Source of the DNA: Bacteroidales bacterium
GTDB taxonomy: Bacteria > Bacteroidota > Bacteroidia > Bacteroidales > UBA3824
Direction of reading: 5' to 3'
DNA: 64,000 nt
NCBI GenBank assembly: GCA_016286055.1
Contig: JAEERW010000001.1
Coordinates: 450,189 to 514,188, forward strand
Position numbers and translations under genes: made by a program. Below are positions 1-64,000 of this stretch, piece by piece (within the stretch, counting starts at the first letter, position 1; every line of letters starts with the position of its first letter). Under the pieces are notes generated by a model that worked only from the letters and a program-made list of their open reading frames with translations, had not been told where the DNA came from and ran no database searches.

Positions 1-613
1 TTTTAACTGGTATTAGCAGTTTGCCGTCGCGGATGTTGATTTCGGCGTCAGCCTCTGTCCAACCCTGTGCCTTGGCGTTGCGCAACAGACGGTTTACAAC
101 ATTTGAGATTGACGCAGCCTTTACCTTTATCTCGTTGCGTATGCGGCGCAGTTCAGGCGAGGCGTTGTCGCTGATTTCGCCAGTTTCGGTCATTACGGCG
201 TTGATGGCTGATATGATTTCGCGGCTTACAAGTATATTTTGACATGTTTCACGCATATAAGGGTATTCGCTTTCGGGGCGCGACGCAAAAAACTGAGTTA
301 TAAGCCGGAGAGTTTCGGTGCAGCGTTTTAGGTCAAATAGCTCTTGTACCGAGAGAAAAGTGTTTTCTTTGGAGATTTTTTTCAAACCGTACCTTAAGTC
401 AAAATACCCATCTTGAGGAAAGGTTACGGACATCATAATTATATGTTTGAACTCTGCTGTGAGGTTGAGGTCGCGTTTGATGTCGTTGAAACTGCTGCTG
501 AATGTCATCTCGTCTACCTGACTTTTGCCAAGGTCGCAGATGCAGTAGTTTTTTATTGTTTCCCTAATCTTGTTGAATCCTGTTTTAACCTCAAAGTTTT
601 TAGGATATATCAT
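1..613 (-). CDS. mutS2: Endonuclease MutS2, N-terminal part (runs off the window)
   Basis: MutS2 is a MutS-family ATPase that binds branched DNA or stalled ribosomes and carries a C-terminal Smr domain. Only about 204 N-terminal residues are inside the window. They begin MIYPKNFEVKTGFNKIRETI, a typical Bacteroidetes MutS2 opening, and include the lever/core segment GEISDNASPELRRIRNEI, which is diagnostic for MutS2. The ATPase and Smr parts lie beyond base 1. The ATG overlaps the last 14 bases of the upstream membrane-protein gene, so translation is probably coupled. The family call is secure from the motif; completeness cannot be judged. Confidence 0.88.
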   Translation of the reverse strand, partial: MIYPKNFEVKTGFNKIRETIKNYCICDLGKSQVDEMTFSSSFNDIKRDLNLTAEFKHIIMMSVTFPQDGYFDLRYGLKKISKENTFLSVQELFDLKRCTETLRLITQFFASRPESEYPYMRETCQNILVSREIISAINAVMTETGEISDNASPELRRIRNEIKVKAASISNVVNRLLRNAKAQGWTEADAEINIRDGKLLIPVK

Positions 614-1022
614 CGGTGTTTTGATTGTTGGGTTTGTCCTTCGGCGCTTTGGCTTTCTTAGCGGGAGGATTATACTTGAGAATCTTGTCTTGGGCTATGT
701 ACATTCTCGAACCCTTGTCGCCATAGTCCTCTTGTACATATCTTCTGATCTCAACAGAAAACCTTTTGCGTATTTCTTGTGGTAAGATATTCTTTTTGAG
801 TTGTTTGGCGTATTTGTTTATAATCGAAAGTTCTTCGTATTGCTCGTTTTCTTTGAGCACTTTCCTTGCCATAAGTAGCATCTTTGGCATCTCCTTGCGT
901 ATAATCATACAGTCGTGGATATACATTACCAACCATATTAGCAATGCTATCAATAATATGGCGGCAATCACCCCGAACATGCCTCCGAAGCCTTTGCAAA
1001 ATCCTGATCCGATATTTTCCAT
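600..1022 (-). CDS. Small membrane protein, paralogue of the next gene upstream
   Basis: 140 residues, family not recognised. A glycine-rich start (GSGFCKGFGGMFGVIAA) leads into one transmembrane helix at about residues 15-37. A charged, helical cytoplasmic segment follows (EMPKMLLMARKVLKENEQYEELSIINKYAKQLKKN, in pieces) and then a lysine/proline-rich tail. The spacing of GF..FGG..GV, EMPK.LL, the glutamate cluster and K.N.LP.E matches the 103-residue protein encoded just upstream, so the two are tandem paralogues. The stop overlaps the mutS2 start. No promoter was seen in the 102-bp gap to the upstream gene, which suggests one transcript with mutS2. Confidence 0.7.
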   Translation of the reverse strand: MENIGSGFCKGFGGMFGVIAAILLIALLIWLVMYIHDCMIIRKEMPKMLLMARKVLKENEQYEELSIINKYAKQLKKNILPQEIRKRFSVEIRRYVQEDYGDKGSRMYIAQDKILKYNPPAKKAKAPKDKPNNQNTDDIS

Positions 1023-1124
1023 TTTGATTTTTTACTATATATATAAGGTGTGGTTTTGCAAAATGAAACGGACACTTTTGCGGGCTTATTGCCTGAAGCC
1101 GGTTGTGAAAACATTTATTTTGCG

Positions 1125-1436
1125 TTACGCTTCCTGATGTTGCTTTAAAAAATCCTTAAGGTACTTTGCACTGTACCTCACCGATAGTTCGCGCGGCATC
1201 TCGTTGCGTTTGAGCTTTTCGAGGAACCGGTCGATTTCAATTATCTCGTCAAATTTTTCGAGCGAGATAAGTACGGTTCTGTATTCGAGGATTAGTTTTG
1301 GCATCTTACGCAAAGTACGACGCCTTTTGATAAAAATTTTGGCGGTAACCCAGACTCCCATACACAGTCCAAAGGCGCACAATACGCCCAACGCGCCTCC
1401 GAATGCCGTAGCAAATCCGGTTAATAGTTCATTCAT
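1125..1436 (-). CDS. Small membrane protein, paralogue of the downstream gene
   Basis: 103 residues from MNELLTGFATAFGG. A longer frame opens at 1508, but the -7 promoter element lies at 1481-1488, so the internal ATG at 1436 is the realistic start. One transmembrane helix occupies about residues 14-36. A basic stretch (KRRRTLRKMPKLILEYR) follows, then an acidic/basic helical region with RNEMPREL. It shares the order and spacing of its motifs with the 140-residue protein downstream. Function unknown. It is first in a likely three-gene unit ending in mutS2. Confidence 0.7.
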   Translation of the reverse strand: MNELLTGFATAFGGALGVLCAFGLCMGVWVTAKIFIKRRRTLRKMPKLILEYRTVLISLEKFDEIIEIDRFLEKLKRNEMPRELSVRYSAKYLKDFLKQHQEA

Positions 1437-1480
1437 AATGTTTTGTTTTTCGTAAAAGTACTTTTGAGTTTTTGAGTGAG

Positions 1481-1513
1481 CAAATATACAAAAAAATATT
1501 AATTCCAACCAAA
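1481..1513 (-). promoter_or_regulatory. Promoter for the membrane-protein/mutS2 unit
   Basis: Read on the minus strand: TTTG (1513-1510), a 21-nt spacer, then TATATTTG (1488-1481). This fits the Bacteroidetes consensus TTTG-N19-21-TAnnTTTG and places transcription just ahead of the ATG at 1436. Confidence 0.7.
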
Positions 1514-1640
1514 AAAAAGCGAATAAAAAATAATTGTTAAATTTTTTACATCTACTTTATAGTATAATATTGATTATCAATGTATTAATAAAAATGAAGC
1601 AAAATATCTACCTTAAAATAAAAAAAATATTTATAAAACT

Positions 1641-1671
1641 GTTGTTTGCATTTGAAAAAAACTTACCTTTG
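1641..1671 (+). promoter_or_regulatory. Main promoter of the str-S10-spc ribosomal block
   Basis: GTTG (1641-1644), a 19-nt spacer and TACCTTTG (1664-1671), followed by a short leader to the rpsL ATG at 1706. The preceding bases, about 1510-1640, are very AT-rich and hold no gene; together with the divergent promoter at 1481-1513 they form a shared control region. Confidence 0.75.
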
Positions 1672-1705
1672 CGCTCTGAAATATATTAAATTTAAAGATA
1701 AGAAT

Positions 1706-2083
1706 ATGCCTACAATTCAACAGTTAGTAAGAAAAGGAAGGAAGACCATTACTTCTAAAAGTAAGGCTCCGGCATTAGATTCTTGTCCGCAACGTAGAGG
1801 CGTGTGCACACGTGTTTACACCACCACCCCCAAGAAACCTAACTCAGCAATGCGCAAAGTTGCTCGTGTAAGGCTCACCAACCAGAAGGAGGTTAACGCA
1901 TACATCCCCGGCGAAGGACACAATCTTCAGGAGCACTCTATCGTAATGGTAAGAGGCGGCCGTGTAAAAGACCTCCCTGGTGTACGTTATCACATCATCC
2001 GTGGTACATTGGATACTGCGGGCGTTGCAAACCGCGGACAGCAGAGATCTAAATACGGCGCTAAACGTCCTAAGAAAAAGTAA
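1706..2083 (+). CDS. rpsL: 30S ribosomal protein S12
   Basis: 125 residues starting [12 protein letters not shown]. An upstream in-frame ATG at 1646 is rejected because it would precede the transcription start. S12 lines the decoding centre. The PNSA loop (residues 45-48) with its flanking lysines, and [13 protein letters not shown], have the standard sequence, so there is no sign of streptomycin-resistance substitutions. First gene of the long ribosomal operon. Confidence 0.98.
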
Positions 2084-2104
2084 TTCTACAATCGGAGTAA
2101 AGCA

Positions 2105-2581
2105 ATGAGAAAATCAACACCAAAAAAACGACAGATTCTTGCCGACCCTGTGTACGGTGACCCGCTCGTAACTCGTTTTGTAAACGACATGATGGTTGAC
2201 GGCAAGAAGAGTATCGCCTTCAAAATCTTCTACAAAGCGATGGAACTCGTCGGTGAAAAAACAAAAGAAACCGGCAAGACTCCCACTGAGGTTTGGAAAA
2301 AGGCCATGGAGAACATCACTCCCGACGTTGAGGTTAAGAGCCGCAGAGTAGGCGGTGCCACATTCCAGGTACCTACCGAAATCCGTCCCGACCGCAAACA
2401 GTCGATCGGCATCAAAAACCTTATCCTCTACGCACGCCAGCGTTCTGGCCACTCTATGGCTGAGAAACTCGCTGCTGAGATAGTAGCGGCTTTCAACGAA
2501 GAAGGCGGCGCTTTCAAGAAGAAAGAAGATACTCACCGTATGGCAGAAGCCAACAAGGCTTTCGCATTTTTCAGATTCTAA
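2105..2581 (+). CDS. rpsG: 30S ribosomal protein S7
   Basis: 158 residues, usual length for Bacteroidetes. S7 nucleates assembly of the 30S head and contacts E-site tRNA. Typical segments are [32 protein letters not shown] and the C-terminal [14 protein letters not shown]. It sits 21 bp after rpsL and 24 bp before fusA, the conserved str order. Confidence 0.98.
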
Positions 2582-2605
2582 GACATTAATCAATAGGCCG
2601 AACCA

Positions 2606-4723
2606 ATGAACCAAGAACTAAAATATACCCGAAACATCGGAATTATGGCACATATCGACGCCGGTAAGACCACAACTACCGAGCGAATATTGTTCTATAC
2701 CGGTGTTACACACAAGATGGGTGAAGTTCACGACGGAGCGGCCACCATGGATTGGATGTCGCAAGAGAAGGAGAGGGGCATTACTATCACCTCTGCCGCT
2801 ATCACCGCTTACTGGAACTACAATGATATTAAGCACACTATTAATATTATTGACACCCCCGGACACGTGGACTTTACCGTAGAGGTTGAACGTTCGCTTC
2901 GTGTACTCGATGGCGCAGTAGCAGTTTTTTGCGGTGTAGGAGGAGTGGAACCCCAGTCCGAAACTGTTTGGCGTCAGGCCGACCGCTATAGCGTGCCGCG
3001 TATCGCATTCGTAAACAAGATGGACCGCATAGGAGCTGACTTCTATTCGGTTGTATCTGAAATCGAAGAAAAACTTGGAGCCAACCCTGTACCGCTGCAG
3101 ATACCTATCGGCAGCGAAGATAAGTTCCAAGGCGTAATCGACCTTATTGAAATGGCGGCTTACTATTGGGACGCCGACGACCAGGGAATCAAATACACAA
3201 AGAAAGAAATCCCTGCCGACCTCGCCGAAACAGCAGCCGAGTGGCGCGAAAAACTCCTCGAGAAAACCGCCGAACTCGACAACAACCTTCTCGAAAAATA
3301 CTTAGAAGACAGCGCAAAGATAACCGAACAAGACATCAAAGACGCTGTACGCAACGCCACAATATCGTTGAAGCTGGTACCCGTGCTCTGCGGCTCTTCG
3401 CTAAGGAACAAAGGTGTACAAAAACTCCTCGACGCTATTGCAGCCTATCTGCCCAGCCCCGTTGACATAGGCGAAGTAAAAGGTACCGACCCCGACCATC
3501 CCGATAGGGAACTTATCCGCAAACCCGACGACAAAGAGCCATTCTCGGCACTCGCCTTCAAAATTGCGGTTGACCCATTCGTAGGTCGCCTCGTCTATAT
3601 CAGAGTCTATTCAGGAAAACTAAACGCCGGCGAAACCGTATTCAACGTACGCACCGGCAAAAGGGAAAGAATTTCGAACCTCTACCGTATGTACGCCAAC
3701 AAAGAAAACGCAATTGAAAGCGTTGAAGCCGGCGACATCTGCGGAGCTGTAGGATTCAAAGACATCCGCACAGGCGACTCGCTCGCCGAGCAGAAACATC
3801 CTATCGCATTCGAATCAATCGAATTCCCTGACCCTGTAATCGGAGTGGCAATAGAGCCCAAAACTCAAGCAGACCTTGACAAAATGGATCTCGCCCTTAC
3901 CAAACTCGCCGAAGAAGACCCCACATTCAAAATCAACGTGGATTCCGAAACCGGCCAAACAATAATCTCAGGAATGGGCGAACTTCACCTCGATATACTC
4001 ATCGACCGACTCAAACGTGAGTACAAAATCGAGATAACCCAGGGTAAACCTCAAGTAACCTACAAAGAGAAGATATATTCAACCGTAGAACACCACGAAG
4101 TGTTCAAAAAACAAACCGGTGGCAAAGGCAAATTCGCCGACATCACCGTAAGAATATCACCCTCCGACGAAGGCGAAACAGGACTCAAGTTCATCAACAG
4201 CATCAAAGGCGGCGTAATCCCCAAGGAATACATCCCCGCAATAGAGAAAGGCTTCCAAGAAGCAATGAACAACGGACCCCTGGCAGGTTTCAAACTGCAA
4301 AGTCTTACCGTAGAACTTATCGACGGTGCATACCACAGCGTAGACTCAGACGCTGTGTCGTTCGAAATCGCTGCCAAACAAGCGTTTAAAGCAGCAGCCG
4401 AACAGGCAAAAGCAAAACTATTAGAACCGGTAATGGAACTGACGGTAGACACGCCCGAAGAATATATGGGCGATGTGATAGCCGACATCAACAAACGCCG
4501 CGGACAAGTAGTAAGCACTGATTCAAAAGCAAAAATGAAAATTATCAAGTCGTTAGTGCCACTTGCAGAAACATTCGGATACGTGACCGTTTTGCGCACG
4601 CTCACCTCCGGAAGGGCAATCTCATCTATGCAGTTCCATAGTTACGACGAAGTGCCCGCCAACATTGCACAAGACATCATCGACAAGGTAAAAGGTAAAA
4701 TTACATTTATTGATCAATTATAA
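2606..4723 (+). CDS. fusA: Elongation factor G
   Basis: 705 residues, full length. The translocation GTPase motifs are intact: P-loop AHIDAGKT (15-22), switch-I RGITI, DTPGH (83-87) and NKMD (137-140). Domains II-V follow, with [16 protein letters not shown] in domain IV and [11 protein letters not shown] near the end. tuf does not follow it; S10 begins 10 bp downstream, which is normal for this phylum. Confidence 0.98.
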
Positions 4724-4733
4724 TTAAAACATT

Positions 4734-5042
4734 ATGAGTCAGAAGATTCGTATCAAATTAAAATCTTACGATCATAATTTGGTTGACAACTCGGCTGAAA
4801 AAATCGTTAAGACCGTAAAAAGCACTGGCGCTGTACTTAGCGGACCAATTCCGCTTCCCACCCAGAAGAGAATCTTTACGGTAAACCGCTCGACATTCGT
4901 AAACAAGAAGTCGAGAGAGCAATTCCAGCTGTCGTCATTCAAAAGACTGATCGACATCTACAGCTCCACCCCCAAGACCATCGACGCTCTTATGAAGCTC
5001 GAACTCCCCAGCGGTGTGTCAGTAGAAATCAAGGTTATATAA
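4734..5042 (+). CDS. rpsJ: 30S ribosomal protein S10
   Basis: 102 residues ([20 protein letters not shown]). S10 is a 30S head protein and also the NusG/NusB partner (NusE) in transcription antitermination. The [17 protein letters not shown] segment is standard. A 73-nt gap follows, the longest between genes from rpsL to secY; it contains CCGGC/CCCGG-type short repeats but no convincing terminator. Confidence 0.97.
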
Positions 5043-5115
5043 TTTGAATTAAGAAACAAAAACAACATTTACCAATACCGGCAGAGCCCGGCAAGTAAAC
5101 AAAAACAGAAACAAA

Positions 5116-5733
5116 ATGTCAGGAATTATAGGAAAAAAAGTCGGAATGACCTCTGTTTTCACCGAAGACGGAACAAACGTCCCCGTAACAGTGATAGAAG
5201 CAGGACCTTGCGTAGTTTCGCAGATCAAAACCGTTGAAACAGACGGCTACAGCGCTATCCAATTGGCATTCGACGACAAGAAAGAGAAAAGCGCCACAAA
5301 ACCAGAAATTGAGCGCTTCAAGAAAATCGGCTCAACTCCGAAAAGAAAAATCGCCGAATTCAAAAACATCGAGCAAGAAGTAAAACTCGGCGACATAGTA
5401 ACTGTTGAATCGTTGACAGAAAACGAACTTATCAATGTAACCGGTATTTCCAAAGGTAAAGGATACCAAGGCGTAGTTAAACGTCACCACTTCGGCGGCG
5501 TAGGCGGAACCACACACGGTCAGCACAATAGACTCCGTGCTCCCGGTTCACTCGGCGCCTCTTCGTTCCCCTCAAAAGTGTTCAAGGGAATGCGCATGGC
5601 CGGACGCACAGGTAACGACACCGTAAAGGTACGCAACCTCAGAATCGTTAAAATCATCGCCGAACACAACCTCGTATTGGTAAAGGGTGCAGTGCCCGGA
5701 GCCAAAGGATCATACTTAAAATTGGAAAACTAA
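5116..5733 (+). CDS. rplC: 50S ribosomal protein L3
   Basis: 205 residues. L3 is an early-assembly protein that reaches the peptidyl-transferase centre. [15 protein letters not shown] at the start and the loop [21 protein letters not shown] (residues about 118-138) are diagnostic. Its stop overlaps the rplD start (TAATG), so L3 and L4 are translationally coupled. Confidence 0.97.
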
Positions 5734-6362
5734 TGGAAATATCAGTATTTAACATCGAAGGAAAGGACACCGGCAAGAAAGTCCAGCTCAACGACGCAAT
5801 CTTTGCCGTTGAACCCAAAGACCACGCCATGTATCTCGACGTAAAGAGAATACTGGCCGACAGAAGACAGGGCACAGCCAAAACCAAAGAAAGAAGCGAA
5901 ATGTCGGGCTCTACCCGCAAGCTCAAAAAACAGAAAGGTACCGGCGGCGCACGTTCAGGTGATATCAATTCGCCCGTAATGGTAGGCGGAGCACGCTGCT
6001 TCGGACCCCGTCCCCGTGACTATAGCTTCAAACTCAACAAGAAGGTAATAGCCCTCGCACGCAAATCAGCGCTCACTTACAAAGCCAAAGACCAGCAGAT
6101 AATTGTTGTTGAAGACTTCGCTTTCGACGCTCCCAAAACCAAAAAATTCGTCGAAATAAAAAATAATTTGAAAATCAGCGATAAAAAATCACTTTTGGTT
6201 TTGCAGAATGAAAATAAGAATATATATTTGTCGCTGAGAAATTTAGACAGATCAGAAGTTACAACTGCCAATAAATTAAATACTTACGACATTCTCAATG
6301 CTCAGTCGTTGGTGTTGACCGAAGGCGCAGTTGAAGTTTTGAATACGATTTTCAACAAATAA
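5733..6362 (+). CDS. rplD: 50S ribosomal protein L4
   Basis: 209 residues. L4 lines the polypeptide exit tunnel; [20 protein letters not shown] and [19 protein letters not shown] form the tunnel extension. The last third, from about base 6130, turns abruptly AT-rich with codons unlike the rest of the operon (for example [17 protein letters not shown]), while remaining plausible L4. A perfect promoter-like pair lies inside this stretch. Confidence 0.96.
6200..6230 (+). promoter_or_regulatory. Possible internal promoter inside rplD
   Basis: TTTG (6200-6203), a 19-nt spacer and TATATTTG (6223-6230) make a full consensus match within the AT-rich end of rplD. It would drive rplW onward. Chance is possible in AT-rich coding DNA. 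Confidence 0.4.
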
Positions 6363-6376
6363 GACACGAAAAAAAA

Positions 6377-6730
6377 ATGGAAATCATAGAAAAACCACTA
6401 ACAACCGAGAAATTTACGGCTCTTGCAAGCAAGACTGTACGTACCGGTAAGAAGGGTAACAAAAACGGCAGACCTGACACTAGGGGCAATCGCACCATCA
6501 GTCAGTTTGCATTCATCGTTAACCCCAACGCCAACAAAATTCAGATCAAGAATGCCGTTGAGAGTTTGTATAATGTTACTGTAGTGGCAGTTAACACAAT
6601 GAAGTACTCCGGTAAAGTAAAAACACGCAACACCAAGTCAGGAGTGTTGACCGGCAAAGAGAAAACTTACAAAAAAGCAGTCGTAACATTAAAAGACGGC
6701 GAGACTATCAATTTTTATAGCAACGTTTAA
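6377..6730 (+). CDS. rplW: 50S ribosomal protein L23 with a basic insertion
   Basis: 117 residues against about 96 usual for Bacteroidetes. L23 surrounds the exit of the peptide tunnel and docks trigger factor and SRP. The N-terminus ([19 protein letters not shown]) and the rest ([19 protein letters not shown] onward) are standard. Between them, at about residues 20-41, lies an extra run of some 20 residues rich in Lys, Arg, Gly and Asn. The frame is intact and the gene is in its normal place, so this is a real insertion in the protein. Confidence 0.95.
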
Positions 6731-6735
6731 ACAAA

Positions 6736-7560
6736 ATGGCAGTAAGACAATTTAAACCGACAACTCCGGGACAAAGAGGAAAAGTACTAAGTACATTCGA
6801 CGAAATTACCGCAAGCAAACCCGAAAAGTCACTGACCTTCGGTTACTCCAAAACAGGAGGACGCAACCATACCGGTAAAATGACTGTACGCTACATAGGC
6901 GGAGGACACAAACAGAAATACAGAATAGTAGACTTCTTGCGCAACAAAGACGGTGTCCCCGGAACAGTAAAGACTATTGAATACGACCCGAATCGTACGG
7001 CTCGTATAGCACTCGTTTATTATGCCGACGGCGAGAAAAGATACATCGTCGCCCCTAACGGCATTCAGGTAGGACAGAAAATCGTAGCAGGCAAAGGCGC
7101 AGCCCCCGAAATCGGCAACGCCCTCTTCCTCGCTGACATTCCGCTGGGAACAATTATCCACAATATCGAACTGCACCCCGGTGAAGGCGGTGTATTAGCA
7201 AGAAGCGCAGGTTCGTATGCCCAGCTTACTGCAAGAGACGGCAAATATGCAATAGTTAAACTTCCTTCTGGCGAAACAAGAATGATACTTGTAACATGCA
7301 AAGCCACAATAGGAAGCGTATCAAACGGCGACCACGAGCTTGAGAAAAGCGGCAAAGCCGGACGTTCACGCTGGCAAGGACGCAGACCCCGCAACCGCGG
7401 CGTAGTAATGAACCCTGTCGATCACCCGATGGGCGGTGGTGAAGGACGCGCATCAGGCGGACACCCGAGATCTCGCAAGGGACTCCTCGCTAAAGGTTAC
7501 AAGACCCGCAGCCCCAAAAAGAGCACCAGCAAGTTTATAATCGAAAGAAGAAGTAAATAA
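6736..7560 (+). CDS. rplB: 50S ribosomal protein L2
   Basis: 274 residues, full length. L2 binds 23S rRNA at the subunit interface and is needed for peptidyl-transferase assembly. The C-terminal motif [19 protein letters not shown] with its conserved histidine is present. Five bases separate it from rplW. Confidence 0.98.
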
Positions 7561-7577
7561 TTAATGCATATTTAATC

Positions 7578-7844
7578 ATGAGTCGTTCAATTAAAAAAGG
7601 CCCGTTCATCGATTACAACCTCGAAAAGAAAGTTCTTGCCATGAACGAATCCGGCAAGAAATCAGTAGTTAAATCATGGGCAAGAGCCTCAGTTATCTCT
7701 CCCGACTTCGTAGGACACACAGTTGCCATCCACAACGGCAATAAGTTCATACCCGTTTACGTAACAGAAAACATGGTAGGACACAAGTTCGGCGAATTTG
7801 CCCCCACACGTACGTTCAGAGGCCACGGAGGAAACAAAAAGTAA
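7578..7844 (+). CDS. rpsS: 30S ribosomal protein S19
   Basis: 88 residues ([19 protein letters not shown]). S19 partners S13 in the 30S head. [35 protein letters not shown], read in pieces, is the family core. Normal length and place. Confidence 0.98.
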
Positions 7845-7879
7845 AATTAAGTTAGACCATTTAATAAAGGAATACTAAA

Positions 7880-8302
7880 ATGGGTGAAACAAAACGAACC
7901 AAGAAGACAGTCAGAGCACAGAAACTGAAAGAACAGAAGAAAAACGTAGCTTTCGCCATTCTGAGAAACAACCCGACTTCTCCCAGAAAAATGCGCCTCG
8001 TAGCCGGACTTATCAGAAACCAGCCCGCCAACAAAGCATTGGACATCCTTCAGTTCTCTCCCCAGGAGGCAGCCGGCAAGTTGAGAAAACTTTTGCAGTC
8101 GGCAATTGCAAACTGGGTGAACAAAAACGAAAACGCACGTCTCGAAGACGCCGACCTATACGTAAAAGAAGTTAAAGTAGACGGCGCCAGAATGTTGAAA
8201 AGACTTAGACCAGCGCCCCAAGGACGCGCTTACAGAATCAGAAAGAGGTCTAATCACGTTACAATTGTATTAGGTACTAAAGAAAATAAAGAAGAAAAAT
8301 AA
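7880..8302 (+). CDS. rplV: 50S ribosomal protein L22
   Basis: 140 residues with a Lys/Arg-rich N-terminal extension (KRTKKTVRAQKLKEQKK) before the core, as in other Bacteroidetes. L22 lines the exit tunnel; its beta-hairpin is ARMLKRLRPAPQGRAYRIRK. The TAA is followed directly by the rpsC ATG. Confidence 0.97.
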   Translation: MGETKRTKKTVRAQKLKEQKKNVAFAILRNNPTSPRKMRLVAGLIRNQPANKALDILQFSPQEAAGKLRKLLQSAIANWVNKNENARLEDADLYVKEVKVDGARMLKRLRPAPQGRAYRIRKRSNHVTIVLGTKENKEEK

Positions 8303-9001
8303 ATGGGACAGAAAACTAATCCAATCAGCAACAGGCTGGGAATTATAAAAGGTTGGGATTCTAACTGGTACGACGGCAAGAACTATTCTGAGAAAATAGT
8401 TGAGGACGACAAGATACGCAAGTACCTCAACGTCCGTCTCGCCAAGGCCAGCATATCCAAAATCATTATCGAGAGGACCCTCAAACTCATTACTGTAACA
8501 GTAAACACCGCTCGTCCGGGCATCATCATCGGCAAAGGCGGACAGGAAGTGGACAAAATCAAAGAAGAGCTCAAGAACATCACCAATAAGGAAGTTCAGA
8601 TCAACATCTTCGAAATCAAACGTCCCGAATTGGACGCAGTAATAGTAGCCAACAACGTAGCACGTCAGCTCGAAGGCAAGATAGCATACCGTCGCGCAAT
8701 TAAGATGGCCGTATCTTCTACCATGAGAATGGGAGCAGAAGGCATCAAATTCGTGATCTCAGGCCGTTTAAACGGTGCTGAAATGGCACGCTGCGAGGCC
8801 TTCAAGGAGGGCAGAATTCCTCTGCACACTTTGAGAGCCGACATCGACTACGCATTCGCCGAGGCACACACCAAAGTAGGCCGCATAGGCATTAAAGTAT
8901 GGATCTGCAAAGGCGAAGTATACGGCAAAAGAGACCTCACTCCATCAACAGGAGCAAAGCCACAGCCCAAACGCGGCTTCAGGCCGAAAAAACAAAAGTA
9001 A
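8303..9001 (+). CDS. rpsC: 30S ribosomal protein S3
   Basis: 232 residues. S3 forms part of the mRNA entry channel. The KH domain carries [17 protein letters not shown] at about residues 72-88, and the C-terminal half has the [20 protein letters not shown] segment. It starts at the base after the rplV stop. Confidence 0.98.
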
Positions 9002-9029
9002 GTTTCTTTAACAATTAAAGCTAAGAAAA

Positions 9030-9464
9030 ATGTTACAGCCGAAAAAGACCAAATACAGAAAAATGCAGAAGGGCCGCATGAGAGGTCTCGCACAAAGAGG
9101 CCACGAAATTGCGTTCGGCTCGTTTGCCCTTAAAGCATTAGAGAATTTCTGGATCACAGGACGCCAGATTGAGGCAGCCCGTCAGGCTATTTCGCGTAAG
9201 ATGCAGCGCGAAGGACAAATCTGGATCCGTATCTTCCCCGACAAGCCAGTTACCAAAAAACCTGCTGAAGTCCGCATGGGTAAAGGTAAAGGCCAGCCGG
9301 AATATTTCGTAGCACCCGTTACCCCCGGAAGAATCATGTTCGAAACCGACGGTGTACCCTACGAAATCGCTAAAGAAGCACTGCGCCTCGCAGCCCAGAA
9401 GCTTCCCATTAAAACTAAGTTTATCGTTAGACGCGATTATGCCAACACTTTAAGCAACGAATAA
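9030..9464 (+). CDS. rplP: 50S ribosomal protein L16
   Basis: 144 residues. L16 positions A-site tRNA at the peptidyl-transferase centre. [39 protein letters not shown] and [19 protein letters not shown] are family signatures. Its stop overlaps the rpmC ATG (TAATG). Confidence 0.98.
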
Positions 9465-9676
9465 TGAAAAGTTCAGAATTAAACAAAGAGATCAGAGACC
9501 TGACCCAGGCGGAACTTGACGAAAAAATCAAGTCTGTAACCATGGACTACACCAAGATGAAACTCAACCACGCAGTATCGCACATTGAGAATCCTTTACA
9601 GATACGTCACACCCGCAGATACATCGCAAGGTTGTTGACAGAAAAACGCAGTAGGGAATTAAAAAACGTCCAATAG
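9464..9676 (+). CDS. rpmC: 50S ribosomal protein L29
   Basis: 70 residues, two helices (KSSELNKEIRDLTQAELDEK and the pair ending in RRYIARLLTEKRSRE). L29 sits beside L23 at the tunnel exit. Overlaps rplP by one base. Confidence 0.96.
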   Translation: MKSSELNKEIRDLTQAELDEKIKSVTMDYTKMKLNHAVSHIENPLQIRHTRRYIARLLTEKRSRELKNVQ

Positions 9677-9685
9677 ATTTATACC

Positions 9686-9964
9686 ATGGAAGAAGTTAAA
9701 AATCAAGAAGTTGCACGCAACTTTAGAAAAGAGCGTATCGGAGTGGTAGTAAGCAACAAAATGCAGAAATCTATCGTCGTAGAAGTAAAGCGCAAAATGA
9801 TGCACCCTAAGTACGGAAAATTCATCCTCCGCACCAAGAAATTCGTAGCGCACGACGAAGAAAACACCTGCAACATAGGTGATACAGTACGCATTATGGA
9901 AACACGTCCGATGAGCAAACGCAAAAACTGGAGATTAGTTGAAATCGTAGAAAGAGCTAAGTAA
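9686..9964 (+). CDS. rpsQ: 30S ribosomal protein S17
   Basis: 92 residues. OB-fold 16S-binding protein; [26 protein letters not shown] and [20 protein letters not shown] are standard. One base separates the stop from the rplN start. Confidence 0.97.
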
Positions 9965-9965
9965 A

Positions 9966-10331
9966 ATGATACAGCAAGAATCAAGAATGACTGTCGCAGA
10001 CAACAGCGGCGCAAAAGAAGTCCTCTGCATCCGCGTCCTCGGCGGAACAGGACGCAGATACGCCTCAGTCGGCGACAAGGTGGTTGTAACAGTCAAGAGC
10101 GCATTGCCCTCAGGAGACATCAAGAAGGGCACAGTATCCAAGGCCGTTATAGTACGCACCAACAAAGAAATCAGAAGAGCAGACGGCTCGTACATCCGTT
10201 TCGACGACAACGCCGTAGTATTGCTCAACAATGCAGGAGAACTGAGGGGAACCCGTATATTCGGTCCCGTTGCGCGCGAACTCCGCGCCAACTACATGAA
10301 AATCGTATCCCTCGCTCCCGAAGTTTTGTAA
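9966..10331 (+). CDS. rplN: 50S ribosomal protein L14
   Basis: 121 residues ([20 protein letters not shown]). L14 forms intersubunit bridges with 16S r[16 protein letters not shown] near the C-terminus is diagnostic. Length is normal. Confidence 0.98.
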
Positions 10332-10351
10332 TTTAAAAGTTATTAAACAAA

Positions 10352-10696
10352 ATGTCACAGAAGAAACTGCACATTAAGAAAGGAGACACCGTAATTGTCA
10401 ACTCCGGTGAATTCAGAGGCACAAGAGGAAGAGTGCTGGAAGTGCTGGTAAAGAAAAACCGCGCCATCGTTGAAGGCGTAAACATCGTAAAGAAGGCTGT
10501 AAAGCCCAACCAGAACAACCAGAACGGCGGATTCGAAGAAAAACCCGCTCCAATTCACATCTCTAACCTCATGCTTATCTGCCCCGAAACCGACAAGCCC
10601 ACCCGCGTAGGACGCAAGCTCGTCGAAGGCAAAGACGGAAAGATGAAGTTAGTACGTTATTCTAAAAAATCTAAAGATCAAAAGGAGATAAACTAA
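10352..10696 (+). CDS. rplX: 50S ribosomal protein L24
   Basis: 114 residues with an N-terminal KOW motif ([20 protein letters not shown]). L24 initiates 50S assembly near the tunnel exit. [23 protein letters not shown] is the conserved C-terminal part. It is followed one base later by rplE. Confidence 0.97.
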
Positions 10697-10697
10697 A

Positions 10698-11243
10698 ATG
10701 CAATACGTACCGACATTAAAATCCAAGTACCAGCAGGAAATCGTCCCCGCTTTGATGAAGGAGTTCGGCTACAAAAGCATAATGCAGGCACCGAAGCTCA
10801 CCAAGATTATCATCAATCAGGGTATTGGCGAGGCCACAGCCGACAAAAAACTCATCGACACAGCCATCAGCGAGATTTCCGCAATTTCAGGTCAGAAACC
10901 TGTAGCCACCACCTCGCGCAAGGACATATCTAACTTCAAACTCCGCAAAGGCATGCCCATCGGAGTAATGGTAACCCTTCGCCGCGACCGTATGTACGAA
11001 TTCCTCGAGAGGCTTATCGCCATCTCCCTGCCACGCATCCGCGACTTCAACGGTATATCCGGCAAATTCGACGGAAGAGGAAATTACACCCTCGGTATCA
11101 AAGAGCAGATCATATTCCCCGAGATCGACATCGACAAAATCAATAAGATCATGGGTATGAACATCACCTTCGTTACCACCGCAAAAACCGACGAAGAAGG
11201 ATACAAACTTATGAAAAATTTCGGATTACCTTTTAAAAAATAA
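10698..11243 (+). CDS. rplE: 50S ribosomal protein L5
   Basis: 181 residues. L5 binds 5S rRNA and contacts P-site t[24 protein letters not shown] and [20 protein letters not shown], read in pieces, are family signatures. Normal length. Confidence 0.98.
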
Positions 11244-11249
11244 GACAAA

Positions 11250-11519
11250 ATGGCAAAGGAATCAATGAAAGCGCGCGAAGTTAAACGCGCAAAACTAATA
11301 GCTAAATACGCCGAAAAGAGGGCGAAACTCAAAGCCGAAGGCGACTACGTAGGCCTCCAGAAACTTCCGAGAAACTCTAACCCCATCCGTCTGCACAACC
11401 GTTGCAAACTCACTGGACGTCCCCGCGGATACATGAGACTCTTCGGAATAAGCCGCATCCAGTTCCGTGAAATGGCCTCCAACGGCCTGCTCCCCGGCGT
11501 AAAGAAAGCAAGTTGGTAA
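11250..11519 (+). CDS. rpsN: 30S ribosomal protein S14, zinc-free form
   Basis: 89 residues, the longer C-minus type without the CxxC zinc knuckles. [20 protein letters not shown] and [21 protein letters not shown] are the conserved C-terminal half. Located in the 30S head near S3 and S10. Confidence 0.97.
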
Positions 11520-11543
11520 TAAATTATTAAACAGAACAGAAAA

Positions 11544-11933
11544 ATGACAGATACAATCGCAGATTTCTTGACCCGCATCCGCAATGCCGTGATGGCAAAC
11601 CACAGAATAGTGGAAGTGCCTGCATCTAATGTCAAGAAAGAAATTACCAAAATACTTTTTACAAAGGGCTACATCCTCAGCTACAAGTTCGACGATGAGA
11701 ACCGCACCATCAAGATAGCCCTCAAATACAACCCGGAAACCAAGGAGTCCGCTATTCAGAGCATCACACGCGTATCTACCCCCGGTCTTCGCAAGTACGC
11801 ATCAAGCAAAGACCTTCCCCGCGTGCTCAACGGATTAGGCATAGCCATAGTTTCCACCTCAAAAGGTATAATGACCGATAAAGAAGCAAGAACGCAGAAC
11901 ATCGGTGGAGAGGTAATTTGTTACGTTTACTAA
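11544..11933 (+). CDS. rpsH: 30S ribosomal protein S8
   Basis: 129 residues ([20 protein letters not shown]). S8 binds the central domain of 16S rRNA and in many bacteria represses the spc operon by binding its own mRNA. The C-terminal [27 protein letters not shown] is standard. Confidence 0.97.
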
Positions 11934-11947
11934 AAAATTGAAATAAA

Positions 11948-12511
11948 ATGTCAAGAATAGGAAAATTGCCCGTTCAGATCCCTAGCGGAGTACAAGTAAC
12001 CGTAGACGACAAAACAAACACAGTGTCGGTCAAAGGCAAGCTTGGAGAATTGAAGCAAAAAGTAAATCCTAACATCAAGGTAGAAGTAAAGGACGGCGAG
12101 CTCAGAGTATCTCGCCCCAACGACGACAAGGCCAACAGATCACTCCACGGCCTTTATCGCGCCCTCATCAACAACATGGTAAAAGGCGTATCAGAAGGGT
12201 TTACAATTAAACAGGAAATGGTAGGCGTTGGATATCGCGCCACAGCACAGGGCCAGCTCCTCGACATAGCCGTAGGCTACTCGCACAACATCCTTATCGA
12301 ACTCCCCTCGGAGATCAAAGTAGAAGTAGTGCAAGAAAAGAGAGCAAACCCCATCATCACTCTCACAAGCTGCGACAAGCAGCTCTTAGGACAGGTAGCA
12401 GCCAAAATCCGCTCGTTCCGCGCTCCCGAGCCGTACAAGGGCAAAGGTATCAAGTTCGTAGACGAAGTAATTCGCAGAAAGGCAGGAAAGGCCGCATCAT
12501 CATCTAAGTAG
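11948..12511 (+). CDS. rplF: 50S ribosomal protein L6
   Basis: 187 residues. Two related alpha/beta domains near the factor-binding site. The signature PEPYKGKGIKFVDEVIRRKAGK, read in pieces, is at the C-terminus. Normal length. Confidence 0.97.
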   Translation: MSRIGKLPVQIPSGVQVTVDDKTNTVSVKGKLGELKQKVNPNIKVEVKDGELRVSRPNDDKANRSLHGLYRALINNMVKGVSEGFTIKQEMVGVGYRATAQGQLLDIAVGYSHNILIELPSEIKVEVVQEKRANPIITLTSCDKQLLGQVAAKIRSFRAPEPYKGKGIKFVDEVIRRKAGKAASSSK

Positions 12512-12533
12512 TAACAATTAAATTTTATTCAAC

Positions 12534-12890
12534 ATGGCTTTAACTAAGCAGGACAGAAGACAAAGAATAAAATACCGCATACGCAAGAAAGTTTCGGGCT
12601 GCACCGAGCGTCCCAGACTCAGCGTATTCAGAAGCAACAAGAACATCTTTGTACAACTTATCGACGATGTAAACCACGTTACATTAGTCGCAACATCTTC
12701 AAGAGTAAAGGAAATCGCCGGTCAGAAGATTACCAAAACCGAGCAGGCCAAGCTCGTAGGCAAGGCCATCGCCGACAAGGCTAAGGCAGCCGGCTACAGC
12801 ACAGTAGTATTCGACAGAAACGGATACCTTTATCACGGCAGAGTACAGGCATTGGCCGAGGCTGCCAGAGAAGGTGGTTTAATATTCTAA
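12534..12890 (+). CDS. rplR: 50S ribosomal protein L18
   Basis: 118 residues. 5S rRNA-binding protein; [20 protein letters not shown] and [24 protein letters not shown] are diagnostic. Six bases before rpsE. Confidence 0.97.
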
Positions 12891-12896
12891 GACATC

Positions 12897-13412
12897 ATGA
12901 TAGCAGGAAATAAAAAAGTAAGAACAAGCGATTTGGAACTCAAGGACAGACTTGTAACAATCAACCGTGTTACCAAAGTTACCAAAGGAGGACGCACCTT
13001 CACATTCGCAGCCATAGTAGTTGTCGGAAACGAGAACGGCGTAGTAGGCTACGGTCTTGGCAAAGCCAACGAAGTAACCACAGCCATCGCCAAAGGCGTA
13101 GAAGACGCTAAGAAAAACCTCATCAAGGTTCCCGTATACAAAGGCACAATTCCTCACGAGCAGATGGCCAAATTCGGCGGAGCCGATGTATTGCTCAAAC
13201 CCGCATCAAGCGGTACTGGTGTTAAAGCCGGTGGCGCTATGCGTGCAGTACTCGAAAGCGTTGGTATCACCGACGTGCTCGCTAAGTCGAAAGGCTCATC
13301 AAACCCTCACAACCTCGTAAAGGCTACATTCAAAGCTCTCTCGATGCTAAGAGACGTACACTCTGTATCCCAGTTCCGAGGCGTAGACATCAACACAGTG
13401 TTTAACGGTTAA
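12897..13412 (+). CDS. rpsE: 30S ribosomal protein S5
   Basis: 171 residues. S5 shapes the mRNA entry site and decoding fidelity. [34 protein letters not shown] and [17 protein letters not shown] are family signatures. Normal length. Confidence 0.97.
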
Positions 13413-13423
13413 TTTTTACAGCA

Positions 13424-13606
13424 ATGAAGAAGAAAGTAACCCAAATCCGTAGCAAAATCGGCTGGCCCAAAGACCAGAAAGCCACTCTCGAAGCCCTCGG
13501 ACTTAGAAAGATTGGCGCTTCGGTAATAGTAGAAGACACCCCTTCCATGAACGGAATGATTGTCAAAGTTAGACACCTTGTAAAAGTAGAAGATATTAAC
13601 GAATAA
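13424..13606 (+). CDS. rpmD: 50S ribosomal protein L30
   Basis: 60 residues with the usual VTQIRSKIGWPKDQKATLEALGLRKIG core, read in pieces. Small 50S surface protein that binds 23S rRNA; lies between S5 and L15 as expected. Confidence 0.96.
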   Translation: MKKKVTQIRSKIGWPKDQKATLEALGLRKIGASVIVEDTPSMNGMIVKVRHLVKVEDINE

Positions 13607-13620
13607 TTTTATTTACAGTT

Positions 13621-14067
13621 ATGGACTTGTCAAATTTAAAACCGGCAGAAGGTTCTACCAACACCAAGAAGAGATTAGGTCGCGGCCAGGGCTCTGGCTG
13701 GGGTGGTACCTCTACAAGGGGCCACAAAGGTGCCAAAGCACGCTCCGGTTATTCGCATAAGCTCGGTTTCGAAGGCGGACAGATGCCCCTCGTTAGGCGC
13801 GTTCCCAAATTCGGATTCAACAACATCAACAGAGTAGAATACAGAGTTATCAACCTTTCAGACTTGGAAGCACTCGCATCGAAACTCAACGTTTCCGATA
13901 TCACAATCGACGTACTGCGTCAGAACGGTCTTGCTTCTAAAAACGACAGAGTTAAAATATTAGGCAACGGTAAATTGTCGAAAAAGCTCAACGTAACCGT
14001 ACATGCCTTCTCTAAATCTGCCAAAGAAACAATTGAATCACTGAGCGGCACTGCTAATACTTTGTAA
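13621..14067 (+). CDS. rplO: 50S ribosomal protein L15
   Basis: 148 residues. Gly/Arg-rich N-terminus (KKRLGRGQGSGWGGTSTRGH) that threads into 23S rRNA, then a globular part with GGQMPLVRRVPKFGF. Eleven bases before secY. Confidence 0.97.
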   Translation: MDLSNLKPAEGSTNTKKRLGRGQGSGWGGTSTRGHKGAKARSGYSHKLGFEGGQMPLVRRVPKFGFNNINRVEYRVINLSDLEALASKLNVSDITIDVLRQNGLASKNDRVKILGNGKLSKKLNVTVHAFSKSAKETIESLSGTANTL

Positions 14068-14078
14068 ATTTAACTCTA

Positions 14079-15425
14079 ATGAAAAACTTTATTCAGACAC
14101 TAAAAAACATTTGGAAAATAGACGACCTGCGCAACAGGATCATCGCCACTCTGGGTTTTGTGCTCGTATACCGCGTAGGAGCGCACATAGTGCTTCCTGG
14201 TGTAGACCCGAACATGATTGGAGAGGGAATGATGAAACAGACCGAATCAGGAATCATGTCTATCCTCAACATGTTTTCGGGTGGCGCATTTGCCAACGCA
14301 TCAATCTTTGCTCTGGGTATTATGCCCTACATTACGGCTTCAATTATTGTGCAGTTGTTAGGAATGGCGATACCCTATTTCCAAAAATTGCAACACGAAG
14401 GCGAAAGCGGACACCGCAAGATTAACAGAATAACGCGTTACCTCACAGTAGGCGTAATGTTGGTTCAGGCACCTAGCTACCTAATCAACCTGAAGAACCA
14501 GATTAATAATAAAGCGGCTTTCTTCGACGATGGAAGCTGGGGAGGATTTATGATACCATCTATATTAATCCTGACTGCAGGCACGTTGTTCATCATGTGG
14601 TTAGGCGAACGTATAACTGATAAAGGTATAGGAAACGGTATATCGCTCCTCATTATGATTGGTATTATCGCAAGGTTCCCCTTCGCTCTTGGTGCGGAAT
14701 TCGTATCAAAAGTTGAAGAGGTTGGCAACGGCGGACTCATATCGTTCATCGTTGAACTTGTAATGCTCTTTTTAGTGTTCGTGGTATCCATATTGCTTGT
14801 GCAGGGTGTCCGCAAAATTCCTGTACAATACGCCAAAAGGATTGTGGGCAACAAACAGTATGGCGGAGTAAGGCAATACCTGCCCCTCAAAGTAAACGCC
14901 GCCGGCGTTATGCCCATCATCTTTGCTCAGGCTCTTATGTTCTTTCCCATGATGCTCGCCGCTTTTGAATCGGATTTCACCCGTTCGATAGCTTCTGCAT
15001 TTGCTGACTTTACAGGGTTCTGGTACAACTTTACCTACGCCCTCTTGATCATCGTGTTCACCTATTTTTACACGGCGATTACCTTCAGCCCCATGCAGAT
15101 GGCCGAAGACATGAAGAAGAAAGGAGGCTTTATCCCCGGAGTAAAACCCGGCAAAGCCACCGTTGACAAACTTGACGAGATAATGTCGAGGATCACCCTT
15201 CCCGGATCAATATTCCTCGCGTTGATCGGTATACTCCCGGTATTCGCAATAGCCTGCGGCGTCAACAACCAGTTCGCCCAGTTCTACGGCGGCACATCGT
15301 TGCTGATTCTCGTAGGCGTAATACTCGACACTCTAATGCAGATCGAAAGCCACTTGTTGATGCGTCACTACGACGGACTTATGAAGTCTGGACGAATCAA
15401 AGGACGCGCAGGTTCAGGTATGTAG
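14079..15425 (+). CDS. secY: Protein translocase subunit SecY
   Basis: 448 residues with ten predicted membrane helices. SecY is the channel of the Sec translocon in the inner membrane. Recognisable parts are the plug region (FSGGAFANASIFALGIMPYI), GIGNGISLLIMIGI and PVQYAKRIVGNKQYGG. In many Bacteroides genomes map follows; here a terminator hairpin does. Confidence 0.97.
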   Translation: MKNFIQTLKNIWKIDDLRNRIIATLGFVLVYRVGAHIVLPGVDPNMIGEGMMKQTESGIMSILNMFSGGAFANASIFALGIMPYITASIIVQLLGMAIPYFQKLQHEGESGHRKINRITRYLTVGVMLVQAPSYLINLKNQINNKAAFFDDGSWGGFMIPSILILTAGTLFIMWLGERITDKGIGNGISLLIMIGIIARFPFALGAEFVSKVEEVGNGGLISFIVELVMLFLVFVVSILLVQGVRKIPVQYAKRIVGNKQYGGVRQYLPLKVNAAGVMPIIFAQALMFFPMMLAAFESDFTRSIASAFADFTGFWYNFTYALLIIVFTYFYTAITFSPMQMAEDMKKKGGFIPGVKPGKATVDKLDEIMSRITLPGSIFLALIGILPVFAIACGVNNQFAQFYGGTSLLILVGVILDTLMQIESHLLMRHYDGLMKSGRIKGRAGSGM

Positions 15426-15447
15426 ATTGCAAAACACATAAAAACTT

Positions 15448-15479
15448 CGGCATCATTCACTGATGCCGGAGATTTTTTT
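15448..15479 (+). terminator. Terminator after secY
   Basis: CGGCATCA (15448-15455) pairs with TGATGCCG (15461-15468) around a 5-nt loop and is followed by a run of seven T. It separates the S10-spc part from infA onward. Confidence 0.8.
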
Positions 15480-15523
15480 CTAAAAAAAAATATTCGGAAA
15501 ACATCGGATATAAAAAAAATTTA

Positions 15524-15531
15524 TATTTTTG
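15524..15531 (+). promoter_or_regulatory. Promoter -7 element for infA-rpmJ
   Basis: TATTTTTG matches TAnnTTTG, between the secY terminator and the infA ATG at 15580. No clear -33 TTTG is seen at the expected distance. Confidence 0.5.
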
Positions 15532-15579
15532 CAGCGCGAAAAACGCGCACATAGACAACATTTTGCAACACACATTAAA

Positions 15580-15798
15580 ATGCCGAAAGAAACAGCGATA
15601 GAAAAAGACGGAGTAATAAAGGAGGCGCTTTCGAACGCCATGTTCCGCGTAGAACTCGAAAACGGCCACACAATCATTGCCCACATATCGGGCAAGATGC
15701 GCCAGCATTATATCAAGATACTGCCAGGCGACAGAGTAAAAGTTGAAATGTCTCCTTATGATCTGTCAAAGGGACGAATTTCTTTCAGATATAAATAA
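15580..15798 (+). CDS. infA: Translation initiation factor IF-1
   Basis: 72 residues from [17 protein letters not shown], an OB-fold protein that blocks the A site during initiation. A frame opens 17 codons earlier at 15529, but the standard IF-1 length and the -7 element at 15524-15531 favour this [23 protein letters not shown] and [16 protein letters not shown] are diagnostic. Confidence 0.96.
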
Positions 15799-15810
15799 AA
15801 AGGTACTACA

Positions 15811-15927
15811 ATGAAAGTTAGAACATCTGTTAAAAAAAGATCGGCCGACTGCAAAGTCGTAAGAAGGAAAGGAAGGGTTTACATCATTTGTAAATCGAAC
15901 CCAAAATTTAAACAACGTCAAGGTTAA
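15811..15927 (+). CDS. rpmJ: 50S ribosomal protein L36, zinc-free form
   Basis: 38 residues ([20 protein letters not shown] start, NPKFKQRQG end). Two of the four zinc ligands of the classical form are missing: the first Cys is Ser and the His is Phe. That matches the C-minus type usual in this phylum. It sits 12 bp after infA. Confidence 0.95.
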
Positions 15928-15943
15928 AAAAACGTCGGTGAAT

Positions 15944-15975
15944 TTTGGAAGTGTAAAAAATATACATTAATTTTG
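15944..15975 (+). promoter_or_regulatory. Promoter for rpsM-rpsK-rpsD-rpoA-rplQ
   Basis: TTTG (15944-15947), a 20-nt spacer and TAATTTTG (15968-15975): a complete consensus match placed 43 bp before rpsM. The alpha-operon genes can therefore be transcribed independently of the upstream block. Confidence 0.75.
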
Positions 15976-16017
15976 CAACCCGAAAAAACCGGACATAATT
16001 AAGTAAACTATAAAATA

Positions 16018-16395
16018 ATGGCAAGAATAGTTGGTGTAGACTTACCCAAAAACAAGCGTGGCGAGATAGGGCTCACCTATATATATGGTATAGGCAGAAG
16101 CAGAGCAGCCAAGATTCTCGAAGAGGCCGGCATAGACAAAGACCTCAAAGTACAGGATTGGAACGACGACCAAGTAGCTAAAATCCGTCAGATTATCAAC
16201 GATAACTTCAAGGTAGAAGGCGAGCTCCGTTCCGAAATCCAGATGAATATCAAGCGTCTGATGGATATCGGATGCTACCGTGGCATTAGGCATCGCCTTG
16301 GTCTTCCCGTTAGAGGACAGAAGACCAAAAACAACGCACGCACACGCAAAGGTAAGAAAAAGACAATAGCTAACAAGAAGAAAGCTACTAAATAA
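16018..16395 (+). CDS. rpsM: 30S ribosomal protein S13
   Basis: 125 residues. S13 contacts P-site tRNA and bridges to the 50[34 protein letters not shown] and [20 protein letters not shown] are standard, and the C-terminus is Lys-rich. Confidence 0.97.
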
Positions 16396-16406
16396 CATTT
16401 AGCAAC

Positions 16407-16796
16407 ATGGCAAACAAAAGTAAAGTAACGAGAAAGAGAGTTGTTAAGGTAGACGCAGTAGGCCAAGGTCACATTCACTCGTCGTTCAACAACATTATAG
16501 TCTCTTTGACCAACGCTTCGGGGGAAGTTATTTCCTGGGCATCAGCCGGAAAAATGGGTTTCAAAGGCTCTAAGAAAAACACACCCTATGCAGCGCAACA
16601 GGCGGCTAACGAATGTGCGAAAACCGCCTACGATTTAGGGCTCCGCAAAGTAAAGGTATACGTAAAAGGACCAGGCAACGGTCGCGAAGCCGCTATCAGA
16701 GCAATCCACTCCTCTGGTGTGGAAGTAACAGAAATCATCGACGTAACTCCGCTGCCCCACAACGGATGCCGTCCTGCAAAAAGAAGAAGAGTTTAA
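16407..16796 (+). CDS. rpsK: 30S ribosomal protein S11
   Basis: 129 residues. Platform protein near the E site. [34 protein letters not shown] and [16 protein letters not shown] are family signatures. Confidence 0.97.
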
Positions 16797-16820
16797 ACGA
16801 TTTTTAAAAATCAATAAGAC

Positions 16821-17429
16821 ATGGCACGATATACAGGCCCTAAATCAAAAATCGCCAGAAAATTTGGCGAGCCAATCTACGGCACAGACAAATACTTAGA
16901 TAAAAAGAACTACCCCCCGGGACAGCACGGAATCGATAAGAAACGCGCCAAGACTTCGGAATACGGCACACAGCTCAAAGAAAAGCAAAAAGCCAAATAC
17001 ACCTACGGATTGTTAGAACGTCAGTTCTCCAACCTTTTCACCAAAGCTCAGAAAAGCAAAGGTGTAACAGGTGAGGTGCTTATTCAATTGCTCGAATGCC
17101 GCTTAGACAACGTAGTTTACCGTCTCGGAATCGCTCCTTCGCGCCCCGCTGCACGTCAGCTCGTAAGTCACAGACACATAGTTGTTAACGGAAAGGTATT
17201 GGGAATCCCCTCTTACCACGTAAAAGTTGGCGACATCATTGGTGTAAGAGAAAGATCAAAAGCTCTCGAAGTAATTACAAACTCACTTCAAGGTGCCAAC
17301 AGATCACGTTTCAACTGGCTCGAATGGGACAACGCTTCTTTGTCAGGCAAATTTATGAGCGTTCCTGCAAGAGAGGACATACCCGAAAACATTAAAGAAC
17401 AGCTTATAGTTGAACTTTATTCTAAATAA
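16821..17429 (+). CDS. rpsD: 30S ribosomal protein S4
   Basis: 202 residues. Primary 16S-binding protein and part of the mRNA entry helicase. It lacks the N-terminal zinc cysteines. The S4 domain is recognisable at [23 protein letters not shown], read in pieces, and [14 protein letters not shown]. Confidence 0.97.
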
Positions 17430-17435
17430 TATTTT

Positions 17436-17467
17436 TATACGGTTGCGCCTTACGGCGTTTCCGTATA
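17436..17467 (+). promoter_or_regulatory. Nested hairpin between rpsD and rpoA
   Basis: TATACGG (17436-17442) pairs with CCGTATA (17461-17467), and inside it CGCC (17446-17449) pairs with GGCG (17454-17457). A short T-rich stretch follows. It could attenuate or mark processing between S4 and RpoA. It lacks a long T run, so a full terminator is unlikely. Confidence 0.5.
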
Positions 17468-17498
17468 TTTTTACCGGAAATAATAAATATACATTCAA

Positions 17499-18491
17499 AT
17501 GGCAATATTAGCTTTTCAAAAGCCCGACAAAGTTATTATGTTAGAAGCCGACGAAACTTATGGTAAGTTTGAGTTCCGTCCTCTTGAACCCGGTTTCGGC
17601 ATTACAATCGGTAATGCTTTAAGGAGAATTCTACTATCTTCTTTGGAAGGTTTTGCTATAACATCAATCCGCATCGAAGGAGTAGACCACGAATTTTCTA
17701 CTATTCCCGGTGTTATCGAGGATCTTACCGAGATGATCCTCAATATTAAGAAAATCCGCTTCAAACAGACAGTTGACGGGCAAGATTTTGAAAAGGCCAC
17801 AATCACAGTCAGCGGACAGCAGCAGTTCAAGGCAGGTGACCTTGAGAAGTTTCTTACAAGCTTCAAGATCCTCAACCCATCGCAGATTATCTGCAACCTT
17901 GAACCCTCTGTGAAACTCTCGATGGAAATCACCATCAACAAGGGTCGCGGATATGTGCCTGCTGACGAAAACAAAATCGCCGATAGCGAAATAGGTATAA
18001 TTGCTGTTGATTCTATTTATACACCTATTAGGAACGTTAAGTACTTTACCGAAAACTACCGTGTAGAGCAGAAGACAGACTACGAGAAACTTGTGATGGA
18101 GATAGAAACTGATGGTTCAATCCATCCAAAAGACGCTCTCAAAGAGGCAGCCAAGATACTCATCTACCACTTTATGCTCTTCTCTGATGAGAAAATCACT
18201 CTCGACTCTAACGAAAGTTTCGAAAACGAGGAATTCGACGAGGAAGTTCTCCATATGCGTCAGCTCTTGAAGACCAAGCTCGTAGACCTCGACCTCTCGG
18301 TACGCGCACTCAACTGCTTGAAGGCTGCCGACGTAGAAACCCTCGCAGAACTGGTAGTTTTCAACAAGAACGACTTGTTAAAGTTCCGCAACTTCGGTAA
18401 AAAATCGCTCACCGAGCTTGACGACCTGTTGGAAAACATGAACCTCAGCTTCGGTATGGATATTTCTAAATACAAACTTGATAAAGACTAA
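17499..18491 (+). CDS. rpoA: RNA polymerase subunit alpha
   Basis: 330 residues. The N-terminal dimerisation domain ([40 protein letters not shown]) starts RNA polymerase assembly. The C-terminal domain (about 255-320, [36 protein letters not shown]) contacts activators and UP DNA. Normal length. Confidence 0.98.
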
Positions 18492-18526
18492 TCGTAGAGC
18501 AGTGATGCTCAGTAATTTATAAAACA

Positions 18527-19072
18527 ATGAGACATAGAGACAAAATCAATCATTTAGGTAGGAAGTATGGCCACAGAAAATCTATGCTTTCGAATATGGC
18601 CGCTTCGTTGATCAAAAACCACAGCATCAACACTACTCTTGCCAAGGCTAAAGAACTACGTACTTTTGTAGAGCCTATCATTACAGCCTCGAAAGATAAT
18701 GTGAAATACTCCGAAGACAAGGCCGGTAGCGACGAAAAACTCAAAGAGTACTACAAAATCAAGAGAAGAAACGCTATCCGTTATTGTTTCGCTCTTCTTA
18801 GAGACAAACAGGCTGTTAAACACCTTGTTGACGAAGTTGTTCCCAAGGTTGCAGAGCGCAACGGTGGTTATACCAGAATCCTCAAGACTTGCAACCGTCT
18901 TGGCGACAACGCTAAGATGTGCTACATGGAGCTTGTAGATTTCAATCCTAATTACAGCAATGCTAAAAACGCTCCCAAAGCAGCTGCTCCCAAGACTACA
19001 CGTCGTAGCCGTAAGAAAAAAACTGCTGATGCTCCCGCACAGAGCGAGGCTAACGAACCCAAAGCAGAATAA
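18527..19072 (+). CDS. rplQ: 50S ribosomal protein L17 with C-terminal tail
   Basis: 181 residues. MRHRDKINHLGRKYGHRKSM is the L17 start and GYTRILKTCNRLGDNAKMC the conserved core; it sits at the tunnel exit. After about residue 145 a low-complexity Ala/Lys/Pro-rich tail extends beyond the minimal L17, as in other Bacteroidetes. Last gene of the ribosomal block. Confidence 0.97.
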   Translation: MRHRDKINHLGRKYGHRKSMLSNMAASLIKNHSINTTLAKAKELRTFVEPIITASKDNVKYSEDKAGSDEKLKEYYKIKRRNAIRYCFALLRDKQAVKHLVDEVVPKVAERNGGYTRILKTCNRLGDNAKMCYMELVDFNPNYSNAKNAPKAAAPKTTRRSRKKKTADAPAQSEANEPKAE

Positions 19073-19097
19073 TATTCTACTAAGAACTCTTATAATT

Positions 19098-19127
19098 AAA
19101 GCCGGATTATTAATCCGGCTTTTTTTA
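19098..19127 (+). terminator. Terminator of the ribosomal block
   Basis: GCCGGATTA (19101-19109) pairs with TAATCCGGC (19111-19119), extended by AAA/TTT, and runs into a T tract. Strong intrinsic terminator 26 bp after rplQ. Confidence 0.88.
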
Positions 19128-19160
19128 TATCTATTTAAATTCTAAATTCTAAAATCTAAA

Positions 19161-19181
19161 TTGTGAATTGTGAATTGTGAA
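19161..19181. repeat. Three tandem 7-bp repeats TTGTGAA
   Basis: TTGTGAA occurs three times without a gap (19161-19181), preceded by related TTCTAAAT-type units. It lies between the rplQ terminator and the 3' end of the convergent WD40 gene. No function is evident. Confidence 0.6.
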
Positions 19182-19188
19182 TTCTAAA

Positions 19189-22100
19189 TCACATTCCATA
19201 CCTTTCGGCAGATTCACTGTCGGGAGCCCACACAGTGCCGTAGAGCTCTAATTTGTCGATATGGCGGTTGATGTCGCCAGCGTTGAGCAGTCTTACTTTA
19301 ATTGTACGCTCTCCGTTTGTTTTGCTGTGAACAGCAATTAGGTATTTGCCGTCGGGCGAGAATGTTGCCGATTGTGCTTTGCCTTCTTGTTTAAATTTGA
19401 TGATATCTTTGCCATCGGCAGTCCAGATGCTGGTGACTCCATCGTCAGAAGTGGTGACAATGTACCGACCATCGGGTGAAAATCCAGCTGAATTTACTTT
19501 GTTTTCGTATCCTTTGAATATGTGCTTGATGTCGCCGTTAATATTCCTGAGCACGGCTGTTTTGTCGTCTGAGGCTGACACTATGCTTTCACCATTGGGA
19601 GCAAACGAAACGGAGTTTATCTTTCCGTTGTGACCCGAATATGTGCTTACCACTTCGCCTTTGATATTGTGTGTAACTATTTTTCGGTCGCTGCCGCCAG
19701 TTACAAATATTCCGCCTGCTGGTGCAAAGTCTATTGATGTGATTTCGCCGTTGTGACCGCCTGCGCTAATGTTTTCGCCTGACTCTATGTTGTGAATTGT
19801 TAAAGTGCTGTCGCTTGATACCGACACTATGTATTTGTCGTCGGGAGAAAAAACGGCGTCGTTTGCTTTTTGTTTGTGTGTGGTTATTGTCTTGATAAGC
19901 TTTCCGCCTTTTTCCCAAAGTTTTACCGAGCCGTCGTCGGATGCGGTGACAACGAATCTGCCGTCGTGCGAAAAACGTGCCGAGCGTATTAGCTTGATGT
20001 GCCCCACGTATTCGGCTGCTGTTTCACCAGTGAGATCCCAAAGGTATGCTACAGTGTCTTTAACAACAGCTAAATTCATACAGTCTGGCGAAAAGCAAGC
20101 GAATGATATACCCTCTGCGTCGGGGTATGTTTCAAATCTTTGAGCTATGTCCCAAGTGCGGACGGTTTTGTCGCTACCCACAGTAACGATGGTTTGTCCG
20201 TCGGGTGCGAATCTTGCCGAATACACGTTGCCGCTATGTCCTTTGAGTATTTTTTTGAGATCGCCAGAAAGAGAGTAAACCCTCACATTGTTGTCGTTTG
20301 AGGCGGTGATTACCATTTGACCATCGGTAGAAAAAAACGCCGAGTTGAGCAAATCTCCATGTCCTATGTATTCCACAAGTTCGTTACCGTATTTGTCCCA
20401 GAGCTTGGCCTTGTGGTTTTTGTTGAGACGGTCGATGCTTGTGGTGAGTAGGTATCTACCGTCGGGCGAGAATACCGCAGTTAGAAATACCGAAATTGCG
20501 AATCGTGGGTCTTCCCGAATTTCCATGGTGGTTATAAGTTCACCCTCCGTTGACCATACTTTTGCGGCAATGTCGTCACCAGCAGTTACTATGCGTTTGC
20601 CATCGTACGAAAACGAAGTGTAGTACACGTCACCGTCGAGGGCTTCGAGTGTTACGAGTTTGTTTCCTGTGGTGTCCCAAATAACTACGTTTCCGTCGCT
20701 TCCTGCGGTTGCAATTTTGTCGCTGTTTGGCGAAAATGCCGCATGGTAGAGTATGGCGTTGTGTCCAGTAAACCGTTTGATTTCGTTTCCGCTTGTGGAG
20801 AATAGCCGAGCAATGCTGTCGTGCGCTGTGGTTATTATGAACCTTCCACACGGAGACATTGTGGCGGAGGAGATTTCAGCAGGGTGGGGGATAAGTGCGA
20901 GTGTTTCGCCATTGATTGATTCCACTCGTAGGGCATAGTACTCTGTGTCGTAGTCTTTTTCTAATACTAAGATGTAATTGCAGTTAGGAGCTACATCCGC
21001 CCTCCCTGCACTGTCAGTAAGTTTTGCCGATATGTTGTAAAATATGTCGGTGTTGTAGAACGAATTGAGCAAAGCACTGTAAGCCTGTTGGTTTGTGGAG
21101 TCTAACTCAATGGCTTTTTGGGCAAGACGCAAACTGAATGTGGGGTCTTTGTCGAGTTTTTGGAATGCGAAAGATGACAGCATGTTGCTACGTGCCAAAG
21201 TGGAGCTGTATTCTGAATTGTGAAACGAAAAAGCCAGCAGTACAATAAATGCAACTGCCGCTACTGCCATACCCAAAGCTTTGGTTGAAATGCTTTTAAA
21301 TGGGAGCGTTCCGCCTTTCATGTCTTTGTGGGCTTTGTTAAAGTCTTGCTCAAAGTTTTGATAAGCCGGTGTGTAGTATACTAATCCTGATGGCATTACT
21401 CTGCGTTTAAACACATTGTATTGTGTTAGAGTGTCAAGGGTGCGAGGATTGATGCCGTGGCGGTGGATGGCTGATTCGCGGAATGCCGGTGTGGAGCTAC
21501 CGCCGTTGATGAGCATTTCGGATTGAATAAATGACGACACTTTTGCTTCTTCTCCCGGAATGTCAAATTTGCTTACCGCCTCAAGGTAAAGATTGCCTTC
21601 ATTGGTGTGCTCTGCAACTGGTATTTCTGAATTGTGGGTGAGAATGTCGCCAAAGTTTGGAGAAAGCGCTGCTGCATTTGGGAGGAGGCTCTTTTCAATT
21701 GAGATAAGGATGCCAATGTTTAAATTTTTGTACATCTCGGTCACAGCATCGCCCGAAAGGGGATTGTCGGTTTCTCCCATAAGCATTTTGTTGAGAGTGT
21801 CGGCAATGGGCTGAGGTATCTGGTTGTCGGTGATAGAATTGAGGGCAAGAGCAAACTCCTGCTGTGTTTCAGTAGGATAGGTGAATAGGTTTTCGAACGA
21901 ATCAATGATTAGGTATATTCTTTTTTTATCCTTGTGCCTTATTTGAACTCTTTTGGTAGCGAACCAAAGCGAATTGTCGTTTTTAAACGAAATATCCATA
22001 AATACAGGATCTTTGACCTCGCGGTTGAGCGTTTCTATCAACTGTGCGATTAAAGATTTTTCGTTTTCAACGGCAGGAAGAATGTCGAATATGATGGCAG

Positions 22101-22245
22101 CAGCATTATCGTCCGACAATTTCTGCGGAGTGCATAATTCATTGTTGATAAACCATGTTCTGCCTCCGCGTGGCTCAGAGCACAGTGCGGATACGGCATA
22201 ATGGTTTAACATATAGGTTGTTTGTCTGATAAGTTCCTTGTACAT
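19189..22245 (-). CDS. Membrane protein with degenerate STAND-like NTPase module and WD40 propellers
   Basis: 1018 residues. Residues 1-200 resemble a novel-STAND NTPase. The Walker A position reads SEPRGGRT (23-30), with Arg for the catalytic Lys, and the Walker B-like strand reads YLIIDSFENLF (111-121). ATP use is therefore doubtful. A transmembrane helix spans about 323-341. A helical hinge (ARSNMLSSFAFQKLDKDPTF, 351-370) of the type that links STAND modules to WD40 follows. About fourteen WD40 repeats fill 410-1000 (repeated FSPDG, TASDD, LWD-type motifs). It has its own promoter and follows a protease gene on the same strand. Likely a membrane-anchored sensor or scaffold; the target is unknown. 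Confidence 0.75.
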   Translation of the reverse strand: MYKELIRQTTYMLNHYAVSALCSEPRGGRTWFINNELCTPQKLSDDNAAAIIFDILPAVENEKSLIAQLIETLNREVKDPVFMDISFKNDNSLWFATKRVQIRHKDKKRIYLIIDSFENLFTYPTETQQEFALALNSITDNQIPQPIADTLNKMLMGETDNPLSGDAVTEMYKNLNIGILISIEKSLLPNAAALSPNFGDILTHNSEIPVAEHTNEGNLYLEAVSKFDIPGEEAKVSSFIQSEMLINGGSSTPAFRESAIHRHGINPRTLDTLTQYNVFKRRVMPSGLVYYTPAYQNFEQDFNKAHKDMKGGTLPFKSISTKALGMAVAAVAFIVLLAFSFHNSEYSSTLARSNMLSSFAFQKLDKDPTFSLRLAQKAIELDSTNQQAYSALLNSFYNTDIFYNISAKLTDSAGRADVAPNCNYILVLEKDYDTEYYALRVESINGETLALIPHPAEISSATMSPCGRFIITTAHDSIARLFSTSGNEIKRFTGHNAILYHAAFSPNSDKIATAGSDGNVVIWDTTGNKLVTLEALDGDVYYTSFSYDGKRIVTAGDDIAAKVWSTEGELITTMEIREDPRFAISVFLTAVFSPDGRYLLTTSIDRLNKNHKAKLWDKYGNELVEYIGHGDLLNSAFFSTDGQMVITASNDNNVRVYSLSGDLKKILKGHSGNVYSARFAPDGQTIVTVGSDKTVRTWDIAQRFETYPDAEGISFACFSPDCMNLAVVKDTVAYLWDLTGETAAEYVGHIKLIRSARFSHDGRFVVTASDDGSVKLWEKGGKLIKTITTHKQKANDAVFSPDDKYIVSVSSDSTLTIHNIESGENISAGGHNGEITSIDFAPAGGIFVTGGSDRKIVTHNIKGEVVSTYSGHNGKINSVSFAPNGESIVSASDDKTAVLRNINGDIKHIFKGYENKVNSAGFSPDGRYIVTTSDDGVTSIWTADGKDIIKFKQEGKAQSATFSPDGKYLIAVHSKTNGERTIKVRLLNAGDINRHIDKLELYGTVWAPDSESAERYGM

Positions 22246-22274
22246 TTGAGTATTGTTGACGTTTTTCCAAATGT

Positions 22275-22305
22275 CAAATTTACTTATCTTGTACGGAATA
22301 GCAAA
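22275..22305 (-). promoter_or_regulatory. Promoter of the STAND-WD40 gene
   Basis: On the minus strand: TTTG (22305-22302), a 19-nt spacer and TAAATTTG (22282-22275), some 30 bp before the ATG at 22245. The WD40 gene can be expressed separately from the protease gene upstream. Confidence 0.65.
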
Positions 22306-22401
22306 CTTTTTGGTACTTTTTTTTAATAAAAAGTAATATTTTATTGATTATTGACTTTGTTGTACGACATTTCGACTTTGAATAAGTTCGTGTCAGCGTG
22401 T

Positions 22402-23496
22402 TTATTCGTCGATTTCAATTGGCAGACATCCGTATCTGTGTATCAGGATGTTGGCAAAACGTCGGCAGTAGTCGATAAACAGTTTGTAGAGGTCTTCGGC
22501 GGTGTCGGTGTGAAAATCTTCGTTTTTGATGCACGATGTACTCAAACCTATGTAGTTGTTTTCTACGCTGAATGCCATTCGCGGAATTTTGGCGTTTTCG
22601 CGGAGCATATAGGCATACACACGGGCAATGTCGGTTTTGGATAGGGTGCAAAGCGTGGAATCTGCCACCACGTATTCGTTTTCGGGTATGTAGTTGATAC
22701 GTATGCTAATGCCGTTGTCGTTGATTTCCCAAGAGTCTTTGCCGTTGCGAATAAGGTCGATATTGTAGCCGAGTTTTTTGAGAATCTCCTCCACAAGTTT
22801 CGATGTATCGCAGAGTATGAGGTCTTTGCCTTTGAAATCATCTTCGTCCATCTCAACGCCGCAGAATGGGCAGAATCCGTTTTGAAACTGATTTTCGGCA
22901 ACTAAATTGCTGCACGAATGACATCTTACAGAGTATACTCTACCCGATGCCACAAACTCGTCGATGGCTTTTTGAAGGTAGGTCCACGGAAGGGCAAAAC
23001 CGAGATTTTGTCCCGATGCCATAATGAAAGTGTTTACGCCCACCACATTGCCGTCTTGATTGATGAGCGGTCCACCCGAATTGCCCGGGTTGATGGCTGC
23101 GTCGGTTTGTATATAGTCGATGCCGTTTTGTTTACGAGCGGCTTTTGAGATAATGCCCTTGGTGTTGGTGTATTTGAGTCCAAACGGGTGACCAACAGCC
23201 ATAATCGGGTCGCCGTCGTTGAGCACATAATTGGCAGGGGCAAGTTCGAGGTCGGCAAAGATAGTTCCTTCTGGTTTTTCGATAAATGCGAGGTCGTAGA
23301 GCGGGTCTACGTAAAGCACGCGGGCAGTGCGTTTGTTGAATTTTTCGCTGTTGATTACCACCTTGCGGCAGCCTTGCACCACGTGACGGTTGGTAACTAT
23401 TAAGTTGTATTTATTCAAGCAGAAACCTGTGCCTAATCCCCACGGGTTCTGAATTCTTACTACGGCGTCTTCTATTTTTTGTGTAAACTGTGTCAT
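22402..23496 (-). CDS. Cytoplasmic trypsin-like serine protease with zinc ribbon and YbjN-like domain
   Basis: 364 residues. The S1C/HtrA-type protease domain has an intact triad: His38 (TNRHVV), Asp68 (LYDLAF) and Ser140 (NPGNSGG). A Cys4 zinc ribbon follows (C192-C195 and C209-C212). The C-terminal domain (about 225-355) has a YbjN or secretion-chaperone-like pattern. There is no signal peptide and no PDZ domain, so this is not a periplasmic DegP; it should act in the cytoplasm. It lies 17 bp after a gene whose product has a similar YbjN-like region, and ahead of the STAND-WD40 gene. Protease and ribbon are clear; the YbjN call is inference. Confidence 0.8.
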   Translation of the reverse strand: MTQFTQKIEDAVVRIQNPWGLGTGFCLNKYNLIVTNRHVVQGCRKVVINSEKFNKRTARVLYVDPLYDLAFIEKPEGTIFADLELAPANYVLNDGDPIMAVGHPFGLKYTNTKGIISKAARKQNGIDYIQTDAAINPGNSGGPLINQDGNVVGVNTFIMASGQNLGFALPWTYLQKAIDEFVASGRVYSVRCHSCSNLVAENQFQNGFCPFCGVEMDEDDFKGKDLILCDTSKLVEEILKKLGYNIDLIRNGKDSWEINDNGISIRINYIPENEYVVADSTLCTLSKTDIARVYAYMLRENAKIPRMAFSVENNYIGLSTSCIKNEDFHTDTAEDLYKLFIDYCRRFANILIHRYGCLPIEIDE

Positions 23497-23513
23497 CTTT
23501 TGGCGGTGTTAGG

Positions 23514-24845
23514 TTAGTCGGGAATTTCGAGCACGGCAAACTCTTTGAGAAATGTGTAGGCAAATCCTGCCAAAGTGCCGAAGTCGAGATTGGCGGTGTT
23601 GAATGTGAGCGAGGGATACACCTTGCTGTATTTTTTGATGGTGGCATCTATCTCGTGCGAAATTTTGATGGCGGCGGGAGTTTCGGTGTTGGTGTTTACA
23701 AACTCGTCGTCGAATCCGAGCGCATCGAAATAGTCTTGATTTAAAACCCGCCAGAATATCAGCAACAACTCTTGTGCGGCGGCGGGCATACCGTGGTGAA
23801 CGTGGTTGAGTCCGGCGGTGTATTCGCACATAGTGGTAACGAGGTCGAAACGTCCCGAATCTATGCAAGTGTCTATCAGGCGGAAATGCGTGTTGAACGA
23901 TTCTGCCATTTCGGCAAAACTCATATAACTGATTTCGGGGAATACCGCACGCACTTTGTAGATAGATACGCCGAGTTCCTCGTCGGTTTTTTTCAAAATT
24001 TCGTCAAACTCGGCGAGCATCTTGTGGTTAATTTCGGGCGAATTTCGCTCTTCGGGGTTGTAGCCGTTGGCATAGATAGAATATATCTGCCTAAAATGGT
24101 GAAGCAGTGAACCTTCGGGCGAAATCAGATAGAGAATTTTGAAAATGGTGTTGAGGATGATATATGTTTTGGTGGCATCGTCGGCAGTGGTGAGTACCTG
24201 TTGCTGAGCGTTGCCAATCCATTGTCGGATAAATTTGATTTTGGCATCCACCTCGTTCTGTGGCAACGTGATAATGTTTTCGGTGTTGATAGGGTGGAGG
24301 CTGGGAAACTGTTCCACAAGCACATCATCAACCGAATCTGATGTTAAGGCTATCTCAGAGAGCATTTCGTTGAACGCTCCGGGCGACATATCTTTGATGG
24401 GGCAACGCTGCATCAGCGAGATAATATTGTCGTAGACGGCAAACTTGCAATATGCAAAATTGGTGTTTTGGGTAAGGAGCGAGCGCATCAGAGCCACGTC
24501 TAATGTGTCGAAAGTTGCAATGTCGGCCCAGGTGAACACCTCTCCGGCTGTGATTGCGCCTTTCACAATCTTGGAGCCTTGGATAATATCGAAGTGGAGC
24601 ATCTGTGTGTCTTCGTTGAAGACTATTTCCACAGCCGGTCCGCCCTGCATACGCATATATTCAAAAAACGAAACATACGCACCAAGAAAGTCACCCTCTT
24701 TGTAAAGTTTGTCGGCGGCGTTGCGTACTGCTGCCATCTCGTCGGTCTCCTCCGGCTCGGCAAAACGTCCGAACTTTATTTCTGGGCGGCGGCGGGTGTG
24801 CGGCTTGTCAGACACGCGGTCGAATATGTATGAAAGAAAACTCAT
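23514..24845 (-). CDS. Uncharacterised protein with YbjN-like region
   Basis: 443 residues, soluble, no signal peptide. After a basic N-terminus, residues about 40-175 (RNAADKLYKEGDFLGAYVSF, then IIQGSKIVKGAITAGEVFTW and KFAVYDNIISLMQRCPIKDM) look like a YbjN/CesT-type fold, similar in pattern to the C-terminal domain of the adjacent protease. The remaining 260 residues are alpha-helical and unfamiliar. The start overlaps the end of the flavin-reductase gene (ATGA) and the protease gene begins 17 bp after its stop, so the three form an operon. A chaperone or adaptor role for the protease is a guess from this arrangement. Confidence 0.6.
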   Translation of the reverse strand: MSFLSYIFDRVSDKPHTRRRPEIKFGRFAEPEETDEMAAVRNAADKLYKEGDFLGAYVSFFEYMRMQGGPAVEIVFNEDTQMLHFDIIQGSKIVKGAITAGEVFTWADIATFDTLDVALMRSLLTQNTNFAYCKFAVYDNIISLMQRCPIKDMSPGAFNEMLSEIALTSDSVDDVLVEQFPSLHPINTENIITLPQNEVDAKIKFIRQWIGNAQQQVLTTADDATKTYIILNTIFKILYLISPEGSLLHHFRQIYSIYANGYNPEERNSPEINHKMLAEFDEILKKTDEELGVSIYKVRAVFPEISYMSFAEMAESFNTHFRLIDTCIDSGRFDLVTTMCEYTAGLNHVHHGMPAAAQELLLIFWRVLNQDYFDALGFDDEFVNTNTETPAAIKISHEIDATIKKYSKVYPSLTFNTANLDFGTLAGFAYTFLKEFAVLEIPD

Positions 24846-25429
24846 TTTTTGTTGTCTTTGGTTTGTTTTTTTACTGAATATCCAAATCGGCCTATCATTT
24901 CGCCGGTTTTGTAGTAGAATCCGTGACTGTAAACTGCGAGCCCTGCTTTGTAGAGTTTCAACGCGCCTGTCTTGGGGTCGATAAGGTTGTTGTCAACGTC
25001 TACGGTGTCTACTTTGGCTATGAACATATCGTGGCTGCCGAGTTCAATCACTTGTGTTACTGTACATTCGATATTTACTGGCGACTGTGCTATAATAGGA
25101 CAGTCGCTTGTGTTGGCTTTGAGCGGAGTGAGGCCTGTTTCGGCAAACTTGTTGACATCTCTGCCCGATTTTACGCCGCACCAGTCGGTAACTTTAACGA
25201 GACGGTCGGTAACAAGGTTTACCACAAACTTGCCTGTATCTTGGATAAGAGAGTGCGAATAGCGTTCTTTGCGCACCGAGATGCTCAGCATAGCGGGGTC
25301 GCTGCAAATAGTGCCTGCCCAAGCCACAGTTATTATGTTCATTTTGCTGGGGAAAGTACCGCAACTCACCATTACCACAGGTACGGGGTTGAGCATTGTG
25401 CCAGGCTTCCAAATTTGTTTTCCGTTCAT
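24842..25429 (-). CDS. Flavin reductase family protein (FMN-binding)
   Basis: 195 residues. Family features are GTMLNPVPVVMVSCG at the start, WAGTICSDPAMLSISVRKERYSH, read in pieces (FMN phosphate region), and GSHDMFIAKVDTVDVDNNLI. These small split-barrel proteins bind FMN and reduce flavins or other small molecules with NAD(P)H. It is first in the operon with the YbjN-like and protease genes; a link in function is not evident. Confidence 0.85.
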   Translation of the reverse strand: MNGKQIWKPGTMLNPVPVVMVSCGTFPSKMNIITVAWAGTICSDPAMLSISVRKERYSHSLIQDTGKFVVNLVTDRLVKVTDWCGVKSGRDVNKFAETGLTPLKANTSDCPIIAQSPVNIECTVTQVIELGSHDMFIAKVDTVDVDNNLIDPKTGALKLYKAGLAVYSHGFYYKTGEMIGRFGYSVKKQTKDNKK

Positions 25430-25534
25430 CTTTTTCCTTTTTTATTTTTTACGAAGGTATAAAAAAAATGGTGTAGTTGTATGCAAAAAAAGGAAAAAAA
25501 TCAAATGGTCTTTTATAAATGAGGTTCAAACTTA

Positions 25535-25566
25535 TTTGGAGAGTAAAAACAAAAATCATATATTTG
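25535..25566 (+). promoter_or_regulatory. Promoter of the 55-aa/membrane-protein operon
   Basis: TTTG (25535-25538), a 20-nt spacer and TATATTTG (25559-25566): full consensus, 37 bp before the ATG at 25603. Confidence 0.7.
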
Positions 25567-25602
25567 TGAAAATTATCAATAAAATGTCTTATTTCATTAA
25601 CA

Positions 25603-25770
25603 ATGGATTATCAATCTTCTAAAATAACCCCTAAAGGGTGGAAATACATCAAGCCAATTATTCATCAGATTCTCAAAGATTCGGCTTTGAATGTAACTGA
25701 TTTTATATTAGATCAAAGAGGTCCAGAAATGTGGATAGATTTTAAAAAATTTTTAGATAACAAAGAATGA
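25603..25770 (+). CDS. Small 55-residue protein coupled to a membrane protein
   Basis: MDYQSSKITPKGWKYIKPII begins a 55-residue, mildly basic, probably helical protein. No family is recognised. Support for it being real: a consensus promoter just upstream, no other gene between, and an ATGA overlap in which its TGA shares bases with the ATG of the 289-residue membrane protein. The pair is AT-rich (about one third GC), unlike the housekeeping genes, which hints at recent acquisition. Confidence 0.6.
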   Translation: MDYQSSKITPKGWKYIKPIIHQILKDSALNVTDFILDQRGPEMWIDFKKFLDNKE

Positions 25771-26636
25771 AAGCGAACCATATTCTTATTTTTGGTATAG
25801 TATTATCTATCGTCGCATTGTTAATACCCTCACCGACAACCGATCTTAATTGGCCATTATTCATTTTGGTGGCTTCATTTATTCTTGTATGCAAGTCGAT
25901 ATTTGCTTTATTTAATGGGAAACGAATTATTTATTATCTTATTTATATTCCAATTATTTTCTTGTATTATTCTTTTACTCATTATCTTGGAGATAGATAT
26001 CATTTAATAAATTATAAAGGTCATTTTAAAGTAATTGCAAGTGCCTATCGGATAGGAGCCAGTAATAGAGGGTATTCTGTAGGATATGATTATGATGAAG
26101 GGGGAAGGTTGAGGTCTAGTGATCAATATGTAGATGAATTTTATTACAAACAAATAAAAGATCTTAAAATTGTAATTATCGAACGAGATATGGCATCTGA
26201 GATTGTCAATTGGTATCCAACACCACAAGAAATTCTTAAGTATTCTTATCCTGTTTATTACCGTAATGATGAAGAAATTGGTAATGATTCTTATGAATAC
26301 GCTATCTCTGAACATGATATTGCATATAAGAATTTTGGATTTAACATTGTTCAATTTGCCACTTCTGTTGATAATAATACAATTGTTGTTACAAAACTGA
26401 ACGGAGAGAAATGTTACATACCTAAAAAGAATAATACTACTGACACATTTCTTGTGTACTCCAATATCAATCCTGAATTTTATGATGGATGGCATGTTCA
26501 TTCTCATTCAACTAAAAATATCGCTAAGATCAAAGAGTCGGGCTACGGCTACCTATTCCGTGGTAAAATCTACTCCGCTGCTGAAACCGAGAAATATTGG
26601 AACATAATAGAGCAGTACAAACTACGAAACCACTAA
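25767..26636 (+). CDS. Membrane protein of unknown function
   Basis: 289 residues. Three transmembrane helices lie in the first 75 residues (MKANHILIFGIVLSIVALLI; WPLFILVASFILVCKSIFAL; IIYYLIYIPIIFLYYSF). A cytoplasmic or periplasmic domain of about 210 residues with many Tyr, Asp and Asn follows. Family not recognised. The last 19 codons, coding for AETEKYWNIIEQYKLRNH plus the stop, recur about 1.1 kb downstream beyond the toxin-antitoxin pair. AT-rich. It could be a local immunity or envelope gene; nothing in the sequence decides this. Confidence 0.65.
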   Translation: MKANHILIFGIVLSIVALLIPSPTTDLNWPLFILVASFILVCKSIFALFNGKRIIYYLIYIPIIFLYYSFTHYLGDRYHLINYKGHFKVIASAYRIGASNRGYSVGYDYDEGGRLRSSDQYVDEFYYKQIKDLKIVIIERDMASEIVNWYPTPQEILKYSYPVYYRNDEEIGNDSYEYAISEHDIAYKNFGFNIVQFATSVDNNTIVVTKLNGEKCYIPKKNNTTDTFLVYSNINPEFYDGWHVHSHSTKNIAKIKESGYGYLFRGKIYSAAETEKYWNIIEQYKLRNH

Positions 26637-26665
26637 CTCTTAAATAAAAGTCATCATCACACCCA
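26580..26665 (+). repeat. Direct repeat, left copy (3' end of the membrane-protein gene)
   Basis: The last 57 coding bases and about 30 bases past the stop match 27673-27757. Six of 57 coding bases differ, four of them silent. The pair brackets the PIN toxin-antitoxin genes. Confidence 0.75.
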
Positions 26666-26670
26666 TTCGC

Positions 26671-26703
26671 AAAGCATTATGCAACACCGTTGCACAATGC
26701 TTT
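26671..26703 (+). terminator. Hairpin after the membrane-protein gene
   Basis: AAAGCATT-a-TGCAAC pairs with GTTGCA-c-AATGCTTT around a 3-nt loop. Long and stable, but with only a short T run, so a moderate terminator. It sits between the repeat copy and the toxin-antitoxin promoter. Confidence 0.55.
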
Positions 26704-26744
26704 ATCCGTGTCTTTTAGTGCTTTCTGTGGTTAAAAAAAGTTTT

Positions 26745-26793
26745 TTTGGATAAAATAAAAAATAATCCTATATTTGCAACATAATTATGCAAA
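26745..26793 (+). promoter_or_regulatory. Promoter and candidate operator of the toxin-antitoxin pair
   Basis: TTTG (26745-26748), a 20-nt spacer and TATATTTG (26769-26776). An inverted repeat TTTGCA (26773-26778) / TGCAAA (26788-26793) overlaps the -7 element, a fitting place for autorepression by the antitoxin complex. Confidence 0.65.
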
Positions 26794-26818
26794 GTCGCAC
26801 AAAACTAATTGAGACGTT

Positions 26819-27046
26819 ATGATAGATACTTTCGTACCAGAGTTTACCGAGGAGGAACTTGCTAAGAATAAGGAGGCTGACGATTTAATATTTCACAATA
26901 TTGAGTGGGAGAAAGTGCCGCTGATTGTTAAAAAAAGGATTTGGACAAGGAGGATGATCTTCTTCAACAAAACGCAAGGGTCGTTAAAACTAGCAGAAGG
27001 TTTCTCTTTTGATTCAGATTCCAAAGTCAAACTATATGCCTACTAA
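26819..27046 (+). CDS. Antitoxin of a PIN-type pair
   Basis: 75 residues (MIDTFVPEFTEEELAKNKEA). Small, charged, two bases ahead of a PIN-domain gene, with a palindromic site over its promoter: the standard layout of a type II antitoxin. No ribbon-helix-helix or AbrB motif can be named with confidence. The C-terminal part (SLKLAEGFSFDSDSKVKLYA) would be the toxin-binding tail. Confidence 0.6.
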   Translation: MIDTFVPEFTEEELAKNKEADDLIFHNIEWEKVPLIVKKRIWTRRMIFFNKTQGSLKLAEGFSFDSDSKVKLYAY

Positions 27047-27048
27047 CG

Positions 27049-27471
27049 ATGGCTCGATATATGATTGATACCAATATTCTCTATTACCTCATTGAGGATA
27101 AATCCTCTCTTACAAAGGATGTCAGAGCAATAGTCGATGATTACGACACCACCCTATATACTAGTGCCGAATCAGTCAAGGAACTTGTAGTAGCACATCG
27201 TAGTAAAAAATTGCTCGCCAACAGATGGAATAAAGCGGAAGATATTGTAACTGCCTTATCTACTGATAGTAATATTATCATATTGCCAGTTGATTCTTAT
27301 GTGGTCAATCGGATGGCCAAACTTCAAATCAACGAAGCCGAAAATCATTACGACCCGTCTGACCACATCATCATAGCCCACGCCATAACAATGGGAATGC
27401 CTCTGATTTCAAGCGACCGCAAATTTCCATTTTACAAAAATCAGGGATTGGATTTGGTGACCAATTTTTAA
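27049..27471 (+). CDS. PIN-domain toxin, VapC-like ribonuclease
   Basis: 140 residues. PIN acidic residues are in place: Asp7 (YMIDTNIL), Glu41/Glu45 (SAESVKELV), Asp105 (YDPSDHIIIAHA) and Asp123 (SSDRKF). VapC toxins cleave tRNA or rRNA and are held inactive by the cognate antitoxin encoded just before. The pair is bracketed by a repeated gene end (26580 and 27673). Confidence 0.88.
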   Translation: MARYMIDTNILYYLIEDKSSLTKDVRAIVDDYDTTLYTSAESVKELVVAHRSKKLLANRWNKAEDIVTALSTDSNIIILPVDSYVVNRMAKLQINEAENHYDPSDHIIIAHAITMGMPLISSDRKFPFYKNQGLDLVTNF

Positions 27472-27506
27472 CGTTCATACTCGCCCAACAAAATTCGCGA
27501 CACAAT

Positions 27507-27536
27507 ATTGATTAATCAAAAATTTGACTACCTTTA
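27507..27536 (+). promoter_or_regulatory. Possible promoter of the 53-residue frame
   Basis: ATTG (27507-27510), an 18-nt spacer and TACCTTTA (27529-27536), one mismatch from TAnnTTTG. Placed 32 bp before an ATG at 27568. Confidence 0.4.
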
Positions 27537-27567
27537 CGCCGAAAACATATCCAAAAAAGGACAAGTA

Positions 27568-27729
27568 ATGGGCGTAAAGGAATATAAATTTTCAGGCGAC
27601 GACCGCCACCTCCTCAACGAGTACCACCGACAGCTGGATTCGTTAGGGGAGTGGCAGATAAACTTTACCCCAGCCAAAACCGAAAAATATTGGAACATAA
27701 TAGAACAGTACAAACTACGAACCCATTAA
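27568..27729 (+). pseudogene. Short gene or remnant whose end copies the upstream membrane-protein gene
   Basis: 53 codons from MGVKEYKFSGDDRHLLNEYH. The last 19 codons (to KTEKYWNIIEQYKLRTH and the stop) match the end of the 289-residue protein, with mainly silent differences; the first 35 are unrelated. It may be the displaced 3' end of a homologous gene, left when the toxin-antitoxin pair was inserted, or a small functional protein. A weak promoter precedes it. Confidence 0.5.
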
Positions 27730-27757
27730 CACTTAAAATAAAAGCCATCATCCCACC
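27673..27757 (+). repeat. Direct repeat, right copy
   Basis: Counterpart of 26580-26665. The similarity continues past the stop codon (TAA-CACTTAAAATAAAAG against TAA-CTCTTAAATAAAAG). Confidence 0.75.
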
Positions 27758-27794
27758 TCGTATCCGTTTCATTCGTTGTTAAAAAAAATATCCG

Positions 27795-29369
27795 TCACAC
27801 CGTTTCTTCCTCAGCCTCGTAACTTTCGATGTTTCTATCCTTTGACGAAAATTTGATGGCGAGTTTCACGATGCGTTTGTTGGTATCGAGAACGGCTGAC
27901 ACATAGTCTCGGTCATCGATTTGGTCAAGGGCGGAATCTGTGCTGCGGTCGTATTTGAGTTCGATTACGTAAATGGTTTTGGGCATTTTGAGAATCAAAT
28001 CCGACTTGCCAAGCGCAGTCTCCTGATTGGCTGAAATGTCGGCACTAAAAGAAGTTAACACTGTATACAGAATTGAATGATAGTGTTTTTCGTTCATATT
28101 ATTGAGCGAGAACGGAAACCTGCGGAAAAACTTTTTCAGTGCTTCAATGAATTTTTCCAAATCGTCGTTGACATAGAAATCAAAATAGGCATTGCGCAGA
28201 GGCATAGTATCGTTCACTTTGAAATAATTTCTGAACAACGAATCAGCCAAAGCCGCCCTCACTTCGTCGTTTGGGTAACCTAACTTGAATACCATTGTTG
28301 GAGTGATACCATAAACTACTGATTTGTAATCTTTTATAGTTAAGTATCCCGACTGGAACAAAAATGGCACAAGGTCGGTAACCTTTTCCACAGGCTGGTT
28401 GAATCGCGACGCACTACATTCCACGCCCTCGTAATCTTCCATTTGGATGTTGAACTTGCTAATGAGTTTGAGCAATGCCGTCGGCGTTCCCGAATTAAAC
28501 CAAAAATCACCGAACACTTTCTCATTCAACGCCTTGATAACAGAAAACGGATTAAACACGTCCTGCCTTTTGTGCGAAAAGTGATAACCGTCGTATTTGG
28601 CTTTGAAATACCGCACTGTTTCGTCGAATGTATAGCCGTTAGCGTCGGCAAAATCCTGTATGCCTTCTTTTAATTGCGACAAAAATTCGTTTAACGAAAT
28701 ACCACAGACTGTCTCAAAATCAGCCATTAACGAAATATCCTGCAAATTGTTAAGCGTTGAAAATATCGACATCTGCGGAAACTTTGTAATGCCCGTAATG
28801 AAGACAAAGCGGATATATTTTCCGAGGTCTTTTAATGGTGAAAAAAACTTGTTCTGTATGGCACGGATTCTTTCTTGTAGTTCATCATTGTTTATAGTGT
28901 CGAGCATAGCGGCATCATACTCGTCGATGATGACAACCACATTTTTTCCTGTTTTTTGGGCGATATTTTTGATAAGTTCTTCGAACCTTACGCCACAATC
29001 ATCGTCAGCCTTGTCAAGATCGAACTTTTTTTCGTATGTCAAAAGCATTTTGTCAATAATTGAATTGATGCTTTTTTCAGTAACGTTCTTCGCACTCGCA
29101 AACGAAAGGTTTATCACAGGATATTTGGTCCAATCTTTCTCTAATCCGTCTATCTTCAAACCCTTAAACAAATCCTTATTGCCATTGAAATACTCATCCA
29201 ACGTGCTGCACAACAACGACTTACCAAAACGCCGTGGTCTTGATAAGAATACATAGCGATAGTCGTGAGTCATTTTATAGACCAAGTCTGTCTTATCCAC
29301 ATAGACATAATTTCCTTCTCTAATTGTACTAAACGTCTGCGTATCAACAGGGTATCTGCGGGTCTCCAT
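27795..29369 (-). CDS. AAA-ATPase-like protein with C-terminal PD-(D/E)XK nuclease fold
   Basis: 524 residues. An N-terminal AAA_ATPase-like domain has Walker A RPRRFGKS (44-51) and Walker B VVVIIDEYD (144-152). A C-terminal PD-(D/E)XK-type domain carries GKSDLILKMP..YVIELKYDR near residues 445-470. This family is hugely expanded in gut Bacteroidales, with no settled function. It has its own promoter and converges with the accessory DNA to its left. It is one of three such genes here. Confidence 0.85.
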   Translation of the reverse strand: METRRYPVDTQTFSTIREGNYVYVDKTDLVYKMTHDYRYVFLSRPRRFGKSLLCSTLDEYFNGNKDLFKGLKIDGLEKDWTKYPVINLSFASAKNVTEKSINSIIDKMLLTYEKKFDLDKADDDCGVRFEELIKNIAQKTGKNVVVIIDEYDAAMLDTINNDELQERIRAIQNKFFSPLKDLGKYIRFVFITGITKFPQMSIFSTLNNLQDISLMADFETVCGISLNEFLSQLKEGIQDFADANGYTFDETVRYFKAKYDGYHFSHKRQDVFNPFSVIKALNEKVFGDFWFNSGTPTALLKLISKFNIQMEDYEGVECSASRFNQPVEKVTDLVPFLFQSGYLTIKDYKSVVYGITPTMVFKLGYPNDEVRAALADSLFRNYFKVNDTMPLRNAYFDFYVNDDLEKFIEALKKFFRRFPFSLNNMNEKHYHSILYTVLTSFSADISANQETALGKSDLILKMPKTIYVIELKYDRSTDSALDQIDDRDYVSAVLDTNKRIVKLAIKFSSKDRNIESYEAEEETV

Positions 29370-29395
29370 AGTTTTACGATATTAAGTTACAAATA

Positions 29396-29427
29396 CAAAG
29401 GTATATATTATTTTGAAGATTATCAAA
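29396..29427 (-). promoter_or_regulatory. Promoter of the AAA/nuclease gene
   Basis: On the minus strand: TTTG (29427-29424), a 20-nt spacer and TACCTTTG (29403-29396), 27 bp before the ATG. Confidence 0.7.
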
Positions 29428-29488
29428 TGTCAGAAAAAATAATAATCTTAGCGGCTGAATTTTATTATTCTTCATTGCAGATTATTTA

Positions 29489-29496
29489 TATATTTG
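29489..29496 (+). promoter_or_regulatory. Promoter -7 element of the GH9 gene
   Basis: TATATTTG, 38 bp before the ATG at 29535. No TTTG at the ideal -33 distance. Confidence 0.5.
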
Positions 29497-29534
29497 TGGA
29501 CAAAAAAATAATTCACTTTTAAACATCACAATTA

Positions 29535-32138
29535 ATGAATAAAAAATCACTAATGGCCATTCCGTTGCTGTCGCTATTGTGCGCAACGGCTGAGGCTCAA
29601 TCTCTTAAACTCAACGATTTAGAGTATTTTGAACAAACAGGCGTAAATGTCCTTGTGTATAGCAATTTGTACAAAGGCATTTTTTGCGACGAAAAAGAGG
29701 CGGGTATCGAAATTGTTCAGCGCGGCGAACGTATTGCCACAGGCGGCGGTGTTCGCCTTATGAACACGCCCGAACAATGGGATATCTATGCCGAGATGAA
29801 ATCGCGTCAGGTGGTAGGCAACGGTATCGAGGTGAAATTGGCATACGCCGATTACGATTTAGCCCACACCATTACCGTAACTCCCAAAGACAAAGGCGTT
29901 TCTATCGTGGTTTCGCTCGATAAACCTTTGCCAAAAGAGTTGGTGGGTAAGGCGGGATTTAATTTGGAATTTTTCCCTGCTTCGTTTTTTGGTAAAACCT
30001 ATCTTATTGACGGACAGTCAGAAATTCTTCCCCGTCACCCTGCCGGCGACACCTATATGCGTCCCGTTAACGAAAAAATTCCTCAGTTTTATGGACTTAC
30101 CACTTTCGACGACCGCGGACGAAACGAGTTTATCGTTCCCAAACCTATGTCAACGGGTCATACGCTTGTGCTTGCTCCCGAAGACGATAATTTGAGAGTT
30201 TTGATTAAATCAGATACCGAAATCAACCTTTTCGACGGTAGAAACCTTTCGCAAAACGGCACTTTTGTGGTTCGTTCGTTTTTGCCCGCCGACAAATCTG
30301 GTAAGGTATTAGAATGGTATTTAGAGCCTTACAGCGACCCGAAATGGATTCGCAAGCCTAATATCGGATTTTCGCAGATTGGTTACACTCCTGCGCAAAA
30401 GAAGGTTTCTGTGGTAGAACTCGACAAAAACGACCAAGTGGCTGCCACCGCTAAAATTTGGCGTTACGAAGCCGACGGAAGCCGCACTTTGGCACTTGAA
30501 CCCAAGGTTAAGGAGTGGGGCAAGTTTAACCACCGATACAATTATGCGCAGATTGATTTTTCTGACGTTAAAGAGCCGGGTTCTTATTGCATTGAATATA
30601 AAGGCGTTATTACTAATGCTTTCCCCATCAACAAAACCGTTTACGATGGCAAATGGCACACCACTATGGACGTTTGGCTGCCTGTTCAGATGGACCATAT
30701 GGAGGTTAACGAGGCTTACCGCATTTGGCACGGCCGATCTAATATGGACGACGCTCTCCAAGCACCCACCAACTACGAACAACACGACGGATACAAACAG
30801 GGTTCTGAAACTTTTACCAAATACAAACCGTGGGAGCATATTCCTGGATTGTCGGTAGGTGCGTGGTACGATGCCGGAGACTTTGATATTCAGGCTGGTA
30901 CTGTTGTGGGAATGACTTCCGACCTTGCTCAATTGTGGGAGATGTGCCGCCCCGAACGCGATGAAACTTTTATCGACCAAAAAACGCAATTTGTTGATAT
31001 TCACCGTCCCGATGGCGTTCCCGACGTTATCCAACAGATAGAACACGGCGCGCTCAACATTATTGCTCAGGTAGAAAACATCGGTTTGGTGGCTCAGGGC
31101 ATTGTTCAGGTGAATATGCACCAGTATCACCACGTGGGCGACGGCGTAACGCAAACCGATGGAAAGGTTTATAATTCTGATTTAAAAATGTTTGAGGTAA
31201 AAGGCGACTACTCAGGCACTCGCGACGACCGTGTGGCTTTTACAGGTAATTTCACCCCTATGGGCACAATGTCGTCGGTGGCAGCACTTGCAGCCGCAGC
31301 ACGCACCCTCAAACCTTACAAGCCCGAAACTGCCGAGCACTGCCTCCGCACAGCCCTCTACCTTTGGGATAAATATTCGAGCGAAGAAAATTTCCAAAAC
31401 TCCAACCGTCGCGGTGGATGGGGCGGATTTGGCACTATGGGCGGCGACCCTCGCACTAATGCCGCTGTGGAACTTTGGCGTACCACTGGCGAGAAAAAAT
31501 ACAAGGATTTCTTTATGCCCAAGTTGTTGGAGACTCTCAAACCTATGGAAATGAACCCAAATCAGCGTTCGTGGGCATATATGATGGAAGGCGCGTCGAA
31601 AAACGGCAAATACATCAACCTTTCGATGGCGTTGTCGCTCTATGAGTATATGGACAAGGATTTTCAGAAAAAAGTTCGCGATGCATTGCCCGTTTACCTC
31701 GAAACACTCGACTATGTGCACAATAATCCATACCAAGTGCCTATTTCGGGACGCGGATGGGGCGGCAACGAGATGGTGGTTTTCAACGCTCTTAATTACT
31801 ACCGTGTTTGGCGACTTTTCCCCGATAAGATTGACCCTGAACGTATTCTCAACGGTTTGAACTACCTTTACGGATGTCACCCGATTTCTAACGTTTCGTT
31901 TGTAATGGCTGTGGGCGTTAACACAAAAAAGGTATCTTACGGCAACAACCGCGCCGACTATACATTTATCCCCGGCGGCATTGCTCCCGGATTGATGATG
32001 TTTGCTCCCGACTTGCTCGAACACAAAGACGACTATCCATTCCTTTGGGGCGAAAACGAGTGCTGCACACGTCAAGTGCCGTCGTATGTGATGCTTTCAA
32101 TCGCTTGCGAACAAGTGGCTAAGGCTATGAACAAATAG
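29535..32138 (+). CDS. Secreted glycoside hydrolase family 9 protein
   Basis: 867 residues with a signal peptide (MNKKSLMAIPLLSLLCATAEA). Residues about 22-275 form a beta-rich N-terminal part without a family name. An Ig-like CelD_N domain starts near 278 (IGFSQIGYTPAQKKVSVVEL), and an (alpha/alpha)6 GH9 catalytic domain follows from about 375. The GH9 motif WYDAGDFD (444-451) supplies the paired Asp446/Asp449; the C-terminal acid is probably Glu840 or Glu842 (GENEC). GH9 enzymes cleave beta-1,4-glucans or, in some branches, other beta-linked chains; substrate cannot be fixed here. Its 3' end overlaps the convergent oxidoreductase gene by 14 bp. Confidence 0.88.
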   Translation: MNKKSLMAIPLLSLLCATAEAQSLKLNDLEYFEQTGVNVLVYSNLYKGIFCDEKEAGIEIVQRGERIATGGGVRLMNTPEQWDIYAEMKSRQVVGNGIEVKLAYADYDLAHTITVTPKDKGVSIVVSLDKPLPKELVGKAGFNLEFFPASFFGKTYLIDGQSEILPRHPAGDTYMRPVNEKIPQFYGLTTFDDRGRNEFIVPKPMSTGHTLVLAPEDDNLRVLIKSDTEINLFDGRNLSQNGTFVVRSFLPADKSGKVLEWYLEPYSDPKWIRKPNIGFSQIGYTPAQKKVSVVELDKNDQVAATAKIWRYEADGSRTLALEPKVKEWGKFNHRYNYAQIDFSDVKEPGSYCIEYKGVITNAFPINKTVYDGKWHTTMDVWLPVQMDHMEVNEAYRIWHGRSNMDDALQAPTNYEQHDGYKQGSETFTKYKPWEHIPGLSVGAWYDAGDFDIQAGTVVGMTSDLAQLWEMCRPERDETFIDQKTQFVDIHRPDGVPDVIQQIEHGALNIIAQVENIGLVAQGIVQVNMHQYHHVGDGVTQTDGKVYNSDLKMFEVKGDYSGTRDDRVAFTGNFTPMGTMSSVAALAAAARTLKPYKPETAEHCLRTALYLWDKYSSEENFQNSNRRGGWGGFGTMGGDPRTNAAVELWRTTGEKKYKDFFMPKLLETLKPMEMNPNQRSWAYMMEGASKNGKYINLSMALSLYEYMDKDFQKKVRDALPVYLETLDYVHNNPYQVPISGRGWGGNEMVVFNALNYYRVWRLFPDKIDPERILNGLNYLYGCHPISNVSFVMAVGVNTKKVSYGNNRADYTFIPGGIAPGLMMFAPDLLEHKDDYPFLWGENECCTRQVPSYVMLSIACEQVAKAMNK

Positions 32139-33672
32139 ATGCAGATTCGGCAGCCTTTTCGCCGTCCATTGCCGACGAGACTATTCCACCGGCGTAACCC
32201 GCTCCCTCGCCGCAGGCAAAAAGGTTGCTAACATTTGGGCAACAAAGTTTTTCGGTGTCGCGGATAATGCGCACCGGCGACGATGTACGGGTTTCTGACG
32301 AAATTACCAATCCTTCTTCGGTCAGAAATCCGTGCATTTTTTTATCAAACTGCTTGAACCCTTCGCGCAAACGGTTGCTGATAAATTCGGGCATCCAAAA
32401 ATGCACAGGCGAATTTATTATGCCGGGTACGTACGAAGATTGGGGCAAAGAGGTTGAAATTCTGCCTTTTACAAAATCGGTGAGCCTTTGTGCCGCAACG
32501 CTCTGATTGCCTCCGCCGTTTACGCAGGTGATCCGTTCTAACTCTTTTTGCCAATTAAACCCAGCCATCGGGTTGCCTGAATTGATGTCGGGAATATCCT
32601 CGGGACGAATTTCTACCACAATGGCGGCGTTAGACCAATAATTGTTCCTTGCTGCCGCGCTCATACCGTTTACGCAGGTGTAGCCCGGTAGGGTAGAGGA
32701 GGGGACAACCTGTCCGCCCGGACACATACAAAACGAGTAAACACCTCTTCCGTCTACTTGCGCCGCCACGTTGTAAGCCGCCGCGGGCAGATATGTGGTG
32801 TCGGCTTTTTTGTAACGGATTTCGTCGATAAGGTCGCGCGGATGCTCCACACGCACACCCATAGCAAACCCCTTGGCTTCGAGGGCGATACCGTTTTTTT
32901 GAAGCATTGTGTAAACATCTTCGGCACTATGTCCTGTGGCAAGTATAAGCCGCTGAGTTTCAATTTCTTCGTTTTGATTTACAATAATGGATTTTACCCT
33001 TCCGCCCTCAATGTTTATGTCGGTGAGTTTGGTTTGAAAACGCACCTCGCCGCCGCAACGGATAATGGTGTTGCGCATAGCCTCCACAATGCGTGGCAAC
33101 TTGTCGGATCCTATGTGCGGACGCGATTCGTATAATATATCTTCTGCCGCGCCGTGAAGGTGAAAAATCTCTAATATTCTTGAAATGTCGCCACGTTTGT
33201 TGGAGCGTGTGTAGAGTTTTCCATCGGAAAATGTGCCTGCACCGCCCTCGCCGTAGCAATAGTTTGATTCTGGGTCTAAAATATGTTGGGTGCTCAATAG
33301 TGCAATGTCGCGACGACGGCTGTGCACATCTTTCCCTCGCTCTATCACAATAGGTTTAACGCCTAACTCAATGAGCCTCAGCGCAGCAAACAATCCCGCT
33401 GGACCGCTGCCCACCACCACGCAAGTTTTGTTGCCATCCACAGGACGGTAATTGTATTTTTCGCTGATGTTTTCGGGTTTTTCGTCGTGGGTGTAAAGCG
33501 CAACGGTAAGGTTGACGGTGATTTCGCGTCCACGGGCGTCGATAGATTTGTGCGTGATGCGGTGATCTGCAATATCTTGTGGCGCGATGCCTGCCTTTTT
33601 GCAAGCCAGCGGCAGATATAATTGGCTGTCGTGCGCCTCGTATGGCGACAATGTTAGTTCGGTCTGAATCAT
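32125..33672 (-). CDS. FAD-dependent oxidoreductase (uncharacterised COG2509-like family)
   Basis: 515 residues. The dinucleotide-binding motif VVVGSGPAGLFAALRLIELG, followed by IVIERG, lies at about 85-112. Further family marks are YGEGGAGTFSDGKLYTR (139-155), LILATGHSAEDVY, KGFAMGVRVEHPRDLID and ACGEGAGYAGGIVSSAMDG at the C-terminus. These proteins bind FAD and probably reduce or desaturate a small molecule; the substrate is unknown. Single gene, convergent with GH9. A TACCTTTG -7 element lies at 33697-33690. Confidence 0.85.
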   Translation of the reverse strand: MIQTELTLSPYEAHDSQLYLPLACKKAGIAPQDIADHRITHKSIDARGREITVNLTVALYTHDEKPENISEKYNYRPVDGNKTCVVVGSGPAGLFAALRLIELGVKPIVIERGKDVHSRRRDIALLSTQHILDPESNYCYGEGGAGTFSDGKLYTRSNKRGDISRILEIFHLHGAAEDILYESRPHIGSDKLPRIVEAMRNTIIRCGGEVRFQTKLTDINIEGGRVKSIIVNQNEEIETQRLILATGHSAEDVYTMLQKNGIALEAKGFAMGVRVEHPRDLIDEIRYKKADTTYLPAAAYNVAAQVDGRGVYSFCMCPGGQVVPSSTLPGYTCVNGMSAAARNNYWSNAAIVVEIRPEDIPDINSGNPMAGFNWQKELERITCVNGGGNQSVAAQRLTDFVKGRISTSLPQSSYVPGIINSPVHFWMPEFISNRLREGFKQFDKKMHGFLTEEGLVISSETRTSSPVRIIRDTEKLCCPNVSNLFACGEGAGYAGGIVSSAMDGEKAAESASICS

Positions 33673-33815
33673 ATCAATAATCTTTGCCGCAAAGGTATGG
33701 ATTTTTCAAGAAACAAGAATGGGATTTTTGGGACAATCCCGCCGGGCGGCGGAGTCTTTTTTCTTTTAAACAAAAATTGAAGCGAATGAAAACGAATTCA
33801 AATGAATTCTCTCTG

Positions 33816-35372
33816 TTATTCAATCACCTCCATCTCCACCTCGTGCTTGGATGTCGCCTTGTTGTAGTTGATGCCGCAGAGGATGATTTGTTTTGAAAAT
33901 CCTTTGAGACTTTTGGGATATTCTTTGCGTTTGATTTGGCTGATGGCGGTGTCGGCAGTCTTGTCGTATTTTAGTTCCACAACTATGGCAGGGCGTGGAG
34001 AGTTTGGCAGGGGAATGAAAACCATATCGGCAAAGCCTTTGCCTGTGGGCAGTTCGTGGAATATGTTGTAAAACGGTTTGGCGGCGTAGTATGCCAAGAT
34101 TATGGCGCAGCGCATTGAGTTTTCGTCGTTAAATTCCAAAAGCGATGACGCCTCAAAATGATAGTTGTCGAATGCGCGGGCTACCTTATCCTTGCGTAGG
34201 TTGATGGTGTCGTCCAAAAGTTGGAGCGAGGAGTTTACAGCCTTTGATAGTTCGCCCCATCCTGCCACGCTTACGGCGTTTTCAAACTCTTCGGAAACCT
34301 CAGTGTTTGGAATGGTTACGCACCGTGTGTCAGGATTGTACGACAGGTAGCCGAGGTGTACGAGAAGGGTAAGCACGTCGTCGCACGTGTCGATATTCTT
34401 CATATCGTTGCGGAAACTCGACACCCTCACTGTGGGGGACTCGCCGTTCATCATTCCTATAATCTTTGTCCTTACGTTGTCAGCATCCGTTTGCAGGTAG
34501 GTCTCGATTGCCATAAACGATGCAGTCTTCGACCAAAAACTATTGTAACTGCGTTTTAATATTGACTGCATAACCGAGAAGGGATTGAACATAGATTTTT
34601 CGCTGCCGATGATGTATCCGTCGTAGGCGTGCTTCATCAGTTCAAAGTCCATATTGTTTTCTTCACAGAGTTTTTTTACCTCTTGTTCGGTAAATCCATA
34701 ATATTTCGCCGTGTTGCCGGGGTCTACAACGCTGTATTCCACAAAGTTGTTCAACGCCGACTGTGTCTTTATCTTGATTATGGGCAGGATGCCGGTCATA
34801 TAAACTAATAGAAAAATCTTTTTGGCGTTGTTCGACTTGAACATTGCACGCAGAAAGTTGACATACTCGTCTTGTACGTCTTGATCCACATCTCGCACGA
34901 GCATATCCCACTCGTCGATGATGAGGATAAAGCGGTCGCCGGTCCTTTGGTTGATTTCTTCAAGCGCATTGCTGAGGCTCTCCTTTTCTTCCAAAAAGTC
35001 ATACGACTCTTTCAAATCTTTAACGAATCGTCTTTGTGCAACTTTGAGTATCTCATTTTTTGGAATGTCGGCAAACCTGTTCCAATCTATAAATATAGTT
35101 GGATATTTGTTGAGGTGAATTTTATATTCGGGACTCTTGGTGATTTCCAAGCCGTCGAAGAGTTTTGAGGAATCACACGAGCGGTCGTAGTAGGCATACG
35201 CCATCTGCGCCGCAACCGATTTGCCAAACCTGCGCGGGCGTGATATGCAAATAAAGCGGTTGTCGGTGTCCATATTTTTGTTGAGTATGTTCAACAGACC
35301 CGATTTGTCAATGAAATTGCTGTTCTTGACGCTTCTGAAATCGCTGTTGCCGTAATCTATAAACTGACTCAT
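33816..35372 (-). CDS. AAA-ATPase-like protein with C-terminal PD-(D/E)XK nuclease fold
   Basis: 518 residues from MSQFIDYGNSDFRSV. The frame is open to 35420, but a consensus promoter covers 35390-35421, so the ATG at 35372 is chosen. Walker A RPRRFGKS (45-52), Walker B FILIIDEWD, and a C-terminal FADMVFIPLP..AIVVELKYDK nuclease-type motif. Same family as the 27795-29369 gene but clearly diverged. It lies between the oxidoreductase and the actin-like gene, all on the minus strand. Confidence 0.85.
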   Translation of the reverse strand: MSQFIDYGNSDFRSVKNSNFIDKSGLLNILNKNMDTDNRFICISRPRRFGKSVAAQMAYAYYDRSCDSSKLFDGLEITKSPEYKIHLNKYPTIFIDWNRFADIPKNEILKVAQRRFVKDLKESYDFLEEKESLSNALEEINQRTGDRFILIIDEWDMLVRDVDQDVQDEYVNFLRAMFKSNNAKKIFLLVYMTGILPIIKIKTQSALNNFVEYSVVDPGNTAKYYGFTEQEVKKLCEENNMDFELMKHAYDGYIIGSEKSMFNPFSVMQSILKRSYNSFWSKTASFMAIETYLQTDADNVRTKIIGMMNGESPTVRVSSFRNDMKNIDTCDDVLTLLVHLGYLSYNPDTRCVTIPNTEVSEEFENAVSVAGWGELSKAVNSSLQLLDDTINLRKDKVARAFDNYHFEASSLLEFNDENSMRCAIILAYYAAKPFYNIFHELPTGKGFADMVFIPLPNSPRPAIVVELKYDKTADTAISQIKRKEYPKSLKGFSKQIILCGINYNKATSKHEVEMEVIE

Positions 35373-35389
35373 AGTGCTTGTATTTTCCG

Positions 35390-35421
35390 CAAATATAGCG
35401 ATTAAATTGGATATTACCAAA
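35390..35421 (-). promoter_or_regulatory. Promoter of the second AAA/nuclease gene
   Basis: On the minus strand: TTTG (35421-35418), a 20-nt spacer and TATATTTG (35397-35390). It fixes the start at 35372. Confidence 0.7.
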
Positions 35422-35443
35422 AAAACACGAATGGCTCAATTAT

Positions 35444-35485
35444 ATAAAAAAAAATTTGCACACCATTTATTTGGTATGCAAATTT
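35444..35485 (-). terminator. Terminator of the actin-like gene
   Basis: AAATTTGCA (35485-35477 on the minus strand) pairs with TGCAAATTT (35460-35452), with a further ACC/GGT pairing inside, and continues into a long T run on the minus strand. It separates the actin-like gene from the AAA gene. Confidence 0.7.
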
Positions 35486-35524
35486 AATAAAAAATGCGTA
35501 TAAATCTATATGAAAGTATGTTCG

Positions 35525-36574
35525 TTATTTGAAACGGAGGTTGCCCGATTCGATGTTGACATCTTCGTATTGGGTGATAACGGTGTTTGAGTTGCCTATA
35601 TCGATGCCCACTGCGGTGTTGATGTCGCCGCCGTTTACGTGTGCAGAGTGTAAGCAATAGCCTACCGATGTGAGTGTCAATGGGTTGGGAACTACTTCGA
35701 TGTTCAAAATGCCTTCAAATTCTTTGTAGAAGTTTTCTACCAATTCCATATAGAGTGCGCCGCCACCTGTGATGTACATTTGCGAAGCCTTGGTAAAGTC
35801 GGCGTCGGTAAACACACGGCGAAGGTTTGGCGAAATCACATCGCGGTAATACATATTGAGCACATTGCGGCGGATGTCGAGAATGTCGATTTTTTTGCGG
35901 TCGAGCATTATAAAGTTGTTCATAAACGCCTGCTCAATCTGTTTCATATTTTTGAGACCGAGGTTGTATTGCAAGCCGAGTTCTTTGGTAAAGAGGTCGA
36001 TGGCGTATTGCAAGCCCTGAATGCTGATTGCAGTACGCTGAACAATACCGTTTTCGGTGCTGAGTACGGCTTCGCAAGTGCCAAATCCGAGACTTATTAC
36101 AAAGAAATTGCCTGTGGCTTTGATGTCGCCCTGACGAAGAGCCACAATGTTGCCCATCATTTCGGGGAGAATTTCTACCGAAACCACGTCTACGTTCATC
36201 TCTGTGCGGCCTTTGCTTGTAAACGACGACATATCAAACTCAATGCGGTGGGTTTTGCGGAGAAGTTCGGCAGCCGGAGTTTTGTTTACCTGATAGGTGC
36301 TGAACGGAAATCCTGTTGTTACCACCAACGGACGGTTGTTTTTGTAGGCGGCAAGCAAAAGGGCTGTTTTGAAAAGGATTTGGTAGTCGATTTCGGTGGG
36401 AGCGGCGTTGATGGTGCGGTGCGGCGACTGTCCTTCCGACAATGCAAGGTTGCCTACGATATATGGAATATCGTCGATGTATAGCCTCAGACCGTTGATG
36501 AGGTCGTTTGAGACCAAGGCAAGGTTCGAGTTGTTGTGCTCGAATACGCTCGGTATGCTGTAACTGTTTCTCAT
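35525..36574 (-). CDS. Actin/ParM-like ATPase, apparently circularly permuted
   Basis: 349 residues. All actin-fold motifs are present but rotated. The protein opens with the segment that normally follows the first hairpin (SIPSVFEHN, 6-14; YIVGNLAL, 38-45), then VVTTGFPFSTYQ (84-95), the phosphate-2 strand VISLGFGTCEAV (159-170), and the adenosine motif YITGGGALY (267-275). The phosphate-1 motif AVGIDIGNSNTVIT (321-334), expected at the N-terminus, is at the very C-terminus. An in-frame stop upstream of the ATG excludes a missed N-terminal motif. The phosphate-2 aspartate is replaced (SLGFGT), so hydrolysis may be altered. Single gene with a terminator; partner unknown. Confidence 0.78.
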   Translation of the reverse strand: MRNSYSIPSVFEHNNSNLALVSNDLINGLRLYIDDIPYIVGNLALSEGQSPHRTINAAPTEIDYQILFKTALLLAAYKNNRPLVVTTGFPFSTYQVNKTPAAELLRKTHRIEFDMSSFTSKGRTEMNVDVVSVEILPEMMGNIVALRQGDIKATGNFFVISLGFGTCEAVLSTENGIVQRTAISIQGLQYAIDLFTKELGLQYNLGLKNMKQIEQAFMNNFIMLDRKKIDILDIRRNVLNMYYRDVISPNLRRVFTDADFTKASQMYITGGGALYMELVENFYKEFEGILNIEVVPNPLTLTSVGYCLHSAHVNGGDINTAVGIDIGNSNTVITQYEDVNIESGNLRFK

Positions 36575-36602
36575 TGCTATGTAGTTTTTAAAATTTTCTC
36601 GA

Positions 36603-36610
36603 CAAAATTA
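36603..36610 (-). promoter_or_regulatory. Promoter -7 element of the actin-like gene
   Basis: TAATTTTG on the minus strand (36610-36603), 29 bp before the ATG at 36574. No TTTG at the -33 distance. Confidence 0.45.
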
Positions 36611-36656
36611 ACTCTGTATGTATTTTTGTAATCTTTTGTTTATTTATTTTCAAATA

Positions 36657-37931
36657 TCATACCAAATTTGCCTTTGCTACATCGTTTTCGATTGAGGTGA
36701 TTTTAGCGTTGTAAAAACAGTTGGTGGTGGCGGTTTCTGACTTTATTTTTATGCGCACATAGTTTTCGCCGTAGCCGTAGATATAGCCGTCGTTTTCAAG
36801 CGTTTCGGTGAGTATGCGTTGCGTTGTGCCTTGCATTTTGGCTAAATAATTTTGCGTAAGGCGGTCGGCAAGTTGGCGCAATTGTTTCGATCGTGCGTTC
36901 TTAACTTTCTCATCCACTTGGTTTTCCATTGTGTCGGCTTTGGTGCCGCTGCGTCGCGAATATTTAAACACGTGGATATGTCCAAATCCGATACGCTCAG
37001 CCGCATCTAAGGTTTGAAGAAAATCTTCGTCGGTTTCGCCGGGTAAACCTACAATAATATCTGTTGTAATGTTAAAATTAGGGATAATGCTTCTAAATTT
37101 GTCGGCAATTGCAAAAAAATCTTCTCTTGTATAATGACGGTGCATACGTTTGAGTACGTCGTTGCTGCCGCTTTGTAAACATAGGTGAATGTGTGGTGCA
37201 AGTTTCGGATTTTTAAACAGTTGGATAAAACTATCCGAAAAATCGTCGGGCTCAATCGACGCTATACGCAAACGAAAATCCTTATCAATCAGCAAAATGC
37301 GTTTAATCAAATCTTCAAATCCGATACCTTTATAATTATACTTAGAAATGTTGACGCCGGTGAGCACAATCTCTTTAAAACCGTAATCAAGTTCGGTGGT
37401 GATGTTTGCGATAATATCCTCAGCGGGACGCGACACAGCCCTTCCTCGCACGTAAGGCACTATGCAATAGGAACAAAAATTGTTGCAGCCGTCTTGAATT
37501 TTTACGATAGAGCGTGTGTGGAATGTCTCTTTGGCGGGTTCAAAGCCAAAAACATCGCCCTCAAAACTGTCCACAGCCGAAAATTCGCCGCCGAGATGCG
37601 CCTCCACAATGTCGAAAATGCGGTTTTTGTGTTTGTTGTCTACCACAATAACGTTGGGATTGTTGACGAGATATTTTTTTGCGTATTGCTCTGCCATACA
37701 GCCTGTTACTATCACGAGCGAACCTTTGCGGATGGCGCGGTTGATATATTCGCGGCTCTTTTTGTCGGATTGATTGGTGATGGTGCAGGTGTTGATAACG
37801 CAAATTTCGGCGTCGGAATTTTCAAAATCGCCGTCGGTAACAAAGCCCTTTTCGCGAAACTTTGAAGCCAAAGCGTCTGTTTCGTAAAGGTTTAAACGGC
37901 ATCCAAGGGTTTTAAATGATATTTTGTTCAT
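36657..37931 (-). CDS. mtaB: tRNA t6A37 methylthiotransferase MtaB
   Basis: 424 residues. Radical SAM methylthiotransferase converting t6A to ms2t6A at position 37 of ANN-decoding tRNAs. First cluster cysteines are C11 (TLGCRLN), C49 (NTCTIT) and C78 (VTGCMAEQ); the SAM cluster is CNNFCSYC (C149, C153, C156). The TLGCRLN opening and KIQDGCNNFCSYCIVPYVRG are typical of MtaB rather than MiaB or RimO. The C-terminal TRAM-like domain starts at about 360. Confidence 0.9.
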   Translation of the reverse strand: MNKISFKTLGCRLNLYETDALASKFREKGFVTDGDFENSDAEICVINTCTITNQSDKKSREYINRAIRKGSLVIVTGCMAEQYAKKYLVNNPNVIVVDNKHKNRIFDIVEAHLGGEFSAVDSFEGDVFGFEPAKETFHTRSIVKIQDGCNNFCSYCIVPYVRGRAVSRPAEDIIANITTELDYGFKEIVLTGVNISKYNYKGIGFEDLIKRILLIDKDFRLRIASIEPDDFSDSFIQLFKNPKLAPHIHLCLQSGSNDVLKRMHRHYTREDFFAIADKFRSIIPNFNITTDIIVGLPGETDEDFLQTLDAAERIGFGHIHVFKYSRRSGTKADTMENQVDEKVKNARSKQLRQLADRLTQNYLAKMQGTTQRILTETLENDGYIYGYGENYVRIKIKSETATTNCFYNAKITSIENDVAKANLV

Positions 37932-37983
37932 AATGAGTTTTCAACTGCGCAAAGATATGGATTTTTCGGATTTCCGCAAAATA

Positions 37984-38955
37984 TCACACCTTGATGCCCA
38001 CCATTGTCATATCGTCGATTTGCGAAATGCCGCCGCGCCACGAGATGATTTCTTGTTCGAGAGCCACACGCTGTTCGTTGAGAGGGTCGTTGTGAATTTC
38101 GATGAGCGTGGCGGTGAGGTTTTTGAGCAGAAATTTCTTCTGGTTTTTACCGCCAAGTTGGTCTTGAAGCCCATCGGAAAACATATACACCATATCGCCC
38201 TTTTCGATTTTTACGGTTTGGGTTTGAAAATGCTCCTTTGCTCGCAGAAAGTTGCCCACCGGCATAGCGTCGCCTTTTAGTTTTATGGCCTCTTTGCCCC
38301 TGATTATCAATGCGGTTTGGTTGGCTATGGCGTAACGGATTTCCATTTTTTCAAAGTCGAACGAACAGATGGTCATATCCATACCGTCGTCGAGCGATCC
38401 GCCGCCTTTTGCCACAAGGGTAGATTTTATAAAATCTCTCATTCGGTCGAGCACCGTTCCAGGGTTTTCAGCGTCGTATTCGGTTACCATATACTCCCTC
38501 AGCGCCGAAATGCCGAGCATCGAAAGCAGCGCTCCCGGAATGCCGTGACCTGTGCAGTCGGCTGTAATCATCACCGAATACTTTCCGCAGCGGATGGCAC
38601 GGTAATAATCGCCACCCACAATATCGCGCGGACGGTACAGCACAAAGTTTTCGGGAAAAATAGCCTTTACGTCAACGATTGAGGAAATCACAGCCCCCTG
38701 AATGCGGCTTGCATAGTTGATACTTGCCAGCATTTTTTGGTTGGCATCGCGGATTTCAAGATTTTTTTCAGCGAGTTTCGATTCCGATTTGCGTTTGATG
38801 TTAATGATTTTGTATATGGCTATTGCTAAGGCAATTACGAGAAGTATTGATATGGCAAACGAGCCCAAAAGCAAATCAATATTCTCTTGTGCCCAATTGC
38901 GCAGACCGTCCATCCAGTTGGCCTCGTCTTCCATTATGTCAACTAAAAGTATCAT
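37984..38955 (-). CDS. Membrane-anchored SpoIIE/PP2C-type phosphatase
   Basis: 323 residues from the ATG at 38955, which overlaps the stop of the upstream GNAT gene (ATGA); a frame opening at 38976 is less likely. One transmembrane helix (about 28-50) is followed by a coiled coil (SKLAEKNLEIRDANQKM) and the PP2C domain: RPRDIVGGDYY, TADCTGHGIPGALLSMLG and SDGLQDQLGG, ending in QIDDMTMVGIKV. The metal-binding Asp residues are all present. Such phosphatases act on Ser/Thr-phosphorylated anti-sigma antagonists or related signalling proteins; no anti-sigma partner is nearby. Confidence 0.85.
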   Translation of the reverse strand: MILLVDIMEDEANWMDGLRNWAQENIDLLLGSFAISILLVIALAIAIYKIINIKRKSESKLAEKNLEIRDANQKMLASINYASRIQGAVISSIVDVKAIFPENFVLYRPRDIVGGDYYRAIRCGKYSVMITADCTGHGIPGALLSMLGISALREYMVTEYDAENPGTVLDRMRDFIKSTLVAKGGGSLDDGMDMTICSFDFEKMEIRYAIANQTALIIRGKEAIKLKGDAMPVGNFLRAKEHFQTQTVKIEKGDMVYMFSDGLQDQLGGKNQKKFLLKNLTATLIEIHNDPLNEQRVALEQEIISWRGGISQIDDMTMVGIKV

Positions 38956-39491
38956 TGATGTTTTTTGTGTGTACAAATATCACACCAAGAGTTTATTTTT
39001 ATCCCCTTTTCCCTCAATTCAAACCTCCCTTTGCGCCAATCGGCATAGCCCACAATTTTATATCCTGATTTATCGTAAAGTCTTTTGGAATATGGGTTGA
39101 GAGTAAAACAATCTAAACGAATTGAATCATATCCCACTGATTTACATAGTGTTTCGATGTAAGCCATTGTTTGAGACGCTATACCTTGGTGCTGAAATTT
39201 AGGCGAAACGCATAGACGATGAATTACACAAAATTTTGAGTCGGGAAATTCCCATTTGCCGTTTTTATATTGTTCGTCGCACTCCCCACTGAGGGCAAAG
39301 CAAACGGCAATTTTGTTGTTGATAGTGCCGATGTACATTTGATTTTTGGTAATATCATCGGCAATCGTTTGATAGTCAGGATAAATATCGTCCCATTGAT
39401 GAATGCCTTGCTGTTCCATTGCGGCTGTGGCAGCACCATAGAGCGACATTATTTCGTCGATGTGGGTTGATGTGGCGTGAGTGTAGTTCAT
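38952..39491 (-). CDS. GNAT family N-acetyltransferase
   Basis: 179 residues. The acetyl-CoA pyrophosphate loop is RLCVSPKFQHQGIASQTMAY, read from about residue 94, followed by RLDCFTLNPYSKRLYDKSGY. A -7 element (TATACTTG, 39533-39526) is one base from consensus. Substrate not predictable. Its stop overlaps the phosphatase start, so the two are co-translated. Confidence 0.85.
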   Translation of the reverse strand: MNYTHATSTHIDEIMSLYGAATAAMEQQGIHQWDDIYPDYQTIADDITKNQMYIGTINNKIAVCFALSGECDEQYKNGKWEFPDSKFCVIHRLCVSPKFQHQGIASQTMAYIETLCKSVGYDSIRLDCFTLNPYSKRLYDKSGYKIVGYADWRKGRFELREKGIKINSWCDICTHKKHQ

Positions 39492-39555
39492 TTATTGTAA
39501 ATTTAGTTTTAATCAAACAAATTGTCAAGTATAATACTTTTTTTCTTGATAACAC

Positions 39556-39588
39556 AGCGGAATCTATATTTTTTTTGCAGATTCCGCT
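39556..39588. other. Hairpin between the thioredoxin and GNAT genes
   Basis: AGCGGAATCT (39556-39565) and AGATTCCGCT (39579-39588) form a perfect 10-bp stem 8 bp downstream of the TlpA-type gene's stop. No T run follows on the minus strand, so RNA-end protection or factor-dependent termination is more likely than intrinsic termination. Confidence 0.45.
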
Positions 39589-39596
39589 AAGTTATT

Positions 39597-41390
39597 TTAC
39601 TTCTTTAATTCCTTATCAATTATTTCCCTATAATACTCCACCCCCTTGAATCCAGTGTGGGAGTCTTTTCTCTTGCCATCTTTGCCGATTATCACATACG
39701 AAGGCACGCCCGTGCCTAATCCCCATTTGTCGGTTAAAGTATTGCATTGATTGGTAGTAAGTCGGTAGTGGTGTCCTTTAATTGAGGGTGTGATTTCTTC
39801 CCAAACATTCAGGTTCGACGATTCGTCGGCAACAAACAGAAACACAACGTCTTTGCCTTCGTATTCTTCTTCCATTGGTTTCATAGCCTTTATTGCGTTT
39901 CGGCACGGCATACACCACGTAGCCCAAAAATCTATCATCACCACTTTGCCTTTAAAATCTTGCAGCATTTCTGTCAACAACGAGTCGCCTTCGCTTTCTC
40001 CCGCCTTGTGGATGAAGTAGTTGCCGCTGTTGATTTCTTGGGCTATCAAATTGGCATTGACGGCATTGCGCATTTTAACATAGTCGGCGTAAAACTTGAA
40101 CCGCATCTGTTCAATCTCCTTTATCGCGCTTTCGTCCACAAGTTTTCGTTCGCTGATTTCTCCGCAATATTTTTGGAGTTTCATAAAATCCCTGAAATAA
40201 CTTTCGCCCGTGCCGAGAACCTCGTTTAAGAACGCTTCGCCTTCGCGGTTGCGGTTTTCGGTCATATCGGCTTTGAATTGTTCGTTTACTTGGTTGCCGT
40301 ATTTTTCTATAAACGCTTTTTCTGCCGTTGTTCTTGATTTATTTGATTTTCTGTATTTTGTGGCGATAGAGGCGGCTGTTTTTTTCTCCTTGGCGGTGAG
40401 AGTGTCGCTTTTTGCAAGATTGTAGTACAATTGAGCGATTAATTCGTCTAATTCCTTGGGTTTCAGGTCTTTTGTGCCAAATTTTTTGTGATAATCTTGA
40501 CTTAGATATCCATAAAAATAACCGAAATTGTCGGTATAAAGCATCTGAATGTCGTCAAGATTAAACTTTTGTATAAAGTCGTAATATTTCGCGTCCAAAA
40601 CTGGTCGCCTATCTTCGGGTAGCGGTTCGCCATACGGAGCCTCGTAAATTGCTCGGTAACATTGGCTTTTGAGAGTTTCTATGTAGAATAGCATTCGAGC
40701 AGAATTATTGGTAATTGAGAGTTTCCACAATTCTTTGGCACGTTTGGTAATGCTCATAGTGTCAACCATTTTGATGTATTTGTTGTGAAGACTCAGCACG
40801 TGGTCTTTATACTCTTTTGCTGAAAATTTCAGAATATCGTTTATCGCCTTGTCGTTGTACATCGCAGCATCCAAATATTCGGTTAAGATATTAGAAGTTA
40901 GTGCATAATTTAAGTCTACGTTTTCGCCTGAATAATAGGGTTTTAGTTTGGGCGAACGACCTCCGGGTTTTGGCTTCATCTTGTCGTTCATATCAAAATA
41001 AACCGAAACCGTTTTCCCTGCCGTTACCACCAAGGTACTCCAAATTTTAGGGTCAAATATCAAGTACACCATCTGATACTTGACTGCCATCGGCACTTGG
41101 ATTTCAAAACTACCGTCGGGTGAAATCTTGCTTATGTATCTTTCCGGTTCGCCACTAAACGGATTGTAAGCAATCACATTAATTCTGTCGGCAGCGTCAT
41201 ACTCATCAGGTTTTAAGTTGTAGATTTTGCCATTGATAATTGCGGTGTCCATTGAAAACTCCTCTTGTTCAAGGCTTTGACCGTTGTCGATGATATTTTT
41301 GGCGTAGTTTCTGATTTCGTCGGGCATTTTGTCCTGCGCCGACAACGCCGATGTCAGCAACAGAGATAATGCTAATATAATGTGTTTCAT
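39597..41390 (-). CDS. Secreted TlpA-type thioredoxin-fold protein
   Basis: 597 residues with a signal peptide (MKHIILALSLLLTSALSAQ). A DUF4369-like beta region (about 45-130) and a long helical middle precede a C-terminal thioredoxin domain with active site FWATWCMPCRNAIK (about 488-501) and the cis-Pro GVPSYVIIG. Periplasmic thiol-disulfide reductase, of the kind often tied to cytochrome c or outer-membrane lipoprotein biology in Bacteroidetes. The start codon lies in one arm of a 10-bp inverted repeat. Confidence 0.85.
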   Translation of the reverse strand: MKHIILALSLLLTSALSAQDKMPDEIRNYAKNIIDNGQSLEQEEFSMDTAIINGKIYNLKPDEYDAADRINVIAYNPFSGEPERYISKISPDGSFEIQVPMAVKYQMVYLIFDPKIWSTLVVTAGKTVSVYFDMNDKMKPKPGGRSPKLKPYYSGENVDLNYALTSNILTEYLDAAMYNDKAINDILKFSAKEYKDHVLSLHNKYIKMVDTMSITKRAKELWKLSITNNSARMLFYIETLKSQCYRAIYEAPYGEPLPEDRRPVLDAKYYDFIQKFNLDDIQMLYTDNFGYFYGYLSQDYHKKFGTKDLKPKELDELIAQLYYNLAKSDTLTAKEKKTAASIATKYRKSNKSRTTAEKAFIEKYGNQVNEQFKADMTENRNREGEAFLNEVLGTGESYFRDFMKLQKYCGEISERKLVDESAIKEIEQMRFKFYADYVKMRNAVNANLIAQEINSGNYFIHKAGESEGDSLLTEMLQDFKGKVVMIDFWATWCMPCRNAIKAMKPMEEEYEGKDVVFLFVADESSNLNVWEEITPSIKGHHYRLTTNQCNTLTDKWGLGTGVPSYVIIGKDGKRKDSHTGFKGVEYYREIIDKELKK

Positions 41391-41426
41391 TGTCTAAAAA
41401 TTTTAAATGTTTACCATTAGACAATG
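41388..41426 (-). promoter_or_regulatory. Inverted repeat covering the start codon of the thioredoxin gene
   Basis: CATTGTCTAA and TTAGACAATG form a perfect 10-bp inverted repeat separated by 19 nt; the ATG of the gene is the last triplet of the downstream arm in the mRNA. The leader could fold to hide the start codon, or the DNA could bind a dimeric regulator. Confidence 0.5.
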
Positions 41427-41465
41427 GTTTGGTGTAAATATTACAGGTGGAAGGGGAAATTTTTC

Positions 41466-41473
41466 TACATTTG
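41466..41473 (+). promoter_or_regulatory. Promoter -7 element of the DUF2809 gene
   Basis: TACATTTG, 63 bp before the ATG at 41537. No clear -33. Confidence 0.4.
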
Positions 41474-41536
41474 CGGACAAATAATAATCACAACGAAGAA
41501 AATTAGCAAAAAAACAGAGGCGAAAAAATAGGCAAA

Positions 41537-41920
41537 ATGAAACGTAATGTCATAATATCTTTAATCGGAATTGCTGTTTTGATACCTTTGGGATTATATT
41601 CAAGACAATTCAACTCAATTCCAAATGAAACTGGCGATGCTCTTTGGGCGATGATGGTATTCTGTATTTGGCGCATTATTTTGCATAAGAAAGAACCGAC
41701 AACAATCGCAATAGTCAGTTTGATAAGTTCTTATCTTGTGGAATTTTCGCAGTTGATAACTTGGTCGTTCCTTGTAGAGTTCCGCAAGACCTTTATAGGG
41801 CATATTATGCTTGGTCAAGGTTTTTTATGGATTGATTTATTGGCGTATACGATTGGCATTATCTGCATTTTCGGGATTTTTAAGATTTTTGAAAAAAAAG
41901 TATTTGCCAAAAACGATTGA
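41537..41920 (+). CDS. DUF2809 membrane protein
   Basis: 127 residues, four predicted helices. GDALWAMMVFCIWR (33-46) and FIGHIMLGQGFLWIDLLAYT (about 87-106) match the DUF2809 pattern. Inner-membrane protein without a known role. Ends 15 bp before the convergent AAA-DUF4143 gene. Confidence 0.8.
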   Translation: MKRNVIISLIGIAVLIPLGLYSRQFNSIPNETGDALWAMMVFCIWRIILHKKEPTTIAIVSLISSYLVEFSQLITWSFLVEFRKTFIGHIMLGQGFLWIDLLAYTIGIICIFGIFKIFEKKVFAKND

Positions 41921-41935
41921 AGGGTTAATGGTTTT

Positions 41936-43276
41936 TTATCCCAATTCCCTCACCACTTTATCCAAACTTCCCACAAGATATAGCGGTAGATTTATTAATC
42001 TGAATGTTTTGCCGTTGAGTGAATTTTTTACATCGTCAACGGAAAATGCTTCCGGCCATACTCTGACTGCTAAATTGTTGGGCGACTGCGACATAAACGA
42101 GTGCAACGATTTGAGCGACGAATTATGCCCCATTTTAACCTCTATCGGAATTATTTGAGAATCAACTTGATATATAAAATCGACTTCGGCGGGCGATTGT
42201 GCCTTGTTTCTCGCCCAAAAATTGCGGCGTTGTCCTACCTTGTTATTTAGAGTTAAAAGTTCCTGAGCGGTAATCTGTTCTCCAATGCGGCCACGCCAAA
42301 TGTCGAGGATGTTTTTTGCGGTGATTATATCCGACCTTACACCTGCGGCATAGTTGACGAGTCCCGTGTCGAGCCAAAAAAGTTTTGGAGCACGGTTAAT
42401 TTGCGGCATTACAGGTACTTGCACTGATTCGGTCGGGTACGCAAGTTCGAGTAGCATTGCCTTTTCCAACAGTTTGAAGGCTTGTTTTACTTCGTTGCTT
42501 TTGTAGCCCGAATCCATAAAGTTACCGAGGGTTACTGTTTCGCCTGCCGCCCGCCAACCTGTTTCCAAAATAAAACGGACGGTTTCGAGTATTTTGTTTT
42601 GGCGGACATATTTTTCAGTGTCGTCGCGATAAGCCTGCAAAAGCGTGTCGTAAATATCGTCCATCGCTAGAAGGTCGCGTTTTTGACTAAAACGCTGCAC
42701 TACTTCCGGCATTCCGCCCACAATCGTGTATTGGTTGAAAATCGAAATCAACTCGCTGTGCATCGGTATGCTATATTGGGGATTATCAAGTATTTGCAAA
42801 AAGTTGTCTTTGCCCATTGCGGTTGCAAATTCGCGGAAGGAACAAGGTCGCAACGCCATATACTGAACTCTTCCAACGGGAAACGAGGCTTTTACATCAA
42901 CTATGTTTTCCAACAGCGAACCTGCTGCAATTATGTGCAAATCAGGACGTTCTTCGTAAAAATATCGCAATAGGGCGATAGTTTTGGGCGAGTTTTGAAT
43001 CTCATCAATAAAAATCAATGTCTGACCTTGTTTGCGGACTTTGCCAACGGCGGCGAACATCATATTGATTTTGTCATCAAGAGGCATTTCGTGTTCCAAA
43101 GTCTCACGGTGCGATAGTTTTTCGAGATTGAAATACAGGTAGTTATCATACGATTTGCCAAAATTATTGACAATGGTAGTCTTGCCCACCTGCCGTGCCC
43201 CCCGAAGGATAAGCGGCTTGCGGTATTCGTTGTTTTTCCAATTTTCCAACTCTTGTAGTGCAGTGCGTTCTATCAT
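41936..43276 (-). CDS. AAA ATPase with DUF4143 (PD-(D/E)XK-like) domain
   Basis: 446 residues. AAA_14 domain with Walker A GARQVGKT (26-33) and Walker B LIFIDEIQ; the DUF4143 part ends in PAEVDFIYQVDSQIIPIEVK, a nuclease-fold motif with D, E and K in place. Conserved motifs VGGMPEVV and FWLDTGLVNY are typical. Family common in gut bacteria, function unknown, sometimes suspected in defence. Upstream are a TATATTTG element and three direct repeats of 33-bp period. Confidence 0.87.
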   Translation of the reverse strand: MIERTALQELENWKNNEYRKPLILRGARQVGKTTIVNNFGKSYDNYLYFNLEKLSHRETLEHEMPLDDKINMMFAAVGKVRKQGQTLIFIDEIQNSPKTIALLRYFYEERPDLHIIAAGSLLENIVDVKASFPVGRVQYMALRPCSFREFATAMGKDNFLQILDNPQYSIPMHSELISIFNQYTIVGGMPEVVQRFSQKRDLLAMDDIYDTLLQAYRDDTEKYVRQNKILETVRFILETGWRAAGETVTLGNFMDSGYKSNEVKQAFKLLEKAMLLELAYPTESVQVPVMPQINRAPKLFWLDTGLVNYAAGVRSDIITAKNILDIWRGRIGEQITAQELLTLNNKVGQRRNFWARNKAQSPAEVDFIYQVDSQIIPIEVKMGHNSSLKSLHSFMSQSPNNLAVRVWPEAFSVDDVKNSLNGKTFRLINLPLYLVGSLDKVVRELG

Positions 43277-43302
43277 AATGTTTTATGTTTTTATTGATAC
43301 CG

Positions 43303-43334
43303 CAAATATAACAATATCGGAGGATAAAAACAAG
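43303..43334 (-). promoter_or_regulatory. Promoter of the first AAA-DUF4143 gene
   Basis: On the minus strand: CTTG (43334-43331), a 20-nt spacer and TATATTTG (43310-43303), 27 bp before the ATG at 43276. Overlaps the first unit of the 33-bp-period repeats. Confidence 0.6.
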
Positions 43335-43391
43335 AAAAACCGCACAAAATAGGAGGGTGAAATCATAAAAAACTGTATGAAATCGGAGGAT
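43316..43391. repeat. Direct repeats of 33-bp period upstream of AAA-DUF4143
   Basis: ATCGGAGGAT at 43316, ATAGGAGGGT at 43349 and ATCGGAGGAT at 43382, each exactly 33 bp apart; the bases between are less conserved. Confidence 0.6.
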
Positions 43392-43411
43392 GGCACGCCT
43401 GATTACTCCAC

Positions 43412-43448
43412 CTCCCCCTCTGCTGAAAAATCGCTGCTTTTGGTGATT
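43412..43448 (-). pseudogene. Remnant copy of the 3' end of miaB
   Basis: 37 bp identical but for one base to 45011-44975, the end of miaB. On the minus strand it reads ITKSSDFSAEGE, then VE and a stop, where miaB has MV and a stop. The single mismatch is silent (AAG/AAA). It begins right at the stop codon of the AAA-DUF4143 gene, so this gene lies between two copies of the miaB end. Confidence 0.75.
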
Positions 43449-44782
43449 TAAATAAACATTGCCATATAAATTGGCAGGTACAAAATGTCGCCTTCTTTTT
43501 TGAGGTCCTTGGTGTAGACGATATATTTTTTCCCTATCCTGTCCGAAAATTTTTCGCAAAATCTGTCGAGCGATGTGTGCGATTTGTAGCCCGACGACTT
43601 TACTTCAACAGGTATCAATTTGTTGCCTTTGGATAAAAGAAAATCAACTTCGTAGTAACTTTTGCCCTCATTTTTTTTAATTGTGTGATAAAAAAGTTCG
43701 TAGCCTGAGGTGCGGAAAATTTGCGACACCATATTCTCGTAAATATAGCCGAGGTTGGTGTTGAGTTTGTCGCTCAAAAGTTTGTTGTAGATAACATTGT
43801 CGGTAGCATCTTTATCCATAAATATCTGAGTAACAAACAATCCCGTATCGCCAAGAAAAAGTTTGTACCGTGACGTGTCCTTGGTCAACGCAAGTCCAAC
43901 ATTTGGGTCATCAGAATGAAAGACAACATTCACAGTCATCGAGTCGGCAAGTTCGTAGATGGTTTCATAAAAACGCGATGGCGCATTATTTGGTAATACA
44001 GACATCACTTGATATCGGGATATACCTTTGCTTAATTGCGCAGGTATCGCCTTGAATATCGCAGAAGTTTTTCCAGAATCGTCAAGTTTTATCAAGTCGT
44101 CCTCGTACAACGCAAGAATTTCACGCTTTGTGATGTCAACCTCTGCCATATTGTTGGTTTCCAAATATTTGCTGACAGCCTGAGGCATACCGCCGACAAG
44201 CATATAAAGACGGAAATCACGCATTACTTTGCGGTGGGCAGCATCGCCCAAGGGCTTCATTTTTTCTAAAAACATCCTTAGCAAATCTACCGTCGCATTA
44301 TCACCCAAAGCCCACCTAAACTCCTCAAAATCCATAGGATACATTGTAAGTTTAGACTCCTCGCTCGGTAAAATTATGTCCTTGACGTTCTTTTTGATAG
44401 AAATGAGCGAACCTGTTTCAAGAAAGTCGTAACGACCGTCGGCTACCAAATGCTTAATCGCCTGACGTGCATAAGGTTGTTTTTGCACCTCGTCGAAAAC
44501 AATCGCCGACTTGCGCTCAATCAACTTGACATTGTAAATGACCTGTAAGCGCATAAAGATGTAATCAAGGTCCGACAAATCTTCAAACAATTCAAATACT
44601 TCTTTCTTAGCATTTGAAAAGTCTATGAAAATGTATGATTCGTACTCATTTTCAACAAATTGCCTAACAATTGTCGATTTTCCGATACGCCTTGCACCCT
44701 TAATCAACAAGGCCGTTTCGCCCTTACGCTTGTTTTTCCAATCAAGCATCTTTTGGTATATTTTACGCTTAAAAACCGTCAT
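43448..44782 (-). CDS. AAA ATPase with DUF4143 domain, bracketed by miaB ends
   Basis: 444 residues. Walker A GARRIGKS (29-36), Walker B SAIVFDEVQ, YMLVGGMPQAV, LFLGDTGLFV and the C-terminal YYEVDFLLSKGNKLIPVEVKS nuclease-fold motif, read in pieces. Same family as the neighbour at 41936-43276 but only distantly alike, so not a recent tandem copy. It sits directly behind miaB on the same strand and is followed by a second miaB 3' end. Confidence 0.87.
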   Translation of the reverse strand: MTVFKRKIYQKMLDWKNKRKGETALLIKGARRIGKSTIVRQFVENEYESYIFIDFSNAKKEVFELFEDLSDLDYIFMRLQVIYNVKLIERKSAIVFDEVQKQPYARQAIKHLVADGRYDFLETGSLISIKKNVKDIILPSEESKLTMYPMDFEEFRWALGDNATVDLLRMFLEKMKPLGDAAHRKVMRDFRLYMLVGGMPQAVSKYLETNNMAEVDITKREILALYEDDLIKLDDSGKTSAIFKAIPAQLSKGISRYQVMSVLPNNAPSRFYETIYELADSMTVNVVFHSDDPNVGLALTKDTSRYKLFLGDTGLFVTQIFMDKDATDNVIYNKLLSDKLNTNLGYIYENMVSQIFRTSGYELFYHTIKKNEGKSYYEVDFLLSKGNKLIPVEVKSSGYKSHTSLDRFCEKFSDRIGKKYIVYTKDLKKEGDILYLPIYMAMFI

Positions 44783-44815
44783 TTTTTAGTAATTTTTTGT
44801 GGTTTTGTAACTGCG

Positions 44816-44846
44816 CAAATATAAGCACTTTTCCGTTTTCCGCAAA
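44816..44846 (-). promoter_or_regulatory. Promoter of the second AAA-DUF4143 gene
   Basis: On the minus strand: TTTG (44846-44843), a 19-nt spacer and TATATTTG (44823-44816), 33 bp before the ATG at 44782. Its -33 lies in the first unit of the repeats. Confidence 0.65.
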
Positions 44847-44930
44847 ATGTTTTTTAATATTTTTACAAGTTTCCGCGAAATGTTTGATTATATTTTTGCA
44901 AATATCCGCGAAATGTTTCCAAAAATGCAG
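44837..44930. repeat. Direct repeats of 33-bp period upstream of AAA-DUF4143
   Basis: CCGCAAAATGTTT at 44840, CCGCGAAATGTTT at 44873 and CCGCGAAATGTTT at 44906, exactly 33 bp apart. The first two units share a TTATATTTTT-type centre; the third is shorter. Confidence 0.65.
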
Positions 44931-44965
44931 ATGTAGATTCTGAATTATGCATTATTAATTATGCA

Positions 44966-46288
44966 TTATACCATCTCCCCCTCTGCTGAAAAATCGCTGC
45001 TCTTGGTGATTGTTACATTGATGAAACTGCCTATAAGTGCCTCGTTATTAGAGCGGAAGCGGACGGCGATTTTGCCTTCGGTGAGGCCTGAGAGGTAGCC
45101 TTCTAAACGGTCGTGTCCGTTTACCAATATGCGGAACTCTTTGCCCACCATACTTGCCGTGTAGAGCGACGATACCGATTTGAGGTCGTCGGAGAGTACA
45201 CTGTAACGTCTTGATTTTTCGTCTTTTGGAACGTCGTCTACCCATTCCGACGATTTGGCTCCCGGACGCGGCGAGTACATTGCTATAAACGCCATATTGT
45301 ATTTAAACTCCTTGACGGCGCGGCGGGTGTTTTCAAACTCTTCTAAGGTTTCGCCGGTAAAGCCAACGATGATGTCGGTAAAAATTGTGGCTGTGGGCAA
45401 AATGGTGCGTATTGAATGTATTACGCTGCGGTAACGCTCAATGTCGTATTTGCGGTTCATTCGTTTAAGCATCTCAGTATCACCGCTTTGGATGGGAATG
45501 TGAATCCATTTGCCGAGACATTTGTATTTGGCTATGGTGTAAAGCACGTCGTCGGTCATATCGCGGGGGTGTGGCGATGTAAAGTATACATAGAACTCTT
45601 TGCCGCTTTCGTCGCCGTAACGTCCTATGAGTTCGAGCAGTTGGGCAAAGTTGATTTCGTTGCCTTTTTTGTCTAAGCCGTACGAGTTGACGTTTTGTCC
45701 TAAAAGTGTAATTGATTTAAAACCAGCATTTACAAGGCATTTTACCTCCTCAACAATTTCTGCCGACGAGCGGGAGACTTCTCTGCCGCGTGTATAGGGC
45801 ACTGCACAATATGTACAGAATTTGTCGCAGCCGTTTTGAATTGGCACAAAGGCTTCAAATTTGTCGGGCTGGCGGCCTTCCAAACGCCAAAAATAGTCCA
45901 TTTGATATGCTTGTTCTTCGCGGCTAAGTTTCGGATAATAAGTGCCTTCGTGTGTGTGCTCGGCAAGCATTTCGGCAAACTTGGTAAGGTCGCGCATATC
46001 AAAAACCATATCGAATGTTTTGAGAAACTTTTCGCGGTCGTCGGGCAGGATGCAGCCTGTGAGAAATGTGGTGAGTGGGCGCGATGCCTTTTGACGGTTC
46101 CAAATTGCAATCAGGTTGTACACCTTGTCGATGGCTTTTTGACGCACCGAACACGCGATAACTCCCAATAAATCAGCCTCGTGAGGGTTGTCGGTAGATT
46201 CGTAACCAAGTTTTTCGATATATGTCTTAACTCTGCCGCTGTCGGATATATTCATCTGACATCCAAGTGTAACCAAATGATATTTCAT
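44966..46288 (-). CDS. miaB: tRNA-2-methylthio-N6-dimethylallyladenosine synthase, MiaB family
   Basis: 440 residues. Radical SAM enzyme that methylthiolates i6A37 of tRNA. First cluster Cys: C10 (TLGCQMN), C46 (IACSVR) and C79 (LTGCIL); SAM cluster C154, C158, C161 (CDKFCTYC). The TRAM domain is at about 375-438. TLGCQMN and GQNVNSYG indicate MiaB, but the sequence is unlike the common Bacteroides MiaB (IACSVRQKA for NTCSVRE, and a different N-terminal domain), so a transferred or divergent branch is possible. Its last codons are repeated at 43412-43448. Confidence 0.75.
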   Translation of the reverse strand: MKYHLVTLGCQMNISDSGRVKTYIEKLGYESTDNPHEADLLGVIACSVRQKAIDKVYNLIAIWNRQKASRPLTTFLTGCILPDDREKFLKTFDMVFDMRDLTKFAEMLAEHTHEGTYYPKLSREEQAYQMDYFWRLEGRQPDKFEAFVPIQNGCDKFCTYCAVPYTRGREVSRSSAEIVEEVKCLVNAGFKSITLLGQNVNSYGLDKKGNEINFAQLLELIGRYGDESGKEFYVYFTSPHPRDMTDDVLYTIAKYKCLGKWIHIPIQSGDTEMLKRMNRKYDIERYRSVIHSIRTILPTATIFTDIIVGFTGETLEEFENTRRAVKEFKYNMAFIAMYSPRPGAKSSEWVDDVPKDEKSRRYSVLSDDLKSVSSLYTASMVGKEFRILVNGHDRLEGYLSGLTEGKIAVRFRSNNEALIGSFINVTITKSSDFSAEGEMV

Positions 46289-46325
46289 CTATTAATGTTT
46301 TAAATTTGGCTGCAAAGTTAGCAAT

Positions 46326-47885
46326 CTAAATCGAATTTAGTATATTAATAAAGGTGTCGTTCGGAAAAATTCCTTCTTCGTCGAGCGAATATTTTGGCAA
46401 AAGACGGTCAACAAAGTACATATCGATGTTTTTGTGGTTTTTGATGTCGACCGAGCCACGATAGCGGCACACAAAATAATCCTTTACGTATTTGTAGGTT
46501 TCGGCAGAAATGTTTACGCAGCCCACCTCGTCGGCACTTTCCATACGTTTTGCCACGTTTACGGCATCGCCCCAAGTGTCGTAGGCAAACTTGATTTTGC
46601 CCACAACCCCCGCCACAAGTGCTCCTGTGTGTATTCCTATGCGCAACTGCCAATCGGGAAGGTTCATATCGGGGTAACGCTGCTTGTAGGTGGACATAAA
46701 GTTGTTGATTTCTAACCCCGCGAGTATCACGTCGATAGGGTTACTTTTGTTGCGCAACGGAATTCCACCCACGCACATATACGAGTCGCCTATGGTCTTG
46801 ATTTTTTCGATGTAGTGGCACGAGATAATGTCGTCGAACTTGGAGAAGAAAAAATGCAGCGCCGCCACTATTTGGTCCGACGTGAGGTTTTCGCACGATT
46901 TTGTAAATCCCTTAAAATCAGTGAACATAATGGTTGCCATCTTGTAGTTTCGCGGCGAGGAGAATCCGTCGTCTTTTAACTGCGACACCACATACACGGG
47001 CAGAATGTTGAGCAGGAGGTTGTCGGTTTTGGAGCGTTCTTTCTCGATGATTTCGTTTTTTTTGAGAATTTCGGTTCGCGACCGTTCAAGTTCCAACTCC
47101 ACGCGTTTCTGCTGCGAAATGTCGGTTTCGATGGCAATGAATTTTTCTATCCTGCGACCGTCGAAAATAGGGGTGAGGGTGGTTTGAATCCATTTTGTTG
47201 CGCCGTACTTTACACGGCACTGAGTGATATAGTTTACCGACTGCTGCTTGCTAAATAGTTCTTTGAGTTTTTTGTTGATGTCCTCGTTGTAACTGAGTTT
47301 CAAGATGTTGGTGCCTCGGCGCTTGTTGATAAACTCGTCTAAGGTGTAGCCGTACATATGTTGGAATCCCTCGTTTACCCATTCTATTTCGCCGTGGGGC
47401 GAGAAAAGTATTACCGAATTGGCTGTCTGCCTTACAATTAGCGACAGTTTGTTGAGGTCCTCGTTTTGATTGAGAATTTTGCGGTTTTTGATTTCGAGTT
47501 CTTCGAGACTATCGTGCAGCATTACCGCCGACTTGGTGCGGGCAAGAAACTCCACCTTGTCGATTGGTTTTTTGATATAGTCGTTTGCGCCAGAGTTTAA
47601 AGCCAAACTTAGGTCGCTGCTGTCGATTTTTCCGGTAACAATGATTACAGATGTGGTTTTAAAGCGTTTTTTGATTAACTTGGTGACTTCCAAACCCGAC
47701 ATTCCGGGCATCTGCCAATCAAGCAAAACAAGGTCGGGCGGTTCGGACTGTATCTTAGCCCAAGCCTCCAAGCCGTTTGAACACTCGTCCACAGAGTAAA
47801 CCGTGGTGTCGTCGTTAGACAGCACCGACTTCATAATAGTGCGGCTGAGCGTGTCATCGTCTGCTATTAATACCTTGTATATCAC
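46326..47885 (-). CDS. Response regulator-PAS-adenylate cyclase
   Basis: 519 residues: an N-terminal receiver (1-125; DDD at 9-11, phospho-acceptor in LVLLDWQMPG near 56, KKP near 106), a PAS domain (about 145-265), a short coiled coil, and a class III cyclase domain (about 310-490). Metal-binding Asp residues are in MFTDFKGFT and IGDSYMCVGG. Lys in EKIKTIGDS and Asp in FAYDTWGDAVN predict ATP rather than GTP as substrate. It links a two-component input to cAMP or a related product. The cognate kinase is not in the window. A TATATTTG element (47931-47924) precedes it. Confidence 0.87.
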   Translation of the reverse strand: MIYKVLIADDDTLSRTIMKSVLSNDDTTVYSVDECSNGLEAWAKIQSEPPDLVLLDWQMPGMSGLEVTKLIKKRFKTTSVIIVTGKIDSSDLSLALNSGANDYIKKPIDKVEFLARTKSAVMLHDSLEELEIKNRKILNQNEDLNKLSLIVRQTANSVILFSPHGEIEWVNEGFQHMYGYTLDEFINKRRGTNILKLSYNEDINKKLKELFSKQQSVNYITQCRVKYGATKWIQTTLTPIFDGRRIEKFIAIETDISQQKRVELELERSRTEILKKNEIIEKERSKTDNLLLNILPVYVVSQLKDDGFSSPRNYKMATIMFTDFKGFTKSCENLTSDQIVAALHFFFSKFDDIISCHYIEKIKTIGDSYMCVGGIPLRNKSNPIDVILAGLEINNFMSTYKQRYPDMNLPDWQLRIGIHTGALVAGVVGKIKFAYDTWGDAVNVAKRMESADEVGCVNISAETYKYVKDYFVCRYRGSVDIKNHKNIDMYFVDRLLPKYSLDEEGIFPNDTFINILNSI

Positions 47886-47993
47886 TATTTTATCAAAGTT
47901 CTAACCGACATCTTGTCTGTTTTCAAATATAATAAAATATTTGATATCAATTGTCATCAAAACCTATATTTCTTTTGCGAATATACTAAATTA

Positions 47994-48025
47994 TTTGATT
48001 CTTTCAAATATTATCCTTACTTTTG
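47994..48025 (+). promoter_or_regulatory. Promoter of the expansin-like lipoprotein gene
   Basis: TTTG (47994-47997), a 20-nt spacer and TACTTTTG (48018-48025), 20 bp before the ATG at 48046; it excludes the upstream ATG of the same frame at 47941. Confidence 0.7.
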
Positions 48026-48045
48026 ATAAAAATTTGACTAACGTT

Positions 48046-48801
48046 ATGAAGAAAAAACATTTATTTATCAACCTTGTTTTGTGCGCGCTTTTGGCAGCAT
48101 TTACATCGTGCAGCAAAGACGACAACAATCCTGAAAATCAACAAGATGAACCCGTTACCGACCCTGAAACCGGCGGCAAAGTTACCGATTGGAAAGATGG
48201 TTACATCACTTATTACGACCAACCGACCAGCAACGACAGTTACCCATATCCCCTCCCAAAAATGGAAAAGGGCTATTACAACGTGGCTGTGGGCGTATAT
48301 TTCTTTCCCGACTATATTCTTGGTTCGGCATACGAAATCAAATATGGCGACAAAACTATCCGCGTTGTGGGCAAGGATATTTGTCCCGACGGCGACAATT
48401 CGTGGTTCGACAATACTCCCGAAGGCTTTGAGTATCTCACTGGCGACAAAAAACTCGGCAAGGTTAATGTTCAATGGCGCGAAACTCCATATTACACCGA
48501 CAAGAATATCGAAATCCGTGTAAAATCAGGCTCAAATGCTTGGTTTCTTGGCGTTTTTGTGTTCAACGGACGCTACGGCATTAAGAAGTTGGAGGTATCT
48601 GACGACGGCAAGAAGTTTTACGAGATGACACCTTATAAATACAACGCCTTTTGGGAACTTCAATGTCCGTTTGGCAAATACGACCATCCGCTCACATTCC
48701 GCATCACCGACCGTTACAACCACACCGTCACCACCAAACCATTGAATATCAACCCCGACGGCACCGATGGATACGACGCAGGAGGGAATTTTGAGTATTA
48801 G
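48046..48801 (+). CDS. Expansin-like (EXLX1-type) lipoprotein
   Basis: 251 residues. A lipoprotein signal ends at Cys22 (AAFTSCSKDD), followed by an acidic linker. The rest follows the two-domain pattern of bacterial expansins such as Bacillus EXLX1: DGYITYYD (51-58), KDICPDG with Asp111, then Asp122 (equivalents of the D71/D82 pair), VNVQWR (140-145), SGSNAWFLGVFVFNGRYGIK (161-180; W166-F167 at the WW cellulose-binding site), Tyr199 in YKYNAF, and FRITDRYNHTV near the end. Expansins loosen cellulose without hydrolysis. A surface-anchored lipoprotein form is notable. Match recalled from memory of the EXLX1 sequence, not searched. Confidence 0.75.
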   Translation: MKKKHLFINLVLCALLAAFTSCSKDDNNPENQQDEPVTDPETGGKVTDWKDGYITYYDQPTSNDSYPYPLPKMEKGYYNVAVGVYFFPDYILGSAYEIKYGDKTIRVVGKDICPDGDNSWFDNTPEGFEYLTGDKKLGKVNVQWRETPYYTDKNIEIRVKSGSNAWFLGVFVFNGRYGIKKLEVSDDGKKFYEMTPYKYNAFWELQCPFGKYDHPLTFRITDRYNHTVTTKPLNINPDGTDGYDAGGNFEY

Positions 48802-48899
48802 TGAAGGGTGAATCAAATCTATTGTTTTGTAAAAATATCAATAATATTTACTTTGTAAAATATTGATTATCATATATATATAAATTGTGTGCAATTGTA

Positions 48900-48930
48900 T
48901 TTGGTGAAAGATTTTTTTTAATTAGTTTTG
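48900..48930 (+). promoter_or_regulatory. Promoter of the lipocalin-like lipoprotein gene
   Basis: TTTG (48900-48903), a 19-nt spacer and TAGTTTTG (48923-48930), 40 bp before the ATG. Confidence 0.65.
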
Positions 48931-48970
48931 CTGCCGATAATTTTAATTATAAATCTAACAATTTACTACA

Positions 48971-49447
48971 ATGAACAAGAAAAATTTGCTTTGGCTTTTG
49001 AGCCTTTTGATGATTGTACAGGTTAGTTTCGTATCTTGCAACAAAGATGACGATGATGAAGATGATGTTGTTCCCATTTCGGATCTTAAAACGGCAATTA
49101 TTGGTACGTGGAAAGAACTAAGCGATGAACTTTATATGGATAACAAAGTAGTTAAGGAAGAATCTATTTATCACGATGATATTAATTACTATGAATTCGA
49201 ATTTAAAAGTGATGGTACTTATTTAGATCGTAAGTTTAAGGATGGCAAAGAGGTTGAAAATTATGACTATGATGGTACTTGGACACTTGACGGAGATAAA
49301 ATAACGTTTAGTAATGAACCCTCTTCCGTTCGTCAGGTGACAATAAAGGGTAATACTCTTATTTTATCGTATGATGATGGTTCGTTTACAGATGAATCTG
49401 GATTGGAACATAAATTCACAATTGTTTGTACCTACAAAAAACAATAA
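48971..49447 (+). CDS. Lipocalin-like lipoprotein
   Basis: 158 residues. Lipoprotein signal to Cys23 (VSFVSCNKDDDDEDD), then an acidic linker and a small beta-barrel: IGTWKEL, FEFKSDGTYLDRKF, DGTWTLDGDKITF and IKGNTLILSYDDG, the usual pattern of Bacteroidetes lipocalin-like domains. Outer-membrane lipoprotein of unknown ligand. It has its own promoter and terminator. Confidence 0.75.
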   Translation: MNKKNLLWLLSLLMIVQVSFVSCNKDDDDEDDVVPISDLKTAIIGTWKELSDELYMDNKVVKEESIYHDDINYYEFEFKSDGTYLDRKFKDGKEVENYDYDGTWTLDGDKITFSNEPSSVRQVTIKGNTLILSYDDGSFTDESGLEHKFTIVCTYKKQ

Positions 49448-49468
49448 AGTAATTCCAAGCGTCAGCAT

Positions 49469-49518
49469 AAAAAAAACAGCGATGATGTTTATTTGTAAAC
49501 ATCGTCGCTGTTTTTTTT
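49469..49518. terminator. Bidirectional terminator
   Basis: A long stem (CAGCGATGATGTTTA, 49477-49491, with TAAACATCGTCGCTG, 49496-49510, one G-T wobble) flanked by A and T runs on both sides. It serves the lipocalin-like gene on the plus strand and the AAA/nuclease gene on the minus strand, whose stop it touches. Confidence 0.85.
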
Positions 49519-51253
49519 ACACCTCCTCCAACTTCACCAAATCGCCGCCCTTGAATATCATCACAATCTTGTGCAATTTTGAATTTGAAATCATCTTAAC
49601 AATCTTGCTGTCAGCGGCATAGAAGTCTAACTGCGCTTTGGCGGCGGCGAAAGCATCGTCTTCGTCTTTGGGTTCGCAATTGGTTTTAAGATACTTGAAC
49701 TCAGCGAGATAGCAATGGTTTACAAAATCAAACCTTGTGTCGGGCATCAGAAAAATATCACCGTAGCCGTGATTGAGTTCGATTTCGGGGTGCATAAGGT
49801 AATACGGATTCATCGCCAAATACGCCATAAAAAAGCCTTGGATTGTCCGCTCGCCTTCGATTGTGTTGCGGTTTACAGAGGCATTTTTGTAAGCCTGAGC
49901 AATGTACGTGAACATTTCCTTATAATCGCCATCAAGCGCGGCATTATCGAAAGTTAAGTTCAATTCGTTGATGTTGACGGGCAAATATTTGTCGTATTCT
50001 TCCTGTAAGTACCTGTAATACTGCGTCCTTACATTATTATTAGGAATCGAAAGTATCGCGCTCAATCCCCTCGTTCCCGAAATTGTCAACATTCCATAAT
50101 AGTAAAGCAAACTTGTAAAATTCTCAAACTTCACCACCGATGACGCAGGGAAATGGGTGTTGATTTTTTCGTAAATGAAGCCCTGTTCGATGATTTTTTT
50201 GATAATAGAATCGCGGAAATTATTATCCTTTTCCAAACGGATAAGATGGTCGAGTTTGGCGTAATCAATCATTGCGTTTGGCACGTACATTTCCACAGGA
50301 AATTTGCCATCTTCGATGTAAATCGCAATGTATTTCAACGTCATCATACCGTTGAACATCTTCGGCTCGCCATCTACAAAACTATCCACCGAAAAACAAT
50401 AATTGTCGCACCAAGGTTTGAGAGTTTCAATTAATTTCTGCGTGGTTGTTTCAGAATCTCCTTTTATCCAACCAACTGAAATATAATAGTTTATCATCTC
50501 ACGGACATCGTTTTCCGAAAAACCGAACATTTGGTTGTATTGCCTTTTGTTGGATGCGTATTCGGCAATATTGAAACCGCTTGTCAAGTCGTCCAAGGTA
50601 ACAGGCGAAACGCCCGTTATGAAAATTCTCTCAAAATTTCCCTTGAACTTTTTGAAAATATCACGATAAAAGCCTTCGCCGTGAGTGATTGATTTATAGA
50701 CATTTTCGCCTTTCAACGACCAAACCGTGTTGGTAAAATTGTCATATTCATCAAGGATGAGGTAAAGATGGTTGCCGTATGCTTTGGCGCGTTCAGCAAT
50801 CATATTGATTTTTTCGGACGTAAGTTTTTCGTTTTTGATTTCGGCGGCAAATCCGGGGTAATACATATCCTCATATTTTATTGCAAACATATCAAGACGA
50901 TTGTTGCAATAAACATAAAAACTATCTTTCAACTTGTCGTATTCGTTCAACACCTGCGAAAAATCAAGCGTCAGCACCTGATAATAATTCCTCCATTGCG
51001 TAGGGTGTTCGTGTACGTACAATCCACCAAAAAGTGCATCAAAATTGTCCTTTGCCTTGATGTCGTAATAATGCTCCAACATACTGAGAAACAGGCTTTT
51101 GCCAAACCGCCTCGGCCTAACAACCAACATATAATGACTATCTTTCTCTATCATATCGATAAACATAGTTTTATCAACGTAATAGAGATTCTCACGTCGC
51201 ACCTGTTCAAAATCATTAATGCCCTGCGGCAAAAGTTTTACATTCTGTTCCAT
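49517..51253 (-). CDS. AAA-ATPase-like protein with C-terminal PD-(D/E)XK nuclease fold
   Basis: 578 residues. Walker A RPRRFGKS (46-53), Walker B LYLILDEYDNF, then a long middle region and a C-terminal GYGDIFLMPD..YLAEFKYLK nuclease-type motif. Third member of this family in the window and the longest. A possible -7 element TACATTTG lies at 51277-51270. Divergent from tex. Confidence 0.85.
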   Translation of the reverse strand: MEQNVKLLPQGINDFEQVRRENLYYVDKTMFIDMIEKDSHYMLVVRPRRFGKSLFLSMLEHYYDIKAKDNFDALFGGLYVHEHPTQWRNYYQVLTLDFSQVLNEYDKLKDSFYVYCNNRLDMFAIKYEDMYYPGFAAEIKNEKLTSEKINMIAERAKAYGNHLYLILDEYDNFTNTVWSLKGENVYKSITHGEGFYRDIFKKFKGNFERIFITGVSPVTLDDLTSGFNIAEYASNKRQYNQMFGFSENDVREMINYYISVGWIKGDSETTTQKLIETLKPWCDNYCFSVDSFVDGEPKMFNGMMTLKYIAIYIEDGKFPVEMYVPNAMIDYAKLDHLIRLEKDNNFRDSIIKKIIEQGFIYEKINTHFPASSVVKFENFTSLLYYYGMLTISGTRGLSAILSIPNNNVRTQYYRYLQEEYDKYLPVNINELNLTFDNAALDGDYKEMFTYIAQAYKNASVNRNTIEGERTIQGFFMAYLAMNPYYLMHPEIELNHGYGDIFLMPDTRFDFVNHCYLAEFKYLKTNCEPKDEDDAFAAAKAQLDFYAADSKIVKMISNSKLHKIVMIFKGGDLVKLEEV

Positions 51254-51300
51254 CGCAAATATGTTTTTGCAAATGTAATCAAAAAATTTCGCATTTTGAA

Positions 51301-51332
51301 TTGCCGTCTGATTTTATTTTTTTATAGATTTG
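51301..51332 (+). promoter_or_regulatory. Promoter of tex
   Basis: TTG (51301-51303), a 21-nt spacer and TAGATTTG (51325-51332), 49 bp before the ATG at 51381. Confidence 0.6.
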
Positions 51333-51380
51333 TAAAAAATTCCGTCAGTTTTGACAGACCTAAATATTTTGATTAATATT

Positions 51381-53513
51381 ATGCAAGACAAATACATAAA
51401 ACTCATTGCCGAAAAACTTGGCATTCGCGAAATTCAGGTAAAAAACACCGCTTTTCTGTTTTCGCAGGGCGCAACTGTGCCATTTATAAGCCGTTACCGC
51501 AAAGAACAAACCGGTACGCTCAACGAGGTACAGGTGGCGCAAATCAAGGACGAAATTAAAAAATACGAGGAACTCGAAAAACGTAAGGCTTCGATCCTCG
51601 AATCTATTGAAAGTCAGGGCAAACTCACCGACGAACTTAAAGCAAAAATCGATGAGGTGATTACTATGACCGATCTTGAAGACCTCTATCTGCCTTATAA
51701 ACAGAAGAAAAAGACCCGCGCTTCGGTGGCTAAGGAAAAAGGTCTTGAACCGCTCGCCGACAAAATTCTTTTGCAGCAAAATGCCGACCCCGAAAAACTT
51801 GCCGCACCGTTTCTCAACGACAAGGTGGAAACCATCGACGACGCTCTGCAAGGTGCTCGCGACATTATTGCCGAGCATATCAACGAAAATGTTGACACCC
51901 GCAACCGTATGCGAAATCTTTACAATCGCGAAGCAATCATTTTCAGTAAGTTAGTGAAAGGTAAGGAAGAAGAGGCGCAGAAATTCAAGGATTATTTCGA
52001 CTATTCTGAACCGCTTTCGCGTATTCCCTCGCACCGTTTGCTTGCATTGATGCGTGGCGAAAACGAAGGTTTTTTAAAGATTACTATCAAACCCGACGAC
52101 GATAAGGCTATTAATATGCTTGAACGTCAATATGTTAAAGGTCGCGGTAATGGTGCAGAACAAATTAAGATTGCCGCCGAAGACTGTTACGACCGTCTTC
52201 TTCAACCATCGATGGAGACCGAATTTGCCAACATTGCCAAAGAAAAGGCAGACGAGGAGGCTATCAAAGTATTTACCGAAAACCTTCGCAACCTATTGTT
52301 AGCAAGCCCGTTGGGCAAAAAACGCATTCTCGCTCTCGACCCGGGATTCCGCACCGGCTGCAAACTTGTTTGTCTCGACGAACAAGGTAACCTCCTCCAC
52401 AACGAGGCTATTTATCCACATTCGGGTATGAAAGAGGCTTTTGCCGCAATGAGTAAGGTTACAGCACTTGTGGAGCAGTACAAAATCGACTGTATAGCCA
52501 TCGGCAACGGCACGGCAAGCCGTGAGACCGAGCGCTTTATAAAAAAGGTGCGTTTCGACCGCGATATTCAGGTATATATCGTGTCGGAGTCGGGCGCGTC
52601 GATATATTCGGCTTCGGAGGTTGCCCGCGAGGAGTTTCCTGAGTACGATGTAACTGTCCGTGGCGCAGTTTCGATTGGTCGCCGCCTGTTAGACCCGCTT
52701 GCCGAACTCGTAAAAATCGACCCAAAATCCATAGGAGTGGGTCAGTATCAGCACGATGTAAATCAAACCAAACTTAAAGAGAGTCTCGACGATGTGGTAA
52801 TCAGTTGCGTAAACCAAGTGGGCGTAAATGTCAACACTGCCTCCAAGCATCTTTTGACCTACGTTTCGGGCTTAGGTCCGGCATTGGCGCAGAATATCGT
52901 CAACTACCGCAAGGAGAACGGTCCGTTTGGCACACGCTCCGACCTCAAAAAAGTTCCCCGAATGGGCGATAAGGCTTTTGAACAATGTGCCGGTTTCCTT
53001 CGTATCGAAGGTGCTGACAATCCGTTAGATAACTCTGCCGTCCATCCCGAAAAATATTACATCGTTAACAAAATGGCAAAAGACCTTGGCTGCGGTGTCA
53101 AAGACCTTATCACCAACAAGGATATGCGTCAAAAAATCGACATCAAAAAATATGTTGACGACAAAACCGGTCTGCCCACTCTCACCGACATTCTCACCGA
53201 ACTTGAAAAACCCGGTCGCGACCCACGTGGTGAGTTTAAAGTGCCTGAGTTTGAGCAAAGTGTAGAAAAAATCACCGACCTAAAAGAAGGAATGGAACTC
53301 AACGGCATAGTTACCAACGTTACTAATTTTGGAGCGTTTGTAGACCTTGGTGTTCACGTAAGCGGACTTTTGCACGTTTCGCAACTTGGCGGCACCCGTC
53401 GCAACCCCGTCAACCCCTCCGACGTTCTAAAAATCAACCAGCCAGTAAGAGTAAAAGTGCTTACAGTAGATGTGGATCGTAATAGGATAGGATTGGGATT
53501 GGTGAAGGAGTAG
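51381..53513 (+). CDS. tex: Tex family RNA-binding transcription accessory protein
   Basis: 710 residues from MQDKYIKLIAEKLGIREIQV; an ATG ten codons earlier (51351) is possible but lacks family support. Domains in order: Tex N-terminal helices with GATVPFISRYRKEQTG, a YqgF-like RNase H fold (ILALDPGFRTGCKLVCLD), HhH motifs (LGPALAQNIVNYRKENGPF) and a C-terminal S1 domain (LNGIVTNVTNFGAFVDLGVH). Tex binds RNA and RNA polymerase-associated complexes. The last 25 codons are present a second time at 54674-54748, beyond a Fic gene. Confidence 0.95.
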   Translation: MQDKYIKLIAEKLGIREIQVKNTAFLFSQGATVPFISRYRKEQTGTLNEVQVAQIKDEIKKYEELEKRKASILESIESQGKLTDELKAKIDEVITMTDLEDLYLPYKQKKKTRASVAKEKGLEPLADKILLQQNADPEKLAAPFLNDKVETIDDALQGARDIIAEHINENVDTRNRMRNLYNREAIIFSKLVKGKEEEAQKFKDYFDYSEPLSRIPSHRLLALMRGENEGFLKITIKPDDDKAINMLERQYVKGRGNGAEQIKIAAEDCYDRLLQPSMETEFANIAKEKADEEAIKVFTENLRNLLLASPLGKKRILALDPGFRTGCKLVCLDEQGNLLHNEAIYPHSGMKEAFAAMSKVTALVEQYKIDCIAIGNGTASRETERFIKKVRFDRDIQVYIVSESGASIYSASEVAREEFPEYDVTVRGAVSIGRRLLDPLAELVKIDPKSIGVGQYQHDVNQTKLKESLDDVVISCVNQVGVNVNTASKHLLTYVSGLGPALAQNIVNYRKENGPFGTRSDLKKVPRMGDKAFEQCAGFLRIEGADNPLDNSAVHPEKYYIVNKMAKDLGCGVKDLITNKDMRQKIDIKKYVDDKTGLPTLTDILTELEKPGRDPRGEFKVPEFEQSVEKITDLKEGMELNGIVTNVTNFGAFVDLGVHVSGLLHVSQLGGTRRNPVNPSDVLKINQPVRVKVLTVDVDRNRIGLGLVKE

Positions 53514-53534
53514 GATTCTTGGAATCAACCCACA

Positions 53535-54569
53535 TCAAAAATACTCTTTCACAGCAAACTCAAATTGTTGAATGAATATTTGTTTAAAAGCGTAAAGGTT
53601 GTTTTGCTCGTAGAAAATAAGCATCGCTTTTTTATAGTCAATACTGTCAACACTGCGGAAACTCAGCGGACAATATCCATTGGCTATTAAAATTGCATTG
53701 CTTGTAATGCGTGCAGTACGTTTGTTGCCGTCGCTGAACGCCTGTATGTACGATAATAAAACAAGTGTGAGTAATGCCTTTTCAAAAACATCCTCCTTAC
53801 CGTTGACCAAAGTGCACGTATCGCGCAGAGCCTCACGTATTTGAAATTCGTTGTCAAGGGGATGGTAGTTTGTGCCTGTTATACCTACGCGCCTACGTCT
53901 GACACCTTTGTCTACCGACAAATCTTTGATTAGTAAAGAGTGAATGTCTTCTATATTGCTAATTGAAAGTGTTTTAAGGTAATCAGGATTGTCCAAAATA
54001 AAGCGTAGTGCATCCTTATGGTTTAATAACATCACCGCCTCTTCTTTGGTTTTGCCGCTTGCCGTCTTGCTTTCGCGGAGAAGTCGCTCTGTTTCAAGTA
54101 GTGAATAGGTGTTGCCCTCTATCTGTGATGATTTCCAACTGAGGTCGATACCAAGGCGCTCCATCTCTTTTTTGTATTCAGTGTCAGACATTTCGGCAAT
54201 ATGCTTGCTAAATATCGTTTGCAAATCATTTAGAAGCGCACTTTCGTCGGGGGTAAAAACCGAAACCTTAGGCAATTGTTTATTGATAAGGTCAAAATTA
54301 AACGAGGGCTGAATTTGACGTTCGTCAATATCTTTTGCAAAATAGGTGTCAAGATTGAGCGGCATAAGCAAATGTGCCTGAGGCGAAAGTCTGTAACGTG
54401 TTGCACGAGCCTTGCCATTAACGGAAACATCTCCTTTTTGTATCAAAGAAGACAATACTCGTTTTAAAGTGGTATCGCTACCCTCGAATTTAATTCCGTT
54501 TGCTATTTCTTCACGCGCAGACAGTGGGTTATAATGCAAAAACTGTAATATCTCTCTTGCAACATCCAT
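53535..54569 (-). CDS. Fic family protein lacking the catalytic histidine
   Basis: 344 residues. An N-terminal winged-helix region (1-65) precedes the Fic fold. The inhibitory motif SSQIEGN (147-153) is intact. The active-site loop reads QAFSDGNKR (276-284) where HPFxDGNGR is expected, so the general-base histidine is Gln276 and Gly is Lys283. AMP transfer may be lost or changed; some Fic branches naturally deviate. It lies in antisense orientation directly behind tex and is followed by a second copy of the tex 3' end, so it is probably an insertion. Confidence 0.85.
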   Translation of the reverse strand: MDVAREILQFLHYNPLSAREEIANGIKFEGSDTTLKRVLSSLIQKGDVSVNGKARATRYRLSPQAHLLMPLNLDTYFAKDIDERQIQPSFNFDLINKQLPKVSVFTPDESALLNDLQTIFSKHIAEMSDTEYKKEMERLGIDLSWKSSQIEGNTYSLLETERLLRESKTASGKTKEEAVMLLNHKDALRFILDNPDYLKTLSISNIEDIHSLLIKDLSVDKGVRRRRVGITGTNYHPLDNEFQIREALRDTCTLVNGKEDVFEKALLTLVLLSYIQAFSDGNKRTARITSNAILIANGYCPLSFRSVDSIDYKKAMLIFYEQNNLYAFKQIFIQQFEFAVKEYF

Positions 54570-54592
54570 AAGTTATTTTTTTAGAATCGGTG

Positions 54593-54600
54593 CAAATATA
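54593..54600 (-). promoter_or_regulatory. Promoter -7 element of the Fic gene
   Basis: TATATTTG on the minus strand (54600-54593). The nearest TTTG lies 24 nt upstream, longer than usual. The 306 bases from 54570 to 54875 hold no gene: this element, a hairpin repeat, the tex remnant and a structured terminator. Confidence 0.5.
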
Positions 54601-54618
54601 CCCAAAATTCTTGAATTA

Positions 54619-54671
54619 TCGGACCAAATTGTTACCTATTATGATAAAAAAAACGTGATTTTTGAGCCGAT
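54619..54671. repeat. Hairpin-forming dispersed repeat, copy A
   Basis: TCGG-nn-CAAATT-n-TT-n-CCTATTATGA on the left and TTTGAGCCGAT on the right match copy B at 56258-56308 (22 of 26 and 11 of 11 bases). It ends three bases before the tex remnant. Confidence 0.55.
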
Positions 54672-54673
54672 TC

Positions 54674-54748
54674 CAACCCGTAAGGGTAAAAGTGCTCACC
54701 GTGGATGTGGATAGGAATAGGATAGAATTGGGATTGGTGAAGGAGTAG
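54674..54748 (+). pseudogene. Remnant copy of the 3' end of tex
   Basis: 75 bp, 25 codons including the stop, aligned without gaps to 53439-53513. Nine bases differ, eight of them silent; the single amino-acid change is Gly to Glu. Mostly silent divergence means this was functional coding sequence while it diverged, that is, the end of another tex allele rather than a decayed local duplicate. Confidence 0.8.
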
Positions 54749-54750
54749 GA

Positions 54751-54864
54751 TAAAAAAAAGATAGTCCGCAGCAATCCAATTTTTTATATATTGGAAAGTC
54801 GTATTGTATGAGGTTAAAGCTTATACGTAGATAATACAAACGACTTATTTGCTGCGGACTATCT
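54751..54864 (-). terminator. Terminator with three-way-junction structure
   Basis: A perfect 16-bp stem, AGATAGTCCGCAGCAA (54759-54774) with TTGCTGCGGACTATCT (54849-54864), encloses two arms: CCAAT/ATTGG (54776-54794), and AAGTCGT-a-TTGTAT (54796-54809) with ATACAAACGACTT (54834-54846). On the minus strand the closing stem is followed by eight T. It starts 12 bp after the stop of the lipoprotein gene, so it can end that transcript, and it may leave a stable 3' RNA. Confidence 0.65.
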
Positions 54865-54875
54865 ATTATAATTGG

Positions 54876-56117
54876 TTATTGTTGAGTGTTAATCTGATTT
54901 TTCATTTCCTCAACTGATTCAACTTCCGTTATTGCAAGAAATTCGGTTTCTGAGCCGTTGTATACAGTTTTCTGTACTCTGTAATCATTTTCACCACCGT
55001 TCTGCTCAATGTAAATGTAGTATTTTACATTGTTGTATGCGAATATGTTGAACCAATCGTCGTATTTTTCAAAGGTATAAACTTTGGTTATCTTTATCTC
55101 GTTTTCAACTTTTTCGTATACGTTCATTACGATGCCATTGGTGGTTTTCTCAAACGAGAGTCCTTTTTTCCACCCTACAAACGCTTTGCCGAGAATTGAT
55201 TTTTTTGAGTCGGTGAATACAGGAATATTAGCCTTTTCAAGGTACACTGTGACAGAGAAGCCGTAGTATTTGGTGACAGTAACCTTTATTTTGCCGTTTT
55301 CTACTTTGGCTTCAATAGCATTATCATTATAGCCTAATGTTATCTCCTTAAAGTCGTAGCCATTCATTTGCTCGGTGATGTCAAGTTCATATTCCTTATT
55401 CAACTCCATTTTGTTTATAGTTAGAGTAGAATTATATTTGTTGCCTTTGTAAATATCCACATCGACCTTGCACTCACTTACGCTAATTGTTGCTGTGCAA
55501 TCATCGTTGACATCAGTTAAATCAATTGTGGCTTTGTTATCTTCATAATCGCGTCCCATATAAGGATCAGAGCCTGAGACGAAGGAAATATAGTATCCCT
55601 TGTATTTGCTATCGAGTTCGTATACAATTTTGTCGCCACTCTTAAAGGTCTCTTCTTTTACTACTTCGGAAGTGCCGTCGCTAAAAGATAGCGAAACTGT
55701 AATTTTGTGGTAGATAGATTTTACGGTGATGGTTATTTCCTTGTCGGCACCGTTGCAGGTAGCGGTAATAGTCTTAGCTTTGGCATTGTTGACGCCCGAA
55801 CCACCTACATTGTAAATTGCAAAACCTTCTTGCAATTCGTATGTAATTTTAACCTCTTCGCCATCGACTACTTCCTTTGAAGTCTCTGACAAGGTTATCT
55901 TGTCTTTTTCGCCTTCTACTACAAAGCTGATTTTGTACTTGGCGGGATTTTCACCATTAGGGTTCTGATTGTTCTTGTTTTGTTCTTGATTGTTTTGTTC
56001 TTGATTGTTGGGTGTAGGATTATCATCGCCATCGTCGTCGCTACAAGCGGTGTACGACAATGTCATTCCTGCCATTACAGCAGCAAGAACAAAGTTCTTG
56101 ATATAAAAATGTTTCAT
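54876..56117 (-). CDS. Lipoprotein with beta-rich repeats, unknown function
   Basis: 413 residues. The lipoprotein signal ends at Cys25 (TLSYTACSDDDGDD). A low-complexity Asn/Gln linker (NNQEQ repeated, about 36-55) follows, then several beta-sandwich-like repeats of 70-80 residues with Thr/Lys/Glu-rich strands (KISFVVEGEKDKITLSE; ITITVKSIYHKITVSLSF). Probably an outer-membrane, outward-facing lipoprotein. No catalytic motif seen; family not recognised. No consensus promoter was found upstream. Confidence 0.65.
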   Translation of the reverse strand: MKHFYIKNFVLAAVMAGMTLSYTACSDDDGDDNPTPNNQEQNNQEQNKNNQNPNGENPAKYKISFVVEGEKDKITLSETSKEVVDGEEVKITYELQEGFAIYNVGGSGVNNAKAKTITATCNGADKEITITVKSIYHKITVSLSFSDGTSEVVKEETFKSGDKIVYELDSKYKGYYISFVSGSDPYMGRDYEDNKATIDLTDVNDDCTATISVSECKVDVDIYKGNKYNSTLTINKMELNKEYELDITEQMNGYDFKEITLGYNDNAIEAKVENGKIKVTVTKYYGFSVTVYLEKANIPVFTDSKKSILGKAFVGWKKGLSFEKTTNGIVMNVYEKVENEIKITKVYTFEKYDDWFNIFAYNNVKYYIYIEQNGGENDYRVQKTVYNGSETEFLAITEVESVEEMKNQINTQQ

Positions 56118-56257
56118 TGTTTGTGAATGTAAATTACGTTAATAATAAATTTTGTTTAAGCTTTTTTCAGTTGAAAATTAATTCTCAATTATTAAGTTGC
56201 ATATTAGAGATGCAAAATGAAAAAAAATCGGAGCAAGAAACCTATATTTTTTTATGG

Positions 56258-56308
56258 TCGGTTCAAATTATTGCCTATTATGAGTATTTTAGGCAAATTT
56301 GAGCCGAT
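56258..56308. repeat. Hairpin-forming dispersed repeat, copy B
   Basis: CGGTTCAAATT-a-TTGCCTA pairs with TAGGCAA-ATTTGAGCCG (56259-56306), giving a near-perfect stem of 17 pairs. Related to copy A at 54619-54671. It lies between the divergent lipoprotein and pseudouridine synthase genes. Confidence 0.6.
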
Positions 56309-56354
56309 GAACAATAATGTTGCTTGATTTGTATCCTTTGTAAAATAATCTTTT

Positions 56355-56362
56355 TACCTTTG
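56355..56362 (+). promoter_or_regulatory. Promoter -7 element of the pseudouridine synthase gene
   Basis: TACCTTTG, 31 bp before the ATG at 56393. TTTG elements upstream are at 14 and 23 nt, neither ideal. Confidence 0.55.
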
Positions 56363-56392
56363 CGGAAATGAAAAGGAAATTGTAAATAACCT

Positions 56393-57073
56393 ATGCAAGT
56401 ACTCTACGAAGATAATCATATCATCATTGTTTCCAAAACTGTCAATGAGATTGTGCAGGGCGATAAGACAGGCGACAAGACTCTTATCGACACTGTAAAA
56501 CAATATATTAAGGAAAAATATTCCAAGCCCGGAGATGTTTTTCTCGGACTTACGCACCGTTTAGACCGCCCTACGTCGGGCGTGGTGATTTTTGCCAAAA
56601 CAAGCAAGGCTCTGAGCCGTCTCAACGCTATGTTTCGCGACGGTGAAATCCACAAAACCTATTGGGCTATCACCGCCAACCATCCCGCTAACGATGAGGG
56701 CACGCTCGAAAACTTTATCAAGAAAAACGAGAAACTCAACAAGAGTTTTATTGCTCCCACTGAAACCAAAGAGGCTAAAAAAGCAATTCTCAACTATCGT
56801 ATACTCTCAAAATCAGACCGTTATTATCTTTGGGAGATAAATCTTCTCACCGGTCGCCACCATCAGATACGCTGTCAATTGGCAGCCATCAACTGTCCCA
56901 TCAAGGGCGATTTGAAATATGGCTATCCACGTTCAAATCCCGACGGCGGACTTTCGCTCCACGCCCGCAAGGTAGAATTTATCCACCCCGTAAGCAAGAA
57001 GGAGATTTCCGTTATCGCCCCCGTGCCCGAGGGCGACAAGTTGTGGGGGTATTTTGAGGAGTGCGTAAAGTAG
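56393..57073 (+). CDS. RluA/RluD-family pseudouridine synthase
   Basis: 226 residues, a short catalytic domain without S4. The active-site Asp is in HRLDRPTSGVVIF (about 55-67); LLTGRHHQIRCQLAAINCPI and LSLHARKVEFIHPV are further family motifs. It isomerises uridine in rRNA or tRNA; the exact site cannot be told. It ends 3 bp before the convergent second Fic gene. Confidence 0.9.
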   Translation: MQVLYEDNHIIIVSKTVNEIVQGDKTGDKTLIDTVKQYIKEKYSKPGDVFLGLTHRLDRPTSGVVIFAKTSKALSRLNAMFRDGEIHKTYWAITANHPANDEGTLENFIKKNEKLNKSFIAPTETKEAKKAILNYRILSKSDRYYLWEINLLTGRHHQIRCQLAAINCPIKGDLKYGYPRSNPDGGLSLHARKVEFIHPVSKKEISVIAPVPEGDKLWGYFEECVK

Positions 57074-57076
57074 CGG

Positions 57077-58171
57077 TTATTGCTCATTTTTCAATTCATA
57101 CCCTGTGCTTCTTCCGCCATCTTCGGTTTTGATGAGGATGCCTTTTTGGATTAAGTCTTGAATGTCGCGGAGGGCGGTGTCGGTGGAGCATTTGGCTATT
57201 TTGGCCCATTTGCCGGTTTGAAGTTTGCCTTCAAAACCGTCCCAAAGCATATTGAGTATTTTTATTTGTCGGGGATTTAGAAATAATTGACGGATTTTGT
57301 CCCAAAATGCAGCCTTTTGTAATGTGCGGTCTGTTATCGTAACGGCTTTTTTTACAGCATTTTCAAGACAATCTAAAAACCAAATGAGCCATTCAGTAAT
57401 ATCCAAACCGCCTTTTTGTGTGCGTTCCAAAATTTCGTAATACGCCTTTCGGTTTTCGGCAATGGCTGCCGACATACTATAAAAGCGGTTTTGGCTGTTG
57501 TCGCTTCGGGCAAGAAGCATATCCATAATTGTGCGTGCCATACGCCCGTTGCCGTCGCTAAACGGATGGATTGTTACAAACCAAAGGTGCGCTATCGCGG
57601 CTTTTATTATGCCGTCAACTTTTGCATTCTCAATATAATTTAGCAAAACATCCATCATCTCAGGCACTTGCTCCGATGGTGGTGCTTCGTAGTGGATTTT
57701 TTCGCTGCCATAACGTCCTGAAACCACCTGCATAGTTTGACCACTATTGCGGTACGCTCCAACGGTGATTTTTTCGAAACTCCTTACAGAAGGGAATAGT
57801 AATGTATGCCATTTGAACAATCGGTTGCTTGTTAACGGAACGCTGTAATTGCTTACAGCATCCATCATTACCTCTACCACACCTTCGATATATCTGTTTG
57901 AAGCCGGCACTCCCGCATTGTCGATGCCCAATTGCCAAGCCACCGAAGAGCGCACGTCGTCGCGATTGAGCACAATGCCCTCTATCGCCGACGACATCAG
58001 AATATCTGCTGTGAGCGAATCAAGTGCGGCTGATTTTTTAATCTCAAAACCCAACGCACCCATTATTCCCGAAAGTTTTCCTATTTCGAATTTAACATTT
58101 GCAAGCCTCTGTAATACGCTTTCCTTGTTCCATTCAAAATTTGGAAACTCTTTTTCTTGCCAAATATACAT
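57077..58171 (-). CDS. Fic family protein with intact active site and C-terminal winged helix
   Basis: 364 residues. An N-terminal DUF4172-type region (YIWQEKEFPNFEW), inhibitory helix SSAIEG (60-65), complete Fic motif HPFSDGNGR (202-210) and a C-terminal winged-helix domain (about 300-360, KWAKIAKCSTDTALRDIQDL) that may bind DNA. Fic enzymes transfer AMP to protein hydroxyls, and the SxxxE(G/N) helix restrains them. The winged helix and a palindrome over the promoter suggest autoregulation. Confidence 0.9.
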   Translation of the reverse strand: MYIWQEKEFPNFEWNKESVLQRLANVKFEIGKLSGIMGALGFEIKKSAALDSLTADILMSSAIEGIVLNRDDVRSSVAWQLGIDNAGVPASNRYIEGVVEVMMDAVSNYSVPLTSNRLFKWHTLLFPSVRSFEKITVGAYRNSGQTMQVVSGRYGSEKIHYEAPPSEQVPEMMDVLLNYIENAKVDGIIKAAIAHLWFVTIHPFSDGNGRMARTIMDMLLARSDNSQNRFYSMSAAIAENRKAYYEILERTQKGGLDITEWLIWFLDCLENAVKKAVTITDRTLQKAAFWDKIRQLFLNPRQIKILNMLWDGFEGKLQTGKWAKIAKCSTDTALRDIQDLIQKGILIKTEDGGRSTGYELKNEQ

Positions 58172-58200
58172 ACCTTTTCTCTTTTTTGCGGCAAATAATT

Positions 58201-58255
58201 AAACTATTCACCGCATATTTTGCGGCGAATATAATAGTTTTTCGCCGCACGGCAA
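58201..58255 (-). promoter_or_regulatory. Promoter and nested palindrome of the second Fic gene
   Basis: On the minus strand: TTTG (58255-58252), a 20-nt spacer and TATATTCG (58231-58224), one mismatch from consensus. AACTATT/AATAGTT (58201-58207, 58233-58239) encloses CCGCA/TGCGG (58210-58214, 58220-58224), and GCGGCGA/TCGCCGC (58221-58227, 58241-58247) overlaps it. A likely operator for the Fic protein's winged helix. Confidence 0.55.
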
Positions 58256-58260
58256 AAAAA

Positions 58261-58524
58261 TTAATCGTTTTTCTCTTCCTTAATATGCTCCTTTACCAAC
58301 TCGCACCCGTCGCAGCCGCCTTCTAAACGCTTTTTAATCAGTTCTTTGTCGATTATCATTTGTTGGGCTCGCATGCAGTAGATGCCACGTTTGCGCATTT
58401 CTTTGTTGTGGCCTACTTCGTAGTCGGGAAACTTTTTCTTTTTGGAGAAAAAGGTCTGAACGCCGAGTCCAAGAAAGCACAGCGCAACTATTACTAAAAC
58501 TACTAAAAATACTTTCAAAAACAT
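58261..58524 (-). CDS. Small membrane protein with conserved cysteines
   Basis: 87 residues. One N-terminal helix (3-24), then KKKKFPDYEVGHNKEMRKRG, IYCMRAQQMII and GGCDGC near the end (cysteines at about 50, 71 and 74). The FPxxxVGxNxxMRKxGIxC pattern belongs to a small Bacteroidetes membrane protein family without known function; metal or thiol chemistry is possible. It follows the DUF3352-like gene by 11 bp, so they share a transcript. Confidence 0.65.
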   Translation of the reverse strand: MFLKVFLVVLVIVALCFLGLGVQTFFSKKKKFPDYEVGHNKEMRKRGIYCMRAQQMIIDKELIKKRLEGGCDGCELVKEHIKEEKND

Positions 58525-58535
58525 TTTTTACATTA

Positions 58536-60755
58536 TTAATAGGTGTCAACATCAAGGCGACCGAGTTTTTTGCCGTTTTGGTCGTAAACGGTTGATTTGC
58601 CGCTGCGTTTGCCTTTTTTGTATTTGCTCTGCATTTTTATGTTGCCGTTGTCGTAGAAGAAAACGGTTTCGCCGTGACGCAGACCGTCTTCGTACATTAT
58701 GCGGGCTTTAACCTTGCCGTTGGTATAAAATTCGGTGTAAGTGCCGTCGAGCACGTCGCCATCGTATTCAGCCTCTGCCATTTTTACTTGACGGGCGTTG
58801 TCGTGATAAAAATATGCTATACCGTCGAGTTTGCCTTTGTGGTAATTGGCTGTGGCATAGAGATTTCCCGATGGATAATATGTGCGCCAAATACCTTCTA
58901 TTTTACCGTCTTCGATATTGCCTTCGTAGTGGATGTTTTCGGTGCTGTCGTAATTGATTTTGGCTGCTCCGTCGTCGAAATCCATATCATCGGTTAATGC
59001 GGCTTTAAAGTCGAGCGAATCTAAATCTTTCATTTCCAACGAGTTTTCGGCTAATGCTTCAAACATTTGAAGCGAGTCGGTTGCTGCTGCGGTGCTATCG
59101 TATTGGATGGCAAACGACGAGCGGAAAAGTCCTGCGTCGTTTACCAATTGGAAACCAACGCGGGCAAACGAGCAAATGAGGTTTTTATTCTCCTCCAAAC
59201 TCTTGCGGTCTTCGGCGGGAGAGTATTTGTGGAGGGTTTCGTACATTTTGGGGGTCTGCACAAAGAGCGAAATGTTGGTCTTGATGTCAAATTGGTCTTT
59301 GAAATCGGCAAACTTTGGGTTTTTGTTGAGAGTGCGGCCTTGCAGATAGTCGTCGATTATCTGGTGGATTGATTCTTGCGAATTGGCAAATACCACGTAG
59401 TCTTCTATGTATGTGAAGAATGGCTTTTCGATGTCCTTAAACAGTTTGCCGAGGAACATTTTGAAAATGCCCTTGATGCCGAGGTATTGGATGTCGAAAT
59501 TGCGGTAAGGCTCAATTTTGAATTTTACAGGTGTGCGTCGGTTGAGATGCGTAACTATCTTACCAAGAGATTCTTTGGCGCGTTTGATGTCGGAAGCGTT
59601 TACAAACACAACACCATCGATGTCGCGCGATTTTTCGCTCAGCGGACGGAGTTTGCAAATAGCAATTTCGGAGCCTATCCAACCTAAGAAATCATCTTTG
59701 AGACTAAATCCAAGCAACTTTTCTACTATTTTGATATCAGTTTCCATAGTTTTTACTTCGGCGGGGTTGCCCTTGGCGTATTCGTCCATAAGTGCGGAGT
59801 AAAAACGCATAAAGTCGCTGAAATTCAATGAGAAATACAATGCTGTTTGGTCTGACATTATTTCATAAGAACGCGATTTGCCGGGTGTTACATTAGAAAA
59901 TGCCCTGATATATGAATATACGCTGTCGAGACTTGTGAATCCGTCCAAGTGTATTTGGTCGTTGTCTAAGTTGATTTCGGCGGCTGTATATGCCAACGAC
60001 GCTCCGAGCATATCCATCACATCGCTCGGGTCGGTGGAGTATATTGAGTAAAGTCCAGGGATAAGTTTGTAGTTGACATACGCTTTGAACATTTTTCTAT
60101 TGGAGAGTCCTGAGGTTACCACCTTGAAATTGAGGTTGTTGTCCCAAAATTGAGTATTGTGGTGACGGATAACACGCTCTACAAGACTTTTGTCGAGACT
60201 TATGGCTAAGATATTGTTTACTAATGAGATATTGATATCGAAAGTTGGGTCTTCGATGTCGCGGAGAGTGTAGATGTCGTATTTGCCTTCGTTGGTTTCA
60301 ATCTGTGATTCAAGAAATTTGAAACCTTTTACAAGTTTTAGCGACGCTTTGATTTCGGGAAAATATTCTGCAAACTCTTGAAGGTCGATGAGGTATACCA
60401 GATCCCAGTTGCGGTCGTTGGGCATACAGCCAACAACCAACAGTTTTCGGTCTGAGAGAATCTTGTCAACGGCTTTGTTGTTGTTGAGAAACCAGTCAAC
60501 AGTTTCGATATCTGAGTTGATGTCGGCAAAATATTCTGTTGATTTAAGGTATTGCCACAGAGCGCTTCCGCTGAGTGTAGACCATGCCTTTGATAGATTT
60601 TCGGTTTCGATAACGAATGCGGCATCGCTCGGCACGGCTGAAAAAGCGTTGATGTCGACAGTCTTTCTGAATAGTTTGTGGTATCCGATAAAACCCCCGA
60701 CAAGGAGTGCCACCACTACGAGGGTTATAAACATTCCCAAAAGTACTTTTTTCAT
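58536..60755 (-). CDS. Membrane-anchored DUF3352-like protein with MORN repeats
   Basis: 739 residues. One N-terminal transmembrane helix (5-25), then a long DUF3352-like extracytoplasmic region (INAFSAVPSDAAFVIETENL near the start; internal repeats of about 230 residues). The C-terminal 120 residues are MORN_2-type beta-hairpin repeats (GIWRTYYPSGNLYATANYHK, GTYTEFYTNGKVKARIMYED, GETVFFYDNGNIKMQSKYKK). MORN repeats often mediate membrane or protein contact. Function unknown. Confidence 0.7.
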   Translation of the reverse strand: MKKVLLGMFITLVVVALLVGGFIGYHKLFRKTVDINAFSAVPSDAAFVIETENLSKAWSTLSGSALWQYLKSTEYFADINSDIETVDWFLNNNKAVDKILSDRKLLVVGCMPNDRNWDLVYLIDLQEFAEYFPEIKASLKLVKGFKFLESQIETNEGKYDIYTLRDIEDPTFDINISLVNNILAISLDKSLVERVIRHHNTQFWDNNLNFKVVTSGLSNRKMFKAYVNYKLIPGLYSIYSTDPSDVMDMLGASLAYTAAEINLDNDQIHLDGFTSLDSVYSYIRAFSNVTPGKSRSYEIMSDQTALYFSLNFSDFMRFYSALMDEYAKGNPAEVKTMETDIKIVEKLLGFSLKDDFLGWIGSEIAICKLRPLSEKSRDIDGVVFVNASDIKRAKESLGKIVTHLNRRTPVKFKIEPYRNFDIQYLGIKGIFKMFLGKLFKDIEKPFFTYIEDYVVFANSQESIHQIIDDYLQGRTLNKNPKFADFKDQFDIKTNISLFVQTPKMYETLHKYSPAEDRKSLEENKNLICSFARVGFQLVNDAGLFRSSFAIQYDSTAAATDSLQMFEALAENSLEMKDLDSLDFKAALTDDMDFDDGAAKINYDSTENIHYEGNIEDGKIEGIWRTYYPSGNLYATANYHKGKLDGIAYFYHDNARQVKMAEAEYDGDVLDGTYTEFYTNGKVKARIMYEDGLRHGETVFFYDNGNIKMQSKYKKGKRSGKSTVYDQNGKKLGRLDVDTY

Positions 60756-60808
60756 ATTACAAGGATTATAAATTGCTTTTTAGAGTTTAATGATTGTTTA
60801 TTTTAGCA

Positions 60809-60840
60809 CAAAATTAGTTATTTTTTTTGAGAAAACCAAG
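60809..60840 (-). promoter_or_regulatory. Promoter of the DUF3352-like/MORN operon
   Basis: On the minus strand: CTTG (60840-60837), a 20-nt spacer and TAATTTTG (60816-60809), 53 bp before the ATG at 60755. Confidence 0.6.
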
Positions 60841-60922
60841 CGGCTTTTTTACAACAATAAAAAAAAACGTCGGCGGATGTATTCCGTGGCACAAATTATG
60901 TTTACAATATTTATAAAATAAT

Positions 60923-63616
60923 TTGTTTTATGTTATGTACAGTTACAGACAATACCCCGCTGGCATAATTCCGCACATTATTGCCGAGGCACAGGAAAGC
61001 AAAATTCCCGTGCCTAATGCTCCACAGCTTCCCGTGCGTCCAACGCTTGAGAAAATGCGCTATACAGGTTTTTTCCTTACGGCTATAACGGCGTTGCTTA
61101 TTGTTGCTTACAAGTTTAGCATTGTGCCATCGAATGCCTGGCTCACCGCTATGCTTACAGTTTTTTTGGTAGCATCTGTTAGTGTGATGGTTTACAACGT
61201 AATTTCAAACCGTTTTAAAAAACTTGCCAACCAAAAAACGCTCGAAAACTATGAATACCTAATGCGCTGCTATAATGATGAACTTGCGGCTATTGACGAG
61301 GCAAACCGTAAAAACAACGACCGCGCAGCTCTGGCTCGTTTCCGTAGCCAGAAGGTTTCCGAAGCGCTTATGCTCACCAATTGTCAGTTGAAACCTGCCG
61401 AGCAATGCGATGTAGATTGCAACGATGATTTTTACCAGATTCTCAACGAGTATTTTCCTGATAAAGTGCTCACCAACTACACCATTGCGCAAGACGATGA
61501 CAACTTGTGCTTTGTACCTAATTATATTGTTTCGGTGTCGGACCGCAAACTTTACATTGATGTGGAGATCGACGTGCCTTATGACCTCGAATCTGGTGAA
61601 CCTCAGTCGTTTGTGGGTACTCCTGCAAATCCCGATGAGATGTGTTTTTCTAAACAAAACCACGATAATTTTTTTGAAAAACAAGGATGGGTGGTTATCC
61701 GTTTTGCCGAAGAACAGATTGTGAAACAGCCTATTAGCTGCTGCAAATATATTGCTCAAACTATTTACGAACTTATTGGCGACGACCTTGTGCTCCAGAA
61801 ATTTAACACGGTGGATAATATTTCGCCTTTGGATACATGGTCTTTCTCACAGTGCGAGTTGCTTAGGAATGAGCGTTACCGCGAAAACTATCTCGGTATA
61901 GAAAATCCTACTCAATCCGAAGTGGCTCAAGATGAAACGCCTCAGAATGATTCTATTCAAGATGCTGAGCTTCAAGAAGATACCGCACAAAAAGAAAATC
62001 TGCAAGAAGAACTAACATTACACGAAGAAAACACATCAGATATGAACAATCAATTAGAAAACACTACCACGGATGATGCTTCAAAGCCTCATTTTATGGA
62101 TACAATCGACGAACCGCTTTCAGAATCTGAACCAGAGCCTATACCAGAGCAAGTTTCCGAACCAGTTGAAGAAGATTCCACACCAGAACCCTCTGCAGAA
62201 CTACCTGAAACGCCTGTATTTACCGACTCAAGGTCGGAGGAACAGAAAAATATTGTTGACCTTGTGGCAAAGATGAACGAGTGTCACAATCTTGAAAAGT
62301 GGGATTTCTTGCTCGACTATTGCAACAAGGTGATTTCTATCGACCCCGGGTTCCAATTGGCGTATCTGCGTAGGAGTACAGCTTACGGCAATCTCGGCAA
62401 ACTTGAATTAGCTATCGAAGACTGTGAAACGGTTATGAAAATGAATCCCGACAATCCCGATGCTTACTACAACGCTGCTGTGGCAAGTCTTATGCTCCGC
62501 CGATACGAAAAGGCTATTGATTATTTCAAATTGGCAATTTCGCACAAAATAGCTCATTCCGACGAAGTGCTGCTTACCCTTGCCGGAGTTTACGAAAAAA
62601 TAGGTGATGTGGCTGGTTACAACGAATATCTGCAACAATCCGCAGCCCTTGGTAATAATACCGCAAGAGTGATGATTATCAAGCAGAAACAAGACGAAGG
62701 CAAGAACGCAGGCACTCAGTTTAAGGGTTTTAATACACGGAATATCAAAATCGCCCACGAGGGTGTAACTGATATAAGTTTCAGTTTCAACGATGAATAC
62801 ATCGCCATTGCCGACCAAAGCCGCAAACTTAGGGTGTTTGACACTTCGTCGTGGGAAACTATTCACAAACAGGACGTTAACGCTACAGCGATAGCATTCA
62901 GCCGCAACAACAAGTTTATGGCTGTTGGCGGTCAGAGTTTCCTTAGGGTGATGAATATATCATCTGACGGTTTCTCGCTATATTCGGATATCATCAACTA
63001 CACTGGCAGTATAAAAAAACTGTTTTTCCATCCTTTCAACAACGACACTCTGTTTGTAAGCGACAATTTTTCGCTCTACAAGGTGGATATTAAATCAAAG
63101 GTAATCAACAAGGCAATTTCCGACTTCTGCCTTATGTCGGTTTCGCGCGATATGCAGTATGTGACTGGATTCGACTATATGCACAATATGAAGATTTATC
63201 GTATCAACGCCTTGTCGGAGATATTCAGATTGGGATACAACAGCTCTGATGAGATTAAATCAATGGCTGTCAACACTGATGCTACAAGGCTTATTTACGG
63301 ATTTAAAAACGGTCGTGTGTGCGTTTACAATCCGCAGATACCTATGCCAGTTTCGGAGTTTGATATAGGTAGCGAGGTTATCGACATTAAGATAAGCAGC
63401 GACTCAATGTTTTTCTCGGTGCTTGGCGCCGACAGAAGGCTGAGATTTTTCAATGCTTCTACTTCTGAACGAGGTCGCGAGATTTCAATGATGCTCTTCC
63501 CGAGGCTAGTATCTATGAGCAATTCGTCGAATATGTTGGCTATTGGCAATTTCAACGATGATGTAGATATTATTTTTACTAACGAAACTGTGGTGGAAAC
63601 CTCTACTCGAGCATAG
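60923..63616 (+). CDS. Membrane protein with REase-like, TPR and WD40-type domains
   Basis: 897 residues. Two transmembrane helices (about 47-66 and 72-95). A domain at about 165-290 has a restriction-endonuclease-like pattern: FVPNYIVSVSDRKLYIDVEID (197-217, read in pieces), then FFEKQGWVVIRFAEEQ (250-265), resembling Vsr/DUF559-type nucleases. A Gln/Glu/Pro-rich linker (330-435) follows, then three or so TPRs (445-580: WDFLLDYCNKVISIDPGFQL, AYLRRSTAYGNLGKLELAIE, AYYNAAVASLMLRRYEKAID) and a seven-bladed WD40-like propeller (610-890). An ATG four codons downstream is an alternative start. Membrane-tethered sensor with a possible nuclease domain. Confidence 0.7.
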   Translation: MFYVMYSYRQYPAGIIPHIIAEAQESKIPVPNAPQLPVRPTLEKMRYTGFFLTAITALLIVAYKFSIVPSNAWLTAMLTVFLVASVSVMVYNVISNRFKKLANQKTLENYEYLMRCYNDELAAIDEANRKNNDRAALARFRSQKVSEALMLTNCQLKPAEQCDVDCNDDFYQILNEYFPDKVLTNYTIAQDDDNLCFVPNYIVSVSDRKLYIDVEIDVPYDLESGEPQSFVGTPANPDEMCFSKQNHDNFFEKQGWVVIRFAEEQIVKQPISCCKYIAQTIYELIGDDLVLQKFNTVDNISPLDTWSFSQCELLRNERYRENYLGIENPTQSEVAQDETPQNDSIQDAELQEDTAQKENLQEELTLHEENTSDMNNQLENTTTDDASKPHFMDTIDEPLSESEPEPIPEQVSEPVEEDSTPEPSAELPETPVFTDSRSEEQKNIVDLVAKMNECHNLEKWDFLLDYCNKVISIDPGFQLAYLRRSTAYGNLGKLELAIEDCETVMKMNPDNPDAYYNAAVASLMLRRYEKAIDYFKLAISHKIAHSDEVLLTLAGVYEKIGDVAGYNEYLQQSAALGNNTARVMIIKQKQDEGKNAGTQFKGFNTRNIKIAHEGVTDISFSFNDEYIAIADQSRKLRVFDTSSWETIHKQDVNATAIAFSRNNKFMAVGGQSFLRVMNISSDGFSLYSDIINYTGSIKKLFFHPFNNDTLFVSDNFSLYKVDIKSKVINKAISDFCLMSVSRDMQYVTGFDYMHNMKIYRINALSEIFRLGYNSSDEIKSMAVNTDATRLIYGFKNGRVCVYNPQIPMPVSEFDIGSEVIDIKISSDSMFFSVLGADRRLRFFNASTSERGREISMMLFPRLVSMSNSSNMLAIGNFNDDVDIIFTNETVVETSTRA

Positions 63617-63619
63617 ATT

Positions 63620-64000
63620 ATGCACCATTCTATTGTGCTGTTTGACTTTGACGGAACGCTTGCCGATACTTTTGAAACCGGTGCTGCGCTTATCAACGAG
63701 TTTGCCAGCAGATTTGGATATAAAACCATAGATTTTGCCAAAAAACGCAATCTTTCAGCTCGGGAGCTTGTAAGACTCTCGGGTGTGAAATGGTGGCAGA
63801 TTCCTCGTTTGGTGAGGTTTTTTAGAAGGGAGTCGGCTCGAAACGCCAACAATATTCATCCGTGTCGAGGTGTGCCTGAAATGATAAAAAACATTGCACA
63901 AAGTGTTGATTTAGGTATTCTTACCACAAATACAACGCATGCCGTAGAGTGTTTTTTGCAAAACCACAATCTAGAATCTTATTTCGGATATGTAAAAACA
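63620..64000 (+). CDS. HAD-superfamily hydrolase, N-terminal part (runs off the window)
   Basis: 127 codons to the window edge, three bases after the WD40 gene's stop. HAD motif I is LFDFDGTLADT (7-17), with nucleophile and acid Asp; motif II is GILTTNT near 105-111. A helical cap lies between. Phosphoglycolate-phosphatase-like size and layout, but the substrate cannot be assigned. Probably co-transcribed with the preceding gene. Confidence 0.88.
   Translation, partial: MHHSIVLFDFDGTLADTFETGAALINEFASRFGYKTIDFAKKRNLSARELVRLSGVKWWQIPRLVRFFRRESARNANNIHPCRGVPEMIKNIAQSVDLGILTTNTTHAVECFLQNHNLESYFGYVKT

Follow-up and report, generated by a model that had tools for sequence, protein, structure and literature searches.

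The window analyzed here, a stretch of 64,000 nucleotides from a Bacteroidales bacterium, encodes a 349-residue actin-like protein belonging to a family that is, with near certainty, circularly permuted. The chain appears to open at what is canonically the third strand and to close with the phosphate-1 hairpin, canonically the first element, and the actin fold is restored because both chain ends meet in one beta-sheet, as indicated by sequence profiles and supported by structural models. The family is actin-like by fold and motifs but lacks the defining motif order. The explanation that we consider probable, without regarding it as settled, is a naturally permuted, chromosomal actin-like filament protein working with bactofilin, in which both the polymers and the partnership are inferred. 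The permuted actin of this gut bacterium, together with the bactofilin linkage of the family, gives a hint of a bacterial cytoskeleton of a new kind.

Table 1. Position of the permuted actin-like gene and of its motifs in the window, with the basis for each assignment.
Feature	Position	Strand	Basis
Circularly permuted actin-like protein, 349 aa	35525..36574 (stop codon included)	-	ORF list, family searches, AlphaFold2, rotation tests
Phosphate-1 hairpin, residues 321-334, AVGIDIGNSNTVIT, C-terminal not N-terminal	35573..35614	-	Conservation, model strands, profile alignment
N-terminal strand(s), residues 2-13; canonically the segment after the phosphate-1 hairpin	36536..36571	-	Models, invariant P8, S9, E12
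Phosphate-2 segment, residues 157-168, FFVISLGFGTCE; canonical Asp is Ser161 here	36071..36106	-	Alignment, n=45
Adenosine-motif region, residues 270-274 (GGGAL)	35753..35767	-	G270 and G271 in 45/45
Disordered C-terminal tail, residues 339-349	35528..35560	-	pLDDT <50 for 339-349 (AlphaFold2)

The open reading frame starts with ATG within a stop-to-stop frame of 360 residues, leaving 11 codons upstream. The sequence-only reading had placed a phosphate-1 motif close to the C-terminus and had invoked an in-frame upstream stop against a second copy. Both observations were confirmed: AVGIDIGNSNTVIT ends 15 residues short of the C-terminus, and a hidden N-terminal motif could be ruled out because only 11 codons separate the stop from the ATG. 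We take SLGFGT (residues 161-166) to be the phosphate-2 motif and GGGA (residues 270-273; GGGAL with the following residue) to be the adenosine motif. The permuted actins depart from the canonical order of phosphate-1, phosphate-2 and adenosine motifs from the N-terminus, and rotation restores it. The gene is a single copy in its genome, on contig C24 (531,987 bases), and the same genome carries a separate, ordinary MreB with a full-length PF06723 match on contig C22. In the window, a radical-SAM methylthiotransferase-type gene (PF00919, PF04055) precedes the permuted actin on the same strand, with about 80 bases between them; the relatives L078 and L079 do not share this arrangement. Just downstream lies a predicted AAA-ATPase with a PD-(D/E)XK nuclease-like domain (33816-35420, minus strand; PF09820, PF08011), which is not a recurrent neighbor among the permuted-actin regions.

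Rotation was evaluated with sequence profiles. The Pfam model ALP_N (PF17989) matched the native window protein with 53.5 bits over model positions 18-148 (curated cut-off 26.3), the rotated protein with 58.9 bits from model position 1, and the rotated protein minus the disordered tail and the first three residues with 65.4 bits over positions 1-148. A canonical reference profile was made from four plasmid actins (L130-L133; 325-349 residues, motif N-terminal), and the native family profile aligned with it in two pieces, residues 1-320 on canonical positions 18-341 (score 118.8) and residues 319-339 on canonical positions 1-21 (score 23.7). Moving residues 319-338 to the front raised the score from 118.8 to 143.0 in a single piece, so that joining the C-terminus to the N-terminus does restore a ParM-like order, as had been claimed. 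The comparison of native and rotated forms, proposed earlier as a check, clearly favored the rotated form: none of 30 other segments placed in front scored above 124.6, the highest of 20 column-shuffled hairpins gave 124.9, and a control without the hairpin gave 119.6. Among 14 cut points tried, the best fell after residue 318 (143.0); cuts at 300-322 scored 138.8-141.7 and the remaining ones no more than 125.2. When members were compared singly with the canonical profile by HMM, 44 of 45 gained from rotation (mean 2.6 bits), L062 being the sole member without a gain. Furthermore, ALP_N gave 12 matches in 11 of 296 genomes of the phylum, all beginning at model position 16-21; all 12 are known permuted copies, and hence no canonical ALP_N protein was present in that sample. 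Permuted actins are easily missed in annotation because sequence tools see a truncated ALP_N domain.

Structure prediction for the window protein with AlphaFold2 and a 45-row alignment gave a pLDDT of 91.2 and a pTM of 0.90, with model strands at residues 321-326 and 330-336 (the C-terminal hairpin) and at residues 2-8 (the N-terminus). When the chain was cut after residue 318, removing residues 319-349, strand 2-8 was lost from the model and the mean pLDDT of the first three ten-residue blocks fell from 91, 89 and 92 to 79, 59 and 66. Changes elsewhere were smaller, residues 111-120 falling from 92 to 69 and residues 41-50 from 88 to 68. This result is as predicted for a sheet joining the N-terminal strand to the C-terminal hairpin; it is not proof, and the exact place of the hairpin is inferred from the models. 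The top PDB matches by Foldseek were Ta0583, pCBH ParM, Dh-cParM1 and CorM, which are actin-like filament proteins, and by AlphaFold2 confidence and these matches the protein qualifies as having an actin-like two-domain fold. A fold search of BFVD returned ordinary phage actin-like and Hsp70 proteins. In phmmer searches against the PDB no actin was found, only two netrin matches with E >2, and for the window protein nothing in NCBIfam exceeded any cut-off.

The window protein resembles the plasmid ParM/StbA-type family ALP_N in its significant match (53.5 against 26.3 bits), its fold and its motifs, but ALP_N members open with phosphate-1 and the window protein closes with it. Unlike ALP_N, the window protein is chromosomal and its phosphate-2 Asp is replaced, and its family has bactofilin neighbors. 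The best Foldseek match, the archaeal actin homologue Ta0583 (PDB 2fsj; E 1.5e-15, TM 0.68/0.74), itself a chromosomal actin-like protein, differs in not being permuted and shares 15% identity. High Foldseek matches were also obtained for pCBH ParM (6izr, 6ixw), Dh-cParM1 (8x1i) and CorM (9rmi); the PDB entry titles name pCBH ParM and CorM as filament formers, and the 8x1i title says ParM only. We assume these three to be in canonical motif order. Pfam matches to MreB and MreB-like models were weak (MreB_Mbl in 17 and MreB-like_C in 36 of 45 members, E 0.01), the window protein scoring 14.2 bits against MreB_Mbl, below the curated cut-off of 27; as a shape-type cytoskeleton, MreB offers a functional analogy to the permuted actin. 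Bactofilin (PF04519) is unlike the permuted actin in fold and is a proposed partner only. On plasmid NZ_CP022992.1 (H9), PRTRC system protein D was matched by a permuted actin of family f154 (24% identity, E 2e-6) and is possibly a canonical relative.

The actin fold is among the most thoroughly studied of all protein folds, and to our knowledge no natural permutant of it has been described before. The sequence-only reading had likewise known of no described permuted bacterial actin, and a literature search found neither a permuted actin nor this family, within a limited scope that left out most subscription journals and part of PMC7203096. The whole text of PMC7203096 contains 'circularly permuted' once and 'ParM' 22 times, all in the part left out of the search, the remainder giving no hit, and the passages searched in PMC12667903 make no mention of actin. 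New with respect to the earlier observation are the bactofilin linkage and the extent of the family. If the family holds, it would show that the phosphate-binding elements need not come in one fixed order, and the permutants would constitute a natural experiment on which chain connections the ATPase and filament cycle need. The bactofilin linkage furthermore provides a testable tie between nucleotide-driven and nucleotide-free bacterial cytoskeletons.

Distribution of the family is patchy across many Bacteroidota genera. A match was present in 18 of 98 related genomes, 13 of these being among the 18 genomes of the same genus, the window's own included. Within the order, an 11-member profile matched 22 of 393 genomes, and across the phylum it matched 24 of 395. 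A 45-row profile matched 24 of 195 genomes from a different class of the phylum and, in the window's own class, 4 of 295; the samples of order, phylum and classes overlap. With the window protein alone as query, 12 loci were recovered, near relatives only and about 77-100% identical. All genome samples were Bacteroidota, and outside this phylum only plasmid, phage and viral collections were searched. Two weak tblastn-level relatives among the 18 related genomes with a match, in G026 and G037, were dropped, as the family profile did not recover them.

Listing homologues, another check suggested at the outset, yielded a family with the same rotated order throughout. The motif lay near the C-terminus in all 42 loci read (38 and 4), in homologues down to about 40% identity, and C-terminal phosphate-1 was also present in seven full-length extra members and three more; the contig-end fragments L075, L156 and L157 were left out of this judgement. 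Across 45 aligned proteins, 39-88% identical to the window protein, residues G323, D325, G327, N328 and T331 were identical in every member and P8, S9 and E12 were invariant. An N-terminal phosphate-1 motif is excluded in these 45 members because the 6-8 residues preceding P8 are too few. A dN/dS of 0.027 between the window gene and that of G015 indicated strong purifying selection, other pairs with the window gene being saturated at silent sites. The tail after T331 comprised 6-23 residues in 44 of the 45 members and 130 in one, L035 (genome G183), whose tail is rich in His, Lys and Glu and differs from those of close relatives. Low-complexity C-terminal tails of about 100 residues were observed in three copies of family f218 (L165, L166 and L167, from G975, G1097 and G944), ending in a similar short stretch, KFLKTGMW or KFLISGTW, that might serve for targeting or for binding a partner. 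The fetched regions of these three copies contained no bactofilin.

The absence of the phosphate-2 Asp, remarked earlier from the SLGFGT stretch, was confirmed and proved to be a family trait, with Ser at residue 161 in 41 of 45 members, Gly in 3 others and Asn in the remaining one. In actin and ParM this Asp orders magnesium and its water. Glu138, Glu168 and Asp325 were present in all 45 members, Glu138 aligning with the Q of the canonical LPQPMG stretch, as were G270 and G271; the phosphate-2 loop is present though its Asp is replaced in all. Each of the three copies of genome G386 (L090, L091 and L092) has Ala at position 272, within the GGG motif. ATP binding is very likely, although inferred without binding data, and the nucleotide would be held via the phosphate-1 Asp325, the phosphate-2 loop and the GGG motif. 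Hydrolysis should be altered: given the family-wide replacement of the phosphate-2 Asp beside invariant Glu138 and Glu168, it probably proceeds slowly or with a different arrangement; slowness is an inference made without hydrolysis data, and the loss could alternatively mean a dead ATPase.

Gene neighborhoods pointed to a possible partner. By HMM, 31 of 61 regions, from 13 of 23 families, had a bactofilin near the permuted actin, in no case on the opposite strand (20 of 41 regions and 10 of 19 families in the first set, 11 of 20 regions in the further set). Regions extended up to 17 kb, several being cut by contig ends, and represent at most 60 permuted actin copies, since a single gene split between two contigs accounts for both L178 and L179. 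Across the 41 regions and 19 families, bactofilin was the only neighbor cluster, the actin itself apart, to occur in more than four families; the next commonest, an ABC transporter, occurred in four. All five bactofilin neighbors tested scored above the Pfam PF04519 cut-off. A total of 57 bactofilin matches in 33 genomes (about 1.7 per genome, with at least one in 32 of 33) corresponds to about 0.007 expected per 17-kb region, and the binomial probability of linkage in 10 of 19 families is near 3e-17 when families are treated as independent, an assumption that holds only in part. In a 55-protein tree, with 29 proteins labelled for bactofilin, the label required 6 changes against 18.6 in shuffles, indicating that the linkage is old and has been lost or gained several times. 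It was absent in 30 of 61 regions, including all 6 from the window's genus, and the sole bactofilin match of the window's genome lies on contig C27, a different contig from that of the permuted actin. Each of the three copies in G386 forms a cassette of small bactofilin, permuted actin and larger bactofilin, and in G552, G600 and G809, which have two permuted actins each, every copy has its own bactofilin. A partnership is thus a likely inference for the family as a whole; for the window's species, where it is inferred through homologues only, the chances are even. In three f135 genomes (L101, L102 and L097), a gene of about 380 residues lies between permuted actin and bactofilin on the same strand; it contains TPR repeats by Pfam in L101, the sole one tested, the other two look alike, and it is possibly a third component.

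Taken as a filament protein, the permuted actin would polymerize as other actin-like proteins do, which we infer with reasonable but limited confidence in the absence of polymer data. Slow hydrolysis would favor long-lived filaments or a nucleotide switch over fast dynamic instability. From the recurrent same-strand linkage we infer that a bactofilin scaffold may underlie or anchor the filament, and the pair may act as a two-component cytoskeleton of the chromosomal kind, with a role in shape, polarity or positioning and not in plasmid partition. A broader proposal, advanced only tentatively, is that undescribed permuted actins form such two-component cytoskeletons with bactofilins phylum-wide. 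On this proposal, permutation gives the chain a new free C-terminus immediately following the phosphate-1 hairpin, through which a bound partner or the length of the tail could influence the nucleotide site. Without the phosphate-2 Asp, filaments would be stable, or bactofilin would take over their control from intrinsic hydrolysis.

The same evidence might be accommodated by a non-polymerizing, ATP-dependent switch or regulator, e.g. an adaptor controlling bactofilin assembly, which we regard as possible but rather unlikely. Bactofilins polymerize without nucleotide, the phosphate-2 Asp is lost in every aligned member, and the variable tails, above all the three long f218 tails with their similar end motif, look suited to partner binding or targeting. 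Against such a switch, the nearest folds are filament formers and the domain is conserved over its full length.

We consider it improbable that the gene belongs to an integrated plasmid or other mobile element and encodes a ParM-like protein for DNA segregation that happens to be permuted. Such a role would agree with the patchy distribution, with ALP_N as the closest curated family and with canonical tblastn matches that are plasmid ParM/StbA-type proteins. However, no permuted member was found in 72,556 plasmid records (two queries), in 50,697 phage records or in viral contigs, nor was there a PHROGs match, and a phage or plasmid origin was rejected on these grounds. The gene lies on a 532 kb contig, and no small adaptor is recurrent among the neighbors, though no specific search for ParR or parC was made; a plasmid segregation role is unlikely.

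Very little supports the view that the C-terminal GxDxGN stretch is a chance or unrelated sequence in a degenerate actin without phosphate-1. Its one support is the converse profile test, which was weak and mixed: the rotated family HMM scored higher by 0.1-2.0 bits for three of the four single canonical actins and 1.0 bit lower for the fourth. Set against these small gains, the motif is invariant in all 45 members and aligns with the first 21 positions of canonical actins, none of the 50 sham segments gave a comparable gain, and the C-terminal hairpin is needed for strand 2-8 in the model. That a normal actin was distorted by misassembly, a frameshift or a wrong start codon is conceivable in that the data come partly from metagenome-assembled genomes and that one relative, in G047, is broken by stops. 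It was rejected as practically impossible given the upstream in-frame stop, the purifying selection and the fact that dozens of independent contigs, some from near-complete genomes of 1-3 contigs, show the identical order. In G047, a genome otherwise near-complete, the permuted actin (L017 and L020) is interrupted by a stop and a frame change and is either a pseudogene or an assembly error.
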